Source: Anoxybacter fermentans (lineage in GTDB: Bacteria; Bacillota; Halanaerobiia; DY22613). Taken from it: a stretch of DNA of 64,000 nucleotides. The DNA lies in NCBI RefSeq assembly GCF_003991135.1, contig NZ_CP016379.1:1860001-1924000 (forward strand). The letters are read 5' to 3'. The notes under the pieces are model-generated. The model saw only the letters and a list, made by a program, of their open reading frames with translations, did not search any database and had not been told where the DNA came from. How positions within the stretch are numbered: the first letter of the stretch is position 1; every line of letters starts with the position of its first letter. Positions 1 through 64,000 of this stretch are shown in pieces. The position numbers and the translations under genes were made by a program.

Positions 1-429
1 TGCATTATGCAAAATTACCTTTTTATTTCCACCATCAGTTCCGCCCGCCAAAAGAATTAAATCAGGCTCTAAAGACTGAATCTCAGCCATCTCCCTATCA
101 CTTAGTTCATAAGAGAAGACTTTAAGAACTTTGGCTCCAGCTCCTAAAGCTGCCCTTTTGGCCGCTTCCGCTGTCAATTCAGGAACCAGACCAATGGCAA
201 CCATTTTAAGCCCTCCAGCTGCACTACTGCAGGCCAAACGATAAGTAGCCTTTTCCCAATCAACTCCCTGTTCCTTTAACTGGCTCAATGCTTTATTAAT
301 ACCGATAGTTACATCTGTTTCCACCGTTGTATGGGCCCGGGTTGATGCCACCAGTTCCAAACACTCCAGATCAAAAAATCTTACTTTAGTATAGGTACTG
401 CCAATATCCATCAATAGAGCAGTTTTCAT
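1..429 (-). CDS. glmL: Glutamate mutase-associated protein GlmL/MutL, N-terminal part
   Basis: Reading leftward from an ATG at 427-429, the frame stays open for 143 codons to the window edge, so the C-terminus is missing. The start MKTALLMDIGSTYTK has the phosphate-binding DxGST pattern of the ASKHA (actin/Hsp70-like) ATPase fold. LLAGGTDGGN near the cut edge is typical of MutL/GlmL. Family members are thought to act as ATP-dependent chaperone or reactivase of the B12-dependent glutamate mutase. The gene lies 12 nt downstream of glmS, which supports the assignment; the large subunit (glmE) would be expected beyond the left edge. Family is fairly secure, exact function is by analogy. Confidence 0.85.
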   Translation of the reverse strand, partial: MKTALLMDIGSTYTKVRFFDLECLELVASTRAHTTVETDVTIGINKALSQLKEQGVDWEKATYRLACSSAAGGLKMVAIGLVPELTAEAAKRAALGAGAKVLKVFSYELSDREMAEIQSLEPDLILLAGGTDGGNKKVILHNA

Positions 430-441
430 TTCTACCACTCC

Positions 442-858
442 TTAATCTTCAATCCCTAAATCCTTTTTCAAATCAGCAATAGCTGTCTCGGGCATTGTTC
501 CCGGTGGATAAACCCTATGGAAACCCATTTCTAAAAAGCGCTTTTTCACTTCTTCAAAATCCTGTTTTCCAACAACAAGATTGCCTCCCACATAAAGAAG
601 TACATCATCTAGACCTGCCTCTTTACATTTTTGAGGAAAACCTTGACAATCCAATTCTCCATGTCCGTAAAGGGACGAAACCAGAATGGCATCTGCATTG
701 GTCTCAATAGCTGCATTAATAAATTCTTCCTGTGAAGCCATTACACCAATATTTACCACTTTAAACCCGGCTTCTGTCAATGCATATTCCAGGATTTTGT
801 TACCCACTGCATGAACATCTGCCCCAATAACTCCAAGAACAAGTGTTTTCTTTTCCAT
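442..858 (-). CDS. glmS: Glutamate mutase sigma (B12-binding) subunit
   Basis: Small cobalamin-binding subunit of glutamate mutase, which interconverts L-glutamate and L-threo-3-methylaspartate by a radical mechanism. The B12-binding signature D-x-H-x-x-G is present as GADVHAVG (residues 13-19 from the chosen start), followed by a Rossmann-like flavodoxin fold with SSLYGHGE and [10 protein letters not shown] start at the ATG at 856-858, which has a purine-rich GGTGGG site about 8 nt upstream; a longer in-frame form would begin with TTG at 879 and has no site. The resulting 138 residues match the usual family length. Lies between murI and glmL on the same strand. Confidence 0.9.
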
Positions 859-885
859 TATAAATCCCACCCTAATCAAAATTTT

Positions 886-1695
886 TTAAAATAGGTTTAA
901 TTCTTTAAACTCTAACTTCATACCTAACTTTTTGCGTCCAATTTGCAAAAACTCTTTAGAAACTTTGTCCAACTGACTGGTTAGACAGATTTCTTCACCT
1001 TTTTCAGCAGTATTAAGGAGATTTTTTGCTTTAAGATCATTTTCAATCTTTCTTGCAATCTCTGTACCTGGGAAAATAATCTTAAGCTGACCATCACTTA
1101 CTTTCTCAATGGATTCGGTTAAAAAAGGATAATGGGTACATCCAAGAATGATGGAATCACATCCAGCATTCAAAATTGGAGTCAAATATTCTCTTAAAAC
1201 TTTTTCCGTTTCAGGGCCATATAATTTACCTGACTCGACTAATGGGACCAATTTTGGTGCAGGAACAGCTACCACCTCTGCATCAGGGTTTAATTTATGA
1301 ATCGCATTCTGATATCCACCACTTTTTACAGTACCTTCAGCAGCAATAAGGCCGATTTTCTGGTTTTTCGAAGAATTTACTGCTTTTTTTGCCCCTTCTT
1401 CAACCGGGCCAATCACCGGTACATCAAATCTCTCCCGCACCGTATCAATTGCTGCTACAGTTGCCGTATTGCAGGCGATTACAACATATTTAGCCTTTTT
1501 TTCACATACAAGATACTCAATAATTGTAAGTACATACTCCCTTACCTCTAACTGAGGTTTTGACCCGTAGGGAATATGTAAATTGTCACCATAATAAATG
1601 ATATTCTCCCCCGGAAGTCTTTTAACTACCTCACTGGTGATGGTAAGTCCTCCAACACCGGAGTCCAAAAAGCCGATTGGGCTTTCTCTAGTCAT
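886..1695 (-). CDS. murI: Glutamate racemase
   Basis: Cytosolic, cofactor-independent racemase that makes D-glutamate for peptidoglycan. The two catalytic cysteines are visible in VIACNTATV (Cys75) and LGCTHYPFL (Cys186), and the N-terminal GFLDSGVGGLT and YGDNLHIPYG motifs are typical. 269 residues is normal. The gene is sandwiched between a GntR regulator (12 nt upstream) and glmS (27 nt downstream), all on one strand. A racemase inside a glutamate mutase locus could feed D-glutamate into the mutase route; that link is inference, since cell-wall synthesis alone would also explain the gene. Confidence 0.95.
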   Translation of the reverse strand: MTRESPIGFLDSGVGGLTITSEVVKRLPGENIIYYGDNLHIPYGSKPQLEVREYVLTIIEYLVCEKKAKYVVIACNTATVAAIDTVRERFDVPVIGPVEEGAKKAVNSSKNQKIGLIAAEGTVKSGGYQNAIHKLNPDAEVVAVPAPKLVPLVESGKLYGPETEKVLREYLTPILNAGCDSIILGCTHYPFLTESIEKVSDGQLKIIFPGTEIARKIENDLKAKNLLNTAEKGEEICLTSQLDKVSKEFLQIGRKKLGMKLEFKELNLF

Positions 1696-1707
1696 CTACA
1701 TTCCCTC

Positions 1708-2670
1708 CTATTTCTTCAGATCTAACATAGCCATTTTCAGCATCTTTGTAGAGCCATGATCCGGCAATGATGCAAATTCAATAATTTCTTTCTCCCCCTG
1801 GGCCAACATAGCTACCTGATGATAACGGTGAGGTGATACAATAATATAGTCTAAGCCTTGAATAAATTTCCTTAATACTTCCTCTTCTTCATTAGTATTT
1901 ACTTTTAACTCAACATTACCCAAACCAATCCGGTTAAGAGTTTTTTCCACTTCTTTTGCAAAATTTTCAGTTGAACAGATAAGCCCCACGGGAATCCCTG
2001 TTGGAATCCGCGCCAATTTAATAATAGTACTCATCTTTGGTTCAAAAGCAATTTCTAAAAGTTCTACATTCATCCCAGCCAAAAACTTTTTCAATTCCTG
2101 AAAGTGGAATCGGGTAGTTACTATCAAATCTGCAGCACTCAATGCTTCCTTTAGTCGGACCGGTTCTTTTCTGATTTCCTGAATTAGATAGGACAATTTT
2201 TTCACCTTTGGCCCTAGATCAATCTCCTTCAATAGTGAATCCAATTGTTCTTTATTGCACTCAACAAAGGCCACTTTAATTTGACTCATCTGTGCTTCTT
2301 TTTCCTTTGCTCTCACATAGGCAATAGTTAAAAAATCATCAAAGGAAAATCCCAATTCCATTGCTTCTTCCAGGGCAAGATCTATAATCTTTAAAAGCTT
2401 GTCCTTACGACCGGGTTCTTTAACACCGGCAATCTCACCTGCCACAAAGGTTCCCCTACCCTGCCTTGAGACAATGATATTCTCATCTTCTAACTCCTTA
2501 TAGGCTACACTAACCCTGTTGCGGCTGATCTGTAACTTTTCTGCCAGTTCCCGTTCGGTAGGTAATTTATCCCCCGGTACCAATATTCCACGGTCAATCA
2601 TACTTTTAATCTGCTCTTTGAGTTGAATATAAATGGGTACTCCACTTTTCCGATCTATGCGAAACTCCAT
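1708..2670 (-). CDS. GntR-family transcriptional regulator of the glutamate mutase locus
   Basis: The N-terminal winged helix (about residues 8-76; PIYIQLKEQI, LPTERELAEKL, VSRQGRGTFV) is a clear GntR DNA-binding domain. The C-terminal 240 residues are not an obvious aminotransferase (MocR), UTRA or FCD domain; they read as two alternating alpha/beta lobes that could bind a small ligand. It is the first gene of a murI-glmS-glmL transcription unit, and a 20-bp palindrome lies directly upstream of its start (2697-2716). Autoregulation and sensing of an amino acid are plausible but inferred. ATG start at 2668-2670 has GGAGGGAGAT upstream. Confidence 0.85.
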   Translation of the reverse strand: MEFRIDRKSGVPIYIQLKEQIKSMIDRGILVPGDKLPTERELAEKLQISRNRVSVAYKELEDENIIVSRQGRGTFVAGEIAGVKEPGRKDKLLKIIDLALEEAMELGFSFDDFLTIAYVRAKEKEAQMSQIKVAFVECNKEQLDSLLKEIDLGPKVKKLSYLIQEIRKEPVRLKEALSAADLIVTTRFHFQELKKFLAGMNVELLEIAFEPKMSTIIKLARIPTGIPVGLICSTENFAKEVEKTLNRIGLGNVELKVNTNEEEEVLRKFIQGLDYIIVSPHRYHQVAMLAQGEKEIIEFASLPDHGSTKMLKMAMLDLKK

Positions 2671-2696
2671 ATTAATCTCCCTCCTTCCTACCCAAT

Positions 2697-2716
2697 TGGA
2701 CTAATCCATTAGTCCA
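2697..2716. promoter_or_regulatory. Palindromic operator candidate for the GntR regulator
   Basis: TGGACTAAT-CC-ATTAGTCCA: two perfect 9-bp arms around a 2-bp centre, 27 nt upstream of the gntR start codon. The size and position fit a GntR dimer site controlling its own operon. No second copy was seen in the window. Confidence 0.6.
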
Positions 2717-2787
2717 TTTTATTTTACCGGTTCGATATTTTTTTTAAAACTCCTGCTGTGTTTTAAAAATTTTAATAAAATGATTTT

Positions 2788-2857
2788 ACTGCAAAAAGCT
2801 AATTTTGAGCGCTATAGAAATTTTTCGTTAAACCATCTTAGTGAGATTGAAAAGAAT
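2788..2857 (+). repeat. Repeat A, copy 1 (left half only, cut by the IS)
   Basis: Begins ACTGCAAAAAGCTAATTTT and continues through the AGAAATTTTTCG and CCATCTTA blocks shared with other copies, then stops abruptly where the IS end begins at 2858. The matching right arm is not found after the IS tandem (beyond 6376), so about two thirds of the element is lost. Confidence 0.85.
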
Positions 2858-4638
2858 GGGGCTGTCTCAAAAGTAATTAATTACTTTTGGGCATGGCCCC
2901 TTTTTTCATTGTTCATTTTAAATTCATTGAAAATTTTTCTGTTAAGAAAATAAAAACCCATACCTGACATTCTATACTGTTGCCAGTTTAGCCAGGTTAT
3001 GGGCTATACACAGTAAACCCCATTCAATTTTTACTTTCTCAAGGCCACGAAGCAGAAATCTCCGGAATGACCAATTACCTTTGATCCTTCCAAAGACAGA
3101 TTCCGCTTCAATTGCTCTTTGAGAACGGAGTTTCATACCTTTATCGGAACAAAGGTTTTCCTTTACCTTTTGCTTATATTCACGTAATTTAAAATTTATT
3201 CTTATTACTCGATCACCTTTGGCCCTGGTACAATTTTCTTTTAACTCACACTCATCACAATTTTCGCATTTGTAATATCTAATTTGTTTAGTATATCCAT
3301 TTTCAGTCTTAATTTCTTTTGTCTTACAGTAAATGAGTCTTCTTTGAGCAGGACAAATAAACTCGTCGTTTTCTTTATCATACGGCCAGTTTTCTACTTT
3401 AAATATATCATTTTTAAACTTCTTCTTTTGTTCTTTATGAAAAGTATTATACTTAACATAAATATTAGTATTGGCTTTCTCTAAGTAATCATAATTTTCC
3501 TCACTACCATAACCTGAATCAGCTATCACATTTTCCGGAATCTTACCTGTAACTTCTTTTACTTTTTCTAAATGAGGTATTAAGCATCTTGAATCTGCCG
3601 GCCTTTGATGAATACTATAACCAACTACAAACTGATTCTCTGTACCTATCTGAACATTATATGCGGGCTTCAATTGCCCATTTTTCATGTGGTCTTCTTT
3701 CATTCTCATAAAAGTTGCATCAGTATCTGTTTTAGAATAACTGTTTCGTCCATTTAAAATCTCTTCCTGCTGCTCATATTTTTTCATTCGAGGAAGACAT
3801 TTAGTCTTGAGCTCTTTAATTGTTTTCTTTAACTTCTTGTTTTTGGAGTTCTTTTCTAGACGTTCTTCAAGTTCCTTAATTTTTTCTTCGAGTTTCTTTG
3901 AATCTATTTCTTTTCCTTCACCCATCTCCTCCAGGTCATTATCCCCATACAATCTATTCTCTTCTTCGTTGGTTTTCTCAATCTCTTTTAAAAGTTCATT
4001 AATTTTTGCCCTAAGCCTTGCTTTGTACTTCTTTGTCGCTTTTCTCCAGACAAAGCTATATTTGTTTGCATTAGCTTCTATTTTTGTACCATCTAAAAAG
4101 TAATTCTCTAACTTTACATATCCTTCTTCTATAAGAAGTTCCAATACTGATGCAAATACCTCATCAATAACATCTTTCATGATCTCTGATCTGAATCGGT
4201 TTATCGTCCGAAAATCAGGTTTATTGTTACCACTAAGCCACATAAAATAAATATTTTCCCGAAGTGCCTTGGCAATTCGTCTTGATGAATATATTCTCTG
4301 AGTATAGGCATATACTATAACCTTAAGCATCATTTTCGGATGGTAGCTGCTTCTACCCCCACCTTTATATTTTTCAAGCAGGGGTTCAATATTCATCCTT
4401 TCTATAGCTGAATTTACCACCCTTACTAAATGATTCTCAGGAATAAACACATCAAAACTCAAAGGCAACATTGTCTGATTCATATTATATTCAATAAATG
4501 TCTTTTTATTATGGTTTTTCCTCTTCATATTTATATTTTACCATAAAAAAAAGGTGTTGTCTTTATAAAAATTTCTGACAACACCTTTCTTTTAATATTT
4601 ACTTTTGGGGGTTATAAAGGGACTTTTGGGACAGCCCC
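2858..4638 (-). mobile_element. IS1182-type insertion sequence, copy 1
   Basis: Left end GGGGCTGTCTCAAAAGT (2858-2874) and right end ACTTTTGGGACAGCCCC (4622-4638) are inverted repeats, 16 of 17 matching. One 518-codon transposase gene fills the element. Just inside the left end, 2858-2900 forms a second inverted repeat ending in GGCCCC and a T run, a likely terminator for the transposase. The right-hand inverted repeat is followed directly by copy 2. No clear target duplication could be recognised. Confidence 0.9.
2972..4528 (-). CDS. IS1182-family transposase, copy 1
   Basis: 518 residues. The N-terminal DUF772-type domain (about residues 45-125) is followed by a DDE catalytic region: FLDGTKIEAN (Asp146), VIADSGYGSEENYD, and AIEAESVFGRIKG near the C-terminus carry the expected acidic residues. 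A lysine/glutamate-rich coiled insertion spans about residues 165-250, and a small cysteine cluster (CENCDECELKENC) lies near residue 425. The frame is intact, so the enzyme is probably functional. It differs from copy 2 by one residue (Arg instead of Lys after ENCT). Confidence 0.95.
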   Translation of the reverse strand: MKRKNHNKKTFIEYNMNQTMLPLSFDVFIPENHLVRVVNSAIERMNIEPLLEKYKGGGRSSYHPKMMLKVIVYAYTQRIYSSRRIAKALRENIYFMWLSGNNKPDFRTINRFRSEIMKDVIDEVFASVLELLIEEGYVKLENYFLDGTKIEANANKYSFVWRKATKKYKARLRAKINELLKEIEKTNEEENRLYGDNDLEEMGEGKEIDSKKLEEKIKELEERLEKNSKNKKLKKTIKELKTKCLPRMKKYEQQEEILNGRNSYSKTDTDATFMRMKEDHMKNGQLKPAYNVQIGTENQFVVGYSIHQRPADSRCLIPHLEKVKEVTGKIPENVIADSGYGSEENYDYLEKANTNIYVKYNTFHKEQKKKFKNDIFKVENWPYDKENDEFICPAQRRLIYCKTKEIKTENGYTKQIRYYKCENCDECELKENCTRAKGDRVIRINFKLREYKQKVKENLCSDKGMKLRSQRAIEAESVFGRIKGNWSFRRFLLRGLEKVKIEWGLLCIAHNLAKLATV

Positions 4639-6376
4639 TTTTTTCATTGTTCATTTCAAATTCATTGAAAATTTTTCTGTTAAGAAAATAAAAACCCATA
4701 CCTGACATTCTATACTGTTGCCAGTTTAGCCAGGTTATGGGCTATACACAGTAAACCCCATTCAATTTTTACTTTCTCAAGGCCACGAAGCAGAAATCTC
4801 CGGAATGACCAATTACCTTTGATCCTTCCAAAGACAGATTCCGCTTCAATTGCTCTTTGAGAACGGAGTTTCATACCTTTATCGGAACAAAGGTTTTCCT
4901 TTACCTTTTGCTTATATTCACGTAATTTAAAATTTATTCTTATTACTCGATCACCTTTGGCCTTGGTACAATTTTCTTTTAACTCACACTCATCACAATT
5001 TTCGCATTTGTAATATCTAATTTGTTTAGTATATCCATTTTCAGTCTTAATTTCTTTTGTCTTACAGTAAATGAGTCTTCTTTGAGCAGGACAAATAAAC
5101 TCGTCGTTTTCTTTATCATACGGCCAGTTTTCTACTTTAAATATATCATTTTTAAACTTCTTCTTTTGTTCTTTATGAAAAGTATTATACTTAACATAAA
5201 TATTAGTATTAGCTTTCTCTAAGTAATCATAATTTTCCTCACTACCATAACCTGAATCAGCTATCACATTCTCCGGAATCTTACCTGTAACTTCTTTTAC
5301 TTTTTCTAAATGAGGTATTAAGCATCTTGAATCTGCCGGCCTTTGATGAATACTATAACCAACTACAAACTGATTCTCTGTACCTATCTGAACATTATAT
5401 GCGGGCTTCAATTGCCCATTTTTCATGTGGTCTTCTTTCATTCTCATAAAAGTTGCATCAGTATCTGTTTTAGAATAACTGTTTCGTCCATTTAAAATCT
5501 CTTCCTGTTGCTCATATTTTTTCATTCTGGGAAGACATTTAGTCTTGAGCTCTTTAATTGTTTTCTTTAACTTCTTGTTTTTGGAATTCTTTTCTAGACG
5601 TTCTTCAAGTTCCTTAATTTTTTCTTCGAGTTTCTTTGAATCTATTTCTTTTCCTTCACCCATCTCCTCCAGGTCATTATCCCCATACAATCTATTCTCT
5701 TCTTCGTTGGTTTTCTCAATCTCTTTTAAAAGTTCATTAATTTTTGCTCTGAGCCTTGCTTTGTACTTCTTTGTCGCTTTTCTCCAGACAAAGCTATATT
5801 TGTTTGCATTAGCTTCTATTTTTGTACCATCTAAAAAGTAATTCTCTAACTTTACATATCCTTCTTCTATAAGAAGTTCCAATACTGATGCAAATACCTC
5901 ATCAATAACATCTTTCATGATCTCTGATCTGAATCGGTTTATCGTCCGAAAATCAGGTTTATTGTTACCACTAAGCCACATAAAATAAATATTTTCCCGA
6001 AGTGCCTTGGCAATTCGTCTTGATGAATATATTCTCTGAGTATAGGCATATACTATAACCTTAAGCATCATTTTCGGATGGTAGCTGCTTCTACCCCCAC
6101 CTTTATATTTTTCAAGCAGGGGTTCAATATTCATCCTTTCTATAGCTGAATTTACCACCCTTACTAAATGATTTTCAGGAATAAACACATCAAAACTCAA
6201 AGGCAACATTGTCTGATTCATATTATATTCAATAAATGTCTTTTTATTATGGTTTTTCCTCTTCATATTTATATTTTACCATAAAAAAAAGGTGTTGTCT
6301 TTATAAAAATTTCTGACAACACCTTTCTTTTAATATTTACTTTTGGGGGTTATAAAGGGACTTTTGGGACAGCCCC
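4639..6376 (-). mobile_element. IS1182-type insertion sequence, copy 2 (tandem, left end missing)
   Basis: Repeats copy 1 from 2901 onward at a constant 1738-bp offset. It lacks its own left inverted repeat (the equivalent of 2858-2900): its sequence begins immediately after the right inverted repeat of copy 1, which ends in the same CCCC tetranucleotide. The right end ACTTTTGGGACAGCCCC is at 6360-6376. Only a few base changes separate the copies, so the duplication is recent. Confidence 0.88.
4710..6266 (-). CDS. IS1182-family transposase, copy 2
   Basis: 518 residues, identical to copy 1 except for a single Arg-to-Lys change in the cysteine-cluster region; the scattered other base differences are silent. 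All acidic motifs of the DDE domain are retained and the frame is intact. The stop codon and downstream 70 bp are the same as in copy 1, but what follows is the right end of copy 1 and not a left inverted repeat. Confidence 0.95.
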   Translation of the reverse strand: MKRKNHNKKTFIEYNMNQTMLPLSFDVFIPENHLVRVVNSAIERMNIEPLLEKYKGGGRSSYHPKMMLKVIVYAYTQRIYSSRRIAKALRENIYFMWLSGNNKPDFRTINRFRSEIMKDVIDEVFASVLELLIEEGYVKLENYFLDGTKIEANANKYSFVWRKATKKYKARLRAKINELLKEIEKTNEEENRLYGDNDLEEMGEGKEIDSKKLEEKIKELEERLEKNSKNKKLKKTIKELKTKCLPRMKKYEQQEEILNGRNSYSKTDTDATFMRMKEDHMKNGQLKPAYNVQIGTENQFVVGYSIHQRPADSRCLIPHLEKVKEVTGKIPENVIADSGYGSEENYDYLEKANTNIYVKYNTFHKEQKKKFKNDIFKVENWPYDKENDEFICPAQRRLIYCKTKEIKTENGYTKQIRYYKCENCDECELKENCTKAKGDRVIRINFKLREYKQKVKENLCSDKGMKLRSQRAIEAESVFGRIKGNWSFRRFLLRGLEKVKIEWGLLCIAHNLAKLATV

Positions 6377-6385
6377 TTCTTAAAA

Positions 6386-6865
6386 TCATTTTACCAATTC
6401 TTCATTTGCTTCAAAACTTTCTTCTAAATTCAAATGTCCGGCCAATGTCTGTACTTTTCTCCCTTCCACCAAAATTTGTACCCTCTCAACATCAGGAAAT
6501 TGACATAAAGTATTGACAATAGAATAAACGGTTAAAATTTCACCTGTACTCCCGCCCCAGTGATTGGTTATCAATTTTTCATTAAAATTTACCACACATA
6601 ACCCATTTTTAACCCGAATATTTAAAAGTTCTACTTCGGGAGGAATGGTGGGAAATAACCCGGGTTTTGTTGGCCCGGCAATCAATTCCCTAACTGCCTC
6701 CCACTTTTTATCTCCTTTGACTTTGCGTTTTTCAACCTGTAAACCCATCCCATCTTTTGTTGCAAAATAGAGTTTAATTGAATCATCGGCAAAGAAATTA
6801 AGCCAGATATAATAAACCCCAATCCCGACCAGAATCAATAAAATCAAGGAAATAATCTTTCTCAT
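6386..6865 (-). CDS. GerMN domain protein, membrane-anchored
   Basis: 159 residues: one N-terminal membrane segment (about 4-24) followed by an extracytoplasmic GerMN domain (about 28-150; KLYFATKDG, ELIAGPTKPG, VVNFNEKL, VYSIVNTLCQFPDVERVQI). GerM proteins take part in sporulation and germination in Bacillus, and the domain often accompanies cell-wall amidases. The start overlaps the stop of the upstream amidase gene by 4 nt, so the two are translationally coupled. The IS tandem ends 9 bp after its stop codon, so it has probably lost its own downstream terminator. Confidence 0.85.
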   Translation of the reverse strand: MRKIISLILLILVGIGVYYIWLNFFADDSIKLYFATKDGMGLQVEKRKVKGDKKWEAVRELIAGPTKPGLFPTIPPEVELLNIRVKNGLCVVNFNEKLITNHWGGSTGEILTVYSIVNTLCQFPDVERVQILVEGRKVQTLAGHLNLEESFEANEELVK

Positions 6866-8928
6866 TGGCTTTCACCACTTTCCATAATTTGCGCAAAATA
6901 GGCCATAACACCTTCATAAATACCTAATGCAGCTTTTTTACGAAATTCAGGATCAGCCAGTAAAGTAGCTTCTTCTTTTTTGGATATAAAAGCCACTTCC
7001 ACTAAAACCGCAGGCATAGTTGTATGATTTAAAACATAAAATTCATCAGATTTAACCCCTCGATCAAAGAGATTAATAGTTTTAACCAGATTATTTTGAA
7101 TTGCATTAGCCAATTTTAAACTTCCCGACTTATTGGTCGGTGAAATAAAAGTCTCAGTTCCACCCGGATCAATTCCAACAAAGGAATTACAGTGAATGCT
7201 GACAAAAATATCTGCATTCAACTGATTAGCCAGGTCAACCCGTTCTCCCAGGGTAGGATATACATCTTTATCCCGGGTCATTATAACAGTAGCACCGCTA
7301 TCTCTAAGAAGTTTTCGAACTTTTAGCCCTATATCCAGAGTCACATCTTTTTCAAATAACCCCCCAGGGCCAACTGCACCTGGATCAGAGCCTCCATGTC
7401 CAGGATCGATAACAATAATCTTTCCTTCCAGAGGATTCTTACCCAGACTAATCTCAATTCTTTGAGTCTGTTTTGTTGAGAGCACATTATGGTTAACATA
7501 CCGGTTCAGATCAAAAACTACCCTGACTTTATCAGGATATTGATGCATTCTTACTCTTTTGATATTCCCTTGTTTAGCAGGAATTTGTTCAGAATCAAGC
7601 CTGGTAATGGCCCCTTCTAAATCAACCACCAACCGATCTGGATCTGGTAAATACCATACTTTGTAATTCACAGGGGTACTGGTCCTGAGCACCACTCGTT
7701 GATTCAAACCTTCCAAAATCTCAATACCCACCAGTTCACGTTCGCCGTACCCTTCTTTCACATCTTCCAGAATAAATTCTGCAGTAGTAGTCTTTTTCTC
7801 CTTTTCATTAGACTGTCCGGCAGCAAAAGGTTTGGACAGTTGAGAGCCTGAACTAATGATTGGGCCAGAATTTAAGCTTTTTGTCTGAACAATTATCTCA
7901 TTGGCCTCTTCACTACGAAGAATATTATAGCCAATTCTTTCATTCAGGTCTAAAACTATCCGCACAATTTTGGGATCCCAACTATGCTGGCTTGCTCTAA
8001 TCTGTTTTATCAAAGGATGATCAAGTTTGATTTTATTTTCAACCAGTTGTAGAGTCTGATCAGTCAGATCAATTACCAATCGATCCGGTTTTGAAAGTTC
8101 CAGTACCTTATAATCACCAATCTCTCCTGAAGATCTAATAGAAATCCCTTTATCTGTCAAAGCAATCTGCCTAATCCCAGGCACAAAAGCTACTATTACT
8201 TTAAAACCATCAGGTCCCTTTTCTTTTAAAATCCGATATTGAACCTTATGATTTAGTTCCACCACTACCCGAACAGTCTCCTCATCAAACTGTCTAATCC
8301 GCACACTTTTAAACACATAAGTTTCCCAGAGGATATCGGTAGCTCTGGCACTTAAAGCTGACTGCTTAAGATCAATCACTAGCCTATCCGGATTCTCTAA
8401 AACCATAGTTGAATATGGTACCTCTTTTGTTGAATTAATTACCAATCTTTCCCCACTAATCCCTTCTTCAAAAATTAAATCCAATACCCAATTAGAAGGT
8501 TTATAAATCTGAGCAAACTTTCTTTTTTCATCCCATTTAAAAAAGAATCCGAAATACTGAGTAAAAAAACGCAAAGGAACCATAACCTGTCCCTTAACAA
8601 TTCGCGGTGGAACTGGAAGCTGAACAATCTGTCCACCCGGATTGATCTGAACTTTGGGATTATCCACCTGCATCTTAATCTCATATTCGTCAAAACGGAT
8701 CTTTAAAATTTTAAGAAGTTCATACCATTCCAATACTCCATCCAATTCTTTTACTATAATCCTTACCGGCACCATAAGTTCGCCATCTTCTACTTTAAAA
8801 GGTACATTATTATATATATTTCCTTGAATATTAAGGGTCATTTTATCCGCAGCAGTTGCAACACTCCCCCAAACTAAAACCAGAATAATTACCAAAAATA
8901 TATTATAAAAAATCTTCCCTCTACCCAT
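6862..8928 (-). CDS. N-acetylmuramoyl-L-alanine amidase with AMIN domains
   Basis: 688 residues, exported. Signal peptide to about residue 27 (…SVATA-ADK); copper-amine-oxidase-N-like domain about 30-145 (GELMVPVRIIVKEL, VMVPLRFFTQYFGF); three AMIN-type domains about 150-490, each with a DRLVIDL or DRLVVDL core; and a C-terminal Amidase_3 zinc domain about 503-680 (VIDPGHGGSDPGA, SIHCNSF, VLVEVAFIS). The last cleaves the amide bond between MurNAc and the stem peptide. AMIN domains localise such enzymes in the envelope. Coupled to the GerMN gene. Repeat A copy 2 lies upstream, between it and divergent rnjA. Confidence 0.92.
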   Translation of the reverse strand: MGRGKIFYNIFLVIILVLVWGSVATAADKMTLNIQGNIYNNVPFKVEDGELMVPVRIIVKELDGVLEWYELLKILKIRFDEYEIKMQVDNPKVQINPGGQIVQLPVPPRIVKGQVMVPLRFFTQYFGFFFKWDEKRKFAQIYKPSNWVLDLIFEEGISGERLVINSTKEVPYSTMVLENPDRLVIDLKQSALSARATDILWETYVFKSVRIRQFDEETVRVVVELNHKVQYRILKEKGPDGFKVIVAFVPGIRQIALTDKGISIRSSGEIGDYKVLELSKPDRLVIDLTDQTLQLVENKIKLDHPLIKQIRASQHSWDPKIVRIVLDLNERIGYNILRSEEANEIIVQTKSLNSGPIISSGSQLSKPFAAGQSNEKEKKTTTAEFILEDVKEGYGERELVGIEILEGLNQRVVLRTSTPVNYKVWYLPDPDRLVVDLEGAITRLDSEQIPAKQGNIKRVRMHQYPDKVRVVFDLNRYVNHNVLSTKQTQRIEISLGKNPLEGKIIVIDPGHGGSDPGAVGPGGLFEKDVTLDIGLKVRKLLRDSGATVIMTRDKDVYPTLGERVDLANQLNADIFVSIHCNSFVGIDPGGTETFISPTNKSGSLKLANAIQNNLVKTINLFDRGVKSDEFYVLNHTTMPAVLVEVAFISKKEEATLLADPEFRKKAALGIYEGVMAYFAQIMESGESQ

Positions 8929-9086
8929 GCTAACACTCCTTCACATCCTCTTACCATATAAATTTATACTTCTCTTTTCAGTGACGAAATTCCTTTAAAT
9001 TTCATGATTAAACTGCAAAAAGCTAATTTTGAGCACCATAGAAATTTTTCGTTAAACCATCTTAATGAGATCGAAGGAGAAATAAG

Positions 9087-9369
9087 GCCTCATCACAGGA
9101 AGTGATGAGCTCAGGTTGTTGAAAAAGGGAGGTGCACATAACTTGCTCCTGCCTAGGAACAGAAAAACTAAATATAATTTCTTCCGCTATCGGACGCTCC
9201 GCCATCCTGGCTGCGCGTCCTAGAAAGTCAAGGCTTCCGCCCTCCTGGCTTTAAGCCTTGACTTATACGCTTCAGAAATTATATTTAGTTTTTCTGGCAG
9301 TGTACAGGCAAGTCTCTAAAAAAGAAAGATTTGTCAACAAGCTCGCCTCATCACAGGAAGTGATGAGCT
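9087..9369. repeat. 25-bp hairpin duplication flanking repeat B
   Basis: Positions 9087-9111 and 9345-9369 are identical over 25 bp. Each contains the apical hairpin CTCATCAC-AGGAA-GTGATGAG of repeat A. The pattern is that of a target duplication created when repeat B entered. Confidence 0.85.
9112..9344 (+). mobile_element. Repeat B, copy 1 (233 bp, non-coding)
   Basis: Ends CAGGTTGTTGAAAAAG and, read inward from the right, GAGCTTGTTGACAAAT: imperfect terminal inverted repeats. Inside, a perfect 19-bp stem (9163-9181 with 9275-9293) encloses two more hairpins; the clearest is AGTCAAGGCTT (9226-9236) with AAGCCTTGACT (9253-9263). No open frame of note. Closely similar to 12410-12643. Interpreted as a miniature mobile element. 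Confidence 0.8.
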
Positions 9370-9498
9370 AATCAAGGGCCAGGAGGGCCCGTTGATTAGT
9401 GTGCCTTATTTCAACTGAGATCGAACTTTAGATGGTTTGAAAATTTCTTTATAAAGCGAAAAATTAGCTTTTTGCAGTGCCCGAAGAGCCTTTTATTC

Positions 9499-9526
9499 TT
9501 GACAATTTCAGAATAATCTATAAATC
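9499..9526 (+). promoter_or_regulatory. Weak promoter candidate for rnjA
   Basis: TTGACA at 9499-9504 is a consensus -35; TAAATC at 9521-9526 lies 16 bp on and is a poor -10. It sits between repeat A copy 2 and the rnjA ribosome-binding site. Confidence 0.35.
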
Positions 9527-9609
9527 ATGAGTAATATTTAACAATTATGATTATAATAAGTTTAGTTCATACCTGGTCATTTCTAAAATTAATGTTTGGA
9601 GGGAAAGAG

Positions 9610-11280
9610 ATGTCCAAAACAAATGAGCCACAAATTTCAATTATTCCTCTTGGCGGCCGTAAAGAAATTGGGAATAATATGATTGTTATTGAGGATGATG
9701 AAAATATCATTGTTCTGGACTCAGGAATCATGTTTCCTCAGGATGATCAATACGGTGTAGATTTAATCATGCCCGATATTACATACCTAATAGATAATAA
9801 AGATAAAATTCTGGGATTTTTTATTTCTCACGGTCATGAAGACCATATTGGTGCCATTCCCTATGTATTACGTGAAATTAATGTTCCCATTTATGGTACA
9901 CGACTGACTCTGGGGCTAATCCAGCTTAAATTAAAGGAATTTGGCCTGCATCATGATGCTCAATTAATTGAACTTGCTCCAGGTGAAAAGATAACTGTCG
10001 GGAACTTTACCGTCGAATTTATTCACATCAATCATAGCATTCCTGACTCAGTTGCTATGGCAATTAAAACCAAAGTTGGAACAATCCTTTATACCGGTGA
10101 CTATAAATTCGATCATACTCCTATTGATGGTAAACCTGCAAACCTGCAACGCCTGGGGGAAATTGGCTCTGAAGGAGTACTGGCTTTATTAGGGGATAGT
10201 ACCAATGCCGAAAGGGAAGGAACAACCCTTTCTGAACAGGTGGTTAGCAAAACAATAGAGGATGTTTTTAAGTTGTCCAATAATCGGATAATTATCTCTA
10301 CCTTTTCAACTAACATTCATCGAATTCAACAAATCTTTACTGCTGCCTGGAAAACAGGTCGAAAAGTCGCCATTACCGGCCGAAGTATGATAAATGTTAT
10401 CAATATTGCATCCCAACTTGGATATTTGAATATACCTGAGGGAACATTGATTGAACTGAGAAAAACCAAAAGTCTTAAACCTAATCAAATTGTTTTACTG
10501 ATGACCGGCAGTCAGGGTGAGCCAACAGCAGCCCTGACACGAATTTCCCGAGGTGACCATCGTCAAATCGAAATTATACCCGGAGATACTGTAATTCTCT
10601 CTTCCATGCCCATTCCAGGAAATGAACGTTCTATCAGTCAAACCATTAATCACCTCTATCAACAGGGAGCAGAAGTCCTCTATGATGGAATGATTGACGC
10701 CCATGCATCAGGCCATGCCTGTCAGGAAGAGCTCAAACTAATGATAAATCTGATTAGACCAAAATTTTTAATCCCGGTTCATGGCGAATACCGCCATCTC
10801 TACCACCATGCCAAATTAGCTGAGCAGGTGGGAATTCCTAAAGAAAACATCTTTATTACAGATAATGGAGTCAGACTTAATCTGACCAGTGACCGCTGTT
10901 GGGTTGCGGGTAGTGTTCCATCTGGTGAAGTCATGATCGACGGACTGGGTATCGGGGATGTTGGAAATATTGTCTTAAAGGAACGAAAAATGTTATCTGA
11001 AAACGGTATCGTGATCGTCTCTCTCACCATCGATGGCAAAAAAGCTAAAGTACTTGCAGGGCCAGATATCATCTCCCGCGGATTTGTCTATATCAGAAAA
11101 TCCAAAGAATTAATCGAAGAAGCTCAAGACCTGGCCAGAGAAGCTTTAAAAGAGCTCGAAGCAAAAAATATAACTGATTGGTCAGCGATAAAAAAAGCAG
11201 TTATCGATTCCATCGACAACTACTTATTTCAAAAGACCAGACGAAAACCCTTAATTTTACCTGTCATTATGGAAATTTAG
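9610..11280 (+). CDS. rnjA: Ribonuclease J
   Basis: 556 residues. Metallo-beta-lactamase/beta-CASP RNase with 5'-3' exo- and endonuclease activity in mRNA decay and rRNA maturation. The zinc-binding SHGHEDHIGA motif, LYTGDYKFDH, GDSTNA and STFSTNIHR are all present, with the beta-CASP MTGSQGEP region and the C-terminal PVHGEYRH histidine motif. I start at the ATG at 9610, which has GGAGGG 6 nt upstream; an in-frame ATG 21 codons earlier has no site. Diverges from the amidase gene; its last 4 nt overlap a small convergent gene. Confidence 0.93.
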   Translation: MSKTNEPQISIIPLGGRKEIGNNMIVIEDDENIIVLDSGIMFPQDDQYGVDLIMPDITYLIDNKDKILGFFISHGHEDHIGAIPYVLREINVPIYGTRLTLGLIQLKLKEFGLHHDAQLIELAPGEKITVGNFTVEFIHINHSIPDSVAMAIKTKVGTILYTGDYKFDHTPIDGKPANLQRLGEIGSEGVLALLGDSTNAEREGTTLSEQVVSKTIEDVFKLSNNRIIISTFSTNIHRIQQIFTAAWKTGRKVAITGRSMINVINIASQLGYLNIPEGTLIELRKTKSLKPNQIVLLMTGSQGEPTAALTRISRGDHRQIEIIPGDTVILSSMPIPGNERSISQTINHLYQQGAEVLYDGMIDAHASGHACQEELKLMINLIRPKFLIPVHGEYRHLYHHAKLAEQVGIPKENIFITDNGVRLNLTSDRCWVAGSVPSGEVMIDGLGIGDVGNIVLKERKMLSENGIVIVSLTIDGKKAKVLAGPDIISRGFVYIRKSKELIEEAQDLAREALKELEAKNITDWSAIKKAVIDSIDNYLFQKTRRKPLILPVIMEI

Positions 11281-11420
11281 TCTAAACCCCGTCCATCTCC
11301 CGGGATATCGTCAACATAATAATAAAGTTCATCAATTTCCTCAGATGGAATGGCAAAATATACCTGTAACTTAAGTCCATATACTTTTAAATTGGATTTT
11401 AGCTTGATCTTCTGGCCCAT
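11277..11420 (-). CDS. 47-residue protein of unknown function, convergent with rnjA
   Basis: Starts at the ATG at 11418-11420 with AAAGGTGG 7 nt upstream and ends with a TAA (11277-11279) that overlaps the TAG of rnjA on the other strand. The product runs MGQKIKLKSNLKVYG…YYYVDDIPGDGRGLD: basic N-terminus, central beta-like hydrophobic stretch, acidic C-terminus, no cysteine and no membrane segment. I do not recognise a family. The good ribosome-binding site and the way it fills the gap up to the rnjA stop argue that it is real. Confidence 0.6.
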   Translation of the reverse strand: MGQKIKLKSNLKVYGLKLQVYFAIPSEEIDELYYYVDDIPGDGRGLD

Positions 11421-11507
11421 TCTATTACCACCTTTCAAAAGAATTTAGGTCACTTTATTTATACCCCTTTTTAAAATAATCTATCAATAAATCTGGAAAC
11501 AAAAACA

Positions 11508-11537
11508 AAAAGTACTGTCACAATAACCAGTACTTTT
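11508..11537 (-). terminator. Terminator of the 11541-12008 gene
   Basis: Ten-base stem AAAAGTACTG (11508-11517) with CAGTACTTTT (11528-11537), just downstream of the gene's stop; on the minus strand it runs on into a T-rich stretch. Confidence 0.7.
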
Positions 11538-11540
11538 AAT

Positions 11541-12008
11541 TTATGCTCCTAATGCCAATAAACCTATTTGAAGAGTGCTCTTATTGCAATAAGAAGGCAT
11601 TTGATACCAATAGTAAATATGAGTAAATTTTTTACCTTCTTTTCGAAGTTTTCTTAAAAGTTTACGGGCATTCTTTTTTAACTCTTTTCTTGACTTTCCG
11701 GGTCTGGTAGTATAAACTGAAACATCATTAAAGATTCGGATATTTCCACCCGGTGTCACAATGCCGCTGATTTCTACTAACACTTCCCCATAAAACAGAC
11801 CGCTTCTCATCAGAATAATAGGATGTGAAGGAATTTGATAGCCTTCTTCCCGTGCCAAACGAAATGCCTTTTTTATATTCTGTTCAAGTCCCACTGGTAA
11901 ATCGAAAATTGTAGGTGTTTTAATTACATAAAAGGCTTTACGATCCCAGATCAGTTCTTTATTATCCCAATCACTTTGATCCTGGATCGAACTACTGGAA
12001 TCAGACAT
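11541..12008 (-). CDS. Conserved-looking protein of unknown function
   Basis: 155 residues from the ATG at 12006-12008, which has GGGGGAG 9 nt upstream; a longer frame to 12062 lacks a site. The sequence has a polar N-terminus, a central segment with LPVGLEQNIKKAF and PIILMRSGLFYGEVLVEISG, and a very basic helix (RKELKKNARKLLRKLRKEGKK region) before a C-terminal KFTHIYYWYQMPSY motif. No signal peptide or membrane segment. No family recognised. The basic helix could bind nucleic acid or acidic membranes, but that is only a guess. It ends in a good terminator, so it is a separate unit. Confidence 0.6.
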   Translation of the reverse strand: MSDSSSSIQDQSDWDNKELIWDRKAFYVIKTPTIFDLPVGLEQNIKKAFRLAREEGYQIPSHPIILMRSGLFYGEVLVEISGIVTPGGNIRIFNDVSVYTTRPGKSRKELKKNARKLLRKLRKEGKKFTHIYYWYQMPSYCNKSTLQIGLLALGA

Positions 12009-12108
12009 TAGTAATAACTCCCCCTTTTTAATTAAAAACTTCCTACTTTTAATTATACTCAATTTGAAAGTAAATTTGCAAGAGTTTTTAAATTAATTTT
12101 CTCTCAAT

Positions 12109-12291
12109 TTAAGAGATAGATAATTTCTCTGAAGCCTCAGTTCTCTCCTTTTGAACAAGGAGAAGATAATCATCTAAAACCTGGCTAATTTTTAAGGCTT
12201 CAACATAATTTTCTTCTAAATAGGCATTCATCATCATCTCGCGCAAAATTTCGATGGAAAATAAAGAATCGATAACTTTCTGTGAATACAC
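12109..12291 (-). CDS. Spo0E-like sporulation regulatory protein
   Basis: 60 residues, GTG start with GAGGAGG 7 nt upstream. Contains the Spo0E-family core: two short helices with IEILREMMMNAY and the signature LKISQVLDDYLL (S-Q-x-L-D), where the aspartate is catalytic in family members. Spo0E-like phosphatases dephosphorylate Spo0A~P and so delay sporulation. The match is by short motif and overall helix pattern, so the family is likely but not certain. Confidence 0.75.
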   Translation of the reverse strand: MYSQKVIDSLFSIEILREMMMNAYLEENYVEALKISQVLDDYLLLVQKERTEASEKLSIS

Positions 12292-12389
12292 CTGTCTTCC
12301 TCCTCACCTTACCAAAATTCTCACCCCTCTATTCTAACATAGAATCAAATTTATGTAAAGATATTTTTTCTGTTTTTTTCCAAAAAACA

Positions 12390-12663
12390 AAGAGTCCTAA
12401 TCAGCTCTTCAGGTTGTTGAAAAAGGGTAGGTGCACATAACTTGCTCCCATAGAGGAACAAAAAAACTAAATATAATTTTTTCCGCTACCGGACGCTCCG
12501 CCATCCTGGCTGCGCATCCTTAAAAGTCAAGGCTTCCGCCCTCCTGGCTTTAAGCCTTGACTTATACGCTTCAGAAATTATATTTAGTTTTTCCGGCAGT
12601 GCACGGGCAAATCTCTAAAAAAGAAAGTTTTGTCAACAAACTCAAGAGCCCTAATCGACTCTT
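12390..12663. repeat. 20-bp terminator-stem duplication flanking repeat B
   Basis: 12390-12409 and 12644-12663 match at 17 of 20 positions. Each can form a hairpin (AAGAG…CTCTT). The copy at 12644 abuts the stop codon of the DUF4129 gene; only the distal copy is followed, on the minus strand, by the T run expected of a terminator. Confidence 0.7.
12410..12643 (+). mobile_element. Repeat B, copy 2 (234 bp, non-coding)
   Basis: Nearly the same as 9112-9344: begins CAGGTTGTTGAAAAAGGG, contains the ACTAAATATAATTT stem with its complement and the AGTCAAGGCTT/AAGCCTTGACT hairpin, and ends GTTTTGTCAACAAACTC. It lies inside the terminator of the DUF4129 gene and accounts for the otherwise empty 12292-12663 gap. 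Confidence 0.8.
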
Positions 12664-14052
12664 TTAATTATCTTCTTTTTCAGATAAAACTCTCATAATC
12701 TGTTGATAGGCTTTTTCTATCTCCCGTAATTCTTCTGCACCAACCTGCGGACTATAACGTGCCATTTCATAAATTCCGGTTATAGTTCTAATAGGATGGC
12801 CAAACTCAGGAAATTTAGATTCCAACTTTTTCAAATAGTCAGCCGGTGTAAAATATTTTTTAAAGGGAATCCATTTTTGGAATATTTTTATAAAATAGTA
12901 ATAAATTTCTCTAATCTTGATAACATAACTGCTGCCATCGTAAACGGAGAGATTAGATAGCTTTGTACGATTAAATCGACTAACAAAAGATCTGATCATC
13001 TTCAAAAAATCATTTTTCAGTTCTGCCGGATCAAAAACCGATTCCCGTACTTCTTCATATCCTAACTCCTTTTCACGGCGGGGATTAAATTTTTTGATTA
13101 AATAAACCAGAATCAAAAAAGCTGTAAAGATAATCAAAGTCTTAAAGACCCAGGTATAATCCCCAGTAGGTTGAGGATTTTGTAGTCTTTCGGTTATGCT
13201 GTTTAAATCCATAAGTTTATTATCGGATAAACTGTCTTCTTTCGTATTCAGAATAATGTTTTGTAGAAAAGCAATGATTTGATTGAGTAATGGTTCCAAC
13301 ATAATTAATATATAGAAGAGAAGCTTAAGAAAAATCTTCTCTAAAAGCTGCACTGCCCAGACCAGAGGTATTAATAACATTTGCATGGTTTTAATAGAAA
13401 AACCAAAAGTAAAGATGATGGCAAACAATGAAACAAAAATAATAACGATCAGAACCACCAGAATCCAGGAAAGACGATTTTGTTCAGAACCATCTTTAAT
13501 ATCTAAATATTTGTGATAGATCCCCAAAGCTATACCTGAGAGAAAGAAATATAAAATATGGTAAAAAGTAATAGGACATAAAAATCTATCTTTTAAAAAA
13601 AGGGCAAAAATCATTGCAGTTGACCAAACACCGAAATCTGACATAAAATCAATCTCTCCTGAGTTTAATATCTTCTCATATCTTATCATGCCGAGGAGTA
13701 AATATCCTCCCATTATCAATATTCCAAACCAAAAAGGTGAAAATAATGTATTTATCTTCTGCTCTAGTGAAAAACCAGCCAGATAAGTTAAAATCATATC
13801 TGCTCCAATAAAAACCAGTAGAATAAAAAATTTGGCCCAAAACCCCTGATGCAATCTCTGGTTCAGAACTAAAATTCCACTCCCTACTATAATTGCAGCT
13901 CCAAAAAACCAGACTGACTCTTCCTTTATGTAAGTCTCAGTAAAAATACGAAAAAGACCGTAAACCCAGGGAAAGGTTGCTAGAGTATAAAATATGGCAA
14001 AGAATATCCTACCCAGTAGATTCTCCAGCAAATTGAATGTTTTTAATCTCAT
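12664..14052 (-). CDS. Polytopic membrane protein with C-terminal DUF4129-like domain
   Basis: 462 residues. About eight hydrophobic segments in the first 330 residues, a charged linker (NPRREKELGYEEVRES), then a cytosolic-looking tail with YYYFIKIFQKW, FTPADYLKKLESKFPEF and IYEMARYSPQVG, which resembles the DUF4129 domain that ends transglutaminase-like proteins of MoxR operons. Here the transglutaminase domain itself is absent. The start overlaps the DUF58 gene by 44 nt. Its terminator is split by repeat B. Confidence 0.7.
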   Translation of the reverse strand: MRLKTFNLLENLLGRIFFAIFYTLATFPWVYGLFRIFTETYIKEESVWFFGAAIIVGSGILVLNQRLHQGFWAKFFILLVFIGADMILTYLAGFSLEQKINTLFSPFWFGILIMGGYLLLGMIRYEKILNSGEIDFMSDFGVWSTAMIFALFLKDRFLCPITFYHILYFFLSGIALGIYHKYLDIKDGSEQNRLSWILVVLIVIIFVSLFAIIFTFGFSIKTMQMLLIPLVWAVQLLEKIFLKLLFYILIMLEPLLNQIIAFLQNIILNTKEDSLSDNKLMDLNSITERLQNPQPTGDYTWVFKTLIIFTAFLILVYLIKKFNPRREKELGYEEVRESVFDPAELKNDFLKMIRSFVSRFNRTKLSNLSVYDGSSYVIKIREIYYYFIKIFQKWIPFKKYFTPADYLKKLESKFPEFGHPIRTITGIYEMARYSPQVGAEELREIEKAYQQIMRVLSEKEDN

Positions 14053-15253
14053 TCCATAATCTCTCCTCGCTAACTAAATAAATCGGAATACCAGTCAACT
14101 TACTCCTCAATTCTTCTTCCATTTCACCAATTTTGATAACAGTAGGAAAATAGCCACGTACCTTAAGAAGCCTTATGCAATCCAAAAGCTCTTTGTTCAT
14201 TATAACAGTAATAAAAACAATTACTGTTCCAATTCCCATTTTGGGTAATTCCCGATAGATTATTTGATCTATCTCTTTTTGGTGATATGGTTCAATCATA
14301 GCCAGGGCTTTTAAAATCTTTTGCCGCTGATTTGAAGATTTCCCAGGCAATATTTTGACAAATAAAGCCTTTTCATAGATAATTCCATTGGTTAAAAAAC
14401 CCACCTGGTAATTTTGCCTAAGCCCATAATCTGCTACAGAAGCTGCACACATTACTGCTAATTCAAAACTGTCCAAATTATAACCTTCCCAATGATTATT
14501 AAATAATTTAGCATTTAAAATAATATAGAGTCTGGTATCCATAGTCGGTTTAATTTCGTAGGACTGAAGTTTTTGATGACGGGCTGTAGCCTTCCAATTA
14601 ATCTGATTTAATCGATCACCCCTCTGATATGGACGTATACCAACTCTATTACCCGGATCTTCATAAATCCACCAGTTAACCCGTTTAGACCCAAAGGGAT
14701 TAACGGTAGGAAGACCAAACTTTTCTATGGGAACAATTCTAGGATAAACCAGAAGATGAGCCATCCCTTTTTCTTCTAAAGTCATGGTATTCATTCCAAA
14801 AAGGTCTGTGGTCTTCAACTGACCTTTACCAAAGGTAAAATAACCCCGCCGGATAGGCATAACTGGATATTTCCGGATTACTTTTTCATACCATTTTAAA
14901 CTGAAGACATCAGTAAATATGTTATACTGGCTTCCAATAAGATTGGATAACATCTCAGATTTACGAAAGTTTATACCTTTTGTTATATGATCAGTAACCT
15001 GTAACCAAAAAATAGGTAAAGGTTTGCGATTTTCAACCTCTATTACATACTGAGACTCTTCCCCCAGAAAAATATGATCCCTCGTCAAACTACGACGGAT
15101 CTTCAGTTTAGAAAAACAAAAGCGATTCCAGATAGCAATTGTAGCAGTAATAGCTAAAATAAACATAATCCCCAAAATTAAAAAAAGATTCCGCTTAAAT
15201 ATTGCAATCAGTAAAAATAGAATCAGGAGAGGAAGCCTACTTTTTTTCAACAT
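14009..15253 (-). CDS. DUF58 domain protein
   Basis: 414 residues: two N-terminal membrane segments (about 7-40), a beta-rich extracytoplasmic-type segment, then the DUF58 domain (GNRVGIRPYQRGDRLNQINW, KATARHQKLQ) with a von Willebrand-A-like fold behind it. DUF58 proteins work with MoxR ATPases in envelope or maturation processes whose substrates are usually unknown. Starts 3 nt after the moxR stop, so the genes are co-transcribed. Confidence 0.88.
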   Translation of the reverse strand: MLKKSRLPLLILFLLIAIFKRNLFLILGIMFILAITATIAIWNRFCFSKLKIRRSLTRDHIFLGEESQYVIEVENRKPLPIFWLQVTDHITKGINFRKSEMLSNLIGSQYNIFTDVFSLKWYEKVIRKYPVMPIRRGYFTFGKGQLKTTDLFGMNTMTLEEKGMAHLLVYPRIVPIEKFGLPTVNPFGSKRVNWWIYEDPGNRVGIRPYQRGDRLNQINWKATARHQKLQSYEIKPTMDTRLYIILNAKLFNNHWEGYNLDSFELAVMCAASVADYGLRQNYQVGFLTNGIIYEKALFVKILPGKSSNQRQKILKALAMIEPYHQKEIDQIIYRELPKMGIGTVIVFITVIMNKELLDCIRLLKVRGYFPTVIKIGEMEEELRSKLTGIPIYLVSEERLWNEIKNIQFAGESTG

Positions 15254-15255
15254 AA

Positions 15256-16197
15256 CTATGAGACCTCCTCTACCGGAACCTGAACCTGTTCTATAATCTC
15301 CTTAATGATCTCTCCTTTGGAAATTCCCCTCAACTCAGCATCATCAGTTAAAATTATTCGATGTTCAGCAATAAAAGGAAAGAGATATTTAATATCATCG
15401 GGTAAAACATAATCACGTCCTTTAATTAGAGCATAAGCAGAACTGGCTTTTAAAAGAGCCAATGCACCCCGGGGACTAACTCCTAAGCGAATAGCAGCAT
15501 GACTTCGGGTAGCATGAACCAATTCACTGATATAAACCAACAATTCATCTTCCACATAAACTTTTTTCACCCTTTGTCGCAGTTCAATAATCTCCTCAGG
15601 TGTCATCACAGCCTTAAGCTCTTTTAAGGGATCTCTGGATTTAAAACGGCGTAAAATCTCTACCTCCTCTTTTAAATTTGGATAACCTATCCGGACTTTT
15701 AATAAAAAGCGATCTAATTGTGCTTCCGGTAAAGGAAATGTTCCTTCTAATTCCACTGGATTTTGAGTGGCTATAACGATAAATGGTTCACTTAAAGAAT
15801 AGGTCACACCATCTACTGTAACCTGCCTTTCTTCCATAGCCTCTAATAGTGCAGATTGGGTTCTTGGAACTGCCCGGTTGATCTCATCAGCCAATACCAC
15901 ATTTGACATAATCGGACCTGCTTTAAAAACAAACTCTCCACTTTTTTGATTATAATAGTTCATGCCGGTAATATCAGTAGGTTGTAAGTCCGGTGTAAAC
16001 TGAATCCTTTTAAAAGAACAATCTAAAGATCTGGCAAAAGCTTTGGCCATTAAGGTTTTCCCCAGGCCGGGAACATCATCCAATAAAACATGTCCTTCTG
16101 CCAATAATGCTGTCATAATCAGATCAATTACTTCATCCTTACCAATAATTACTTTTTGAATATTTTGCCGAATCTCCTCCATACTTAAATTATTCAT
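15256..16197 (-). CDS. MoxR-family AAA+ ATPase
   Basis: 313 residues. Walker A in DDVPGLGKTLMAKAFA, Walker B in VVLADEINRAVPRTQSALLEAMEE, sensor region ATQNPVELEGTFPLPEAQLDRFL; the C-terminal lid has HAAIRLGVSPRGALAL. MoxR ATPases are chaperone-like and act with VWA/DUF58 partners, here encoded directly downstream. The FAD gene ends 34 nt upstream, so a larger operon is possible. Confidence 0.92.
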   Translation of the reverse strand: MNNLSMEEIRQNIQKVIIGKDEVIDLIMTALLAEGHVLLDDVPGLGKTLMAKAFARSLDCSFKRIQFTPDLQPTDITGMNYYNQKSGEFVFKAGPIMSNVVLADEINRAVPRTQSALLEAMEERQVTVDGVTYSLSEPFIVIATQNPVELEGTFPLPEAQLDRFLLKVRIGYPNLKEEVEILRRFKSRDPLKELKAVMTPEEIIELRQRVKKVYVEDELLVYISELVHATRSHAAIRLGVSPRGALALLKASSAYALIKGRDYVLPDDIKYLFPFIAEHRIILTDDAELRGISKGEIIKEIIEQVQVPVEEVS

Positions 16198-16231
16198 CTT
16201 TTATTTCCTCCCCCATACTATAAAAAATTGT

Positions 16232-18187
16232 TTACTCACCAAAAGGTCGGGTCCTTAGTTCTTTGAGTTTTTCCGGGATAGGATAACGTTTTAAAAAATG
16301 TACTGCCAAACGATAAATATCCCGTCTTGTTAAAGGCCGATTTTTCCGCAAACTTTCTTCCATATCAAGCGGAATAAAACCATCTTTAAGAGCAGTTTTA
16401 TAAACATCATCTACTTTGGCAAGCCAATAGCCACCAGCAGCCAGCAAAAGTTCACAGGCTTTGTCCCGATATAGAGGCTTATAATCACTAAGGGAATAAA
16501 GTCCCCCGGCCAGGTAATCACTATAGTTATGGGCCCGCCTTAAATACATCCCCTTCATTAAAAGAAATGCAAATTCCCGTTCATGTACTTGCTGCTCCAA
16601 CCTGAGATTATTATCATATCCAGCAACAATCATTCCCCAACTGAATAACTCTTTCAAAATGGGATAATCGGGATCAAGGGTAATTTCATTTACCCCTTCA
16701 ATCTTATGTAAATCTACCCCCTGGGTTATAAGACGTTTTTGGAGAGTTTTAATCAGCTTTTTATCCTTCGCCATGGTATGAAAATCTACTTTTCTTTCAA
16801 TAGAAAGAGCAGCCGCTGTACCTGCTGCTTCTGCTGTTGCCATCCCTGTAGGAATAACCCTGGCACTTCCGGCCGCTAAAGACCCATAACCTGCAGAACG
16901 ACCAACTACCAGCAGGTTTATCTTTTTACGGGGCACCAGTGAACGGAAAGGTATACTGTACACTCCTGGGGCAAAAACAACAACTCCGGGTTCTACAGGA
17001 GAAGTGGCTTGATAATCCACAGGATAAGAAGCAAGAGCAATTTTATCTTCAAAGTCAACTTTTTCAATTAAATCTAGAATATTCAGTTGATATAAAGCCA
17101 GAATATGCCGGCTCTCCCGAACATACAACTGGGACGGAAAACCTACCAATTCGGCCTTCTCAAAACCGGAAAGATTACGCCGTAGATATTCAACCACATG
17201 TTGTGCCTCTTTTTTACCCAGTTCCATCCCTTTAGCAAGAGATTCCGGATCAAGAACATCCAGGTTAAATATCTGCAATGCATTAATAAAAACAGTACCA
17301 TCCTGTTGGAGAGCAATATTTAATCCACGCAACCTGGTATTTTCATATACAGGCTTATATTTCTGACCGATTTTACCCAACCCCCAGGCTGCAGTAGAAT
17401 TCATTCGGGAATAACCCCATTTCTGGCTTTTGATATCCTTTGCAAGGCCTTTCCAGTCAACATTTTTTAAACAGAAAACTAAAGTTACAGCCATCTTCCG
17501 GTCCGGTAATCCTATATCCGCGCCTCCTAAAAAATATGGTACCTCCGCCATAGCGGCAAGGTCAGCATCCTGACTGGCATCAATATACCGTTTACCCTTT
17601 ACATTCCAGATAGTTCCCGGTTCATATTGCAAAAGGGTTGCTTTTGCAAAAGTTTCTGCTATTTTTTCCCATGCAGGATGAGGTCTTTTTATCTCATTCT
17701 GTAATTCAGGATCATGGGTTTTGGAAATTCCGGTAGTTTCAAAGGTAAGACTTATAATCTTTTGCTTATCCTCTGAAAGCTGAACCTCCTTTAAGCGGGT
17801 TAAAGGAGCAATAGTCAGATTTTTTTCGGCCAACAAAAGTTTAATAAAGGCTTTTCTGGCATCTTCTATATCAACAACAACTCCACCTCCAACCATTCGG
17901 TGCCACTCACTAAAAATACCTTTATTAATAATTCTACCTTTTTCATCATAATTAAGATCCAAAAAATTTAAAGCTCCGTAAACCATAAGGCCGCCCGGCC
18001 CATCTTCTTCCATGACCAAAAGAGTCTTTAAACCATTTCTGGCCCCAGCAAGGGCTGCCACAACCCCTTCCGGTTCTCCACCATAGACTACCAGATCATA
18101 ATTATAGTTGGCTTTCGTATAATCATTAAATAAGATAACTGTTAAAATATAGATAAAGATTAGTAACCAAAATTTTTTCCCTTTCAA
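16232..18187 (-). CDS. Exported FAD-dependent oxidoreductase
   Basis: 651 residues. An N-terminal hydrophobic segment (about 4-22) suggests export or anchoring. The FAD-binding fold follows (LVVYGGEPEGVVAALAGARNG, a GxGxxG variant), with KRYIDASQDADLAAMAEVP and GRSAGYGSLAAGSARVIPTG as in the FAD_oxidored (PF12831) family. A C-terminal section of about 170 residues has SLH-like or helical repeats that I cannot assign. Substrate unknown. TTG start with GGGGG 7 nt upstream. It lies between an ABC exporter (33 nt) and moxR (34 nt), all one strand. Confidence 0.75.
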   Translation of the reverse strand: MKGKKFWLLIFIYILTVILFNDYTKANYNYDLVVYGGEPEGVVAALAGARNGLKTLLVMEEDGPGGLMVYGALNFLDLNYDEKGRIINKGIFSEWHRMVGGGVVVDIEDARKAFIKLLLAEKNLTIAPLTRLKEVQLSEDKQKIISLTFETTGISKTHDPELQNEIKRPHPAWEKIAETFAKATLLQYEPGTIWNVKGKRYIDASQDADLAAMAEVPYFLGGADIGLPDRKMAVTLVFCLKNVDWKGLAKDIKSQKWGYSRMNSTAAWGLGKIGQKYKPVYENTRLRGLNIALQQDGTVFINALQIFNLDVLDPESLAKGMELGKKEAQHVVEYLRRNLSGFEKAELVGFPSQLYVRESRHILALYQLNILDLIEKVDFEDKIALASYPVDYQATSPVEPGVVVFAPGVYSIPFRSLVPRKKINLLVVGRSAGYGSLAAGSARVIPTGMATAEAAGTAAALSIERKVDFHTMAKDKKLIKTLQKRLITQGVDLHKIEGVNEITLDPDYPILKELFSWGMIVAGYDNNLRLEQQVHEREFAFLLMKGMYLRRAHNYSDYLAGGLYSLSDYKPLYRDKACELLLAAGGYWLAKVDDVYKTALKDGFIPLDMEESLRKNRPLTRRDIYRLAVHFLKRYPIPEKLKELRTRPFGE

Positions 18188-18220
18188 CTTCCTTCCCCCT
18201 TACCTAATTTAGCAAAAAAA

Positions 18221-19945
18221 TTACGCTGAATATTCTCGAAATTGAGCATTATACAGGCTGGCGTAAAGCCCATTTCTTGCCAGTAACTGCTGGTGGGTTC
18301 CTTGCTCTTGAATTCCATTCTCTGTTAAAACCACAATCTGATCTGCATCCTTGATAGTTGATAGTCTATGGGCAATAACCAGAGTTGTCCTGTTTTTGGC
18401 CAGTCTTCTCAAAGCCTGTTGAATAATGAGTTCACTCTCATTATCCAGTGATGATGTTGCCTCATCCAAAATCAGGATTGGCGGGTTCTTTAAAAAGACC
18501 CGGGCAATGGAGATACGCTGTTTTTGACCACCAGAAAGTCGAATTCCCCGTTCTCCCACATAAGTATCGTATTGATCAGGAAGCTGCATAATAAAATCAT
18601 GAATATTTGCATTTTTGGCAGCTTCAATAATCTCTTCCTCAGTAGCATCGAGTCTCCCATAAAGAATATTCTCCCTTATAGTACCTGAAAAGAGAAATAC
18701 ATCCTGCTGTACAATACCAATATTACGCCGGAGTGATGAGATCTTTATATCAGTGATTGGGTGTCCATCAATCAAAATTCGGCCCGACTCTACTTCATAG
18801 AACCTTGGAATTAAATTACAAAGCGTACTCTTTCCTCCACCTGAGGGTCCAACCAAAGCCAGGGTCTTTCCAGCTTCTATCTTCAGGTTAATATTTTTTA
18901 AAACCTTCTCTTTGTTATCATAACTGAAGGTTACATTTTCAAAGATAATCTCTCCTTTGACATCCTTAAGTTCTTTAGCATCTTCTTTATCCTGAATCTC
19001 CGGTTTAACCTCCATAATCTCTAAAAACCGCTCAAATCCAGCAATTGCCTGCTGGTACTGCTGCATTAGTTGGGTCAAACTGCGGATTGGTGTCAAAAAG
19101 AGCTGGATATAAAGGAGATACGCAACCAGATCACCATAATTAATTTTATTTTCAAAGACAAAGTATCCACCCACCACCAGAACGATTAATTTTAATAGAT
19201 TGGACATAAAATTGATACCTGAAAAAAACTCTGCCATAGCTTTATAAGCATTTTCACGTGATTTCTGCAAAGATATATTCTTTTTGGTAAACTTATTTAA
19301 CTCATATTCTTCATTGGTAAAAGCTTTAGCTACCCTGATTCCAGCTATACTATTTTCCAGTTCAGAGTTAATATCTGCCACTTCTCTCCGAACATTGCGA
19401 AAACCATTCATCATCTTAATTCGCTTTTTAGCCGAAAACCAGACAATAAAAGGAATCAGGCCAAAAATTAATAAGGTCAGCGGTACATTAATATTGATAA
19501 GCACCAAAAAAGATCCACCCAACATCATAAGTGAAATAAAAAGATCCTCTGGCCCGTGATGTGCTGTTTCACAAATATTATTCAGGTCATTAACAACCCG
19601 CGACATCAAATTTCCAGTCCGGGATTTATCGAAAAAGGAAAAAGATAGGGTCTGAAGATGGGTAAAAAGATCCCGCCGCATATCAGCTTCCATTCTGACC
19701 CCCACCACATGACCCCAGTATTCAAGTATATATTGAAGGATGGTTCTTAAAATATAGAGAATTAAAAGAAAAAAAGAAAACTTCCAGAACAATTCAAATT
19801 TACCATTTGGAATTATATCATTAATAAAATTTCGGGTAATTATTGGAAAAAGGAGATCAATTCCGGTAATAAGAAATGCACAGGTAATATCCAGACAAAA
19901 TAATTTCCAATGGGGACGATAATAACTGATAAATCTTTTTAGCAT
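18221..19945 (-). CDS. ABC exporter, fused membrane and ATPase domains
   Basis: 574 residues from the ATG at 19943-19945 (GAAAGAGG upstream). Six-helix type I exporter domain to about residue 310, then an ATPase with Walker A GPSGGGKST, signature LSGGQKQR, Walker B ILILDEATSSLD and the H-loop IAHRLS. Works as a homo- or heterodimer to export lipids, drugs or peptides. No partner gene is adjacent, which favours a homodimer. Substrate cannot be told from sequence. Confidence 0.9.
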   Translation of the reverse strand: MLKRFISYYRPHWKLFCLDITCAFLITGIDLLFPIITRNFINDIIPNGKFELFWKFSFFLLILYILRTILQYILEYWGHVVGVRMEADMRRDLFTHLQTLSFSFFDKSRTGNLMSRVVNDLNNICETAHHGPEDLFISLMMLGGSFLVLININVPLTLLIFGLIPFIVWFSAKKRIKMMNGFRNVRREVADINSELENSIAGIRVAKAFTNEEYELNKFTKKNISLQKSRENAYKAMAEFFSGINFMSNLLKLIVLVVGGYFVFENKINYGDLVAYLLYIQLFLTPIRSLTQLMQQYQQAIAGFERFLEIMEVKPEIQDKEDAKELKDVKGEIIFENVTFSYDNKEKVLKNINLKIEAGKTLALVGPSGGGKSTLCNLIPRFYEVESGRILIDGHPITDIKISSLRRNIGIVQQDVFLFSGTIRENILYGRLDATEEEIIEAAKNANIHDFIMQLPDQYDTYVGERGIRLSGGQKQRISIARVFLKNPPILILDEATSSLDNESELIIQQALRRLAKNRTTLVIAHRLSTIKDADQIVVLTENGIQEQGTHQQLLARNGLYASLYNAQFREYSA

Positions 19946-20124
19946 AAAATCTACCTCTTTCCACAAAGAATATTCCAATATTCACAATTCGACATTATCT
20001 GGGAATCACCTTCATAATTATAAGATTTTTTAAGCCCCGTACTTTTGTAATTCTGGTAGATTTCCATACTGACATGATAAATAAAAAAATTTGTTTCATT
20101 TAATGAAAAAAATATCGATTTATA

Positions 20125-20153
20125 TTGACTAAATTGGTAAATAATTATATAAT
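20125..20153 (+). promoter_or_regulatory. Strong promoter of the two-HTH regulator
   Basis: TTGACT (20125-20130), 17-bp spacer, TATAAT (20148-20153). Start codon follows at 20180 with AAAGGAGGG before it. Confidence 0.8.
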
Positions 20154-20179
20154 TTAATTATAAGCAAAGGAGGGAAAAA

Positions 20180-20692
20180 ATGACTGAAGAACTAAAAATT
20201 TTGGGTGAAAAGTTAGCTCAATACAGAGATAGACACGGACTGACATTACAGGATGTTGGTAAGGCTATTGGGGTAAGCAAAGGACATGCTAGTAAACTGG
20301 AAAATGGCAATGCCAATCCTTCATTTAACACTCTAATAAAAATCGCTGAGTTTATGAAAATTCCGTTATACTATCTATTTATGCCTACAGAAGAGATGAA
20401 TCGACGAAAATTCATCGAGATGGTCAATAAACGTCTTGAAGAATTAAAATGGGATTTAGAGAAATTACAAAAAGCAACAGGAATTAATTATTTCCGTTTA
20501 GCAGATTTTATGCAGGGGAATAATACGCCTACTGTTGGTGAGATGAAGAAAATAGCATCGGCCCTGGAAATAAACTTTGAAAATATACTTGAATTAAAAT
20601 TTGGACTTTTTGAAAACCTTCTCTTAGAATTTGGACTTAATGATTCACAAATTAATAATTTGATTGAATATATCAAAACTCATATGAAATAA
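20180..20692 (+). CDS. Transcriptional regulator with two XRE-type HTH domains
   Basis: 170 residues. The first HTH (about 8-66; LTLQDVGKAIGVSKGHASKLENGN) is a textbook Cro/CI domain; the second (about 75-135; KATGINYFRLADFMQGNNTPTVGEMKKIASAL) is more divergent. No ligand domain is evident. It stands alone with its own sigma-A promoter and terminator. Target genes unknown; the neighbours are a chemotaxis-like pseudogene and an ABC exporter. Confidence 0.88.
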   Translation: MTEELKILGEKLAQYRDRHGLTLQDVGKAIGVSKGHASKLENGNANPSFNTLIKIAEFMKIPLYYLFMPTEEMNRRKFIEMVNKRLEELKWDLEKLQKATGINYFRLADFMQGNNTPTVGEMKKIASALEINFENILELKFGLFENLLLEFGLNDSQINNLIEYIKTHMK

Positions 20693-20703
20693 CTAAAAAA
20701 TAA

Positions 20704-20740
20704 AATGCCTGGTAAAATTAAAAATTTTTAACCAGGCATT
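20704..20740. terminator. Bidirectional terminator
   Basis: AATGCCTGGT (20704-20713) pairs with ACCAGGCATT (20731-20740), between two convergent genes; T-rich on the plus side. Confidence 0.8.
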
Positions 20741-20757
20741 AAAAATTTCTTTTATTT

Positions 20758-21596
20758 TTATGACAATTCATTTAAATTATGAGCCAGCTCCTTAATCTGT
20801 TCTGCCACTTTTTTAAGTAAAGATATGCATTCTTCCTGATGTCTAACAAAATTTTCGGTATTTTTTTCAATATTTCCAACAAAATGCAATGTCTCTTCAG
20901 TGGAAGATTTAATCAAATCAATAATTTCATTTATTCTTTCGGTCGATTTAGCTGAGTTTTCAGCAAGTTTACGAATCTCTTCTGCCACAACCGCAAAACC
21001 TTTACCTTCACTCCCGGCGCGGGCAGCTTCAATTGATGCATTAAGGCCTAACAATTTAGTTTGAGCAGCTACCCTTTTAATAAAATTGATGATTTCATGG
21101 GTTTCGGCAAGATGGGCTTCATTATTATCTGCAACCTGAGACAAAGCCCGAACAGATTCATATAATTGAGCTACATTTTTTCACTGGTAGCAGATATTTC
21201 CATCATAGTATCGGACAGTTCACGGGCCAGCTCCGCCATTTGGCCCGATTGTTCTTCTAGCTTCCGTATTAATTTTTCCCGGGATTCCACCATCAACATC
21301 ATCAAAAGAGCAGCAGAAGAGTCCACTATATTTGTCTGATTATCTGCCAATTCCCGTAACCGATTGTTTACATTCTCCAAACCCGTGGCATCAATTATTA
21401 TCTTCTTTCGAGGATCTTGTAAAAGTTCAGTAAAATCTCTGGTAGTAAAAATATTAGCTTCTCTTGCCAATATCATACCGGGTGCTTTATCATCTAAATC
21501 CGCAACCCCAATAATTTCCACATCCGGTATACCTGATAATATTTTAAATAGAGCAGTTCCTCCCTTACCTGCTCCAACTATCCCTACATAAAGCAT
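20758..21596 (-). pseudogene. NAD-binding/chemotaxis-signalling fusion protein, frameshifted
   Basis: Two frames read as one protein. The 5' part (start ATG 21594-21596, GGGAGGG upstream) is a Rossmann domain (VGIVGAGKGGTALF) running into a coiled segment and stopping after SATSEKM. The 3' part is an MCP signalling tip ([29 protein letters not shown]). At 21176-21181 there are six T (A6 on the coding strand); one extra A would give [22 protein letters not shown] and join both parts without a gap. Either a true pseudogene, a phase-variable tract, a -1 ribosomal slip, or a sequencing error. Soluble MCP-like sensors with NAD-type domains are known in clostridia. Confidence 0.8.
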
Positions 21597-21647
21597 AATA
21601 AATATCCCTCCCAATTTAAGCAAATAACATTATTTTATAATAATTAA

Positions 21648-21853
21648 ACTACAAAAAGCTAATTTTCACCATAGAAATTTTTCGTTAAACCATCTTAGTG
21701 AGATTTCAGTCGAAATAAGGCCTCATCACAAGATGTGATGAGCTAATCAAGGGTCAGGAAGCCCCATTGATTAGTGTGCCTTATTTCGACTGAAATCGAA
21801 CTTTAGATGGTTCAAAAAATTTCTTTTGAAGCGAAAAATTAGCTTTTTGCAAT
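21648..21853 (+). repeat. Repeat A, copy 3 (206 bp)
   Basis: ACTACAAAAAGCTAATTTT at the left and AAATTAGCTTTTTGCAAT at the right; the middle stem GATTTCAGTCGAAATAAGG pairs perfectly with CCTTATTTCGACTGAAATC. Apical hairpins CATCACAAGATGTGATG and a TAATCAAGGG… stem are present. Between the frameshifted MCP-like gene and aspA. Confidence 0.92.
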
Positions 21854-21902
21854 TTAATCATTCAACGTATTTTTAGAAAATCCTTTTCTATTTTTGATTT
21901 TT

Positions 21903-23318
21903 TTATTTTACAATGCCTGGTTTTGTCATTTTTTCGATATTTAATATCTCTTCTAATTCAGCTTCAGTAAGTAAACCTTTTTCAATGATCAATTTCTTGA
22001 GGGGTTTCTTTGAATTCAAGGCCTGATAAGCCAATTGGCTACATTTATCATAACCAAAGTAGGGTACTAGAGCGGTAATGATTCCCAAACTATCATCCAG
22101 TAACTTCTTACACCTCTCTGAATTAGCTTCAATCCCTTTAATACACTTTTCGATAAAAATATCTACACCATTTTTCATGATCTCCATACTATTAAGCAAT
22201 TTATGAGCAATCAATGGTCCAAATGCATTTAATTCTAACTGACCATCCCGGGCTGCCATAGTGATAGCCTGGTCACTGCTAATAACTTCAATGGAGATCT
22301 GATTTATCATCTCACAGATTACCGGATTTACTTTACCCGGCATAATAGAAGAGCCGGCCTGTACTTTTGGCAATTTGATCTCTCCTAAGCCGCCTCCTGG
22401 ACCGGAAGATAATAAACGTAAATCACTGGCAATTTTATTTAAATTAACAGCGGCCGCTTTTAAAAGACCGGAAACCTCTACAAATATATCCATGTTCTGT
22501 GTAATATCAATCATATTTTCCGCATGAGCCAGGCTTAAACGGGTTATCTGTCTTAAATTCTGACAGACCTTAAAAATATATTGCAGAGGGGTATTGAGGC
22601 CTGTACCAACAGCCGTACCTCCTAAATTAATCTGCTTTAACCTTTCTTCTATTTTATATAAACGCCAGCGATCCCGGCTTATGGCTTCTGCATAAGCACC
22701 AAATTCCTGGCCCAAAGTAATTGGAACAGCATCCTGTAGTTGGGTTCGACCAAGTTTAATGATTCCAGCAAACTCTGCCTCTTTTTCCTGTAAAGCACTC
22801 TGAAGGTTGGCAAATGATTGAGTTAAAGGTTCCAATAGCTTTAGTGCCGCAATCCTCAAAGCTGTAGGATAGACATCATTTGTAGATTGACCCTTATTTA
22901 CATCATCATTTGGATGAATAATATGATATTCTCCCCTATTGTGCCCCATTATCTCTAAAGCCCGATTGGCTATAACTTCATTAACCATCATATTGGTAGA
23001 AGTTCCTGCTCCACCCTGCAGGGCATCCAGTTGAAACTGTTCATCAAACTTACCAGCCATAATTTCATCACAAGCCTGGACAATAGGATTTACTTTCTCT
23101 TCTGCCAACAAGCCCAACTGAAAATTGGTAATAGCCGCAGCTTTTTTTATAGCTGCAATAGCTTTAATCAATTCAGGATGAACCTTAAAAGAACTTACAG
23201 AAAAATTTTCCATAGCTCTGACAGTATTAATTCCATAGTAAGCATTTTCGGGTATTTCTTTTTCTCCAAGGGCATCTGATTCTATTCGTTTAGGTACCTC
23301 AAACTCATCTTTACTCAT
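21903..23318 (-). CDS. aspA: Aspartate ammonia-lyase
   Basis: 471 residues. Deaminates L-aspartate to fumarate. The fumarase/aspartase signature GSSIMPGKVNP is present with the catalytic serine in its SS loop, plus NDDVNKGQSTNDVYPTA and TGLNTP. The N-terminus (PENAYYGINTVRAMENF) and length fit aspartase better than class II fumarase. Lies 17 nt downstream of hydF, an arrangement often seen among clostridia, where aspA is embedded in hydrogenase-maturation loci. Confidence 0.9.
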   Translation of the reverse strand: MSKDEFEVPKRIESDALGEKEIPENAYYGINTVRAMENFSVSSFKVHPELIKAIAAIKKAAAITNFQLGLLAEEKVNPIVQACDEIMAGKFDEQFQLDALQGGAGTSTNMMVNEVIANRALEIMGHNRGEYHIIHPNDDVNKGQSTNDVYPTALRIAALKLLEPLTQSFANLQSALQEKEAEFAGIIKLGRTQLQDAVPITLGQEFGAYAEAISRDRWRLYKIEERLKQINLGGTAVGTGLNTPLQYIFKVCQNLRQITRLSLAHAENMIDITQNMDIFVEVSGLLKAAAVNLNKIASDLRLLSSGPGGGLGEIKLPKVQAGSSIMPGKVNPVICEMINQISIEVISSDQAITMAARDGQLELNAFGPLIAHKLLNSMEIMKNGVDIFIEKCIKGIEANSERCKKLLDDSLGIITALVPYFGYDKCSQLAYQALNSKKPLKKLIIEKGLLTEAELEEILNIEKMTKPGIVK

Positions 23319-23335
23319 CTATTATCCCTCCACTT

Positions 23336-24574
23336 TCAGCTTTGCTTTCTGGAAACCCACATGGCATGAATTGTTGGAAAAGGTTTTAAAGCTCTATCCA
23401 AAATTCCATGTAATTGTGCAATAGCCATCCCGTAATTGATCACTGGAACTCCTGCTTTTTTAGCTTCTTTAAGTCTATAAAGCATCTCCCGCCGATTCAA
23501 CATACATCCCCCACAGTGAAGAATCAAATCATAATCGGTTAAATTCTCCGGATACTCTCTTCCAGAAACATGATCAAACTGTAAATCATTACCTACTCTT
23601 AGCCTGAGCCAACGCGGAATCTTAACCGTACCTATATCGTCTGCAACCCGACGGTGGGTACAGGCTTCAGCAATCAGTACTTTAGCACCGGGTTTTAATT
23701 CTTCTAACTTTTTCGCTCCCTCCAGATAAATCTCCAAATCTCCTTTATAACGGGCAAAAAGAATAGAAAAACTGGTCAATAAAATATCCTCAGGAACATC
23801 TGCATCCACCTTTGTGAATGCCTGAGAATCGGTAACTACAATCTTAGGTTTCTCACGTAAATTCCTAAGGGTAGCTTTAAGTTCTCTCTCTTTAGTTACT
23901 ACAGCAATTCCATCATGATCTAATACATCTCTTAAGGTCTGAACCTGAGGTAATATCAATCTTCCTTTGGGAGCTGCCAAATCAATAGGTACAACTAAAA
24001 TTACCGTATCACCCGGCTTAATCAAATCTCCAATGATGAATGGTTCCTCATAATCAACGGGCGCATTTTTGGCCAGAGCCTGTCTCAGCTCTTCAATCCC
24101 TTGCTTTTTTTCTGCACTGACCAAAATAGGTTTCTTTCCCACCCTTTCTCTAACCTTACTTATCAGCTCTTCAGAAACTTCCTTAACCAGATCACTTTTA
24201 TTTATAACAGCTACTACCGGTATCTCCCGTTCTTCTAATTTTTTTAATATTTCTTCTTCAAAATTAGCTAAACCTATCTCAGGATCCAGTACCAGGATTG
24301 CCAGGTCAGTTTTCCGCATAACTTCCATAGTCTTTTTAACCCGCAATTCTCCTAACATGCCGATATCATCAATTCCTGCTGTATCAATCATAACTACCGG
24401 ACCCAGTGGTAAAAGTTCCATTGCTTTATATACAGGATCAGTAGTAGTACCTGCCACATCAGAGACCAGCGCTAAATTCTGGTTTGTCAAAGCATTGATC
24501 AAACTGGACTTTCCGACATTACGGCGACCAAATACCGCAATATGTAACCGATTTGCCTGTGGGGTACTTTGCAT
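23336..24574 (-). CDS. hydF: [FeFe]-hydrogenase H-cluster maturation GTPase HydF
   Basis: 412 residues from the ATG at 24572-24574; an ATG three codons upstream abuts the AAGGAG site and is too close. GTPase domain: GRRNVGKSSLINAL (G1), DTAGIDD (G3), NKSDLV (G4). The C-terminal iron-sulfur domain has EACTHRR and HCGGCMLNRRE, supplying the three cysteines that bind the 4Fe-4S cluster. HydF is the scaffold that carries the 2Fe subcluster to apo-hydrogenase; HydE and HydG must lie elsewhere. Implies H2 metabolism. Confidence 0.95.
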   Translation of the reverse strand: MQSTPQANRLHIAVFGRRNVGKSSLINALTNQNLALVSDVAGTTTDPVYKAMELLPLGPVVMIDTAGIDDIGMLGELRVKKTMEVMRKTDLAILVLDPEIGLANFEEEILKKLEEREIPVVAVINKSDLVKEVSEELISKVRERVGKKPILVSAEKKQGIEELRQALAKNAPVDYEEPFIIGDLIKPGDTVILVVPIDLAAPKGRLILPQVQTLRDVLDHDGIAVVTKERELKATLRNLREKPKIVVTDSQAFTKVDADVPEDILLTSFSILFARYKGDLEIYLEGAKKLEELKPGAKVLIAEACTHRRVADDIGTVKIPRWLRLRVGNDLQFDHVSGREYPENLTDYDLILHCGGCMLNRREMLYRLKEAKKAGVPVINYGMAIAQLHGILDRALKPFPTIHAMWVSRKQS

Positions 24575-24685
24575 CCTAATCATCTCCTTTTATTGGCTTA
24601 AAAAAAGTTAGGTAAGCAATAACATTGTATTTATTTTCACATTTATCTTTAGTTCGCTAATTGATCCCTATTTTCCTTTTAATTT

Positions 24686-24880
24686 ATGCAAAAAGCTAAT
24701 TTTTCACTTCAAAAGAAATTTTTCGAACCATCTAAAGTTCGATTTCAATCGAAATAAGGCACACTAATCAACCCTTGATTAGCTCATCACATCCTGTGAT
24801 GAAGCCTTATTTTTCCTTCCATCTTACTAAGATGGTCAAACAAAAAATTTCTATGGCGCTCAAAATTAGCTTTTTGCAGT
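24686..24880 (-). repeat. Repeat A, copy 4 (195 bp)
   Basis: ATGCAAAAAGCTAATTTTTC at left, AAAATTAGCTTTTTGCAGT at right. One apical hairpin is shortened to CTAATCAACCCTTGATTAG. Lies between divergent hydF and glgP, ending 70 bp before the glgP start. Confidence 0.92.
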
Positions 24881-24950
24881 TTAATCAATAATAATTTTCA
24901 CCTCTATACCACACACTAAAACTAAAACTACAAGCAAAGGAGAAGGAAAA

Positions 24951-26603
24951 GTGCAGGATCAAGATAAACCACGTGTCGCATACTTCTGCATGGAGTACGG
25001 TCTTGATGATTCACTGCATATTTATTGTGGAGGTTTAGGAATTTTAGCAGGAGATTACCTCAAAGCAGCAAAGGATCTGGGTTTGCCTGTTGTTGGAATC
25101 GGTATTCTCTGGAGGCAAGATTATACTAACCAATATGTAGGGGTAGATGGCTGGCCCTATGATATCTATAAAACCTATGACTTTGATTTTCTTAAAGATA
25201 CGGGAGTCACTATTCAGGTACGGGTTCGCGGTACAGATGTAACCTGTAAGGTCTGGAAAGCAGATCAATTTGAAAATGCTCCTCTTTATCTGCTGGATGC
25301 GGGTTATCCTGACACCCCGAATGGTTGGATGACCAGCAAACTTTACGGGGGGGTTGAGCAGGATAGACTCGCCAATGAAATCATTTTGGGAATAGGTGGA
25401 GTACGTGCACTTCGCGCTCTGGGAATTGATGTAGATCTATATCATTTCAACGAAGGTCATGCCGTTTTTGCTGGTTTTGAACTGATACGTGAAAAGATGG
25501 CTTTAGGTATGGACTTTGAAAAGGCTCTTAACACTACCAGAAAAGAAATTATATTTACTACCCATACGCCAGTGATGGCAGGAAATGAAAGCCATGACAT
25601 TGGGCTAATCCAGTATATGGAAGCCAATAACGGCTTAAATTATGAACAGTTAAAACGACTAGGTGATGACCCCTTTAATATGACTATAGCTGGACTTCGC
25701 ATGGCCTATCTGGCTAATGGTGTATCCAAATTACATACCAAAACAGCCAATCGGATGTGGGAGCACATTCAGGATAGAGCTAGGATTATTTGCATTACCA
25801 ATGGGGTACATGTAAAGACCTGGCAGGATCCTCGCATACGTCTGGCCTATGAAAGAAACGAAGATCTCTGGCAGCCACATATGGAAATAAAAAAGGAGTT
25901 AATTCAATTTGTAAAAGATATAACCGGACGTGAATTAAATCCTGAAACACTGACTATCGGTTTTGCTAGAAGGGCTGCACCCTATAAGCGGGGAGAATTA
26001 ATTTTCCGGAATGCTGATGCTATTGAGCCCCTCTTTAGAGAAGGTAAGCTTCAATTAATTTTCTCAGGTAAAGCCCATCCCAACGATAATCCAGGAAAAG
26101 AGATAGTTCAAAAATTAGTACAAATGTCCAGAAAATATCCAGAAAATGTAATCTTTCTGGAAAATTATGATATGAGTATCTGTAAACATCTGATCTCAGG
26201 CTGTGATATCTGGCTTAATAATCCAAAACGGCCATTAGAAGCCAGCGGAACCTCGGGAATGAAAGCTGCCGTAAACGGCGTATTAAATCTAAGCGTAGTT
26301 GACGGCTGGGTTGCTGAAGGACCGGAACATGAAGTCAGTGGTTGGTTAATCGATGAAGTATTTAAAAGCCTACCTGAAAAAGAGACAGAAGATGAAAAAG
26401 ATCTTCAAGCTCTATATCATCTTCTTTATGAAAACGTTATCCCCACTTATTATAAAGACCGGGAACGCTGGGTTAATATGATGCGGGCCAGCATAGAAAT
26501 GGCATCTTACCAATTTTCAGCCCAGCGCATGATTAAAGATTATTACGAAAAAATGTATAAACCAGCCTATCAAGCACAAAAAGAATCAGCTGTTACAGTA
26601 TAA
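24951..26603 (+). CDS. glgP: Alpha-glucan phosphorylase (short type, GT35)
   Basis: 550 residues, GTG start with AAAGGAGAAGGA upstream. Releases glucose-1-phosphate from glycogen or maltodextrin. The N-terminal VAYFCMEYGLDDSL and CGGLGILAGDYLKAA, the substrate-site HFNEGHAVFAG, the ITNGVHVKTW block and the pyridoxal-phosphate lysine site EASGTSGMKAAVNG are those of the short bacterial/archaeal phosphorylases (about 540-600 residues, lacking the long N-terminal regulatory part). Pairs functionally with the GH13 debranching-type enzyme at 30459-32651. Confidence 0.92.
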   Translation: MQDQDKPRVAYFCMEYGLDDSLHIYCGGLGILAGDYLKAAKDLGLPVVGIGILWRQDYTNQYVGVDGWPYDIYKTYDFDFLKDTGVTIQVRVRGTDVTCKVWKADQFENAPLYLLDAGYPDTPNGWMTSKLYGGVEQDRLANEIILGIGGVRALRALGIDVDLYHFNEGHAVFAGFELIREKMALGMDFEKALNTTRKEIIFTTHTPVMAGNESHDIGLIQYMEANNGLNYEQLKRLGDDPFNMTIAGLRMAYLANGVSKLHTKTANRMWEHIQDRARIICITNGVHVKTWQDPRIRLAYERNEDLWQPHMEIKKELIQFVKDITGRELNPETLTIGFARRAAPYKRGELIFRNADAIEPLFREGKLQLIFSGKAHPNDNPGKEIVQKLVQMSRKYPENVIFLENYDMSICKHLISGCDIWLNNPKRPLEASGTSGMKAAVNGVLNLSVVDGWVAEGPEHEVSGWLIDEVFKSLPEKETEDEKDLQALYHLLYENVIPTYYKDRERWVNMMRASIEMASYQFSAQRMIKDYYEKMYKPAYQAQKESAVTV

Positions 26604-26656
26604 ACATTAATGACCAGGCTCTCTTTTTAAAAAGCAGACCAGGTTAATGTTTTTTT
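26604..26656 (+). terminator. Probable glgP terminator
   Basis: ACATTAA near 26605 pairs with TTAATGT near 26643, followed by a run of T; an inner CTTTTTAAAAAG helix caps it. Confidence 0.55.
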
Positions 26657-26674
26657 AAAATATTTAATAGTTAA

Positions 26675-26882
26675 ACTGCAAAAAGCTAATTTTTCGCTTC
26701 TTGAGAAATTTTTCGAATCATCTAAAGCTCGATTTCCGCCGAAATAAGGCTTCCTAATCAAAGGGCCTCCTGGCCCTTGATTAGCTCATCACCTCCTGTG
26801 ATAAGGCCTTATTTCGTCGGAAATCTCGCTAAGATGATTTAGCGAAAAATTTCTATGTCACTCAAAATTAGCTTTTTGCAGT
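26675..26882 (-). repeat. Repeat A, copy 5 (208 bp)
   Basis: Perfect 18-19 bp outer stem. Middle stem GATTTCCGCCGAAATAAGG pairs with CCTTATTTCGTCGGAAATC, a CC/GG version where copy 3 has CA/TG. Apical hairpins TAATCAAAGGGCC…GGCCCTTGATTA and CATCACCTCCTGTGAT. Between convergent glgP and the queuosine-precursor transporter gene. Confidence 0.93.
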
Positions 26883-26992
26883 ATAATCATATATTAAATA
26901 AAGCAGGAATGAGAAAAAATATGACAAAACTTCTTACTAGTTTGGTCTTCTAGATATTTATTGCACCCGCAAGTTATATTTTTTTCGGCACA

Positions 26993-27025
26993 AATAAAAA
27001 CAGGACCATGGATAACCATGGTCCT
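26993..27025 (-). terminator. Terminator of the queuosine-precursor transporter gene
   Basis: Perfect 10-bp stem AGGACCATGG (27002-27011)/CCATGGTCCT (27016-27025), loop ATAA, followed on the minus strand by GTTTTTATTT. Confidence 0.85.
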
Positions 27026-27037
27026 CTCACTTTATTT

Positions 27038-27751
27038 TTAAGCTAAACTCTCTGACTTAAGAGTATGCATCTCTCCATCAGCACCATCTACCATCTTCTT
27101 AGCTATATACACAAACGGTGTATCACATGCAGCAACCACCCATTTAAGCAAATATGTTGTAACCAAAATTGATAATAAAACATTCCATTCGAAAACTCCA
27201 ATAAAAGCTATAAAACAGAAAACAACACTATCAATCAGCTGGCTTACCATTGTGCTCAAATTATTTCTAATCCAGATTTGCTTATCAGATGAAAACTTCT
27301 TTTTCCACATTTCATAGGCCCAGACATCATGGCTCTGGCTAACTACATAAGCAATCATACTTGCAGCAACTATCCGCGGGAAGAATTTAAAGATTGTTAC
27401 CAATGCGTCCTGAGCGAAATCTGAAGCATCCGGGATAAATAACAGACAGATTTGCATAATAACAGTTGTTATTACCAATGTAAATGAACCAATCCAGACA
27501 GCTTTTTGAGCTTCTTTTCTGCCATAAATTTCGCTCAAAATATCAGTTGCCAAAAAAGATGTACCATAGATAATATTTCCCAGAGTTGCTACCAAACCAA
27601 AAAGTTCTACAGTCTTTAAAACTTGAATGTTAGCTAATATTGCAGAAATTGCAACCCAGATATATAAACCTGTCTTTCCGAAAAATCTGAATGCCAACAA
27701 TACTGCTCCAAAGTTTATCAGTAATAATATAATCCACAATAATTCGTTCAT
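27038..27751 (-). CDS. Queuosine precursor transporter (YhhQ/VUT family)
   Basis: 237 residues, about six membrane helices. LATDILSEIYGRKEA and the later AYVVSQSHDVWAYEMWKKK with QLIDSVVFCFIAFIG are hallmarks of the VUT (DUF165) family, which imports preQ0/preQ1 or queuine for tRNA modification. It lies 54 nt after folK in the folate operon; FolE makes the pterin precursor shared by folate and queuosine synthesis, so co-transcription makes metabolic sense. No preQ1 riboswitch was recognised in the short upstream gap. Confidence 0.85.
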   Translation of the reverse strand: MNELLWIILLLINFGAVLLAFRFFGKTGLYIWVAISAILANIQVLKTVELFGLVATLGNIIYGTSFLATDILSEIYGRKEAQKAVWIGSFTLVITTVIMQICLLFIPDASDFAQDALVTIFKFFPRIVAASMIAYVVSQSHDVWAYEMWKKKFSSDKQIWIRNNLSTMVSQLIDSVVFCFIAFIGVFEWNVLLSILVTTYLLKWVVAACDTPFVYIAKKMVDGADGEMHTLKSESLA

Positions 27752-27805
27752 TTATATACCCTCCTTAATCTTTAATAAAACAGAAATCTACAAGCCTTTT
27801 TTATT

Positions 27806-28324
27806 TTAACAACTGGGATCTATTGTGTCAATATTAAATTCAATTTTTCCACTATACTCTTTAACCCCTTCTTCTCCAACAATCTCAATCCATTCTTTAA
27901 CATTCTTACCTTTTATTATCAGTCTTTCATTTATATCCCGTAATGGTATTAGAACAAACGCTCTTTCATGAATTCTGGGATGGGGAATTATTAATTTTTC
28001 ATCATTACAAATTACTCCATCATAAAGTAAAATATCTACATCTATAGTTCTAGGTCCCCATTTTATTAACCTTTTTCTTTTGAGTTCATTTTCTACTCTT
28101 TGACATTCTGCTAACAATTGATAAGGAGATAAATCAGTATCAATTTTTAGACACAAATTTAAAAAATTTTCCTGATTGATATACCCCCAGGGTTCTGTCT
28201 CATATACTTTTGATATTTTTACTATTTTTGTGTTGTCAAAATTTTTTATTAATTCCACAGCCTTTTTTAAATTTGCTATTTTATCTCCCATATTTGTACC
28301 CAACCCAAGATAAGCACTACTCAT
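27806..28324 (-). CDS. folK: 2-amino-4-hydroxy-6-hydroxymethyldihydropteridine diphosphokinase
   Basis: 172 residues. Transfers pyrophosphate from ATP to hydroxymethyldihydropterin. The family signature KWGPRTIDVDILLYDG and the HPRIHERAFVLIPL motif are intact; the N-terminus AYLGLGTNMGD is typical. Start overlaps the folB stop by 8 nt. Penultimate step before FolP in folate synthesis. Confidence 0.95.
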   Translation of the reverse strand: MSSAYLGLGTNMGDKIANLKKAVELIKNFDNTKIVKISKVYETEPWGYINQENFLNLCLKIDTDLSPYQLLAECQRVENELKRKRLIKWGPRTIDVDILLYDGVICNDEKLIIPHPRIHERAFVLIPLRDINERLIIKGKNVKEWIEIVGEEGVKEYSGKIEFNIDTIDPSC

Positions 28325-28682
28325 CGCGTCCTCTCCTTATCTCTACCCCAAAATAGTCAAAGATTCCGTTGACCGGAGCTTCCGGTTTTTTCACTCTAAC
28401 CATCACTTCTTTAACAACAGGAAATTCTTTTAATATTTTTTTTGCTATATTTTCAGCTAAAGCTTCAATAAGTTTATATGGATCACCCTCACAGATTTTT
28501 TTAACTATTTCATATACCTGAGCATAATTTACAGAATAACTAAGGTCATCAGTTTCCCCTGCCACCTTTACATCACAGTATAGCTCCAGATCTATAAAAA
28601 ATTTTTGACCAATTATATTTTCTTCAGTCAATGCACCATGGTAACCATAAAATGCTAGATTATTTAATATTATTTTGTCCAT
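28317..28682 (-). CDS. folB: Dihydroneopterin aldolase
   Basis: 121 residues. Cleaves dihydroneopterin to hydroxymethyldihydropterin and glycolaldehyde. Shows FYGYHGALTEENIIGQKFFIDLEL and the C-terminal VRVKKPEAPVNGIFDYFGVEI of the family. Overlaps folP upstream by 13 nt and folK downstream by 8 nt, so translation is coupled throughout. Confidence 0.95.
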   Translation of the reverse strand: MDKIILNNLAFYGYHGALTEENIIGQKFFIDLELYCDVKVAGETDDLSYSVNYAQVYEIVKKICEGDPYKLIEALAENIAKKILKEFPVVKEVMVRVKKPEAPVNGIFDYFGVEIRRGRDE

Positions 28683-29482
28683 ATTATCCCATCTTTCCTG
28701 AATATAGCATCTACAACTCTGGCAGCTCTTAAATTTTCCTTTACATCATGTACTCTGACTATATCTACACCCTGCAAAATTCCCATAACCGTCGTAGCAA
28801 TCGTTCCTTCTACCCTCTCTTTCGGAGGAAGATCAAGTATTTTGCCTATCATTGATTTTCTGGATGTTCCAAGCAAGAGAGGATACCCCAATTCCTTAAG
28901 CTCAGAAAGTCTTCTCATAACCTCCATATTTTGTTCTGGAGTTTTACCAAACCCTATTCCCGGGTCTATAATTATATTTTCATCCTTAATTCCTGCCTCT
29001 TTTGCAATTCTGATACTCTCCTTTAAAAAATCTTTTATCGATTCTATAATATCCTTTTTATATTCAGTTCCTCTTTGATTATGCATAATAATTACCGGAA
29101 CATTATATCTAGCAACCACATTGGCCATATTTTTATCCCTCTGCAATCCCCAGACATCATTTATTATATGCGCTCCTAATTTTAGAACTTCTTCTGCAAC
29201 TTTTGATTTATATGTATCAACTGAAATTGGAACATCAATTTCCTTTACCAATTCCTTTATAACAGGTAAAACCCTACTCAGTTCTTCTTCTGCCGATATT
29301 TCTATAGCACCCGGTCTGGTTGATTCTCCCCCTACATCTATAATATCTGCACCTTCTTTTACCATTTCCTTCGCGTGTTTAACTGCCTTGCTTATCTCAA
29401 AATATTCTCCCCCATCAGAAAAACTGTCGGGTGTAACATTTAATATTCCCATGATATATGTTCTCTTTCCAAATTCAAACAT
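28670..29482 (-). CDS. folP: Dihydropteroate synthase
   Basis: 270 residues. Condenses hydroxymethyldihydropterin pyrophosphate with p-aminobenzoate; target of sulfonamides. IMGILNVTPDSFSDGG (about 10-25), DVGGESTRPGA, and IIDPGIGFGKTPEQN plus LLGTSRKSMIG are the standard motifs. GGAGGGG upstream of the ATG. 11 nt after folE. Confidence 0.95.
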   Translation of the reverse strand: MFEFGKRTYIMGILNVTPDSFSDGGEYFEISKAVKHAKEMVKEGADIIDVGGESTRPGAIEISAEEELSRVLPVIKELVKEIDVPISVDTYKSKVAEEVLKLGAHIINDVWGLQRDKNMANVVARYNVPVIIMHNQRGTEYKKDIIESIKDFLKESIRIAKEAGIKDENIIIDPGIGFGKTPEQNMEVMRRLSELKELGYPLLLGTSRKSMIGKILDLPPKERVEGTIATTVMGILQGVDIVRVHDVKENLRAARVVDAIFRKDGIIWTK

Positions 29483-29493
29483 TTAATCCCCTC

Positions 29494-30060
29494 CTATTTG
29501 TGATTTATCAAACTCATAACCTCAGCCCTGGATGCATGATTCCTTTCAAATAATCCCCTTATTGCTGATGTCACAGTCTTTGAACCTGGTTTTTTAACTC
29601 CTCGCATTGTCATACACATATGCTCTGCTTCTATTACTACTATAACTCCATAAGGTTCCAGCTGTTCCATTAAAATATCAGCTACAGTCTTAGTTATTCT
29701 CTCTTGAAGCTGAGGTCTTTTTGCCACAGTTTCTACAACCCTGGCCAGTTTCGAAAGCCCTGTCAGTTTACCCCCTCTTGGAATATAAGCAACGTGAGCC
29801 TTTCCAAAAAAAGGAAGTAAATGATGTTCACAGATAGAATAGAAGGGTATATCCTTAACCAATACTAATTCCTCATGTTTTTCATCTTGAAAATAAATTT
29901 CCAGATGCTTTTTAGGATCTTCATATAAACCAGAAAATATTTCTTCATACATATCAGCAATTCTTCTCGGAGTATCTTTTAACCCCTCCCGTTCCGGATC
30001 TTCTCCTATTGCTTCCAGAATATCCCTGACTGCTCTTTTGATTTTTTCTTTATCCACCAC
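29494..30060 (-). CDS. folE: GTP cyclohydrolase I
   Basis: Makes dihydroneopterin triphosphate from GTP, first step of folate and queuosine synthesis. Zinc-site and catalytic motifs [20 protein letters not shown] and [12 protein letters not shown] are intact. The frame is open from a TTG at 30066, but that codon touches the AAAGGGG site; the GTG at 30058-30060 sits 6 nt beyond it and is preferred (188 residues). First gene of folE-folP-folB-folK. I saw no THF riboswitch in the upstream 155 bp. Confidence 0.92.
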
Positions 30061-30222
30061 AGTCAACCCCTTTTTAAGAACACTTTAAGAACATTAAAAA
30101 TCTGGCTGAAACAAGGAAAGGTTTTAAAACTAGCAAATTGATCTTTATGCAACTAACTTTATTATAATTCCACTTAAATTAACTTATATCCTGCTATAAA
30201 TTATTTTTTAATTTATGATTAT

Positions 30223-30431
30223 ACTGTAAAAAGCTAATTTTGAGCGACATAGAAATTTTTTGCCAAATCATCTTAGCGAGATTTCCGACGAAATAAGGTC
30301 TCATCACAGGAGGTGATGAGCTAATCAAGGGCCAGGATGGCCCTTTGATTAGGAAGCCTTATTTCGGCTGAAATCAAGCTTTAGATGATTCGAAAAATTT
30401 CTCAAGAAGCGAAAAATTAGCTTTTTACAGT
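30223..30431 (+). repeat. Repeat A, copy 6 (209 bp)
   Basis: The outer stem is ACTGTAAAAAGCT with AGCTTTTTACAGT: compared with other copies, C-to-T on the left is matched by G-to-A on the right, so pairing is kept. Apical hairpins CATCACAGGAGGTGATG and CTAATCAAGGGCC…. Between folE and the GH13 gene, both on the minus strand. Confidence 0.93.
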
Positions 30432-30458
30432 TTAACCATTTATAAACTTTAACCTCCA

Positions 30459-32651
30459 TTATTCCTGATATAAGACCATCAAACTGATTGGCGGTACATC
30501 TACAAAACTACCGCTGACATTACGCAATGGGGTTATCCCAGCTTTATTACCTTCTACCACAACCTTCCAACCTTCACCAGGCAGGGTCACATTTACCTTA
30601 TACCTGTTCTGATTATAGATCACTACAATTCTCTTCCAGGGATCACCATTTGCATGATCATTTAATGAATAAACCACTGTACCTGGCGGAGATTGATGAA
30701 ATACCAGATGATTTTTGATCTCTTCTGCCGTCGTCATTCTAAAAGCCGGATGTTCTTTTCTTAATCTGATCAATCCCTGATAGAATTTAAACATACTGTA
30801 ATAAGTCTTTTTATAGGACCAATCAATCTCATTAATGTAATCTGGGGATTGATAACTATTCTCATCACCAAATTTAGTTTTATGGATTTCTACACCTCCA
30901 GCAATGAACGGAATACCCTGGCAGGTCAAGACAATCCCATTTGCCAGCATTGCCATTTTTTCTCTTTCCACTTCTGTTGCTTGAGGATTGCTGCGCTCTA
31001 AACGATCCCGTAATGCGTAATTATCATGACAGGTGACATAATTGATCGTCTCATGTGGATTAAAAGTATGGATGGTTTCTTCTGGTTTGAACTGATATTC
31101 CCGATTATAAACATTTTCTGGATCATAGTCGATAATAGAACCTACCACAGCCTTTTTAATACTTGCTTCCATTTCAGGTTTACCACTAGCAAAACCCCGC
31201 TCAGTCACCGGATGAATTCCTCCACTTACAATAGCATCCCGTACATTATCATTAAAAATTGCTATAGAAGTCCCCTGTTGTGAGTTTTTAACCATTAATT
31301 CACTGAAAGGTAATCCAGTCCTCAAAAGCCAGGCTTCACCATAAATTAAAATTGTAGGATCTATTCTATGAAGTTCCTCAGCAATTTTAAGCATAGTTTC
31401 CCGATCATGCAAACCCATTAAATCAAAACGAAAACCATCCACCTGATACTCCGTAACCCAGTATTTAACCGAATCAATCATCAACTTTCTGGCCATTGGC
31501 CGCTCAGAGGCAAAATCATTATTTACTCCAGAACCACAGTAAAGATTGCCTTCTTCATCTCTTCTTAGGTAATAACCGGGAACTATTCTTTCCAGGTCAG
31601 GGTTTTTGCGGCCAGTATGGTTATAGACTACATCTAATACCACTCTGATTCCATTTTTATGCAAAACCTGAACAGCTTCTTTAAACTCTTTAACTCTTTT
31701 AACCGGATCTGCTGGATCGGTAACATACTGCCCCTCTGTAGCAAAAAAGAAATTGGTACCATAACCCCAGTTATATATATCCTTATCATCAATGATAAAT
31801 TCCGATTCCATAATCGGCAACAGATGTAGATGGGTAATTCCCAATTCCTTTAAATGAGCCAGCCCTGTTGCCAACCCATCTGGGGATTGGGTATTCTCTT
31901 CGGTTAATGCTAAAAATTTTCCTTTATGAGTAATACCAGAATTAGCCGCGACAGATATATCCCGGATATGGGTTTCATAAATGATGGCATCAACAAAATT
32001 TTTAAAGGGAGGTCTTGGAACAGTACCCCAACCTTCCGGGTTGGTCTCTTTAAGATCGATGATAGCACCTTTAGTACCGTTAACATTGACAGATTTGACA
32101 TACGGGTCAACAGCTTCCCATATCTGATCATGTACATGGACCCTATATGTATAAAATTTCCCTTTCAAATCTTCCCTGATCTCTGCTACCCATGTTCCTT
32201 TAACATCCCGCTTCATATCTGTAGATCGGCCTAACTTAGCATCTCCATGATCATAAATGATCAGTTCAACTCTTCTGGCTGTAGGTGCCCAGACTCTAAA
32301 CCGTGTCATTTCAGGAGTATAAATAGGGCCCAGATCATCACCTCTATAGATAAATTGTTCATCATCAAGAACTTTTCTGAAAAACACTCTCTTTGGCTGA
32401 AAATCTGGATGGGTTACCTTATATATTCCAGTAACATCTACTGGTTCTGCCAGACGAATAATAAATTTCTTTCCATTACCCGATTCCTTTGCGGTAATTT
32501 CTTTAAGAGCCACAGGCTCACCCGTTTTTTTAATCACTTTAAATTTTCTATCTTCTCCATTTGCTAAAGAAATTGGCTCTGATAAAACTATATTAATTTC
32601 ATCAAAATTGTCCATAACCGCAGCTTTTATCTTTTTTTGAGCTCCAGACAT
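30459..32651 (-). CDS. Type I pullulanase-like GH13 enzyme
   Basis: 730 residues from the ATG at 32649-32651 (GAGGTGAA upstream). N-terminal carbohydrate-type beta domains, a CBM48-like segment (FRVWAPTARRVELIIYD), then the GH13 barrel: DVVYNHT, DGFRFDLMGLHD (nucleophile Asp), IYGEAW (acid Glu) and YVTCHDNY, and a C-terminal beta domain. No signal peptide, so it is cytosolic and probably debranches glycogen with GlgP. The pullulanase signature YNWGYDP reads YNWGYGT here, so specificity may differ. Confidence 0.88.
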   Translation of the reverse strand: MSGAQKKIKAAVMDNFDEINIVLSEPISLANGEDRKFKVIKKTGEPVALKEITAKESGNGKKFIIRLAEPVDVTGIYKVTHPDFQPKRVFFRKVLDDEQFIYRGDDLGPIYTPEMTRFRVWAPTARRVELIIYDHGDAKLGRSTDMKRDVKGTWVAEIREDLKGKFYTYRVHVHDQIWEAVDPYVKSVNVNGTKGAIIDLKETNPEGWGTVPRPPFKNFVDAIIYETHIRDISVAANSGITHKGKFLALTEENTQSPDGLATGLAHLKELGITHLHLLPIMESEFIIDDKDIYNWGYGTNFFFATEGQYVTDPADPVKRVKEFKEAVQVLHKNGIRVVLDVVYNHTGRKNPDLERIVPGYYLRRDEEGNLYCGSGVNNDFASERPMARKLMIDSVKYWVTEYQVDGFRFDLMGLHDRETMLKIAEELHRIDPTILIYGEAWLLRTGLPFSELMVKNSQQGTSIAIFNDNVRDAIVSGGIHPVTERGFASGKPEMEASIKKAVVGSIIDYDPENVYNREYQFKPEETIHTFNPHETINYVTCHDNYALRDRLERSNPQATEVEREKMAMLANGIVLTCQGIPFIAGGVEIHKTKFGDENSYQSPDYINEIDWSYKKTYYSMFKFYQGLIRLRKEHPAFRMTTAEEIKNHLVFHQSPPGTVVYSLNDHANGDPWKRIVVIYNQNRYKVNVTLPGEGWKVVVEGNKAGITPLRNVSGSFVDVPPISLMVLYQE

Positions 32652-32756
32652 AAAATTCACCTCAAAATATTTGTATAATTTTTATAAAAAACATTTCTAG
32701 AAATTTTCCATAAGTCCAGAAATAATCCTTCATTACTTAAAATAATACATGACTTT

Positions 32757-32948
32757 ACTGCAAAAAGCTAATTTTTCCTTCATAAAGAAATTTTTTTGAA
32801 CCATCTAACGAAATAAGGCACACTAATCAATGGGTCATCTTGACCTTTTATTAGCTCATCATATCCTACTAATGAGACTATTCTTTTAATTTCACTAAGA
32901 TGGTTAAACTAAAAATTTCTATGGCGCTCAAAATTAGCTTTTTGTAGT
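32757..32948 (-). repeat. Repeat A, copy 7 (192 bp, degenerate)
   Basis: ACTGCAAAAAGCTAATTTTTCC at left; AAAATTAGCTTTTTGTAGT at right (a G-T wobble where others pair C-G). Parts of the middle stem are lost (CCATCTAACGAAATAAGG) and apical hairpins are worn. Between divergent pullulanase-like and MFS genes. Confidence 0.88.
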
Positions 32949-33170
32949 TTAATCATAATACTGCGTTCACCCTTTCATAACCAGACTCTTCATAATCTTC
33001 TCAATTCTAAAACCAAATAACCATATTTTTATTTCGCTATCATACAATTATAATCCTTTTAAACAGGCAAAAATATCGTTAGCATAAATTAAAATTAGCA
33101 AAAATATTTCCTCAAAAATTATGGTTATAAATTTTTTAAACTTTTTGCATAAAACATATTCCATTCTTTT

Positions 33171-33199
33171 TTGAAATGCGTTAGAATATATTTTGTAAT
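33171..33199 (+). promoter_or_regulatory. Promoter candidate for the MFS gene
   Basis: TTGAAA (33171-33176), 17-bp spacer, TGTAAT (33194-33199), 33 bp before the start codon. The stretch from 32949 to 33170 holds nothing else I can name. Confidence 0.5.
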
Positions 33200-33232
33200 G
33201 CAAAATAATTTTTAGGAAAAGGAGTCCTGATT

Positions 33233-34519
33233 ATGCCTATTACTTCCATTGACAGCCAACTGAAACGAAATATCTTTTTGACTGTTATTGCTGGGGCAGC
33301 CACTACCATTATCTTTAACTTAACCAACCCTTTCTTCTCCCTGTTCGTACTCCGACTGGGTGGAACAAATTACCATGTTGCCTGGCTTTCATCTTTACCG
33401 GGATTAGCCGCAGTACTGGCTTTGATTCCCGGTGGAGCATTTGTCGATCAATTTACATATAAAAAAAATATTACCTGTCTTTTAATCGCAGCCAGCCGAT
33501 TTTTCTATTTCTGCCTAGCACTTGTACCATTTTTACCACCTGCATGGCAAGCAACCACCTTTGTAATTCTAATTGGCATGATGCGGCTACCTGGTTCTGT
33601 CTCTGAAATTGCCTGGCAATCTTTTTTTGCTGACTTTGTCCCTGAAATTCATCGAGGTTATGCTCTGGCTCAGAAACAGCGAATTTCGACCATCATAGGA
33701 ATGATAGTAACTTTTTTAGCAGGCCAAATTTTATCTCATATTCCTGGTACCGACCTGGAACGCCTCCGTTTCTACCAGGCATTTTTTATCATTGCTTTTA
33801 TAGTAGGCTGTATTGAAGTATATGCCAATCTAATGATTAAAGAACCATGTTATGAGAATGAGGAAGAGACTAAAGCTTTGAGTAGAACCTCATTAAAAAA
33901 AAGATTTCAACTTCTTTTCTCTTCCTTTAAAAATATACCTCAGGCCAAACGGTTTTTGATTTTTGCTATCTGTTCCATTATCTTTCATTTTGGATGGCAA
34001 ATGGGCTGGCCGCTCTTCAGCCTCTACCAGATAAAACATCTCAATGCCACTGAAGCCTGGCTTGCTACTATATCAGTCATCACCTCACTGACGTCAGCTT
34101 TATCTTATAACTATTGGAATAAATTTGCTAACAAATATGGAAATGATATTACACTTGCAATTACAGGGCTGGGAATGGCTTTTACTCCGGTCTTATATGC
34201 CAGCAGTAAAACTCTGCCGATTCTGGCATCAGTAACTACCATTGTTGGGATTTCTACCGCTGGTTTTATTTTGACTCTAATGAATATAACTCTTTTAGAA
34301 GCACCAAAATTTCAACGAACACTCTATATTGCCTGCTATAACACCGCTATAAATATAAGTGCAATTTTTGCTCCAAATGTAGGAGTATATATTAATGATC
34401 GCTGGGGAATCCATACCGCTCTATTGGCAGCGGCCTTCTTCCGTTTTTTAGGTGTAATAGCTTTCTTTATCAGGTATAAGTACCATACTCATGAAAAAAA
34501 ACAACATACTGTGGCATAA
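33233..34519 (+). CDS. Major facilitator superfamily transporter
   Basis: 428 residues with about twelve hydrophobic helices in two halves separated by a charged loop (EPCYENEEETKAL, about residues 205-225). LPGLAAVLALIPGGAFVDQF and the following YKKN match the MFS loop 2-3 region. AAAGGAG precedes the ATG. No neighbouring gene hints at a substrate; a drug or sugar efflux role is possible but unsupported. It has its own promoter and terminator. Confidence 0.85.
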   Translation: MPITSIDSQLKRNIFLTVIAGAATTIIFNLTNPFFSLFVLRLGGTNYHVAWLSSLPGLAAVLALIPGGAFVDQFTYKKNITCLLIAASRFFYFCLALVPFLPPAWQATTFVILIGMMRLPGSVSEIAWQSFFADFVPEIHRGYALAQKQRISTIIGMIVTFLAGQILSHIPGTDLERLRFYQAFFIIAFIVGCIEVYANLMIKEPCYENEEETKALSRTSLKKRFQLLFSSFKNIPQAKRFLIFAICSIIFHFGWQMGWPLFSLYQIKHLNATEAWLATISVITSLTSALSYNYWNKFANKYGNDITLAITGLGMAFTPVLYASSKTLPILASVTTIVGISTAGFILTLMNITLLEAPKFQRTLYIACYNTAINISAIFAPNVGVYINDRWGIHTALLAAAFFRFLGVIAFFIRYKYHTHEKKQHTVA

Positions 34520-34529
34520 CAAGTACAAA

Positions 34530-34558
34530 AAGGCCCCTTTAAAGGGGCTTATTTTATT
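34530..34558 (+). terminator. Terminator of the MFS gene
   Basis: AGGCCCCTTT directly followed by AAAGGGGCTT (34531-34550), then ATTTTATT. Confidence 0.8.
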
Positions 34559-34613
34559 CTCGCTTAATTTTATATTAAAACCAAATCATGGTATTCCTTT
34601 ATCTCAACTTATA

Positions 34614-34622
34614 TGGTATAAT
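34614..34622 (+). promoter_or_regulatory. Extended -10 element before the PrcB-like gene
   Basis: TGG-TATAAT (34614-34622). The -35 region (TTCCTT at 34594-34599) is weak, consistent with an extended -10 promoter. Confidence 0.5.
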
Positions 34623-34655
34623 ATAAATATGACCTCAAAAAAGGAGTGATTTAAC

Positions 34656-35087
34656 ATGAAAGCCATTTTCATCAAGCAGATTTTACTTATTTCATTGGTT
34701 ATCGGTATTTTAATATTATTATTTAATACTTTTATAAATGAATATCAGGATTATGAAGTACTGAATATCGATAAAACTCCAAAAGCCATTTATGAACACT
34801 ATGAACAACAGAAATATAAAACCGGCTATTCTGTCATACCTTATGATAACTCCAAATATGTCCTGATTACCAGAGGTGAAGTTAACACTGCAGGACATAA
34901 AATTAAGGTTCAGAAAGTCCTTAAAACTAAAGATAAATGGGTTATAAAAGTAAGATTTATTGCACCAGACCCTGATGATATTGTTGCCATGGTCATTTCA
35001 TATCCAGCAATTGTAGTTAAATTACCTGAAGAAGCTGTCAATATTCAGGTGCTGGAAGATGGTAAACACCTTTCAAAGCTTAATTAA
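34656..35087 (+). CDS. Membrane-anchored protein with PrcB-like C-terminal domain
   Basis: 143 residues: one N-terminal membrane segment (about 8-26), then an extracytoplasmic domain. The stretch YVLITRGEVNTAGHKIKVQKV, a central WVIKVRFIAPDPDDIVA and the end SYPAIVVKLPEEAVNIQV follow the pattern of the PrcB C-terminal domain (a lipoprotein-like fold seen with proteases and in Gram-positive surface proteins). Good GGAG site. Single gene; function unknown. Confidence 0.6.
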   Translation: MKAIFIKQILLISLVIGILILLFNTFINEYQDYEVLNIDKTPKAIYEHYEQQKYKTGYSVIPYDNSKYVLITRGEVNTAGHKIKVQKVLKTKDKWVIKVRFIAPDPDDIVAMVISYPAIVVKLPEEAVNIQVLEDGKHLSKLN

Positions 35088-35185
35088 CATCTGTACTGAT
35101 CTAAAAATTGCTCATATCCTGGTTCCCTCATAATAAATCTGTAAAATTCTTAAACAAAATACCTTTCAGGCACTCAATCTATTTT

Positions 35186-35395
35186 ACTACACAAAGCTAA
35201 TTTTTCGCTTAATAAAGAAATTTTTCGAGCCATCTAAAGTTCGATTTCAGTCGAAATAAGGCATACTAATCAACAGGCCTTCCTGGCCCTTGATTAGCTC
35301 ATCACTCCTCATATGAGGCCTTATTTCAACTGAAATCTCACTAAGATGGTTTAGCGAAAAATTTCTATACCGCTCAAAAATTAGCTTTGTGCAGT
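35186..35395 (-). repeat. Repeat A, copy 8 (210 bp)
   Basis: The left ACTACACAAAGCT and right AGCTTTGTGCAGT share a matched A-to-C/T-to-G change relative to the common form. Middle stem GATTTCAGTCGAAATAAGG pairs with CCTTATTTCAACTGAAATC. Between convergent PrcB-like and SASP genes. Confidence 0.92.
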
Positions 35396-35444
35396 TTAAT
35401 TATATTATCATCAACAACCTACAAAAAAGTATAATTTCCTAAAC

Positions 35445-35473
35445 ACAAAAAAAATAGGGCCTCTGGCCCTATT
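35445..35473 (-). terminator. Terminator of the SASP gene
   Basis: AATAGGGCC (35453-35461)/GGCCCTATT (35465-35473) with a run of A (T on the minus strand) at 35445-35454; it overlaps the last codons. Confidence 0.85.
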
Positions 35474-35807
35474 CTTTTTGCTGTCTGCCATACTCCTCGG
35501 CCATTTTGGCTTCTGCATATTCTATCATCTTTCTAACCATATTACCACCAATATGGCCGCCCAACCGACCACCGATCCGTCCAGCATCCCGGGTTGTTAA
35601 GTCACCATTATAGTGGGGATCTAATGGAATTCCCAGATCATCAGCAACTTCGTATTTCATTCGATCCAGAGCCTCTTCATACTCTTCGGCTCGATTGTTC
35701 CCAGTCTGATGCTGAAAATACCCCAATTCTTGCGCCACTTCATATTTCAGATCATCCAGTGCTCTGGCTGCAAGGGGATTAACGTATCGGTTTCTGCGTC
35801 GGGAGAT
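35469..35807 (-). CDS. Alpha/beta-type small acid-soluble spore protein with duplicated motif
   Basis: SASPs coat and protect spore DNA. The core ALDRMKYEVADDLG followed by a GRIGGRLGGHIGGNMV segment is the SASP signature; an earlier copy ALDDLKYEVAQELG makes this about 112 residues, longer than the usual 60-75. Start choice is unusual. The frame is open from a GTG at 35816, but that GTG lies inside the AAGGAG ribosome site. The codon at proper spacing (8 nt) is ATC at 35805-35807, giving SRRRNRYVNP after the start residue, the usual SASP N-terminus. I therefore place a non-canonical AUC start here, with moderate trust; the family call is firm. Confidence 0.85.
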   Translation of the reverse strand: MSRRRNRYVNPLAARALDDLKYEVAQELGYFQHQTGNNRAEEYEEALDRMKYEVADDLGIPLDPHYNGDLTTRDAGRIGGRLGGHIGGNMVRKMIEYAEAKMAEEYGRQQKE

Positions 35808-35938
35808 ATTAATCACTCCTTTTTAAATTTTTTAAGCGGCAAACAGCAAACTATTATAAAAAAAACACCTCCATTAATCCTAGTCTAACCGGATATAGTA
35901 GGTGAATATATCGTATAATTTTTTCAATTACTGACAGA

Positions 35939-37240
35939 TTATTCTTTTAAAGCTGCTACTTCAGCAACAAAAACTCCTTGTTGGTAAAGATATTTGACAA
36001 ATGCATCTACTACTGTTGGATCAAATTGTCGTCCCTTCTCTTCAATTAAAATATTAATAGCTCTTTCAATACTTAAGGCTTTTCTATATGGGCGATTTGA
36101 CGTCATGGCATCAAAAGCATCTGCCACACTTACAATCCGCGCTCCTAAAGGAATTTCTTCTTTAGCCAGTCGATCGGGATAGCCTGTCCCATCATATTTT
36201 TCATGATGATGACGAACAATCTTTCGAATATTTTTTAGCTCCTCGATATTTTTCAATACCTCATCAGCTACTACAGGATGCTGCCTAATAATAGCAAATT
36301 CTTCTCTAGTCAATTTTCCAGGCTTATTTAAAATTCTATGAGCAACCCCAATCTTTCCAATATCATGTAAAGTAGCAGCAAAGGCAATATCTCTAATCTC
36401 ATCTTCGTTCAACCCCAACATTTGAGCAATGGCAATAGAGTATTTCCGCACCTGTTTACTATGGGATGCAGTATAAGAATCTTTTATCTCTAATAAATCA
36501 ATTAAAATATCCATAACGCTAAATAAATTCTGTCGGAGCTTAATCTCCCGTTTCTGAAGTAAATCCTGTAGTTGAAACAGATAGGTTTTAATTAACCCAA
36601 TCTCGTCATCTTCAACCATCCTTAAAGGAAAAAAGTATTCATAATTCATTAAGCTCCCTACCATTTCTACCAATTCGTGCAAAGGTTTAATCACTCTTCT
36701 GGTGACTTTTTGTTGACAATAGAGAAATAATAAAAGCAGACTAATAAAAACAATCAACAAAATAAACTTAAATCGATTTAACGCCGCATCTGATATCTTT
36801 TTTTCTCTAAGATAGATTAAACTAAGTCCTGTTCCCGGAATTTGACGATGGTAAAGATAATAACGTTTATTATCAATTTTATAAGACTGGCCCTGATTAC
36901 CACTTTTCCAATCTACTTTTTTAAGGAAATGTTGATAAATTGTTGAAGTAAAATCTTCACCAGTTTTCCAAAGAAGATTATAATCTTCTCCTACCAGAAG
37001 AATAATCCCATCTAAGGGATAAAAATTACTAAACTCTGGCTGCCACTGTTCCTGACCGCTATACGAATTTAAATTATTTTGAATAAATTTTGTTAAATAA
37101 TCAATTTGAAGAAGATTTCGTTCATGGATCATTTTTTGATATATAGCCGAACAAACCATATAGGCAACTGAAGTAATTATAAATAACGGCAGGATCAAAC
37201 AAGTTAAATTTGATAAATATATTTTTCTGGCAATCTTCAC
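35939..37240 (-). CDS. Membrane HD-GYP signalling protein
   Basis: 433 residues from GTG at 37238-37240 (AGGAGG 8 nt upstream; a TTG one codon earlier is closer). Two membrane helices (about 10-32 and 158-178) bracket an extracytoplasmic sensor region; a HAMP-like linker leads to the HD-GYP domain (about 245-420) with TLHDIGKIG, HHEKYDGTGYPD and VADAFDAM. HD-GYP enzymes hydrolyse cyclic di-GMP. All metal ligands I can check are present. Confidence 0.9.
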   Translation of the reverse strand: MKIARKIYLSNLTCLILPLFIITSVAYMVCSAIYQKMIHERNLLQIDYLTKFIQNNLNSYSGQEQWQPEFSNFYPLDGIILLVGEDYNLLWKTGEDFTSTIYQHFLKKVDWKSGNQGQSYKIDNKRYYLYHRQIPGTGLSLIYLREKKISDAALNRFKFILLIVFISLLLLFLYCQQKVTRRVIKPLHELVEMVGSLMNYEYFFPLRMVEDDEIGLIKTYLFQLQDLLQKREIKLRQNLFSVMDILIDLLEIKDSYTASHSKQVRKYSIAIAQMLGLNEDEIRDIAFAATLHDIGKIGVAHRILNKPGKLTREEFAIIRQHPVVADEVLKNIEELKNIRKIVRHHHEKYDGTGYPDRLAKEEIPLGARIVSVADAFDAMTSNRPYRKALSIERAINILIEEKGRQFDPTVVDAFVKYLYQQGVFVAEVAALKE

Positions 37241-37420
37241 CAACGATGCCTCCTAAAATCAATATTATTAAAACCTATTTTTATTTTTACCAAATTCGAT
37301 TTTTTCATTAATTTCTCCTGTCTGAATTCCAAAAATTAGTACTTAAGACCTAAATGTCTATTAAAAGATCGCAAATGACTTCCACTTTACCCAGGTCACT
37401 CTTCATATAATCCTACTTCC

Positions 37421-38191
37421 CTATTCACCTTTTAACATAACCGCAAGCTGCCTGGCGTTAACGACAGCTTTTCCTTGAAAGTGATTGTTCATACTGATAT
37501 AGACTCTTGTCAACTGTTTTTCTAAAGCCTGAATTTTCTTCACCCACTCTCCCAATTCCTTCAGACTATAAAGGTAATTATACCGTTCATAGGCATGGTC
37601 ATGTTTCCACCATTTTTCAGCATTACGTCCGTGGAAGCGAATATAACCTAGATCGGTAGTCGCTTTGAAGACAGGCGGTAGAAGTTCGGGAAGTTGTGGC
37701 TCGTCTACTGAGACGAAACTTAAATTCAATCTGGATAGAAATTCAAAGACCGGCTCTTTCATCCAGGAATTATGCCGAAACTCCACAAAGATAGGATAAT
37801 CTGGTATATGATCTCTTAAACGAGCCAGATATTCACGGTTTTTCTGCTCATTTCTAAACCTTGAGGGAAACTGAGCCAGAATCCCCCCAAATTTATTGGC
37901 TTCAATAAGTGGCTCACAGGCTTCCATAAATTCTTTAAAGGGTATATCACGTCCGATTTTATGAGTCATGGATTGATGGGCCTTGATAATAAAAATAAAG
38001 TCATCAGGTGTCTTTTTCTGCATGTGATAAAATATAAATTTATTAGGCATCTGATAATAAGTAAAATTAATTTCAGTCATTTTAAACTCCCGTGCATAAT
38101 AGCTGAGAAGATCTTTTTTATCAATCCCCTCAGGATAGACTGGCCCAACCCAATCATTGTAACTATATCCAGAAGTACCAATAATAATCAT
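37421..38191 (-). CDS. DUF72 family protein
   Basis: 256 residues, TIM-barrel-like. IGTSGYSYNDWVGPVYPEG, ainitial EINFTYYQMP block, LAQFPSRFRN, FVEFRHNSW, YIRFHGRN and the C-terminal VYISMNNHFQGKAVVNA are the conserved blocks of the DUF72 (YecE) family. Function unknown in general. GGGGGTG precedes the ATG. Stands alone between the HD-GYP gene and a rubrerythrin-like gene. Confidence 0.9.
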   Translation of the reverse strand: MIIIGTSGYSYNDWVGPVYPEGIDKKDLLSYYAREFKMTEINFTYYQMPNKFIFYHMQKKTPDDFIFIIKAHQSMTHKIGRDIPFKEFMEACEPLIEANKFGGILAQFPSRFRNEQKNREYLARLRDHIPDYPIFVEFRHNSWMKEPVFEFLSRLNLSFVSVDEPQLPELLPPVFKATTDLGYIRFHGRNAEKWWKHDHAYERYNYLYSLKELGEWVKKIQALEKQLTRVYISMNNHFQGKAVVNARQLAVMLKGE

Positions 38192-38255
38192 TATTTAGAC
38201 ACCCCCTGTACCTTTATTATAGCATTTATGCAAAAAAAAAGCTATCAAAAATGTA

Positions 38256-38302
38256 AAAGACCTGTAACATACCCCTTACATCGGGTAAATTACAGGCCTT
38301 TT
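38256..38302 (-). terminator. Terminator of the rubrerythrin-like gene
   Basis: ACCTGTAA near 38261 pairs with TTACAGG near 38290, with T-rich sequence on both strands' exits. Confidence 0.65.
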
Positions 38303-38329
38303 TTGATTTGACTTATGCTTTAATTTTTA

Positions 38330-38749
38330 TTATTTAAAATAGCGTTTAAGTAATCCTTTGAGAGCATTGCAATGGCGTGCTTCGTCTTTGGCTGACTCAT
38401 CAAAGAAGTCATGAGCAGGGTCAATATTAGCCTCTTTAGCTTTGACGGCAGCTTCCCGCTTACCCTTGTTGGCCCCAGCTTCACCTTTCATCATCTTCTC
38501 TAAATTTTCTCTGGTACTATTAGAAATTTTACCGTTCATCTCTGCAAATCTTGCAGCATGTTCTGCTTCTTCCCAGGCAATAGTCTTCAAGACTTCAGCA
38601 ATCTCAGGATATCCTTCACGCTGAGCCTGGCGAGCCATAGCAAGATAAATCCCAACTTCTATAGTTTCACCCTTAAAATTATTATCTACTGCCTGTTCTA
38701 ATTCAGTCCCTTTGGTGACACCAAGTCTGTTTTCAATAACCAGCTCCAT
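38330..38749 (-). CDS. Rubrerythrin-like diiron protein lacking rubredoxin domain
   Basis: 139 residues, four-helix ferritin-like fold. Iron ligands visible as [20 protein letters not shown] and [10 protein letters not shown]. The C-terminal rubredoxin domain of classical rubrerythrin is absent, so electrons must come from a separate protein. Family members reduce peroxide in anaerobes. AGGAGG lies upstream of the ATG. Single gene. Confidence 0.88.
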
Positions 38750-38820
38750 GTTTAAACCTCCTTTATGGTAATGAAATGAGAGAAGGCATCTAGATTTATG
38801 TTTTGCTAAGTAAGGAGGTT

Positions 38821-40527
38821 TTAAACCTTAAACTTTTGCACCATCTTATTCAAATCCTCAGCTAATTTAGCCTGTTTTTCAGCAACCCTGGCCACTTCTT
38901 CTACTGCCCTTGTCGTCTCTGCTACTTTTTCGGATATTTCTTGAGAACTAAAAGCAGCTTGATCCACAACACTGGCCACGGACTCGATAACATTATTAAC
39001 CTGTTCGATAGAAGATGATATTTGCTCTGTACCTCTTGCAAGGTCCTCAACCAAATTACGAACAAATTCCGCATCTTTCAAATATTGAACCCCTGTGTTA
39101 ACCAATACTTGATAATCAGAAGCAACCTTCTCGTCTATGAATTTTAAAACACTATTTGCATTTTCTACTAAATTTTTAAAGGAAACCTGAACCTGCTGAA
39201 CGGTTGATTGAATACCGGCTACAGTCTTAATAGACTGCTCAGCCAATTTACGAATCTCTTCTGCTACAACAGCAAAACCTGAACCTTGATCGCCTGCTCT
39301 TGCTGCTTCAATAGCAGCATTTAAAGCTAACAGATTAGTTTGATTGGCTATATTGGAAATAATGCCAGCCATTTCTTCTATCTCTGCTACCACTTTCCCT
39401 TCCTCTATAGCTCTTAAAATATTAGCCTGTCTTTCTTTATACATAGCCTCAGCCAACTTCCTGGACTCTTCTGCATTGGTTTTCATTTCTTCAGCCCGAT
39501 GCTTAATCTCTTTCACCGAACGATTACCTTCTTCAGCTTTTTTAGCCAACTGTTTTGAAGACCTATTTATTTCTTGAGATGAAGCACTTATCTCTTCAGT
39601 AGACGCACTGGTCTCTTCCATACCACTGGCAATTTGCTGGGTGCCTGCATTAATATGTTGAGCTTTATCATTAATTTTTTCAACCGCTGCTGATAATTCT
39701 TGACTTGCAGCATTCAATTCATCCGCATTGATTGTTATCTGCTCAATCATTTCTCTTAAATTACTGCGCATATCATTGAATACCTTAACTAAAATACCAA
39801 TTTCGTCTTTTCTTGTAATATCCAATTCTTTTTCTCTCAAGTTACCATTGGCAACTTCCTGGGCAAACTTTACTAACTTTGATATTGGGCTGGTAATGCT
39901 TTTTGTAATAAATATTGCAGTGAGAAAAGCCAATATAGTGGCTAATACTAATACAACAAGTATTATATTTGTTGCTTTCTTAAAATCATAAACTGCATGT
40001 TTATAAAACTCTTCAGCATGATTTCGAGCTGAATTAATTAGTTCATTTATTTCACGGTTTAATAATGCTACCCGCTCAGCACCTTTTCCTTCGGCAATAT
40101 ATGCTGCCTCTTTCTTTTTCCCTACCATAATTAATTTAATAACCTCATCATGAATGGATTTCCAATCTTTAAATGCCTGGTAAGCAGTATCAACAACTTT
40201 TTTATCTCCTAGAAAACGTTTATAAATAATATCAAAACTATCATATATTTTTTTCTCTAACTCATTTATCTTTTTTATAGACTCTTCAATTTGACTATTA
40301 TCCGTAGCAATAAAAATATCCTTCATTTCCGAATTTATCTTTACTATATTAGATTCAATCTCCAATGCTGTATTATTAATAACAAACGGATGTTTATACA
40401 TTTTCTCCATTAAATTTTCTAAACTATACATATATCTTATTCCCATTATACCTACAACACTAGTAAGCAATATTACCAGCGCAAAACCCAGTATCATCTT
40501 TTTTGATAAGTTTATATTTTTTAACAT
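38821..40527 (-). CDS. Methyl-accepting chemotaxis protein
   Basis: 568 residues. Two membrane helices (about 11-31 and 188-208) flank a four-helix-bundle-type ligand domain; HAMP (about 208-262) and a long coiled signalling domain with the hairpin tip [18 protein letters not shown] and [15 protein letters not shown]. The signalling tip binds CheW and CheA. No other chemotaxis gene is nearby. Ligand unknown. Confidence 0.92.
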
Positions 40528-40680
40528 CTATGTATCCTCCTTTTCATTTTTGAATACTTGCGGGTATCAAAAAAGTAGACAGCTCCAGAGATATTTGGAT
40601 AATATTTTCCTAACTACACCCAAACTAATATTAACATATAAATCTCCAAAAGTCGAGTTAAAATCAGCAACCTCAAAGAT

Positions 40681-40710
40681 AAAAAAGAACTCGAAACCAA
40701 TTGTTTCGAG
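40681..40710 (-). terminator. Terminator of the D,D-carboxypeptidase gene
   Basis: CTCGAAAC (40690-40697)/GTTTCGAG (40703-40710), followed on the minus strand by TTCTTTTTT. Confidence 0.85.
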
Positions 40711-40722
40711 CCCCTGAATCTA

Positions 40723-41928
40723 TCATCTAAACAAATTAACCAGACTTAAGAAAAGATTCTTAAGCATCTGAAAGATAATCTGAAAAATTGTTCCACGCTC
40801 TACATCAGATTGAGCTTTCAGAGGAATTCTTCCAATCTCGGTACCATCTTTTTTGACAACCATCTCACCCAGGATTTCACCAGCCTTGATTGGTGCAATA
40901 ATCCTTTCACGCAACACTATCTCTGTAGTAACCTTCTCATCAGCCCCTTTCCTTAATGGTACCTTAAAATCAGTTCCGGCAATTACCCCAACTTCTTCTA
41001 CTTTTCCCCTGGAAACCCTTACTTTTTGAACCAACTGATCTTTTTCCACCACCTCATAAGCCTTAAAAGCATTAAATCCATAGCTCAAAAGTGTACTAAC
41101 TTCCTTAAAACGAATATCTGAAGTAGGAGCTCCCATTACAACAGCAATAAACCTAAGCCCGTTCCGCTCACCTGTTGCAGATAAACAATACTTAGCTTCA
41201 TTGGTATATCCTGTCTTTAGACCATCTACCCCTTGATAATGTCGAACTAATTTATTGGTATTATTGAGAACAAATTCACCATTCCGGACATAATCAATCC
41301 AGGTCGAAGTCCATTCTAAAACCCTGGGATATTTAAGCAGTTCCCGTGACATGATGGCGACATCTTTTGCACTTGTATAATTACCCTTAACCCCCGGATC
41401 ATCGGGTGGAAGACCGTTGGTATTATAAAAATATGTATTGGTAAGCCCCAATTCTTTGGCCTTTTCATTCATTTTTCTAACAAATGCTTCTTCTGTCCCA
41501 TACAGATACTCAGCAACCGCCACACATGAGTCATTAGCAGAGGCAATAGCAATGGATTTAATCAAATCCTCTAATGACATCTCTTCTCCTACTTCCAGAT
41601 AAATCTGAGACCCGCCCATTCTCATCGCATTTTCGCTGGCACGTACTATATCTGTAAGATTGGCCCTTCCTTCCTCTAATGCTTCCATAATTAGAAGTAG
41701 AGTCATAATTTTGGTAATACTAGCCGGGGGCAATTTTTCATCCGGATTTTTTGAAAAAATAATCTCTCCTGTCGAGGCTTCCATTAAAATAGCTGATCTT
41801 GACTGTAAAGTAAAAACAGGTTGTTCTGCCTGGGTAGGAAGACTAAAAATTGGTATAACAATGAATATAGTACAAAAGACCGCCATGAATCTTAAAAAAG
41901 AACAATTAAAATAGCCACAACCTGGCAC
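40723..41928 (-). CDS. D-alanyl-D-alanine carboxypeptidase (DacF/PBP5 type)
   Basis: 401 residues from a GTG at 41926-41928, placed 8 nt after GGAGG; the longer frame to 41985 has this site inside it. Signal/anchor segment (FMAVFCTIFIVIPIF), then the serine transpeptidase-like domain with SITKIM (catalytic Ser-x-x-Lys), SANDSC (SxN) and DGLKTGYT (KTG). The C-terminal beta domain and a final amphipathic helix (LKNLFLSLVNLFR) would anchor it to the membrane. Removes the last D-Ala from stem peptides. Sporulating relatives use such enzymes for spore cortex. Confidence 0.9.
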   Translation of the reverse strand: MPGCGYFNCSFLRFMAVFCTIFIVIPIFSLPTQAEQPVFTLQSRSAILMEASTGEIIFSKNPDEKLPPASITKIMTLLLIMEALEEGRANLTDIVRASENAMRMGGSQIYLEVGEEMSLEDLIKSIAIASANDSCVAVAEYLYGTEEAFVRKMNEKAKELGLTNTYFYNTNGLPPDDPGVKGNYTSAKDVAIMSRELLKYPRVLEWTSTWIDYVRNGEFVLNNTNKLVRHYQGVDGLKTGYTNEAKYCLSATGERNGLRFIAVVMGAPTSDIRFKEVSTLLSYGFNAFKAYEVVEKDQLVQKVRVSRGKVEEVGVIAGTDFKVPLRKGADEKVTTEIVLRERIIAPIKAGEILGEMVVKKDGTEIGRIPLKAQSDVERGTIFQIIFQMLKNLFLSLVNLFR

Positions 41929-42055
41929 CCATTTTCCCTCCTTTACCAGACATTCTTTAATAATTTTTATTTGAAAGAATCGCAAAATATGTATGGTAAA
42001 AGTAGGGAAATAATAGGGATACGGGATCTGAAATTTTAAAGCATGAGAGGATTAA

Positions 42056-42134
42056 AGTGTAAAAAGCTAATTTTGAGCACCATAGAAATTTTTCGTTTAA
42101 CTATCTTAATGAGATTGAAGGAGAAATAAGGCCT
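42056..42134 (+). repeat. Repeat A, copy 9 (left half only)
   Basis: AGTGTAAAAAGCTAATTTTGAGCACCAT… up to AAATAAGGCCT, closest to copy 2; homology ends at the base of the first apical hairpin. Lies in the divergent gap between the carboxypeptidase gene and a ferritin-like gene. Confidence 0.82.
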
Positions 42135-42217
42135 TATAACCTGGAACGTTTCCTCCAATTAAAAAATATCATAATTGTAGTAAAAGTAAATTCAAAATTA
42201 TAAGGGAGGTTTTTAAT

Positions 42218-42667
42218 ATGCATTATTATCCCGGTCCTTATCCATATATGTATGACAAAAGTCTTAAAAAAACTTTAGAGTTAATCAGAAGGGCTGTAGC
42301 AGATGAAACCCGTGATCGAAAGTTCTATGAATATCTAATTAATCAGGCGCCCAATGAAAAAGAAAAAAATATTATTGCCAGCATCCGGGATGACGAAATG
42401 AAACATTTCAGAATGTTTAGGGAAATTTATCATGACATCACCGGGCATTATCCTGTACCTTTAGATAAAGAAGAATTTGAAAAACCAGCAAGTTATCTTG
42501 ACGGCATTGAAAAAGCCCTTTTTGATGAATTGGAGACTGTAGAAATGTATCGTCAGATTTACTTTGGATTGAGAACCAGAAAACATAGAGATATGTTATT
42601 TGAAATTATTACAGATGAACTAAAACATGCCAGTAAATTCAATTACCTCTATACCAGAAACCTTTAA
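42218..42667 (+). CDS. Ferritin-like diiron protein
   Basis: 149 residues. A tyrosine/proline-rich N-terminus (MHYYPGPYPYMYD) precedes a four-helix ferritin-like domain with ligand pairs DETRDRKFYEY, RDDEMKHF, DELETVEMY and TDELKHASKF. It resembles the YhjR-type rubrerythrin relatives of spore formers. Role in iron or oxidative stress, or spore coat, cannot be settled from sequence. AAGGGAGG precedes the ATG. Confidence 0.8.
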   Translation: MHYYPGPYPYMYDKSLKKTLELIRRAVADETRDRKFYEYLINQAPNEKEKNIIASIRDDEMKHFRMFREIYHDITGHYPVPLDKEEFEKPASYLDGIEKALFDELETVEMYRQIYFGLRTRKHRDMLFEIITDELKHASKFNYLYTRNL

Positions 42668-42680
42668 TTCCAAAAAATTA

Positions 42681-42716
42681 AGAGAACTCCCTTCAAAAAA
42701 GAGGAGTTCTCTCTTT
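42681..42716 (+). terminator. Terminator of the ferritin-like gene
   Basis: AGAGAACTCC (42681-42690)/GGAGTTCTCT (42703-42712), then CTTTAATTT. Confidence 0.8.
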
Positions 42717-42731
42717 AATTTCTATGATCTC

Positions 42732-42854
42732 ACTGCAAAAAGCTAATTTTTCACTTTAAAAGAAATTTTTCGAACCATCTAAAGTTCGACTGAAATCTCA
42801 CTAAGATGGTTTAACGAACAATTTCTATATCGCTCAAAATTAGCTTTTTGCAGT
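42732..42854 (-). repeat. Repeat A, copy 10 (123-bp short form)
   Basis: Complete outer arms but no apical hairpins: sequence jumps from CATCTAAAGTTCGA straight to CTGAAATCTCACTAAGATGG. The missing part in long copies is bounded by TTCGA on both sides. Same junction as copy 16. Between convergent genes. Confidence 0.9.
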
Positions 42855-42862
42855 TTAATCTT

Positions 42863-44167
42863 CTATTGAATTACCTCATAAATTAATGGTTTACCCTTCG
42901 GTTTCTCATCCGAGATAGTAAAAGCATTTTTCAAAAGTGATAAAGCATCATTCAGCCGTTTTTCATCATTAACATGTAATTCAGCCAGAGCCTCACCAGC
43001 TTTAACTTCATCCCCAACTTTCTTCTTCAATACAACCCCAACAGCCAGGTCAATCTGAGAATCCTTAGTCTCCCGACCAGCACCTAAAAGCATGGCACTT
43101 AAACCTACATCAATAGCTACAATTTTCTGAACATAACCGGATTTTTCAGCCTTTAGTTCCACAACTTTTTTCGCCTTTGGTAAAAGATCAGGATTATCAA
43201 TAACCTCAGGATTTCCATCCTGGGCTGCAACCATCTCTTTCAACTTTTTTAAAGCTTTACCTGTCCTGATAGACTCTTCTAATTTTTTACGCCCTTCTTC
43301 AGAACTAGTCACCACATTGGCTAAAACCAGCATATAAGACCCCAGTGTCAAACAGAGTTCGTATAAATCATCTGGTCCTTCACCTTTCAGTGTATCAATA
43401 GCTTCCCTCACTTCTAATGCATTTCCCACTGCAAATCCTAAGGGTTGATCCATATCTGTCAATACTGCTACTGTCTTGCGTCCCAGGTTGTTACCGATAT
43501 CTACCATCTCTCGAGCCAGCTTTTTCGCATCTTCATACTCGGTCATAAAGGCGCCCGAACCTGTCTTTACATCGAGAACAATTGCATTTGCCCCTGCCGC
43601 CAGTTTTTTACTCATAATACTACTGGCAATAAGGGGAATACTTCTAACGGTTGCAGTCACATCCCTCAAACTATATAATTTCTTATCGGCTGGAACCAGA
43701 TTCCCAGTCTGGCTTACAACAGCAACACCAATCTCGTTTACATTCTTGACAAACTCTTCACTGTTCAGAGAAACTCTAAATCCTTCGATAGATTCTAATT
43801 TATCCAGAGTCCCTCCGGTATGACCCAGACCACGGCCCGACATTTTAGCAACAGGAGCACCGCAGGAAGCAACTAAAGGAGCTAGTACCAGAGTAGTAGT
43901 ATCACCAACCCCACCGGTACTATGTTTATCTACCTTAGTTCCTTTTATACTACTTAAATCAACCTGATCTCCAGAATTAACCATTGCCATCGTCAAATCA
44001 GCAGTTTCCCGCTTAGTCATCCCCTGAAAGTAAATCGCCATAGCCAGAGCTGACATCTGATAATCGGGAATTTCACCCGATGTATATCCTTTAATAAGAA
44101 ACTGAATCTCTTCTGTAGTTAATTCCTTCCCATCTCTCTTCTTCCGGATTAAATCGACAGCTCTCAT
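42863..44167 (-). CDS. pdp: Pyrimidine-nucleoside phosphorylase
   Basis: 434 residues. Phosphorolysis of uridine and thymidine to base plus (deoxy)ribose-1-phosphate. [35 protein letters not shown] and the phosphate-site KTGSGAFM are intact, with the C-terminal alpha/beta domain. Last gene of deoB-punA-pdp, 8 nt after punA; its product sugar phosphate feeds DeoB. Confidence 0.95.
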
Positions 44168-44175
44168 CCTCTATT

Positions 44176-45000
44176 TTATACCTCCTTTACAATCCCACGC
44201 ACCAACTTAATGAATTTAGGTTTGGTCCGTTCCGCTGTCTCCATCACTTCACTATGATCCAGTGGCTGAGGCAATACTCCCGCAGCCATATTGGTAATAC
44301 AGGAAATCCCCAGTACCCTAATTCCCATATGATTAGCTACAATTACTTCGGGAACAGTTGACATACCTACAGCATCTGCCCCCAGGCGGCGGAAAGCCTT
44401 TATTTCAGCCGGTGTCTCATAACTGGGCCCAGTTACAGCAATATAAACCCCTTTTCTTGTGGAAATACCTAATTTTTCTGCAACCTTTTCTCCAAGTTCG
44501 ATTAATTCAGGATCATAAGCGTGGGTCATATCTGGAAAACGTGGACCAAACTCTTCATAGTTTTTGCCTATCAATGGATTGGTTCCCATAAAATTAATAT
44601 GATCCCTGATAAACATTAAATCACCAACGTTGAAGTTTTCATTAATACCTCCAGAGGCATTAGTAACAATTAGTGTTTTAATCCCCAGCAATTTCATGCT
44701 CCGGACCGGACGGGTTATCTCCTCCATAGAATATCCTTCATAAAAGTGGAACCGTCCCTGCATGATCAAAACCCGCTTACCTTCAAGCATTCCAACTACC
44801 AGACGTCCCGCATGGCCCTGAACAGTTGAAACCGGGAAGTTAGGGATATCTTCATAAGGAATAATAGTTGGATTTTCAACTTCTTCAGCCAATATTCCCA
44901 AACCCGATCCCAAAATCATTCCGATCTCAGGTTCAAAAGGAATCTTATCTTTGATGTAATTCACACTTTCAATAATTTTTTTTACATCCATAGTCCTCAC
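44176..45000 (-). CDS. punA: Purine-nucleoside phosphorylase
   Basis: 274 residues, trimeric-type PNP. Phosphate-site GSGLGILAEEVENP, RFHFYEGYS, NASGGINENFNVGDL and the purine-site SYETPAEIKAFRRLGADAVGMS, VIVANHMG. Cleaves guanosine and inosine nucleosides. 2 nt from deoB and 8 nt from pdp. Confidence 0.93.
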   Translation of the reverse strand: MRTMDVKKIIESVNYIKDKIPFEPEIGMILGSGLGILAEEVENPTIIPYEDIPNFPVSTVQGHAGRLVVGMLEGKRVLIMQGRFHFYEGYSMEEITRPVRSMKLLGIKTLIVTNASGGINENFNVGDLMFIRDHINFMGTNPLIGKNYEEFGPRFPDMTHAYDPELIELGEKVAEKLGISTRKGVYIAVTGPSYETPAEIKAFRRLGADAVGMSTVPEVIVANHMGIRVLGISCITNMAAGVLPQPLDHSEVMETAERTKPKFIKLVRGIVKEV

Positions 45001-45002
45001 TC

Positions 45003-46178
45003 CTATTTTAAAATTTCTTTAGCAAAACTCTCCCCGTTTTCAGGAGATGGTACACCTAATAATTCAGTTACCGTTGCTCCAAGATCTGCAAAACTCTCCC
45101 TTACTCCAATATTATACCCTTCTTTGATAGCCTTACCAAAAATCAATACAGGAACCTGTTCTCTGGTATGGTCTGTTCCCGGATGTGTAGGGTCACAACC
45201 ATGATCAGCAGTAATTATCAATACATCTTCAGGTTTCATGGCCTCAATTAACTCTGGAATCCGCCCATCAAACTCTTCTAATGCTCTGGCATAGCCCTCT
45301 ACATTATTTCTATGTCCATAGACCATATCAAACTCCACCAGATTTGCAAAAATTAATCCAGGTTTTTCCTGAACCATAAAATCCAAAATTGCATCTACCG
45401 AATCCATATTGGATACAGTATGGTTCGACTGGGTCAAACCCCGTTTAGCAAAAATATCCTCAATTTTACCAACTCCCATTACTTCAAGACCCGCTTCTTT
45501 TATAAGATCCAGAATTGTCTTTTTAGGTGGTTCTAATGAAAAATCTTCTCTCCGTTCTGTCCGGGTAAAGTTTCCAGGAGTACCCACAAATGGTCGGGCA
45601 ATGACCCGTCCTACAGCATGGGGGCCAGTAAGGATTTTTCTGGCCTTTCGACACATTTCATATAATTCCTCAACAGGGATAATCTCTTCATGGGCAGCGA
45701 TCTGAAATACACTATCAGCAGAAGTATAGACAATGGGTTTTCCTGTCTTCATATGTTCTTCCCCAAGCTCCTGAATGATAACGGTACCCGAAGCAGGAAC
45801 ATTCCCAAGAACTTTACGACCAATGGCCTTCTCAAAAGCATCAATTACTTCCTTAGGAAAACCATTTGGATATGTGCGGAAAGGTTCTTCTAAAATAATC
45901 CCTGCTATCTCCCAATGGCCTGTAGTAGTATCTTTTCCTTTTGAACATTCCCTCATTATCCCATATACTCCACGACCAGGCTTAGCCGGTACTCCGGGAA
46001 TGTGATCTATATTACCCAGGCCCAATTCAGCCATATTGGGTAAGTTCAACCCACCCATCTTCTCAGCTATATGGATAAGAGTATTCGCACCTTCATCACC
46101 GTATTCATAAGCATCTGGCATTGCACCAATCCCTACACTATCCAGTACAATAAGAATCACTCGATTTACTTCACTCAA
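45003..46178 (-). CDS. deoB: Phosphopentomutase
   Basis: 391 residues. Converts (deoxy)ribose-1-phosphate to the 5-phosphate, linking nucleoside phosphorylases to the pentose phosphate pathway or DeoC. Alkaline-phosphatase-fold metal motifs: [22 protein letters not shown] (nucleophile Thr) and [21 protein letters not shown] start with GGGAG 9 nt upstream. First gene of the salvage operon. Confidence 0.95.
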
Positions 46179-46374
46179 TTAACATCACTCCCTTTTAAAT
46201 CTCAATAACAATAATAGTTTGTCCTTATATTTAGAAGATTATCATTTGCCAGATGTCTGACAACTATCTATTATATATATTCATTAACCTCGTAATTTTT
46301 TCCTTCTCAATTATTAAAAATTTATTTATAAATTATAAATTTTAAGTAAACTTCCAACTACAATATTAGGTTAT

Positions 46375-46581
46375 ACTGCAGAAAGCTAATTTTAAGCGAC
46401 ATAGAAATTTTTCGCTAAACCATCTTACCGAGATTTCGACGAAATAAGTCCTCATCACAGGAGTTGATGAACTAATCAAGGGTCAGGAAGGCCCTTTGAT
46501 TAGGAAACCTTATTTCGGCGGAAATCGAGCTTTAGATGGTTCAAAAAATTTCTCAAAAACGAAAAATTAGCTTTCTGCAGT
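46375..46581 (+). repeat. Repeat A, copy 11 (207 bp)
   Basis: Left ACTGCAGAAAGCT and right AGCTTTCTGCAGT: an A-to-G on the left matched by T-to-C on the right. Between deoB and the TPR gene, co-oriented. Confidence 0.93.
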
Positions 46582-46636
46582 ATAACCATAAATCTATATG
46601 TTTTCTAGTTAAAATATGATAACTATTTTTTACCTC

Positions 46637-47695
46637 TCACTTCTGGGTCGGGGCCAGGATAACGCGGTCCTTGATAGCATTCCATACTTCCTGCCATTTG
46701 ATAACCTCCTTCACCGGATTAACTTTTTCTTTTAAAAGTTTATATTCAATAAGGTATTCCGAATCAGAATCACTGGTCATCTTTTCATAGAGATCAGCCA
46801 ACTCCCGATAAACGCGAATCTGTTCCATAAGATTATTACATTTTTTCGCCAGGAAGAGACTTTTTTCAAACGTTTGTAAAGCTTTAACATATTTTTCTTC
46901 TTCTTTATAAAGGATTCCCCAGAGAAAATAGTGATACCCTTCTTCCAGTAGATTAACTGTTTTATTCAAATATTCGTCAGCTTTTTCTAAAATTTTTCGT
47001 CCTTTTTTGAAATTTTTCCTTTCCAGATTAATCCGAGCAGTCTCATTAAAAAGAGATGCCAGTTCAGCGGGGCCAGGTTCTAAAACAAAGCTGTTATTCA
47101 ACATTTCCTGTGCCTTTTCATATTGACCTCGATATATAAAGAGAATGGCTAAATTGTTATAAATCATTGCTTTCTTTGACTCCGGCAGGGGAACTTCTTC
47201 TAAAAGAGAAAGGTACATCTCAAGAACGGGAACCAGGTACTTCAAGTTTCTATTTAATTCATACATCATAAGATAAATTACCCCAAGTAAGATCATGCTA
47301 TTCAAAATTATATCAACTTTTTCACTATGCTCCAAAATATGTGTTAAAACTATCCTTCCACCTTCCAGATCGCCCTGATGATACATATTTAACGCCATTC
47401 CATATCTTACCTGATCAAAAAAACCAGCTTTTAAATCAATCTCTCCATTTTCCTGACTGAATTCCAAAAACAAATTGTTTAGCTCCATATACTTTTCCAT
47501 TGACTTCTGGTAATCATATAAGTGATAGTAAGACACACCCATAAGATATTTACCCAATAACTGATATTTTATGTCATCAACTAAACGAGCAATTGCAATC
47601 ATTCCAGCTGCTTCTTCAATAGCTATATGATAGTTATGTTTTTCAATTTCTGATAAAATATTTTCATAAATCTGTTCCAGTTGAACCTGGTTCAT
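46637..47695 (-). CDS. TPR-repeat protein
   Basis: 352 residues, almost all helical. At least four tetratricopeptide-like helix pairs are visible, for instance AMIYNNLAILFIYRGQYEKA and YFLWGILYKEEEKYVKALQTFEKS. No signal peptide, membrane segment or catalytic domain. TPR proteins of this size in clostridia often lie beside HTH sensors, but no HTH is present here. Function unknown. Confidence 0.8.
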   Translation of the reverse strand: MNQVQLEQIYENILSEIEKHNYHIAIEEAAGMIAIARLVDDIKYQLLGKYLMGVSYYHLYDYQKSMEKYMELNNLFLEFSQENGEIDLKAGFFDQVRYGMALNMYHQGDLEGGRIVLTHILEHSEKVDIILNSMILLGVIYLMMYELNRNLKYLVPVLEMYLSLLEEVPLPESKKAMIYNNLAILFIYRGQYEKAQEMLNNSFVLEPGPAELASLFNETARINLERKNFKKGRKILEKADEYLNKTVNLLEEGYHYFLWGILYKEEEKYVKALQTFEKSLFLAKKCNNLMEQIRVYRELADLYEKMTSDSDSEYLIEYKLLKEKVNPVKEVIKWQEVWNAIKDRVILAPTQK

Positions 47696-47930
47696 TGAAT
47701 CCCACCCCGCTTTTCCCCTTCTCTAACCAGATTATATCAATTCAAACAATCCCCTGCAATTTATCATAACAAAATAGGACCTAAAACCTAAATTATCACC
47801 TAATTCAAGTGATTAAAGTCCTAAAACTTAAATCATTGGGAAAAGATTTTTAATTTTATTTCGACATCATTTCCTGATATTCCTTGTTTTTTCTCCCAAA
47901 AAGTTATTTATAACCTGTTATAAATACAAA

Positions 47931-47959
47931 AACCCCCTGAAAGTGATTTTCAAGGGGTT
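47931..47959 (-). terminator. Terminator probably belonging to ald
   Basis: AACCCCCTGAAA (47931-47942) pairs with TTTCAAGGGGTT (about 47948-47959); the minus-strand exit is TTTTTGTA. It is separated from the ald stop by repeat A copy 12. Confidence 0.75.
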
Positions 47960-47993
47960 CTCTTCTGGTAGCATTAATTTAAATTATGATTTT

Positions 47994-48203
47994 ACTGCAA
48001 AAAGCTAATTTTTTACTTCAAACAGAAATTTTTCAAACCATCTAAAGTTCGATTACAGCCGAAATAAGGCACACTAATCAATAGGCCATCCTGACCCCTG
48101 ATTAGCTCATCACATCCTGTGATGAGACCTTATTTCGACTGAAATCTCACTAAGATGGTTTAATGAAAAATTTTTATGACGCTCAAAATTAGCTTTTTGC
48201 AGT
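47994..48203 (-). repeat. Repeat A, copy 12 (210 bp)
   Basis: Full-length with perfect outer stem. Begins 10 bp after the ald stop (48213) and lies between that stop and a good terminator at 47931-47959, so ald mRNA should carry it in its 3' end. Confidence 0.92.
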
Positions 48204-48212
48204 TTAATCAAA

Positions 48213-49325
48213 TTATAATAATTCTTCTAGTGGAGTGTACTCCATACCAAAAGCATCTGCAACAGCTTTGTAGCAAACTTTACCTTTATAAACGTTCATA
48301 CCTTTAGCCAGACCTGGATCTAATTCCATAGCCTTCTTATAACCCAGATCGGCTAGTTTAATAGCATATGGTAGAGTACAGCTTGTCAAAGCAAAGGTAG
48401 AAGTTCTGGCAACAGAACCAGGCATGTTAGCTACTGAATAAAGAATTACACCATGACGTACATTAACCGGGTTTTCATGAGTAGTAGGAGTAATACCTTC
48501 TACACAACCACCCTGGTCAATAGCTACATCAACGATTACAGAACCTGGCTTCATGGACTTAATCATCTCATCAGTAATGAGAGATGGAGCCTTTGCACCA
48601 GGAATCAGAACAGCACCAACAACCAGGTCAGCTTCTTTAACCAGACGAGCAATGTTGTACTTATTGGAAATAACGGTCTTCACATTACCGTGGAAGATAT
48701 CATCCAAATAACGCAGTCGCTCGGGGTTAATATCCAGAATAGTAACATCAGCACCCAGACCCAGAGCCATCTTCGCAGCATTAACACCTACAACACCACC
48801 GCCAATGATAACAACTTTACCCGGCTCTACTCCTGGAACACCACCTAACAGAACACCAGAACCACCATTGTACTTGGTCAACCAGTTAGCACCCATTTGA
48901 ATAGACAGACGACCAGCAACCTCACTCATTGGGGTTAACAGAGGTAATCTACCTTCTTCATCTTCAACAGTTTCGTATGCAATAGCTACAACCTCTTTTT
49001 CTGCCAGAGCTTTAGTCAATTTTTCTTCTGCTGCAAGGTGTAAGTAAGTAAAGAGAATCAAACCTGGACGGAAATATTGATATTCACTTGGCAGTGGCTC
49101 TTTTACTTTAATAACCATTTCAGCTTTGTTCCAGACATCTGCAGCATTATTTAAAATTTCAGCACCTGCATTGATATATTCCTCGTTAGATATACCGCTA
49201 CCTAACCCTGCATCTTTCTCAATATATACTTTGTGGCCGCGAGAAACGAGAGCCTCTACACCAGCAGGAGTAATACCAACCCGGTTTTCGTTATTCTTAA
49301 TTTCCTTTGGTACACCAATAATCAT
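48213..49325 (-). CDS. ald: Alanine dehydrogenase
   Basis: 370 residues. Reversible NAD-dependent deamination of L-alanine to pyruvate and ammonia. N-terminal [22 protein letters not shown] and [16 protein letters not shown]-binding [20 protein letters not shown], and [21 protein letters not shown] precedes the ATG. Fits an amino-acid fermenter. The upstream region holds several TGCAA/TTTGCA elements. Confidence 0.95.
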
Positions 49326-49472
49326 TTAAAGCTACCTCCTTAAAATATATTTCTTTTTAAATCCCCATAAGAATTTAAATGCAAATTTTATGCCAAATTT
49401 CACAATTGCACCATTTGGAGGTTGTCCCATTAAAGGACTGTGCAATTTGGAGCAGATTTGCAAATTATTGCC

Positions 49473-49486
49473 TGCAAATATTTGCA
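49473..49486. promoter_or_regulatory. Palindrome upstream of ald
   Basis: TGCAAATATTTGCA, a perfect 14-bp palindrome 150 bp upstream of ald and 9 bp past the spoIIM stop. The same stretch (49381-49470) has further TTTGCAAAT-like and TTGCACCATTTGGAG/GTGCAATTTGGAG repeats. Could be an operator; no regulator identified. Confidence 0.4.
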
Positions 49487-49494
49487 TGTATAAC

Positions 49495-50139
49495 CTAATT
49501 TTTTATAAGCAGACGCACTGCTAACTCCATAAATACCGGTGTGATAAAAGCTTCAATCAAGCTTGCTACCACCATCATCCCACCAATCAGTATCATAAAT
49601 ACAGAATAACTGATTAAATAGTGACCAAAATTAATGGGTCTTTTAGTAATCAGGCTTTTTAAAATAGTGATACTAAAGAAAATAGCTATAACTCCGGCCA
49701 GAATAGTCGCGGGAACAATAATCAGGTTCTGAGGTAAAATAGAAACCAAAGCAAATAACATTCCTTTAAAACTAAGCTCATGAACTAAAAAACCCACCGT
49801 AAAACCGATAACAAACCCCCGCAAAAAAACCAGTCCGGGAATAAGGGGCATTCCGATAAGCGATAAACCAAGAAGCCACATTATAATAATAGTTTTAATA
49901 TTCAGCCAAATAGAATCCCAGAGATTGACCTGATACTCATCATTAAACTTTCCTGCAAGTCCATTAAAGAAAGTTGATAGATAATCTACCAGTTCCTTTT
50001 TCCCTATATAATCAAGAGTACGAATTGCCAGAGCACCAAAGACAACACCAGCGATAAAAATAAATAATACAAAAAACATTATTGGGAGATTTTTAAATAA
50101 AAAACCATTTGCCCCCTGTTGCCATCGGTTCAGTTTCAT
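49495..50139 (-). CDS. spoIIM: Stage II sporulation protein M
   Basis: 214 residues with five or six membrane helices. LPIMFFVLFIFIAGVVFGALA near the start, ANNIKT-type WLNIKTIIIMWLLGL and FLRGFVIGFTVGFLVHE match SpoIIM, part of the DMP complex that drives engulfment by peptidoglycan hydrolysis. The gene begins a cluster with EndoQ, Nudix and DUF3866, frequently seen in clostridia. GGGGAGG precedes the ATG. Confidence 0.88.
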   Translation of the reverse strand: MKLNRWQQGANGFLFKNLPIMFFVLFIFIAGVVFGALAIRTLDYIGKKELVDYLSTFFNGLAGKFNDEYQVNLWDSIWLNIKTIIIMWLLGLSLIGMPLIPGLVFLRGFVIGFTVGFLVHELSFKGMLFALVSILPQNLIIVPATILAGVIAIFFSITILKSLITKRPINFGHYLISYSVFMILIGGMMVVASLIEAFITPVFMELAVRLLIKN

Positions 50140-50226
50140 TATGCCTCCCCCTCTCTTTTAAAGTCAGAACTTATAACATCTTATCTCCATATTTATGTAA
50201 GAGAAGGGGAAGATATAACATAACAT

Positions 50227-50934
50227 TCATCTATTAAGAAATCCTGTTTCAATCACCTTTCTAGCCAGATATTCAGCAGCCAGAATATCCTCTAAAGAGT
50301 TGGAAGTAGCAGCAACAAATGTAATCCCCGTCCGATGCTGATTGGCAGCTTCAATAGCCCGCTTTACAGCAGCTTCAGCCGGAGCCAGCCCTTTTTTGGC
50401 CCGGGTTCTGCTCACCGTTGCAGTTAAAACCTCCGGTGCACCATGGATATAAGCAGCATCAAAAGCCACCCCACCCGTATCAGAGACAATCAAAACTACT
50501 TTGTCTTTAAACTCTGCAAGTTTGCTGACCTCACCTCCTATATTAGGTAGTATATGGGTTAGTTTCACACCTGACCGATTTATTCCGGCCAGGGCAGATT
50601 GAATCCGCTTTTTGCGTTCTTCTTCAGTTTCCCAGCGAGGTTCTGCAATCACTATTAAATCTGTCTTGTGCTGTAAAGCCATACACCCTGCCAGATATCC
50701 CATTTTTTCAGGATTAACCGCTACCGGAGGGATTACATCATCAGGTGCAGCTCCCAATACTAAAACAGCTCCTGCATCCAGTACTGCCTCTGCGGTAGTA
50801 GACATATCAATCACATCCACAATAATTACTACATCACCCTTTAAAGCAGCTGCGGCAGCTCCCGAAGCATTATACCCGACTTGAAGAGTCTTTACCCATT
50901 TTTTGTTGGGATTATTTGCGAACTGCTTTACCAT
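50227..50934 (-). CDS. ComB-like protein of unknown function
   Basis: 235 residues. KGDVVIIVDVIDMSTTAEAVLDAGA is like the N-terminal block of ComB (2-phosphosulfolactate phosphatase) proteins, and VVLIVSDTGGVAFDAAYIHG and ITFVAATSNSLEDILAAEYLA fit the rest of the fold loosely. No coenzyme M synthesis is expected here, so the substrate is probably different. Its start overlaps the end of EndoQ by 23 nt; it sits between EndoQ and spoIIM, on the same strand. Confidence 0.5.
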   Translation of the reverse strand: MVKQFANNPNKKWVKTLQVGYNASGAAAAALKGDVVIIVDVIDMSTTAEAVLDAGAVLVLGAAPDDVIPPVAVNPEKMGYLAGCMALQHKTDLIVIAEPRWETEEERKKRIQSALAGINRSGVKLTHILPNIGGEVSKLAEFKDKVVLIVSDTGGVAFDAAYIHGAPEVLTATVSRTRAKKGLAPAEAAVKRAIEAANQHRTGITFVAATSNSLEDILAAEYLARKVIETGFLNR

Positions 50935-52102
50935 AATTGCCTCCTCCTCCCGGAAGGAGAGTCAGTTTTCCCTCCCGGGCCAGCACTATATTTTCTGCAG
51001 TACGGCTTGGAACCACATCTTTCAATTCTTCCAGACCTACTCTGTGCAGAACATTCATTTCACTTTTAAAAGCATCTATCAATTTTTCAACGGTCTTACG
51101 CCCCACCCCCGGAATATTTTCCAGCGGAATTTGGTAATGATAGGGTGGTCTATGGGGTGGAGATATAGAGAATTCCCGATCGCAAATATCTACAATTCTA
51201 TCCCAGACTCCTCTAACCACTCTTTCACTCCCGCAGTACTCACATTCAAATTGAGGCGGTTCTCCAACTAAGGTGCTTTGACAGTTTTCGCAAAAAGAAC
51301 GGTGATATTTACCCAGACGCGGATCCATACCATAGTTAGCAACAATCTGCCCAATCTCTTCTTTACCAGCAAGAACAGCAAAGATATGCTCAAAATCCGG
51401 CTTTTTAACCTGTATCAGATTATACTCACGCCCAATTTTGGAAAGTGAGTGGGCATCCGAATTACTCAAAAAAGTACGGGAACTAAGTTCTGAAAAATGA
51501 TCTGCCATCTCTGTATCAGCACTTAATCCCAGTTCTATGGTTTTTATTTTTAAATCCAGATCGTCAGGGAAAATCTCTTTTAATGAACTGGCACAATTTC
51601 CGTAAATACTTTTATAAGGGGTAAACGCATGGGCCGGAATCAAAACACCTTCAAGTCCATCTACAATTTGCAAAATCTCTTTTCCGGATAAGTACGTCAT
51701 CTGAGAACTCAAAGAGATGTTAGTAACATATTGTGCTAAAATCTTACTAAATTCAGTGATTTGCTCCAATGTAGGGAAAAAGGCAAGAAAATGAGCCCTG
51801 CCACCTTCGGCTTCTTTACTCTCTACTTCAGATCCTAAAAAAACCGTAACCTGATCTTTATAACGATATCCGCCGCCTGGTAATAAAATCAGTTCCCCCT
51901 GCTCAATCATCCTTTTAATATCTTCAATAACTGGGGGGGAAGCACAATCTATAATTCCAATAATATCTATTCCTTTGCGTCCATAGGCTTCTTTAACAAT
52001 ATTTTCAAAAGTCAAATTTCTTGAAGCAGTAATCTTAACCGGAGTTTTATCAGAACTTGCTCCAATATGAATGTGAAGATCCATAAAATATTGCTGCATC
52101 AC
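50912..52102 (-). CDS. Endonuclease Q-type PHP-domain protein
   Basis: 396 residues, GTG start (GGGAG 7 nt upstream). N-terminal PHP domain with MDLHIHIGASSD and SNSDAHSLSKIGREYN metal motifs; zinc ribbon CENCQSTL…CEYCGSE (about 282-303); a helix-hairpin-helix IPGVGRKTVEKLI near the C-terminus. This order is that of archaeal/Firmicutes EndoQ, which nicks DNA 5' to deaminated bases such as uracil or hypoxanthine. ATG of the next gene lies within its tail; overlaps nudix stop by 4 nt. Confidence 0.85.
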   Translation of the reverse strand: MMQQYFMDLHIHIGASSDKTPVKITASRNLTFENIVKEAYGRKGIDIIGIIDCASPPVIEDIKRMIEQGELILLPGGGYRYKDQVTVFLGSEVESKEAEGGRAHFLAFFPTLEQITEFSKILAQYVTNISLSSQMTYLSGKEILQIVDGLEGVLIPAHAFTPYKSIYGNCASSLKEIFPDDLDLKIKTIELGLSADTEMADHFSELSSRTFLSNSDAHSLSKIGREYNLIQVKKPDFEHIFAVLAGKEEIGQIVANYGMDPRLGKYHRSFCENCQSTLVGEPPQFECEYCGSERVVRGVWDRIVDICDREFSISPPHRPPYHYQIPLENIPGVGRKTVEKLIDAFKSEMNVLHRVGLEELKDVVPSRTAENIVLAREGKLTLLPGGGGNYGKAVRK

Positions 52103-52641
52103 AATTCCACTCCCTTTTGGACCATTACCATCAAAAGACCAGTAACTGTTTTTGCATCTTTTAATTCACCTCTTTTAAGCATTTCGATAATCTCTTGCCA
52201 TGAAAAGTGGTGAATACTCAAAAATTCATCTTCATCAGTAGCTTGAGAAGTTGGGGTTAAATTTTCTGCCAAATAAATATGCACCATTTCATCTGCAAAA
52301 CCAGGACTGGTATAACAGGAGACCAATTTCTTCAATGATTCGGCCCGATATCCTGTCTCTTCTTCTAATTCCCGGATTGCTGCATCATCTGGGTCTTCAC
52401 CCGGATCTAGTTTACCTGCCGGAATTTCCAACAGTTCCTCCTCACAGGCTTTACGGTACTGTCTGACCAGAAGTACTTTTTCTTCAGAAGTTAAAGCGAC
52501 AACAGCCACCGCCCCAGGATGTTCTACCACCTCCCGGGTGGAAATTTTACCATTAGGAAGTTCCACCGTATCTAACCGAAGATTTATCATTTTTCCTTTA
52601 AAAATTTCTCTGGATTCGATGGTTTTTTCTTTAAATTTCAT
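52099..52641 (-). CDS. Nudix hydrolase, ADP-ribose pyrophosphatase type
   Basis: 180 residues. The Nudix box runs GKLDPGEDPDDAAIRELEEETGY (consensus GX5EX7REUXEEXGU satisfied). VALTSEEKVLLVRQYRKA and a C-terminal HHFSWQEIIEML are typical of NudF-like ADP-ribose pyrophosphatases. Overlaps EndoQ by 4 nt. May sanitise nucleotides; fits beside a repair nuclease. Confidence 0.9.
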   Translation of the reverse strand: MKFKEKTIESREIFKGKMINLRLDTVELPNGKISTREVVEHPGAVAVVALTSEEKVLLVRQYRKACEEELLEIPAGKLDPGEDPDDAAIRELEEETGYRAESLKKLVSCYTSPGFADEMVHIYLAENLTPTSQATDEDEFLSIHHFSWQEIIEMLKRGELKDAKTVTGLLMVMVQKGVEL

Positions 52642-52690
52642 AAACCTGATCCCTCACTTGCATTATATTTTTTAAATTTTTTCCGTCCAT

Positions 52691-53764
52691 TTAAGAAATT
52701 CGATGAAGAGCTAACATACCAGCAAGACCGGCAGTAAGAAAAAACTCCCGATCTTCTGAAAATTTTCGTCCCATCGTCTGTAAATTTAAACTATCATCGT
52801 TTAAAACATGCTCCACTTGATCTGTAGGAAAATAACTGATTAGATGCTTTTCTTTTATACCCGAATTAATAAGCTGTTTTTCAATAATTTCCTTCTTTTT
52901 ACCGTCAAGTTCCGGAATAGCAATACTGCTCTTTATCAATGTCAATTTACCCAATACTATTCGTGAATGATGGCTTATTCCCCAATGTCGGGACCTTGAA
53001 TCAGCAAAGCTGATCCTGAGAACAGCTATTGGATCACCACACAAAAGGGCAGCCGCATGAAGAAAATTAGCCTGTTCTACTCCACTAAAACCGTAAGGAG
53101 TTCCTGTACCTACAATTCCCGGCCCCATTGCGATAATTACTATATCTGCTTTAAAAACCCACTTAGCGGCAAGCAAAGCAGTATATACATTTACAGCTTC
53201 TAAATCACCGCCAAAGGCATGACCAAAAGTGATAGTTCCTTCAATAAAACCCCGTTTTTTTAAAGACCTGACCAGTTTACTTATTGCCAAAGGCAAAGCC
53301 CCTCCATCGCTCATAAGATAAACTATTTTAGTTTGGGGCTTAAGATTTTTTATCACCACTGCAATAGGTGTTATCATACTGTGCAAAGGTGCTACTATCA
53401 CCGGCATACCCGCCAGTGTATCAGCTTTCTTTAGCTGCGCATGATACGGACTTTCCTCTTCTTCTACACTTAATACTTTCAGCTGATATGGTGTATATCT
53501 AAGTTTCATGATATGTCCACAGGATTCTGGATCTAGAGAATCATTTCCATAAACGTGAAGTATAAAATGATATCCGCCTGTACCCAGATTTAAATTTCTG
53601 GCAGTTGTATTTAAAATTACTTTTTGCCCTATTTTTACTAATCCGCCGATTTCAGGATAATGGATCGCTTTTGCTACCTCTCCATCCACCAGAACTTTAA
53701 CAATGACCAGATCCTCATAATCCTCAATAATATCTATTACCTGGCCTAATCTTATACGAATCAA
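52691..53764 (-). CDS. DUF3866 family protein
   Basis: 357 residues, TTG start with AGGAGG upstream. An N-terminal beta domain (IRIRLGQVIDIIED, VILNTTARNLNLGTGGYHF) and an alpha/beta C-terminal part (IIAMGPGIVGTGTPYGFSGVEQ, GISHHSRIVLGKL). DUF3866 genes commonly accompany spoIIM and nudF in Firmicutes; biochemical role unknown. First gene of the set ending in spoIIM. Confidence 0.85.
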   Translation of the reverse strand: MIRIRLGQVIDIIEDYEDLVIVKVLVDGEVAKAIHYPEIGGLVKIGQKVILNTTARNLNLGTGGYHFILHVYGNDSLDPESCGHIMKLRYTPYQLKVLSVEEEESPYHAQLKKADTLAGMPVIVAPLHSMITPIAVVIKNLKPQTKIVYLMSDGGALPLAISKLVRSLKKRGFIEGTITFGHAFGGDLEAVNVYTALLAAKWVFKADIVIIAMGPGIVGTGTPYGFSGVEQANFLHAAALLCGDPIAVLRISFADSRSRHWGISHHSRIVLGKLTLIKSSIAIPELDGKKKEIIEKQLINSGIKEKHLISYFPTDQVEHVLNDDSLNLQTMGRKFSEDREFFLTAGLAGMLALHRIS

Positions 53765-53924
53765 TCTATTCCTCCTTTTCTATATTCAAGTTTTAAAATA
53801 TAAATCCTTCTCTTTATTTTTAACTTTAATAGAGCGTCTAATACACTTACCGGTATATTATAAAGCAATAAAACTTAAACCCCCACAGATTTCAAAATAG
53901 TTTAAATAAGGAAACAAAAAAAAA

Positions 53925-54005
53925 AGATAAACCTTATTAGTTTATCCGAGGCTGTTAACTTTCTAACTTTGTCAACAACCTGAGATAAACTTTATAAGTT
54001 TATCC
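53925..54005. repeat. Duplicated terminator hairpin with 35-bp repeat B remnant
   Basis: Direct copies of a 23-bp hairpin at 53925-53947 and 53983-54005 (two mismatches). The proximal copy (GATAAACTT/AAGTTTATC arms) lies 10 bp after the stop of the small gene at 54015; the distal copy is followed on the minus strand by a long T run. Between them is 53948-53982. Confidence 0.75.
53948..53982 (-). mobile_element. Repeat B, copy 3: 35-bp internally deleted remnant
   Basis: Read on the minus strand it begins CAGGTTGTTGACAAAG and ends CTTTCAATTG-like TTAACAGCCTC, the same two ends as the full copies with the interior gone. It forms a single hairpin. Small size makes this less certain than the full copies, but the flanking duplication supports it. 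Confidence 0.6.
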
Positions 54006-54014
54006 TATAGCCAT

Positions 54015-54140
54015 TTATTTATTTTTTTTATTTATATTTTTAGGTTTTCCATCAGCACAACAGGATGGAACCTTATTGCCATACTGTTTTTCATTAGCCT
54101 GAGCAATTTTTTCTATCAAGCGTTTAAACCATCCTTTCAT
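54015..54140 (-). CDS. 41-residue putative metal-binding protein
   Basis: ATG at 54138-54140, AGGGAG 8 nt upstream, TAA at 54015-54017. The product begins MKGWFKRLIEKIAQANEKQ, an amphipathic helix, followed by YGNKVPSCCADGKPKN and a lysine-rich tail. The helix plus a double-cysteine motif is the pattern of the tiny clostridial LDCC-motif putative metal-binding proteins, though here the motif reads PSCC. Followed by its own terminator, which was later split by repeat B. Confidence 0.7.
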   Translation of the reverse strand: MKGWFKRLIEKIAQANEKQYGNKVPSCCADGKPKNINKKNK

Positions 54141-54236
54141 TAGATTCACTCCCTTAAATGAGTATTTTTTAACCAATTCATCCCACTATTCCTATATTCT
54201 ACTAATCTGCTGTTCTTTTATTTATTATATGATTAA

Positions 54237-54414
54237 ACTGCAAAAAGCTAATTTTTCGCTTTAAGAGAAATTTTTCGAACCATCTAAAGTTCGATTTCAG
54301 TCAAAATAAGACATACTAATCAATGGGCCCTCCTGGCCTTTGATTAGCTCATCACATCCTGTAAGATGGTTTAACGAAAAATTTCTATGATGCTCAAAAT
54401 TAGTTTTTTGCAGT
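54237..54414 (-). repeat. Repeat A, copy 13 (178 bp, one arm deleted)
   Basis: Outer stem intact. Sequence passes from CATCACATCCTGT directly to AAGATGGTTTAACG, so half of one apical hairpin and the right middle stem are missing. Confidence 0.88.
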
Positions 54415-54479
54415 TTAATCATTATATATTTTACCTAATAAATATGAATGATTTATGAAAACTTATAATTAATGATTTT

Positions 54480-54527
54480 ACTACAAAAAACTAATTTTTT
54501 CGCTTCAAAAGAAATTTTTCGAACCAT
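54480..54527 (-). repeat. Repeat A, copy 14 (48-bp end fragment)
   Basis: ACTACAAAAAACTAATTTTTTCGC… to CGAACCAT, then unrelated sequence. The stretch 54528-54658 holds nothing I can assign. Confidence 0.75.
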
Positions 54528-54658
54528 ATTTTATTGGTTTTATTTATTCTCATTATTTATTTTATTTAAAAGGTGAATCAATCACTGCAATTTCCTCTAT
54601 AACAGTTGATCTGATTAAACCCGAAAAGAATTTTCATATTAAAAGCAAATATGGCTAA

Positions 54659-54867
54659 ACTGCAAAAAGCTAATTTTTCGCTCCTTGAGAAATTTTTAGA
54701 ACCATCTAAAGCTCGATTTCAGCCGAAATAAGGCTTCCTAATCAAAGAGCCATCCTGGCCCTTGATTAGCTCATCACCTCCTGTGATGAGGCCTTATTTC
54801 ATCTGAAATCTCGCTAAGATGGTTTAGCGAAAAATTTCTATAGTGCTCAAAATTAGCTTTTTGCAGT
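54659..54867 (-). repeat. Repeat A, copy 15 (209 bp)
   Basis: Full-length with a perfect 19-bp outer stem; apical hairpins TAATCAAAGAGCC…GGCCCTTGATTA and CATCACCTCCTGTGATG. Its right end supplies the stop codon of the gene fragment at 54853-55056. Confidence 0.93.
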
Positions 54868-55056
54868 ATAATCAAATATATTTTTAGAACACAATCTTTG
54901 TTTTAGAATTATATTTAATATTAGGGTAATTCTAATCAAATTTAAAATAAACGAGATTTGACATTCTGTTAAAAATACTACTACCGCTGATATACCAACT
55001 ATCGGTAAAATATCAACAAAATGATGAGCATAACAAGCAATCATTGAGCCAGTTGA
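54853..55056 (-). pseudogene. Fragment of a small membrane protein
   Basis: The frame reads, after an in-frame TAG near 55063, LFSTGSMIACYAHHFVDILP…GISAVVVFLTECQISFIL and ends DYTAKS with a TAA that lies in the end of repeat A copy 15. The ATG at 55042-55044 has no ribosome site and the frame makes sense upstream of it, so the gene lost its 5' part; the repeat has replaced its 3' end. The CYAHHFVDILPIVG pattern with a following hydrophobic helix suggests an integral membrane protein. Family not identified. Confidence 0.45.
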
Positions 55057-55135
55057 AAATAACTATCAAGTTCTCATAATTTAAAAGTTTTTTAATCTGT
55101 AATAATATCATCAAAAAAACGTGGATTTCTCCATT

Positions 55136-56251
55136 TTATTTCGTTACCATCTGAATTATTGCCACGGTATATTCAGCAGCCTTGACCAGGTTCTCAACGG
55201 TAATAAACTCTTCTGTAGAGTGTACTTTTTCCATTCCAATTCCTAGATTAATGGTTGGAATTCCATACCCATTAAGGATGTTGGCATCACTTCCCCCTCC
55301 GCTGGGCACTAAATTCGTTTCAATTCCAATGGATTTAGCCGCCTCTTTTGCTATTATGACCACCGGATCCTCCTCACTAAAAAAGAAGGAGGGATACATC
55401 AATTGTGTATTGATCTCAACTTCTGCTCCAAATTTAGCCGCAGCACGCTCCAGGATATCTCTCATATGAGCAACCTGTGCTTCAAGTTTTTTTCGATTCC
55501 GACTCCGGGCTTCACCCAAAAGTTCTACCCGGTCAGGAACAATATTGGTAGCCTGTCCTCCTTTGATCACACCAATATTAGCAGTGGTCTCTTCATCAAT
55601 CTGGCCCAGTTTCATTTCAGAAATAGCCAGACTGGCCACTTTGATAGCATTAATACCAGCAGAAGGATTTATTCCCGCATGGGCAGCTTTTCCCTTAACT
55701 ATAGCTTCAAAACGGTACTGAGCCGGGCCCTGCACAACAATTGTTCCTACATCACCACTGGAATCATAGCAAAAACCATAATCAGCCCTTATCTCTTCAG
55801 GATTTACATTTTTAACACCATGAAGACCGCCTTCCTCTGCAACAGTAAACAGAACCTTAATTTCACCATGTTCCAGATTATTTTCTTTTATAACCCAGAG
55901 AGCCTCAAGAATAGCCGCAACCCCTGCAATATCATCAGCAGCAAGGACTGTATCACCTTTACTGGTGATAACTCCATCTTTTAAAACCGGTTCAATCCCT
56001 TTTCCAGGACTTACCCGGTCCATATGGGCACAGAGAAGTAGAGAAGGTGTATCAACTTTACCTTTGAGTACACCAATAACATTACCCGCATTTCCACCTA
56101 TATTCTCCCCGGCATTATCTTCATGTACTTCTAACCCTAAATTTTCTAACTCTGTCTTTAATTGATCAGCCATCTTACGTTCCTTTTTCGTCTCACTGTC
56201 AATGGTAACCAGTTCCATAAAAAGATCAACCAATCTCTTCTTCTTAATCAT
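55136..56251 (-). CDS. M20-family peptidase, tripeptidase T-like
   Basis: 371 residues from the ATG at 56249-56251 (AAGGAG 8 nt upstream). Zinc-dependent dinuclear peptidase: LLLCAHMDRVSPG (first His-Asp pair), VLAADDIAGVAAILEAL (bridging Asp), VLFTVAEEGGLHG (catalytic Glu) and the C-terminal IPTINLGIGMEKVHSTEEF. The dimerisation domain lies at about 180-290. Probably releases amino acids from short peptides for the fermentation genes downstream in the window. Cytosolic. Confidence 0.88.
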   Translation of the reverse strand: MIKKKRLVDLFMELVTIDSETKKERKMADQLKTELENLGLEVHEDNAGENIGGNAGNVIGVLKGKVDTPSLLLCAHMDRVSPGKGIEPVLKDGVITSKGDTVLAADDIAGVAAILEALWVIKENNLEHGEIKVLFTVAEEGGLHGVKNVNPEEIRADYGFCYDSSGDVGTIVVQGPAQYRFEAIVKGKAAHAGINPSAGINAIKVASLAISEMKLGQIDEETTANIGVIKGGQATNIVPDRVELLGEARSRNRKKLEAQVAHMRDILERAAAKFGAEVEINTQLMYPSFFFSEEDPVVIIAKEAAKSIGIETNLVPSGGGSDANILNGYGIPTINLGIGMEKVHSTEEFITVENLVKAAEYTVAIIQMVTK

Positions 56252-56302
56252 GATTTTCACTCCTTTTAAGACAAAATGCTCTTCAGTCAATTGATCATAT
56301 TA

Positions 56303-56425
56303 ACTGCAAAGAGCTAATTTTTCGCTTCAAAAAAAATTTTTCGAACCATCTAAAGTTCGACTGAAATCTCACTAAGATGATTTAACGAAAAATTTCTATG
56401 TCGCTCAAAATTAGCTCTTTGCAGT
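56303..56425 (-). repeat. Repeat A, copy 16 (123-bp short form)
   Basis: Same internal junction as copy 10. Outer stem ACTGCAAAGAGCT/AGCTCTTTGCAGT carries a matched A-to-G/T-to-C pair. Between the peptidase and vorC. Confidence 0.92.
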
Positions 56426-56448
56426 TTAATCATAATATTAATAAAGTA

Positions 56449-56474
56449 GCCGTAGTTTATATAATTACTACGGC
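56449..56474 (-). terminator. Probable terminator of the Vor/Buk operon
   Basis: GCCGTAGT (56449-56456)/ACTACGGC (56467-56474) shortly after vorC; T-rich on the minus-strand exit. Confidence 0.6.
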
Positions 56475-56488
56475 CACATTTACTTATT

Positions 56489-57022
56489 CTATTTTACCAG
56501 TTCTGCACCTTTCTTAAGAGCTGCTTCATTCAGTGGGATAAATTTTTCTTTGCCTGCAAATGCTTTCTTCATTGCCTTTATAACCGACTCAAAAGGTAAA
56601 ATTTTAGTCTTTTGAATATAAGCACCCAATGCCACCATATTCAATACCTTACTGCTGCCCAGCTCGTTAGCAATATCATTGCAGGGTACTTTTAAGATTT
56701 CTATATCAGTACGCTCGCATTCCTTTTCAATCAAAGAAGAGTTAATAATCAAAAGTCCCCCTGGCTTAACCATTGGAGCAAATTTCTCTAATGATGGCAA
56801 ATTCATTACTATACACACATCAGGTGTGGTAGTAATCGGAGAAGCAATCCTCTTATCACTAACAATTACGGTACAGTTAGCAGTACCACCACGCATTTCT
56901 GGACCATAAGAAGGCATCCAGGATACTTCTTTACCTTCCATCATGCCAGTATAGGCCAAAAGCCTTCCCATGGCCATTATACCTTGACCACCAAAACCTG
57001 CCATAATTATTTCCTGCTTCAT
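56489..57022 (-). CDS. vorC: 2-oxoacid:ferredoxin oxidoreductase, gamma subunit
   Basis: 177 residues. IIMAGFGGQGIMAMGRLLAYTG and the EVSWMPSYGPEMRGGTANCTVI block are diagnostic of the gamma subunit of ketoisovalerate/2-oxoglutarate-type oxidoreductases. Last gene of the delta-alpha-beta-gamma set. The neighbouring leucine dehydrogenases and butyrate kinases indicate branched-chain 2-oxoacids as substrates (inference). Confidence 0.9.
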   Translation of the reverse strand: MKQEIIMAGFGGQGIMAMGRLLAYTGMMEGKEVSWMPSYGPEMRGGTANCTVIVSDKRIASPITTTPDVCIVMNLPSLEKFAPMVKPGGLLIINSSLIEKECERTDIEILKVPCNDIANELGSSKVLNMVALGAYIQKTKILPFESVIKAMKKAFAGKEKFIPLNEAALKKGAELVK

Positions 57023-57769
57023 TTATTCCACCTCCTCTGGGGTCTTAAACTCACCTAATGGATAATAAGGAATCATATTTTCCTCTAACCACTTTAGAGC
57101 TTCAATAGGAGTCAGACCCCAGTTGGTTGGGCAGGTAGAAAGAACCTCTACTAAACTAAAACCTTTACCCTCTAATTGAGTCTCAAAGGCCTTTTTGATA
57201 GCTTTTTTTGCTTTCCTAATATGTTGCGGATTATGCACAGATACCCGGGCAATATAAGCAACACCTGTCAATGTAGAAAGCATCTCAGATACTCTAATTG
57301 GATAACCGGCCTTTTCAGCATCTCTTCCATATGGAGCAGTAGTAGCTTTCTGGCCCAGCAAAGTTGTTGGAGCCATCTGACCACCAGTCATACCATAAAT
57401 AGCATTATTAACAAAAATAGTAGTAATCTTTTCACCACGGTTTGCAGCATGAACAATCTCAGCAGTACCGATTGATGCTAAGTCACCATCACCCTGATAG
57501 GTGAATACTACTTTATCAGGAAGAACCCGTTTAATTCCAGTAGCTACTGCAGGAGCACGACCATGAGCAGCTTCATGCATATCACAATTAAAATATTCAT
57601 AAGCTAAAACAGAACAGCCTACTGGAGCAACCCCGATAGTCTTTTCACGGATCCCCAGTTCATCCATTACTTCAGCAACCAGCCGATGAATGATACCGTG
57701 GGTACAACCTGGGCAATAGTGCATCTGCTTATCAGTCAAAGATTCTGGTCTTCCGGCAACCTTAATCAT
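57023..57769 (-). CDS. vorA: 2-oxoacid:ferredoxin oxidoreductase, beta (TPP) subunit
   Basis: 248 residues. Thiamine diphosphate binding: [20 protein letters not shown] and [15 protein letters not shown], with [12 protein letters not shown] at the N-terminus. Decarboxylates the 2-oxoacid and forms the acyl-CoA with the alpha subunit. One-base overlap with vorB and abutting vorC. Confidence 0.92.
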
Positions 57770-58827
57770 TACTTTCCACCTCCCAGTGCTTTAACCTGTT
57801 CAATAATTTCATCTGGCGAAGGAACCATACCGCCAGTCCGACCATAGAAATGAACAGGAACTTTACCGTTAACAGCAAGTCTTACATCTTCGACCATCTG
57901 ACCGGTACTCATCTCTACTGTTAAAAATGCTTTTACATTATCTGCTGCTTTACTAATAGTTTCTGTTGGGAATGGCCACAGAGTAATTGGACGAATCAAA
58001 CCAACTTTATATCCTTCTTCCCGAAGAGTTTCCATAGCACTAAAGCAAATCCGGGAGGTAGTGCCGTAAGCAACCAGAGCAATTTCTGCATCTTCCATAT
58101 TAATAGTTTCAACTTTAACCTCATTTTCTTTAATCTTCTCATATCTTTTATAACGATTCCAGTTCATTTCCTCCAATTTTTCGGGTTGCAAGGATAGGGA
58201 ATTAATAACATTTGGTTTTCTACCTTTACAACCATCTGTAATCCAATCCTTAGCTGGTAAATCCCGCTTGGGTGGCTCTTTAAACTCAACTGGTTCCATC
58301 ATTTGTCCAATCATTCCATCACCAATAACCATAACAGGTACCCGATATTGATCAGCAATATCAAAAGCTTCCATTACCAGATCCACAGCTTCCTGGATGG
58401 AAGACGGAGCTAAAACTACCATGTGATAGTCACCATGACCGCCGCCCTTTGTAGCCTGGAAATAGTCAGACTGAGCCGGTTGAATACCACCAAGACCTGG
58501 GCCCCCACGAACTATATTAACAATTACACAGGGCAAATCCGCACCCGCAATATAAGAAATACCTTCCATCTTTAAACTGATTCCTGGACTGGAAGATGAA
58601 GTCATTACCCGTGCACCAGCGCCAGCAGCACCATAAACCATATTAATAGCTGCAACTTCACTTTCCGCCTGTAAGAAAACTCCACCTACTTCAGGCAAAC
58701 GTCTTGACATATACTCAGGTAATTCATTCTGGGGAGTGATTGGATATCCAAAAAAATAACGACATCCAGCTTTAATCGCAGCTTCACCAATGGCCTCATT
58801 ACCTTTCATCAATATTCTCTCACCCAT
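57769..58827 (-). CDS. vorB: 2-oxoacid:ferredoxin oxidoreductase, alpha subunit
   Basis: 352 residues. Pyrimidine-binding subunit: [53 protein letters not shown], and a C-terminal Rossmann-like part ([16 protein letters not shown]). GGGGG precedes the ATG. Part of VorDBAC. Confidence 0.92.
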
Positions 58828-58875
58828 TAGACAACCCCCTTTACAGTCATTTAGTCAGCACAAAAAAGAATTATT

Positions 58876-59097
58876 TTATTTTTTCTTCTCTTCCTTATAA
58901 ACCTCAATTACAGTATCTGGACAAATGCTAGCACAGAATCCACAGGCAATACATTTATCCTGCTCTTCAACCATAGCAGGATGATAACCTTTAGCATTGA
59001 TCTTATCTGACATCTTGACGATATTTTTTGGACATACGGTAGTACAAAGTTCGCATCCTTTACACCTATCCACATCAAATACAACTTTATTAGGCAC
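58876..59097 (-). CDS. 2x[4Fe-4S] ferredoxin-like delta subunit
   Basis: 73 residues, GTG start with GGAGGG 7 nt upstream. Two clusters: CKGCELCTTVCPKN and CIACGFCASICPD. Carries electrons from the TPP site to external ferredoxin. A Lys-rich tail ends the protein. First gene of the Vor set, which lies downstream of butyrate kinase 1. Confidence 0.92.
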   Translation of the reverse strand: MPNKVVFDVDRCKGCELCTTVCPKNIVKMSDKINAKGYHPAMVEEQDKCIACGFCASICPDTVIEVYKEEKKK

Positions 59098-59141
59098 GTA
59101 AAATCCCTCCTTCTAGAATTACCCCCCATTTTAGAAAATTC

Positions 59142-59176
59142 GGGGTTAAAGATAGAATCCCTCTATTTTTAACCCC
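59142..59176 (-). terminator. Intergenic hairpin between buk1 and the ferredoxin gene
   Basis: GGGGTTAAAGATAG (59142-59155) pairs with CTATTTTTAACCCC (59163-59176) with one bulge. Without a strong T run it may attenuate or protect mRNA rather than terminate. Confidence 0.5.
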
Positions 59177-59196
59177 AATATTCATAACAATTTTTA

Positions 59197-60288
59197 CTAA
59201 CAACCTGCTCTAGAAGGATTATATTCTCTGGCCCTTTCTTCTCCTCTTAAAACCCGTAATGCTCCTAAAGCCAGTGCTTCTAACTCATTTTCACCAGCAC
59301 AGATTTTAACAGGAGCAATAAAGGAAACCCGTTCAGAAATCATCTTAGTTAAACGTTCAGAATGTGCCATACCTCCCGTTAAGATAATGGCATCTACCTG
59401 GCCTTTAAGCACAGTTGCTGCAGAGCCAATCTCTTTAGCAATCTGATAGGCCATTGCACGGAAGATCAAGTAAGCATCCTCATCACCGGTTTCTATCCAC
59501 TCTTCAACTTTTCTAAGATCGGTAGTATTGAGATATGCTACTAGACCTCCCTCACCAACTATCTTTTTTAAGATCTCCTCTTGAGTATATTTACCTGAAA
59601 AGCACATTTTAACAAGATCCCCAACGGGTACCCCACCGGAACGGTTAGGAGAAAATGGACCTTCTCCGTCCAGAGCATTGTTTACATCAATTACTCGCCC
59701 TTTTGAGTGAGCACCGACAGAAACTCCTCCACCCATATGGGCTATAACAAAATTACACTCTTCATATTCTTTCCCCAGCTCTTTAGCAACTTTACGACCC
59801 ATAGCTTTCTGGTTCAGAGCATGAAAAATACTTTTTCGCTTAATTTCAGGTATTCCTGAATATCTGGCAACAGGCTCCATCTCATCAACAATTACAGGAT
59901 CAACAATAAAGGCCTTACCGCCAGCTTCTTTAGCAATTTCATAAGCTATAAGACCGCCCAGATTACTAGCATGTTGGCCCTGTACCCCAACTTTTAAATC
60001 TTCAAGCATTTTTTCATTCACTGTATAAGTTCCGCCAGGGATGGGCCATAAAAGCCCACCCCGGCCAGAAACTGCATCCAGCTCAGAAATCTTAATCCCG
60101 TGTTCTTTAAGGGCATTTAATATCACTTTTTTCCTTAACGGAAGTTGATCTGTTATTTTCTCATAAGGAGCCAGTTCTTCTCTACTATGGGTAATATTAG
60201 TTTTAAATATCTCATTTTCATCTTCATAGACTGCGATTTTTGTAGAAGTAGAGCCGGGATTAACAACTAAAATTTTAAAACTGGACAT
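59197..60288 (-). CDS. buk: Butyrate kinase 1
   Basis: 363 residues. Makes butyrate or branched-chain acid plus ATP from the acyl phosphate. ASKHA fold: [58 protein letters not shown] and [16 protein letters not shown]. Similar throughout to the second copy at 62342-63424. In the operon context the likely substrates are isobutyryl-, isovaleryl- and 2-methylbutyryl-phosphate. Confidence 0.93.
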
Positions 60289-60341
60289 TTAAATCCCTCC
60301 ATCATTGGATCAATACAGTTTAAGCTGAATGCAAAAACTCA

Positions 60342-61403
60342 TTACCGTACGATATAGTTACTGCGAACACGACCCATCTTTTCAATTCTTTCTTCAGCCA
60401 TAATATCTGCAGCTTTATAAGTTGGGATATTATCCCGTTTGGAAATTTCTATAACTTTGAGAATCCGATCATAAATTTTTGCTACATCTCTTAAAACATT
60501 GTCACGATTGTAACCTAATAATTCATGGTAAACATTAATCAGACCACCAGCATTAATTACATAGTCAGGAGCATAAAGAATACCCTTTTCATGAATGATG
60601 TCACCATGACGCTCTTCTTTCAATACGTTATTTGCAGCACCGGCAATAATACGACACTTGAATTGTGGAATGGTTTCATCATTTACAACAGCACCCAGAG
60701 CACATGGAGCAAAGATATCACATTCTACACCATAAATTTCATCAGGAGCAACAGCGGTTGCACCAAATTCTTTAACCACTTTATCTATTCTTTCCTGATC
60801 AATATCAGTAACGATCAGTTTTCCGCCCTCTTCATGAATATGCTTGCAGAGATAGTAACCAACATGACCTAAACCCTGAACTGCTACAACTTTACCTTCC
60901 AGGCTATCAGAGCCGTAAACTTCTTTACAGCAAGCCTTCATACCTTTATATACACCAAAAGCAGTCATAGGAGATGGGTCACCAGAAGTACCGGAAAGAC
61001 CGGTTACGTAGTCAGTTTCCATAGCTACATAATCCATATCTTCTACACTGGTACCAACATCTTCTGCAGTAATATAACGACCATTTAAGCTTTGAACGTA
61101 GCGACCAAAAGCTCTCCAGAGTTCTTCACTTTTATCTTTTTTCGGATCACCCATGATAACGGTCTTACCGCCGCCCAGATTTAAACCAGCTGCAGCTGCT
61201 TTGTAAGTCATACCCCGTGCCAGGCGCAGTGCATCTAAAATAGCGTCATCTTCATTTTCATATACCCACATACGGGTACCACCAAGAGCAGGACCTAATG
61301 TAGTATCATGAATACAGATGATTGCTTTTAAACCGGAAGTTTTGTCATAACAAAATACCAGTTGTTCATAATCATATTTTTCCATGTACTCAAATTTTTT
61401 CAT
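60342..61403 (-). CDS. Leucine dehydrogenase-type amino acid dehydrogenase 1
   Basis: 353 residues. Deaminates branched-chain amino acids with [18 protein letters not shown] (catalytic Lys), [18 protein letters not shown] site [17 protein letters not shown], and [37 protein letters not shown]-type C-terminal blocks. A partial paralogue lies at the right edge. GGAGGAAT precedes the ATG. Confidence 0.92.
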
Positions 61404-61427
61404 TATTAATTCCTCCTTTTCTATAAA

Positions 61428-62345
61428 TTATTGATTTTTGTATTCCATCATCAATTTACCCAGGGCCATAGAATAGTATTTGGTCATATAGTTATCGGCC
61501 CGGGATGTTACAACAACAGGAACCTTAGCACCAACAACTAACATAGCAGCTCGCATTTTAGAAAAATAAGATAATGCTTTATACATGACGTTACCAGTTT
61601 CAATATTTGGAACCAAAAGCACATCTGCTTTACCGGCTACTGGGCTTTTAATCCCTTTATGCTTAGCTGCTTCTTCACTGATGGCATTATCAAATGCCAA
61701 TGGTCCATCTATAATACAGCCTTTAATCTGCCCGCGATCAGCCATCTTAGAAAGAATTGCAGCATGAATAGTTGGTTCCATATCTGGATTGACCAATTCT
61801 AATGCTGCTAAAGGTACAACTTTAGGCATTTCCACACCAATAGAATGCATAACTTCTACAGCATTTTCGATAATTTGCTTTTTCTGATTCAAATCAGGAT
61901 ACATATTCATTCCGCCATCTGTCATAATAATTAGACGGTCCAGATCTTCTAAATCCATCAATGCTATATGACTTAGCAAGCGGTCCTGACGCAAACCATA
62001 TTCTTTGGTCAAAAGAGCACGTAAAATGGTTGCAGTACCAACTAGACCTTTCATTAAGAAATCAGCTTCACCTTCTGCTACAATCTGCACAGCTTTATGA
62101 GAAGCTTTTGTAACATCAGGCTCATCATAAATCTTTATATTGGATAGGTCATAATAAACCTCTTTTGCAAAAACTTCAATCTTTTCTTTATCACCAACGA
62201 GAATTGGGGTAATTAAACCATCTTCTTCTGCTTTTTTAACTGCTTTTAATACTTCTGGATCTTCCGCAGCGGCTACAGATAAAACCTTAGGTGCTGTAGA
62301 TTTTGCCTGTTCTACCATTTCCTCAAATGTTTTAAACATGGTCAT
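61428..62345 (-). CDS. ptb: Phosphate butyryltransferase
   Basis: 305 residues. Converts butyryl- or branched-chain acyl-CoA and phosphate to acyl phosphate. LSVAAAEDPEVLKAVKKAEEDG, MKGLVGTATILRALL, SHIALMDLEDLDRLIIMTDGGMN and GKADVLLVPNIETGNVMYKAL match the Ptb family. The ATG overlaps the buk2 stop by 4 nt. Substrate for either of the two kinases. Confidence 0.93.
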   Translation of the reverse strand: MTMFKTFEEMVEQAKSTAPKVLSVAAAEDPEVLKAVKKAEEDGLITPILVGDKEKIEVFAKEVYYDLSNIKIYDEPDVTKASHKAVQIVAEGEADFLMKGLVGTATILRALLTKEYGLRQDRLLSHIALMDLEDLDRLIIMTDGGMNMYPDLNQKKQIIENAVEVMHSIGVEMPKVVPLAALELVNPDMEPTIHAAILSKMADRGQIKGCIIDGPLAFDNAISEEAAKHKGIKSPVAGKADVLLVPNIETGNVMYKALSYFSKMRAAMLVVGAKVPVVVTSRADNYMTKYYSMALGKLMMEYKNQ

Positions 62346-63424
62346 TTCACCCCTTCAACAATATATTCTAAAGGTTCTTCTTCTCTTCTCAAAACCCGAA
62401 GAGCTCCCTGGCAAAGAGCCAACATTTCCATTGCCCCTGGATAAACTTTCACCGGAGCAATGTATTGTACATATTCGGTAATTCCATCTGTAACCATCTT
62501 CGAGTGAGCCAGTCCACCGGTAAGAATAATAGCATCCACTTCACCCTTTAAAACAGTCGCCATTGCTCCAATCTCTTTGGCAATCTGATAAATCATAGCA
62601 TGATAAACTTCTGCTACTTTTTCATCACCTGCTTTGATTTTTTCTTCGATCTCTTGACAATTGTTTGTCCCAAGATAGGCAGTCAAACCGCCCTGACCCA
62701 CCATCCTTTTTTTAAGCTCTCTGAAAGTATATTTACCAGAAAACGCCAATCTAACCAGATCACCAACAGGTAATTGACCACAACGTTCTGGGGAAAATGG
62801 TCCACTTTCATTGGCATTGTTTACATCCACTATTCGACCTTTTAAAAGAGGTGCAATAGATATACCCCCACCCAGGTGAGCAACAATGAAATTACACTCT
62901 GAAAAACTTAAATTTAGATCCCTAGCTGCCTGTCTTGCTGTAGCTTTAATATTCAAAGCATGACTTAAACTTCTCCGTTCAATCTCCGGAATACCTGAAA
63001 TTCTGGCTTCCGGAATAAATTCGTCAACAGCAACCGGATCAACAGTAAATGCAGGAATATTTAACTTACTGGCGAGATCAAAAGCGATTAATCCTGCCAG
63101 ATTGGACGCATGTTCCCCCTGAACTCCCTCTTTAAGATCATTTACCATCTGCTGATTGATCCGGTAAGTTCCACCTGAAAGTGGTCTAAGTAAACCACCA
63201 CGGGCAACAATTGCATCTAATTCTTCTAAAGAAAAGCCTTTTTCTTTAACCGTTTTAATAACCATTTCTTTACGAAAATCCAGTTGGTCAATAATTCGCT
63301 CATATTTAGAAAGCTCTTCAGTTGAATGGGAAATATTTTCTTCAAAAAGTAACTTTTCATTATGATAAATGGCGATCTTGGTCGAAGTTGAACCAGGATT
63401 GATCACCAAAATCTGATATTCCAT
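62342..63424 (-). CDS. buk: Butyrate kinase 2
   Basis: 360 residues. [59 protein letters not shown] and [16 protein letters not shown]. Paralogue of copy 1 with many substitutions throughout, so the duplication is old. Upstream of ptb and coupled to it. Confidence 0.93.
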   Translation of the reverse strand: MEYQILVINPGSTSTKIAIYHNEKLLFEENISHSTEELSKYERIIDQLDFRKEMVIKTVKEKGFSLEELDAIVARGGLLRPLSGGTYRINQQMVNDLKEGVQGEHASNLAGLIAFDLASKLNIPAFTVDPVAVDEFIPEARISGIPEIERRSLSHALNIKATARQAARDLNLSFSECNFIVAHLGGGISIAPLLKGRIVDVNNANESGPFSPERCGQLPVGDLVRLAFSGKYTFRELKKRMVGQGGLTAYLGTNNCQEIEEKIKAGDEKVAEVYHAMIYQIAKEIGAMATVLKGEVDAIILTGGLAHSKMVTDGITEYVQYIAPVKVYPGAMEMLALCQGALRVLRREEEPLEYIVEGVK

Positions 63425-63461
63425 CTTTAATTAGACCCCTCTTTCTATAGATAGCCTCACT

Positions 63462-64000
63462 TTATTTTAAAATTCTTTTAACCCTACCAACACTCTTAAT
63501 TCTCTCTTCTACCATTAAATCAGCAGCTTTATAAGTCGGGATATTTCTTTCCTTAGAAATTTCCGCAATCTTTAAGATCATGTTATAAATCTGGCTTGCA
63601 TGCTTAAAGGCACGATCTTTATTATAACCTCCAGGCTGTAATTCATCTGCTACCTGAATCAGACCTCCAGCGTTAATCACATAATCAGGAGCATAAAAGA
63701 TTCCTTTTTCATGTAAGATATCACCATGGCGTGGTTCAGCTAATTGGTTGTTAGCAGCTCCACCGATAATTTTACACTTAAGTTTATCAATAGTCTCATC
63801 ATTTATGATTGCACCTAATGCATTTGGTGAGAGAATATCACATTCAACAAACAAAATTTCGTCTGGAGAAACAACTTCAACCTCTGGATATTTTTCCTTA
63901 ACCATTTTAACATTATTCTCATTTACATCACTGATAATCACTTTTGCACCTTCATCGATTAAATGACCGACCAACTTGCTACCCACTTTACCTACACCCT
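63462..64000 (-). CDS. Leucine dehydrogenase-type amino acid dehydrogenase 2, C-terminal part
   Basis: The frame is open to the right edge: it continues past the GTG at 63986 as GVGKVGSKLVGHLID, which is the NAD-binding Rossmann start, so the N-terminal catalytic half lies outside. NALGAIINDETI, KIIGGAANNQLAEPRHGDIL and [19 protein letters not shown] match copy 1. Forms with buk2 the same gene pair as LeuDH1-buk1. Confidence 0.9.
   Translation of the reverse strand, partial: GVGKVGSKLVGHLIDEGAKVIISDVNENNVKMVKEKYPEVEVVSPDEILFVECDILSPNALGAIINDETIDKLKCKIIGGAANNQLAEPRHGDILHEKGIFYAPDYVINAGGLIQVADELQPGGYNKDRAFKHASQIYNMILKIAEISKERNIPTYKAADLMVEERIKSVGRVKRILK

Follow-up and report, generated by a model that had tools for sequence, protein, structure and literature searches.

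Element B, a 233 bp non-coding element in a 64,000 nucleotide stretch of Anoxybacter fermentans DNA (contig NZ_CP016379.1, positions 1,860,001 to 1,924,000; "the window" below, to whose numbering positions refer unless stated otherwise), lies within a copy of a structured repeat, A, between two identical copies of a hairpin of that repeat. It is very likely a miniature inverted-repeat transposable element (MITE) moved by the DDE transposase of the ISBspe1-like clade of the IS1182 family, which takes hairpins as its targets and leaves a copy of the whole hairpin on each side of the insertion.

The two 25-mers directly outside B are both GCCTCATCACAGGAAGTGATGAGCT, with zero mismatches, and fold as a stem-loop (-11.0 kcal/mol) whose dyad axis is in the exact middle of the 25-mer (offset 0.0). 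The first-pass annotation had taken each of them for an apical hairpin of repeat A, and this hairpin is indeed present once in seven other A copies within the window. These paralogous copies served as a stand-in for the uninterrupted allele. When 9005-9111 and 9370-9480 are joined, leaving out B and one 25-mer, the result is a 218 bp A (in agreement with the 210 bp of the first-pass annotation) that aligns to the other copies with no gap at the junction, and has 191 identities to the copy at 54651-54879 and 192 to that at 21640-21861. This gap-free restoration, and the occurrence of B elsewhere with duplications of its own, bear out the earlier reading of B as a real insertion. The score of the 25-mer pair is never matched by overlaps of mismatched flank pairs, and about 0.15% of equal-length flank windows are as symmetric as the 25-mer, indicating that the pair is not due to chance. 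B was sought in 58 other genomes of the class and found in none of them, so that no B-empty allele could be taken from a relative; a search for related strains by RNase J gave distant matches only (≤55% identical), and Rfam had no match in the window. The features discussed here are collected in Table 1.

Table 1. Features of the window related to elements A and B and to IS1182-family elements
Feature	Position	Strand	Remarks
Tandem pair, intact IS1182-family element	2858..6376	-	Ends GGGGCTGTC; in another A copy, no target duplication
Left part of interrupted repeat A	9005..9111	+	Alignment to A copies
Left copy of 25 bp target duplication (apical hairpin of repeat A)	9087..9111	+	
Element B, 233 bp, non-coding	9112..9344	+	Ends CAGGTTGTTGAAAAA / GAGCTTGTTGACAAA, imperfect terminal inverted repeats
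Right copy of 25 bp target duplication	9345..9369	+	
Right part of interrupted repeat A	9345..9478	+	Alignment to A copies
Left 20 bp hairpin duplication of second B copy	12390..12409	+	
Second B copy	12410..12643	+	92% identical
Right 20 bp hairpin duplication of second B copy	12644..12663	+	Follows the stop codon of ORF 12664-14052 (-) directly
Left 23 bp hairpin duplication around relic	53925..53947	+	
35 bp relic of two CAGGYTGTTGACAAA-type terminal repeats	53948..53982	-	
Right 23 bp hairpin duplication around relic	53983..54005	+	

B has the properties of a MITE: it is short, has imperfect inverted ends, contains no ORF of 80 or more amino acids, and is present, whole or in part, at about 40 sites in the genome (one 3.56 Mb contig). 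Forty stretches with 800 bp flanks were examined, and both B ends could be defined in 32. Thirteen of these 32 placements are flanked by duplications of 17–34 bp, each of which is a whole hairpin (for example ACTATATCTTTTAAAAAGATATAGT, which is perfect, at L023, and AGGTTACTCAAATAGAGTAACCA at L015), and in 12 of the 13 the centre of the duplication is no more than 0.5 base from the hairpin axis. Seven others have duplications of 7–15 bp, including L025, where the short duplication is one hairpin arm, and L020, where it is at the hairpin centre. In the remaining 12 no duplication clearly exceeds what mismatched flank pairs give; at L012, L018, L021 and L032 among them, read by eye, one hairpin abuts one B end. 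Significance was taken from a symmetry test against equal-length flank windows; an earlier dyad-score test was weak for several B copies, where it scored the mutated duplicate. The first-pass annotation had noted a whole hairpin as an unusual size and structure for a transposition footprint. That footprint recurs at these 13 B placements and at 23 of 26 related IS insertions (see below), but does not extend to the seven B copies with short duplications or the 12 with none above chance. With most B copies at 74–93% identity to the one in the window, one of the two duplicates may be expected to have decayed, and the intact hairpin beside one end in several of these copies makes it likely that the other hairpin was lost or that insertion was at the hairpin foot.

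Several lines of evidence connect B to a particular group of transposases. The B ends, CAGGCTGTTGAAAAA and GAGCTTGTTGACAAA, match the CAGGYTGTTGACAAA ends of L074 and L193–L198. Such B-like CAGGYTGTTGACAAA ends flank both sides of a broken IS1182-family element at 2641648-2643175 of this genome (G000), and are also found at fragments elsewhere in it. Many MITEs share only their ends with the autonomous element. A query of the genome with B gave B-type places only and none in the L074 transposase region, the interior had no match among the autonomous elements found, and G000 contains broken copies but no intact transposase of the ISBspe1-like clade, so the connection between B and these IS elements rests on the ends and on the footprint that they have in common. 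B has both the target type and the whole-hairpin duplication of the autonomous ISBspe1-like elements, and it was probably moved in trans by members of this clade. We note that eight TIR-loop-TIR hairpins of the form GGCTGTTGACAAAGTTAGAAGGTCAACAGCC, often followed by a T-run, are present in the genome (L230–L237; 53948-53982 in the window); this hairpin resembles the left IS end and may act as a terminator inside the element.

A search with the read-through sequence of the broken protein gave intact relatives in genomes G057 and G043, which led to further relatives. These have B-type ends and footprints such as AAGTAACCCAATTTATTGGGTTACTT, AGGGAGGAGATACCTCCTCCCT, AAGGCCGCCGAAATCCGGCGGCCTT and AGGAGCACTTGGTGCTCCT. 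Hairpin duplications are present at 23 of 26 ISBspe1-like insertions from Bacillota, Alpha- and Gammaproteobacteria. Twenty-two of the 26 were found by script and have mismatch-free duplications of 17–34 bp; automatic end-calling gave no result for L195, L204 and L227, and L195, read by eye, is the 23rd (about 20 bp, one mismatch). Compared with equal-length windows of the same flanks, 20 of the 22 duplications are symmetric at p ≤ 0.0011, and the other two, L198 and L210, consist of the hairpin and some downstream bases. The duplications have loops of 3–9 nt and no common primary sequence; A is the first base and T the last in most of them, and most are preceded by an A-run or followed by a T-run, so that they resemble intrinsic terminators. 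The exceptions among the 26 are L203, L216 and L226; the first two have different hairpins on their two sides, as might result from recombination between copies. The scatter in footprint is far smaller among these recent intact relatives than among the B copies.

For four plasmid insertions the flanks were joined with one copy of the duplication (600 bases each) and searched against plasmids. Empty alleles were found for all four sites, each as a single match over all 600 bases: Rhizobium (98.8%), Aminobacter (99.8%), Bacillus (B. subtilis, 100%, four records) and Vibrio (98.2%). Thus a site with no insertion has a single hairpin, and one with an insertion has two.

The tandem pair of intact IS1182-family elements in the window (two copies at a 1738 bp spacing, with one end region in common) encodes a transposase that matches NF033551 with E = 1.4e-143. 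The A copy that it occupies lacks its right half. This GGGGCTGTC-ended group has about 20 copies in the genome, nearly all without target duplication, and thus agrees with IS1272-type elements in its IS1182-family transposase and its lack of duplications; B, which duplicates the stem-loop, does not belong with elements that remove it and leave no duplication. The flanks of the group are typically A-rich on the left and T-rich on the right, and suggest that a terminator hairpin may have been taken out. A tree of 24 transposases separates the duplicating from the non-duplicating elements by a 100/100 branch. This division of the two modes by clade is not absolute, since one GGGGCTGTC-group copy, L064 (G000 880430-881938), is flanked by a 20 bp hairpin duplication, TTTTTAACAGAGTTAAAGAA. 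ISPsp5-like elements (L228 and L229) are a third type with 4 bp duplications, and long branches make their position in the tree uncertain.

Repeat A is itself abundant and structured, with 40 scored copies and 679 first-look candidates genome-wide; its ends are GATTAAACTGCAAAAAGCTAATTTT, and copies in the window include 54651-54879, 30205-30440, 21640-21861 and about ten more. The proposal that A preceded B holds at 9087-9369 but fails as a general order, since at L034 and L038 a copy of A is found inside B. The junction of A with B is identical at these two loci, yet the composites adjoin two different hairpins, so it seems that a B with A inside it moved as one, as would be expected if the B ends suffice for movement. 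The relative age of A and B thus depends on the site. At L034 and L038 the internal A is seemingly flanked by about six AT-rich duplicated bases. At L011, L012, L020, L021, L023, L029 and L035, A often starts no more than some tens of bases from the right flank of B, and it may also favour terminator-adjacent DNA.

The pathway that we favour has a transposase of the ISBspe1-like clade, now present only in broken form in this genome, as the putative mover of B. The enzyme would choose inverted repeats (hairpins) as targets, for the most part intrinsic terminators and at this site the apical hairpin of A, and would recognise them as an extruded cruciform or a single-strand stem-loop and not as a palindromic duplex. 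In the predicted strand-transfer geometry each 3' end of the element would be joined to one target strand, on the 5' side of the hairpin and at a position symmetric with that of the other end. The stagger would then be as long as the hairpin, and gap repair would yield a complete copy of the hairpin at each end of the element. A stagger that appears to follow the hairpin, cuts apparently symmetric about its axis and a lack of common primary sequence are consistent with the "pathway b" discussed below. On the strength of the sequences compared here, it seems probable that this IS1182 clade, which occurs in Bacillota and Proteobacteria, uses secondary structure to measure its target, with symmetric cuts around a terminator hairpin, a duplication length set by the hairpin and not by a fixed protein stagger, and a terminator regenerated on both sides, which would insulate the element and spare its neighbours and which MITEs like B would exploit; the sister clade (IS1272-like, GGGGCTGTC ends) would cut on the other side of the structure and delete it.

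Cuts symmetric about the dyad would also be made by a transposase that, as a symmetric dimer, recognised the palindromic duplex instead of an extruded hairpin and set the stagger by protein spacing, and the A-first, T-last form of most duplications might then be a weak sequence preference. A rigid dimer should give a constant stagger, however, whereas the duplications have no primary sequence in common and vary in length between 17 and 34 bp, and the palindrome is interrupted by 3–9 nt loops; we regard this reading as unlikely. It is quite improbable that the GGGGCTGTC group moved B and that duplications are a minor outcome of its enzyme: the group is intact and abundant here and includes L064 with its duplicated hairpin, but the B ends are far closer to the CAGGYTGTTGACAAA type and nearly all copies of the group lack duplications. 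The intact IS1182 element of the window was rejected as the mover of B on these same two grounds.

Terminators are common between genes and the A repeats are rich in hairpins, and it might be argued that any long duplication in such DNA would include a hairpin by coincidence. This is scarcely credible, since the hairpin lies at the centre of the duplication and marks its limits, equal-length flank windows almost never match them, and the empty alleles show exactly the hairpin to be doubled; the symmetry test and the empty alleles refute coincidence for most sites. Nor, in spite of the many A copies that exist, is there any appreciable likelihood that homologous recombination between A copies, and not transposition, gave rise to B and the repeats beside it, as the other B copies with hairpin duplications duplicate unrelated hairpins outside A and B ends at fixed nucleotides.

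DDE transposases normally make short target duplications of fixed length, set by the spacing of the two active sites; duplications that vary with a hairpin in length and extent suggest that strand transfer acts on a structured target. With a terminator left on each side, the insertion should be of little burden to the host and the element should be protected against read-through; this may be why it has been successful. That IS1182 members target hairpins is already known, and the ISfinder entries for some of them show long direct repeats as well as palindromic targets. We found no prior demonstration of whole-hairpin duplication, or of a MITE that uses it, in the literature searched (which left most subscription papers and ISfinder outside).

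IS1397 and ISPpu10, members of other IS families, have sequence-specific targets, whereas the target of B is structural and is duplicated whole. Like B in A, they insert in palindromic repeat DNA, namely REP/BIME units, as given in titles cited in PMC10433421. B is like other bacterial MITEs, as described in a review (PMC10969869), in being short and non-coding with terminal inverted repeats, many copies and nesting; the text of that review has no mention of IS1182, and whole-hairpin target duplication was not found in the passages covered. ISBspe1-like elements (e.g. on pBpOF4-01, L213) have terminal repeats similar to those of B and the same whole-hairpin duplication, but carry a transposase gene (~1.52–1.6 kb), whereas B is 233 bp long, non-coding and unrelated to them in its interior. 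IS1272 inserts at hairpins, including terminators, with loss of all or part of the stem-loop and no duplication (PMC5678879, PMC4923244), and duplication of the whole stem-loop appears in the IS1272 paper only as a hypothetical "pathway b" (PMC5678879); the insertions described here are natural, polymorphic evidence for this branch, which its authors drew only as a possibility. IS1272 and TnSha1 are like the clade of B in their IS1182-family transposase and in their hairpin or terminator targets without common primary sequence, but IS1272 deletes or replaces the stem-loop whereas B and the ISBspe1-like clade duplicate all of it; as the two clades belong to one family and treat the same kind of target in opposite ways, the mechanism is open to direct test.
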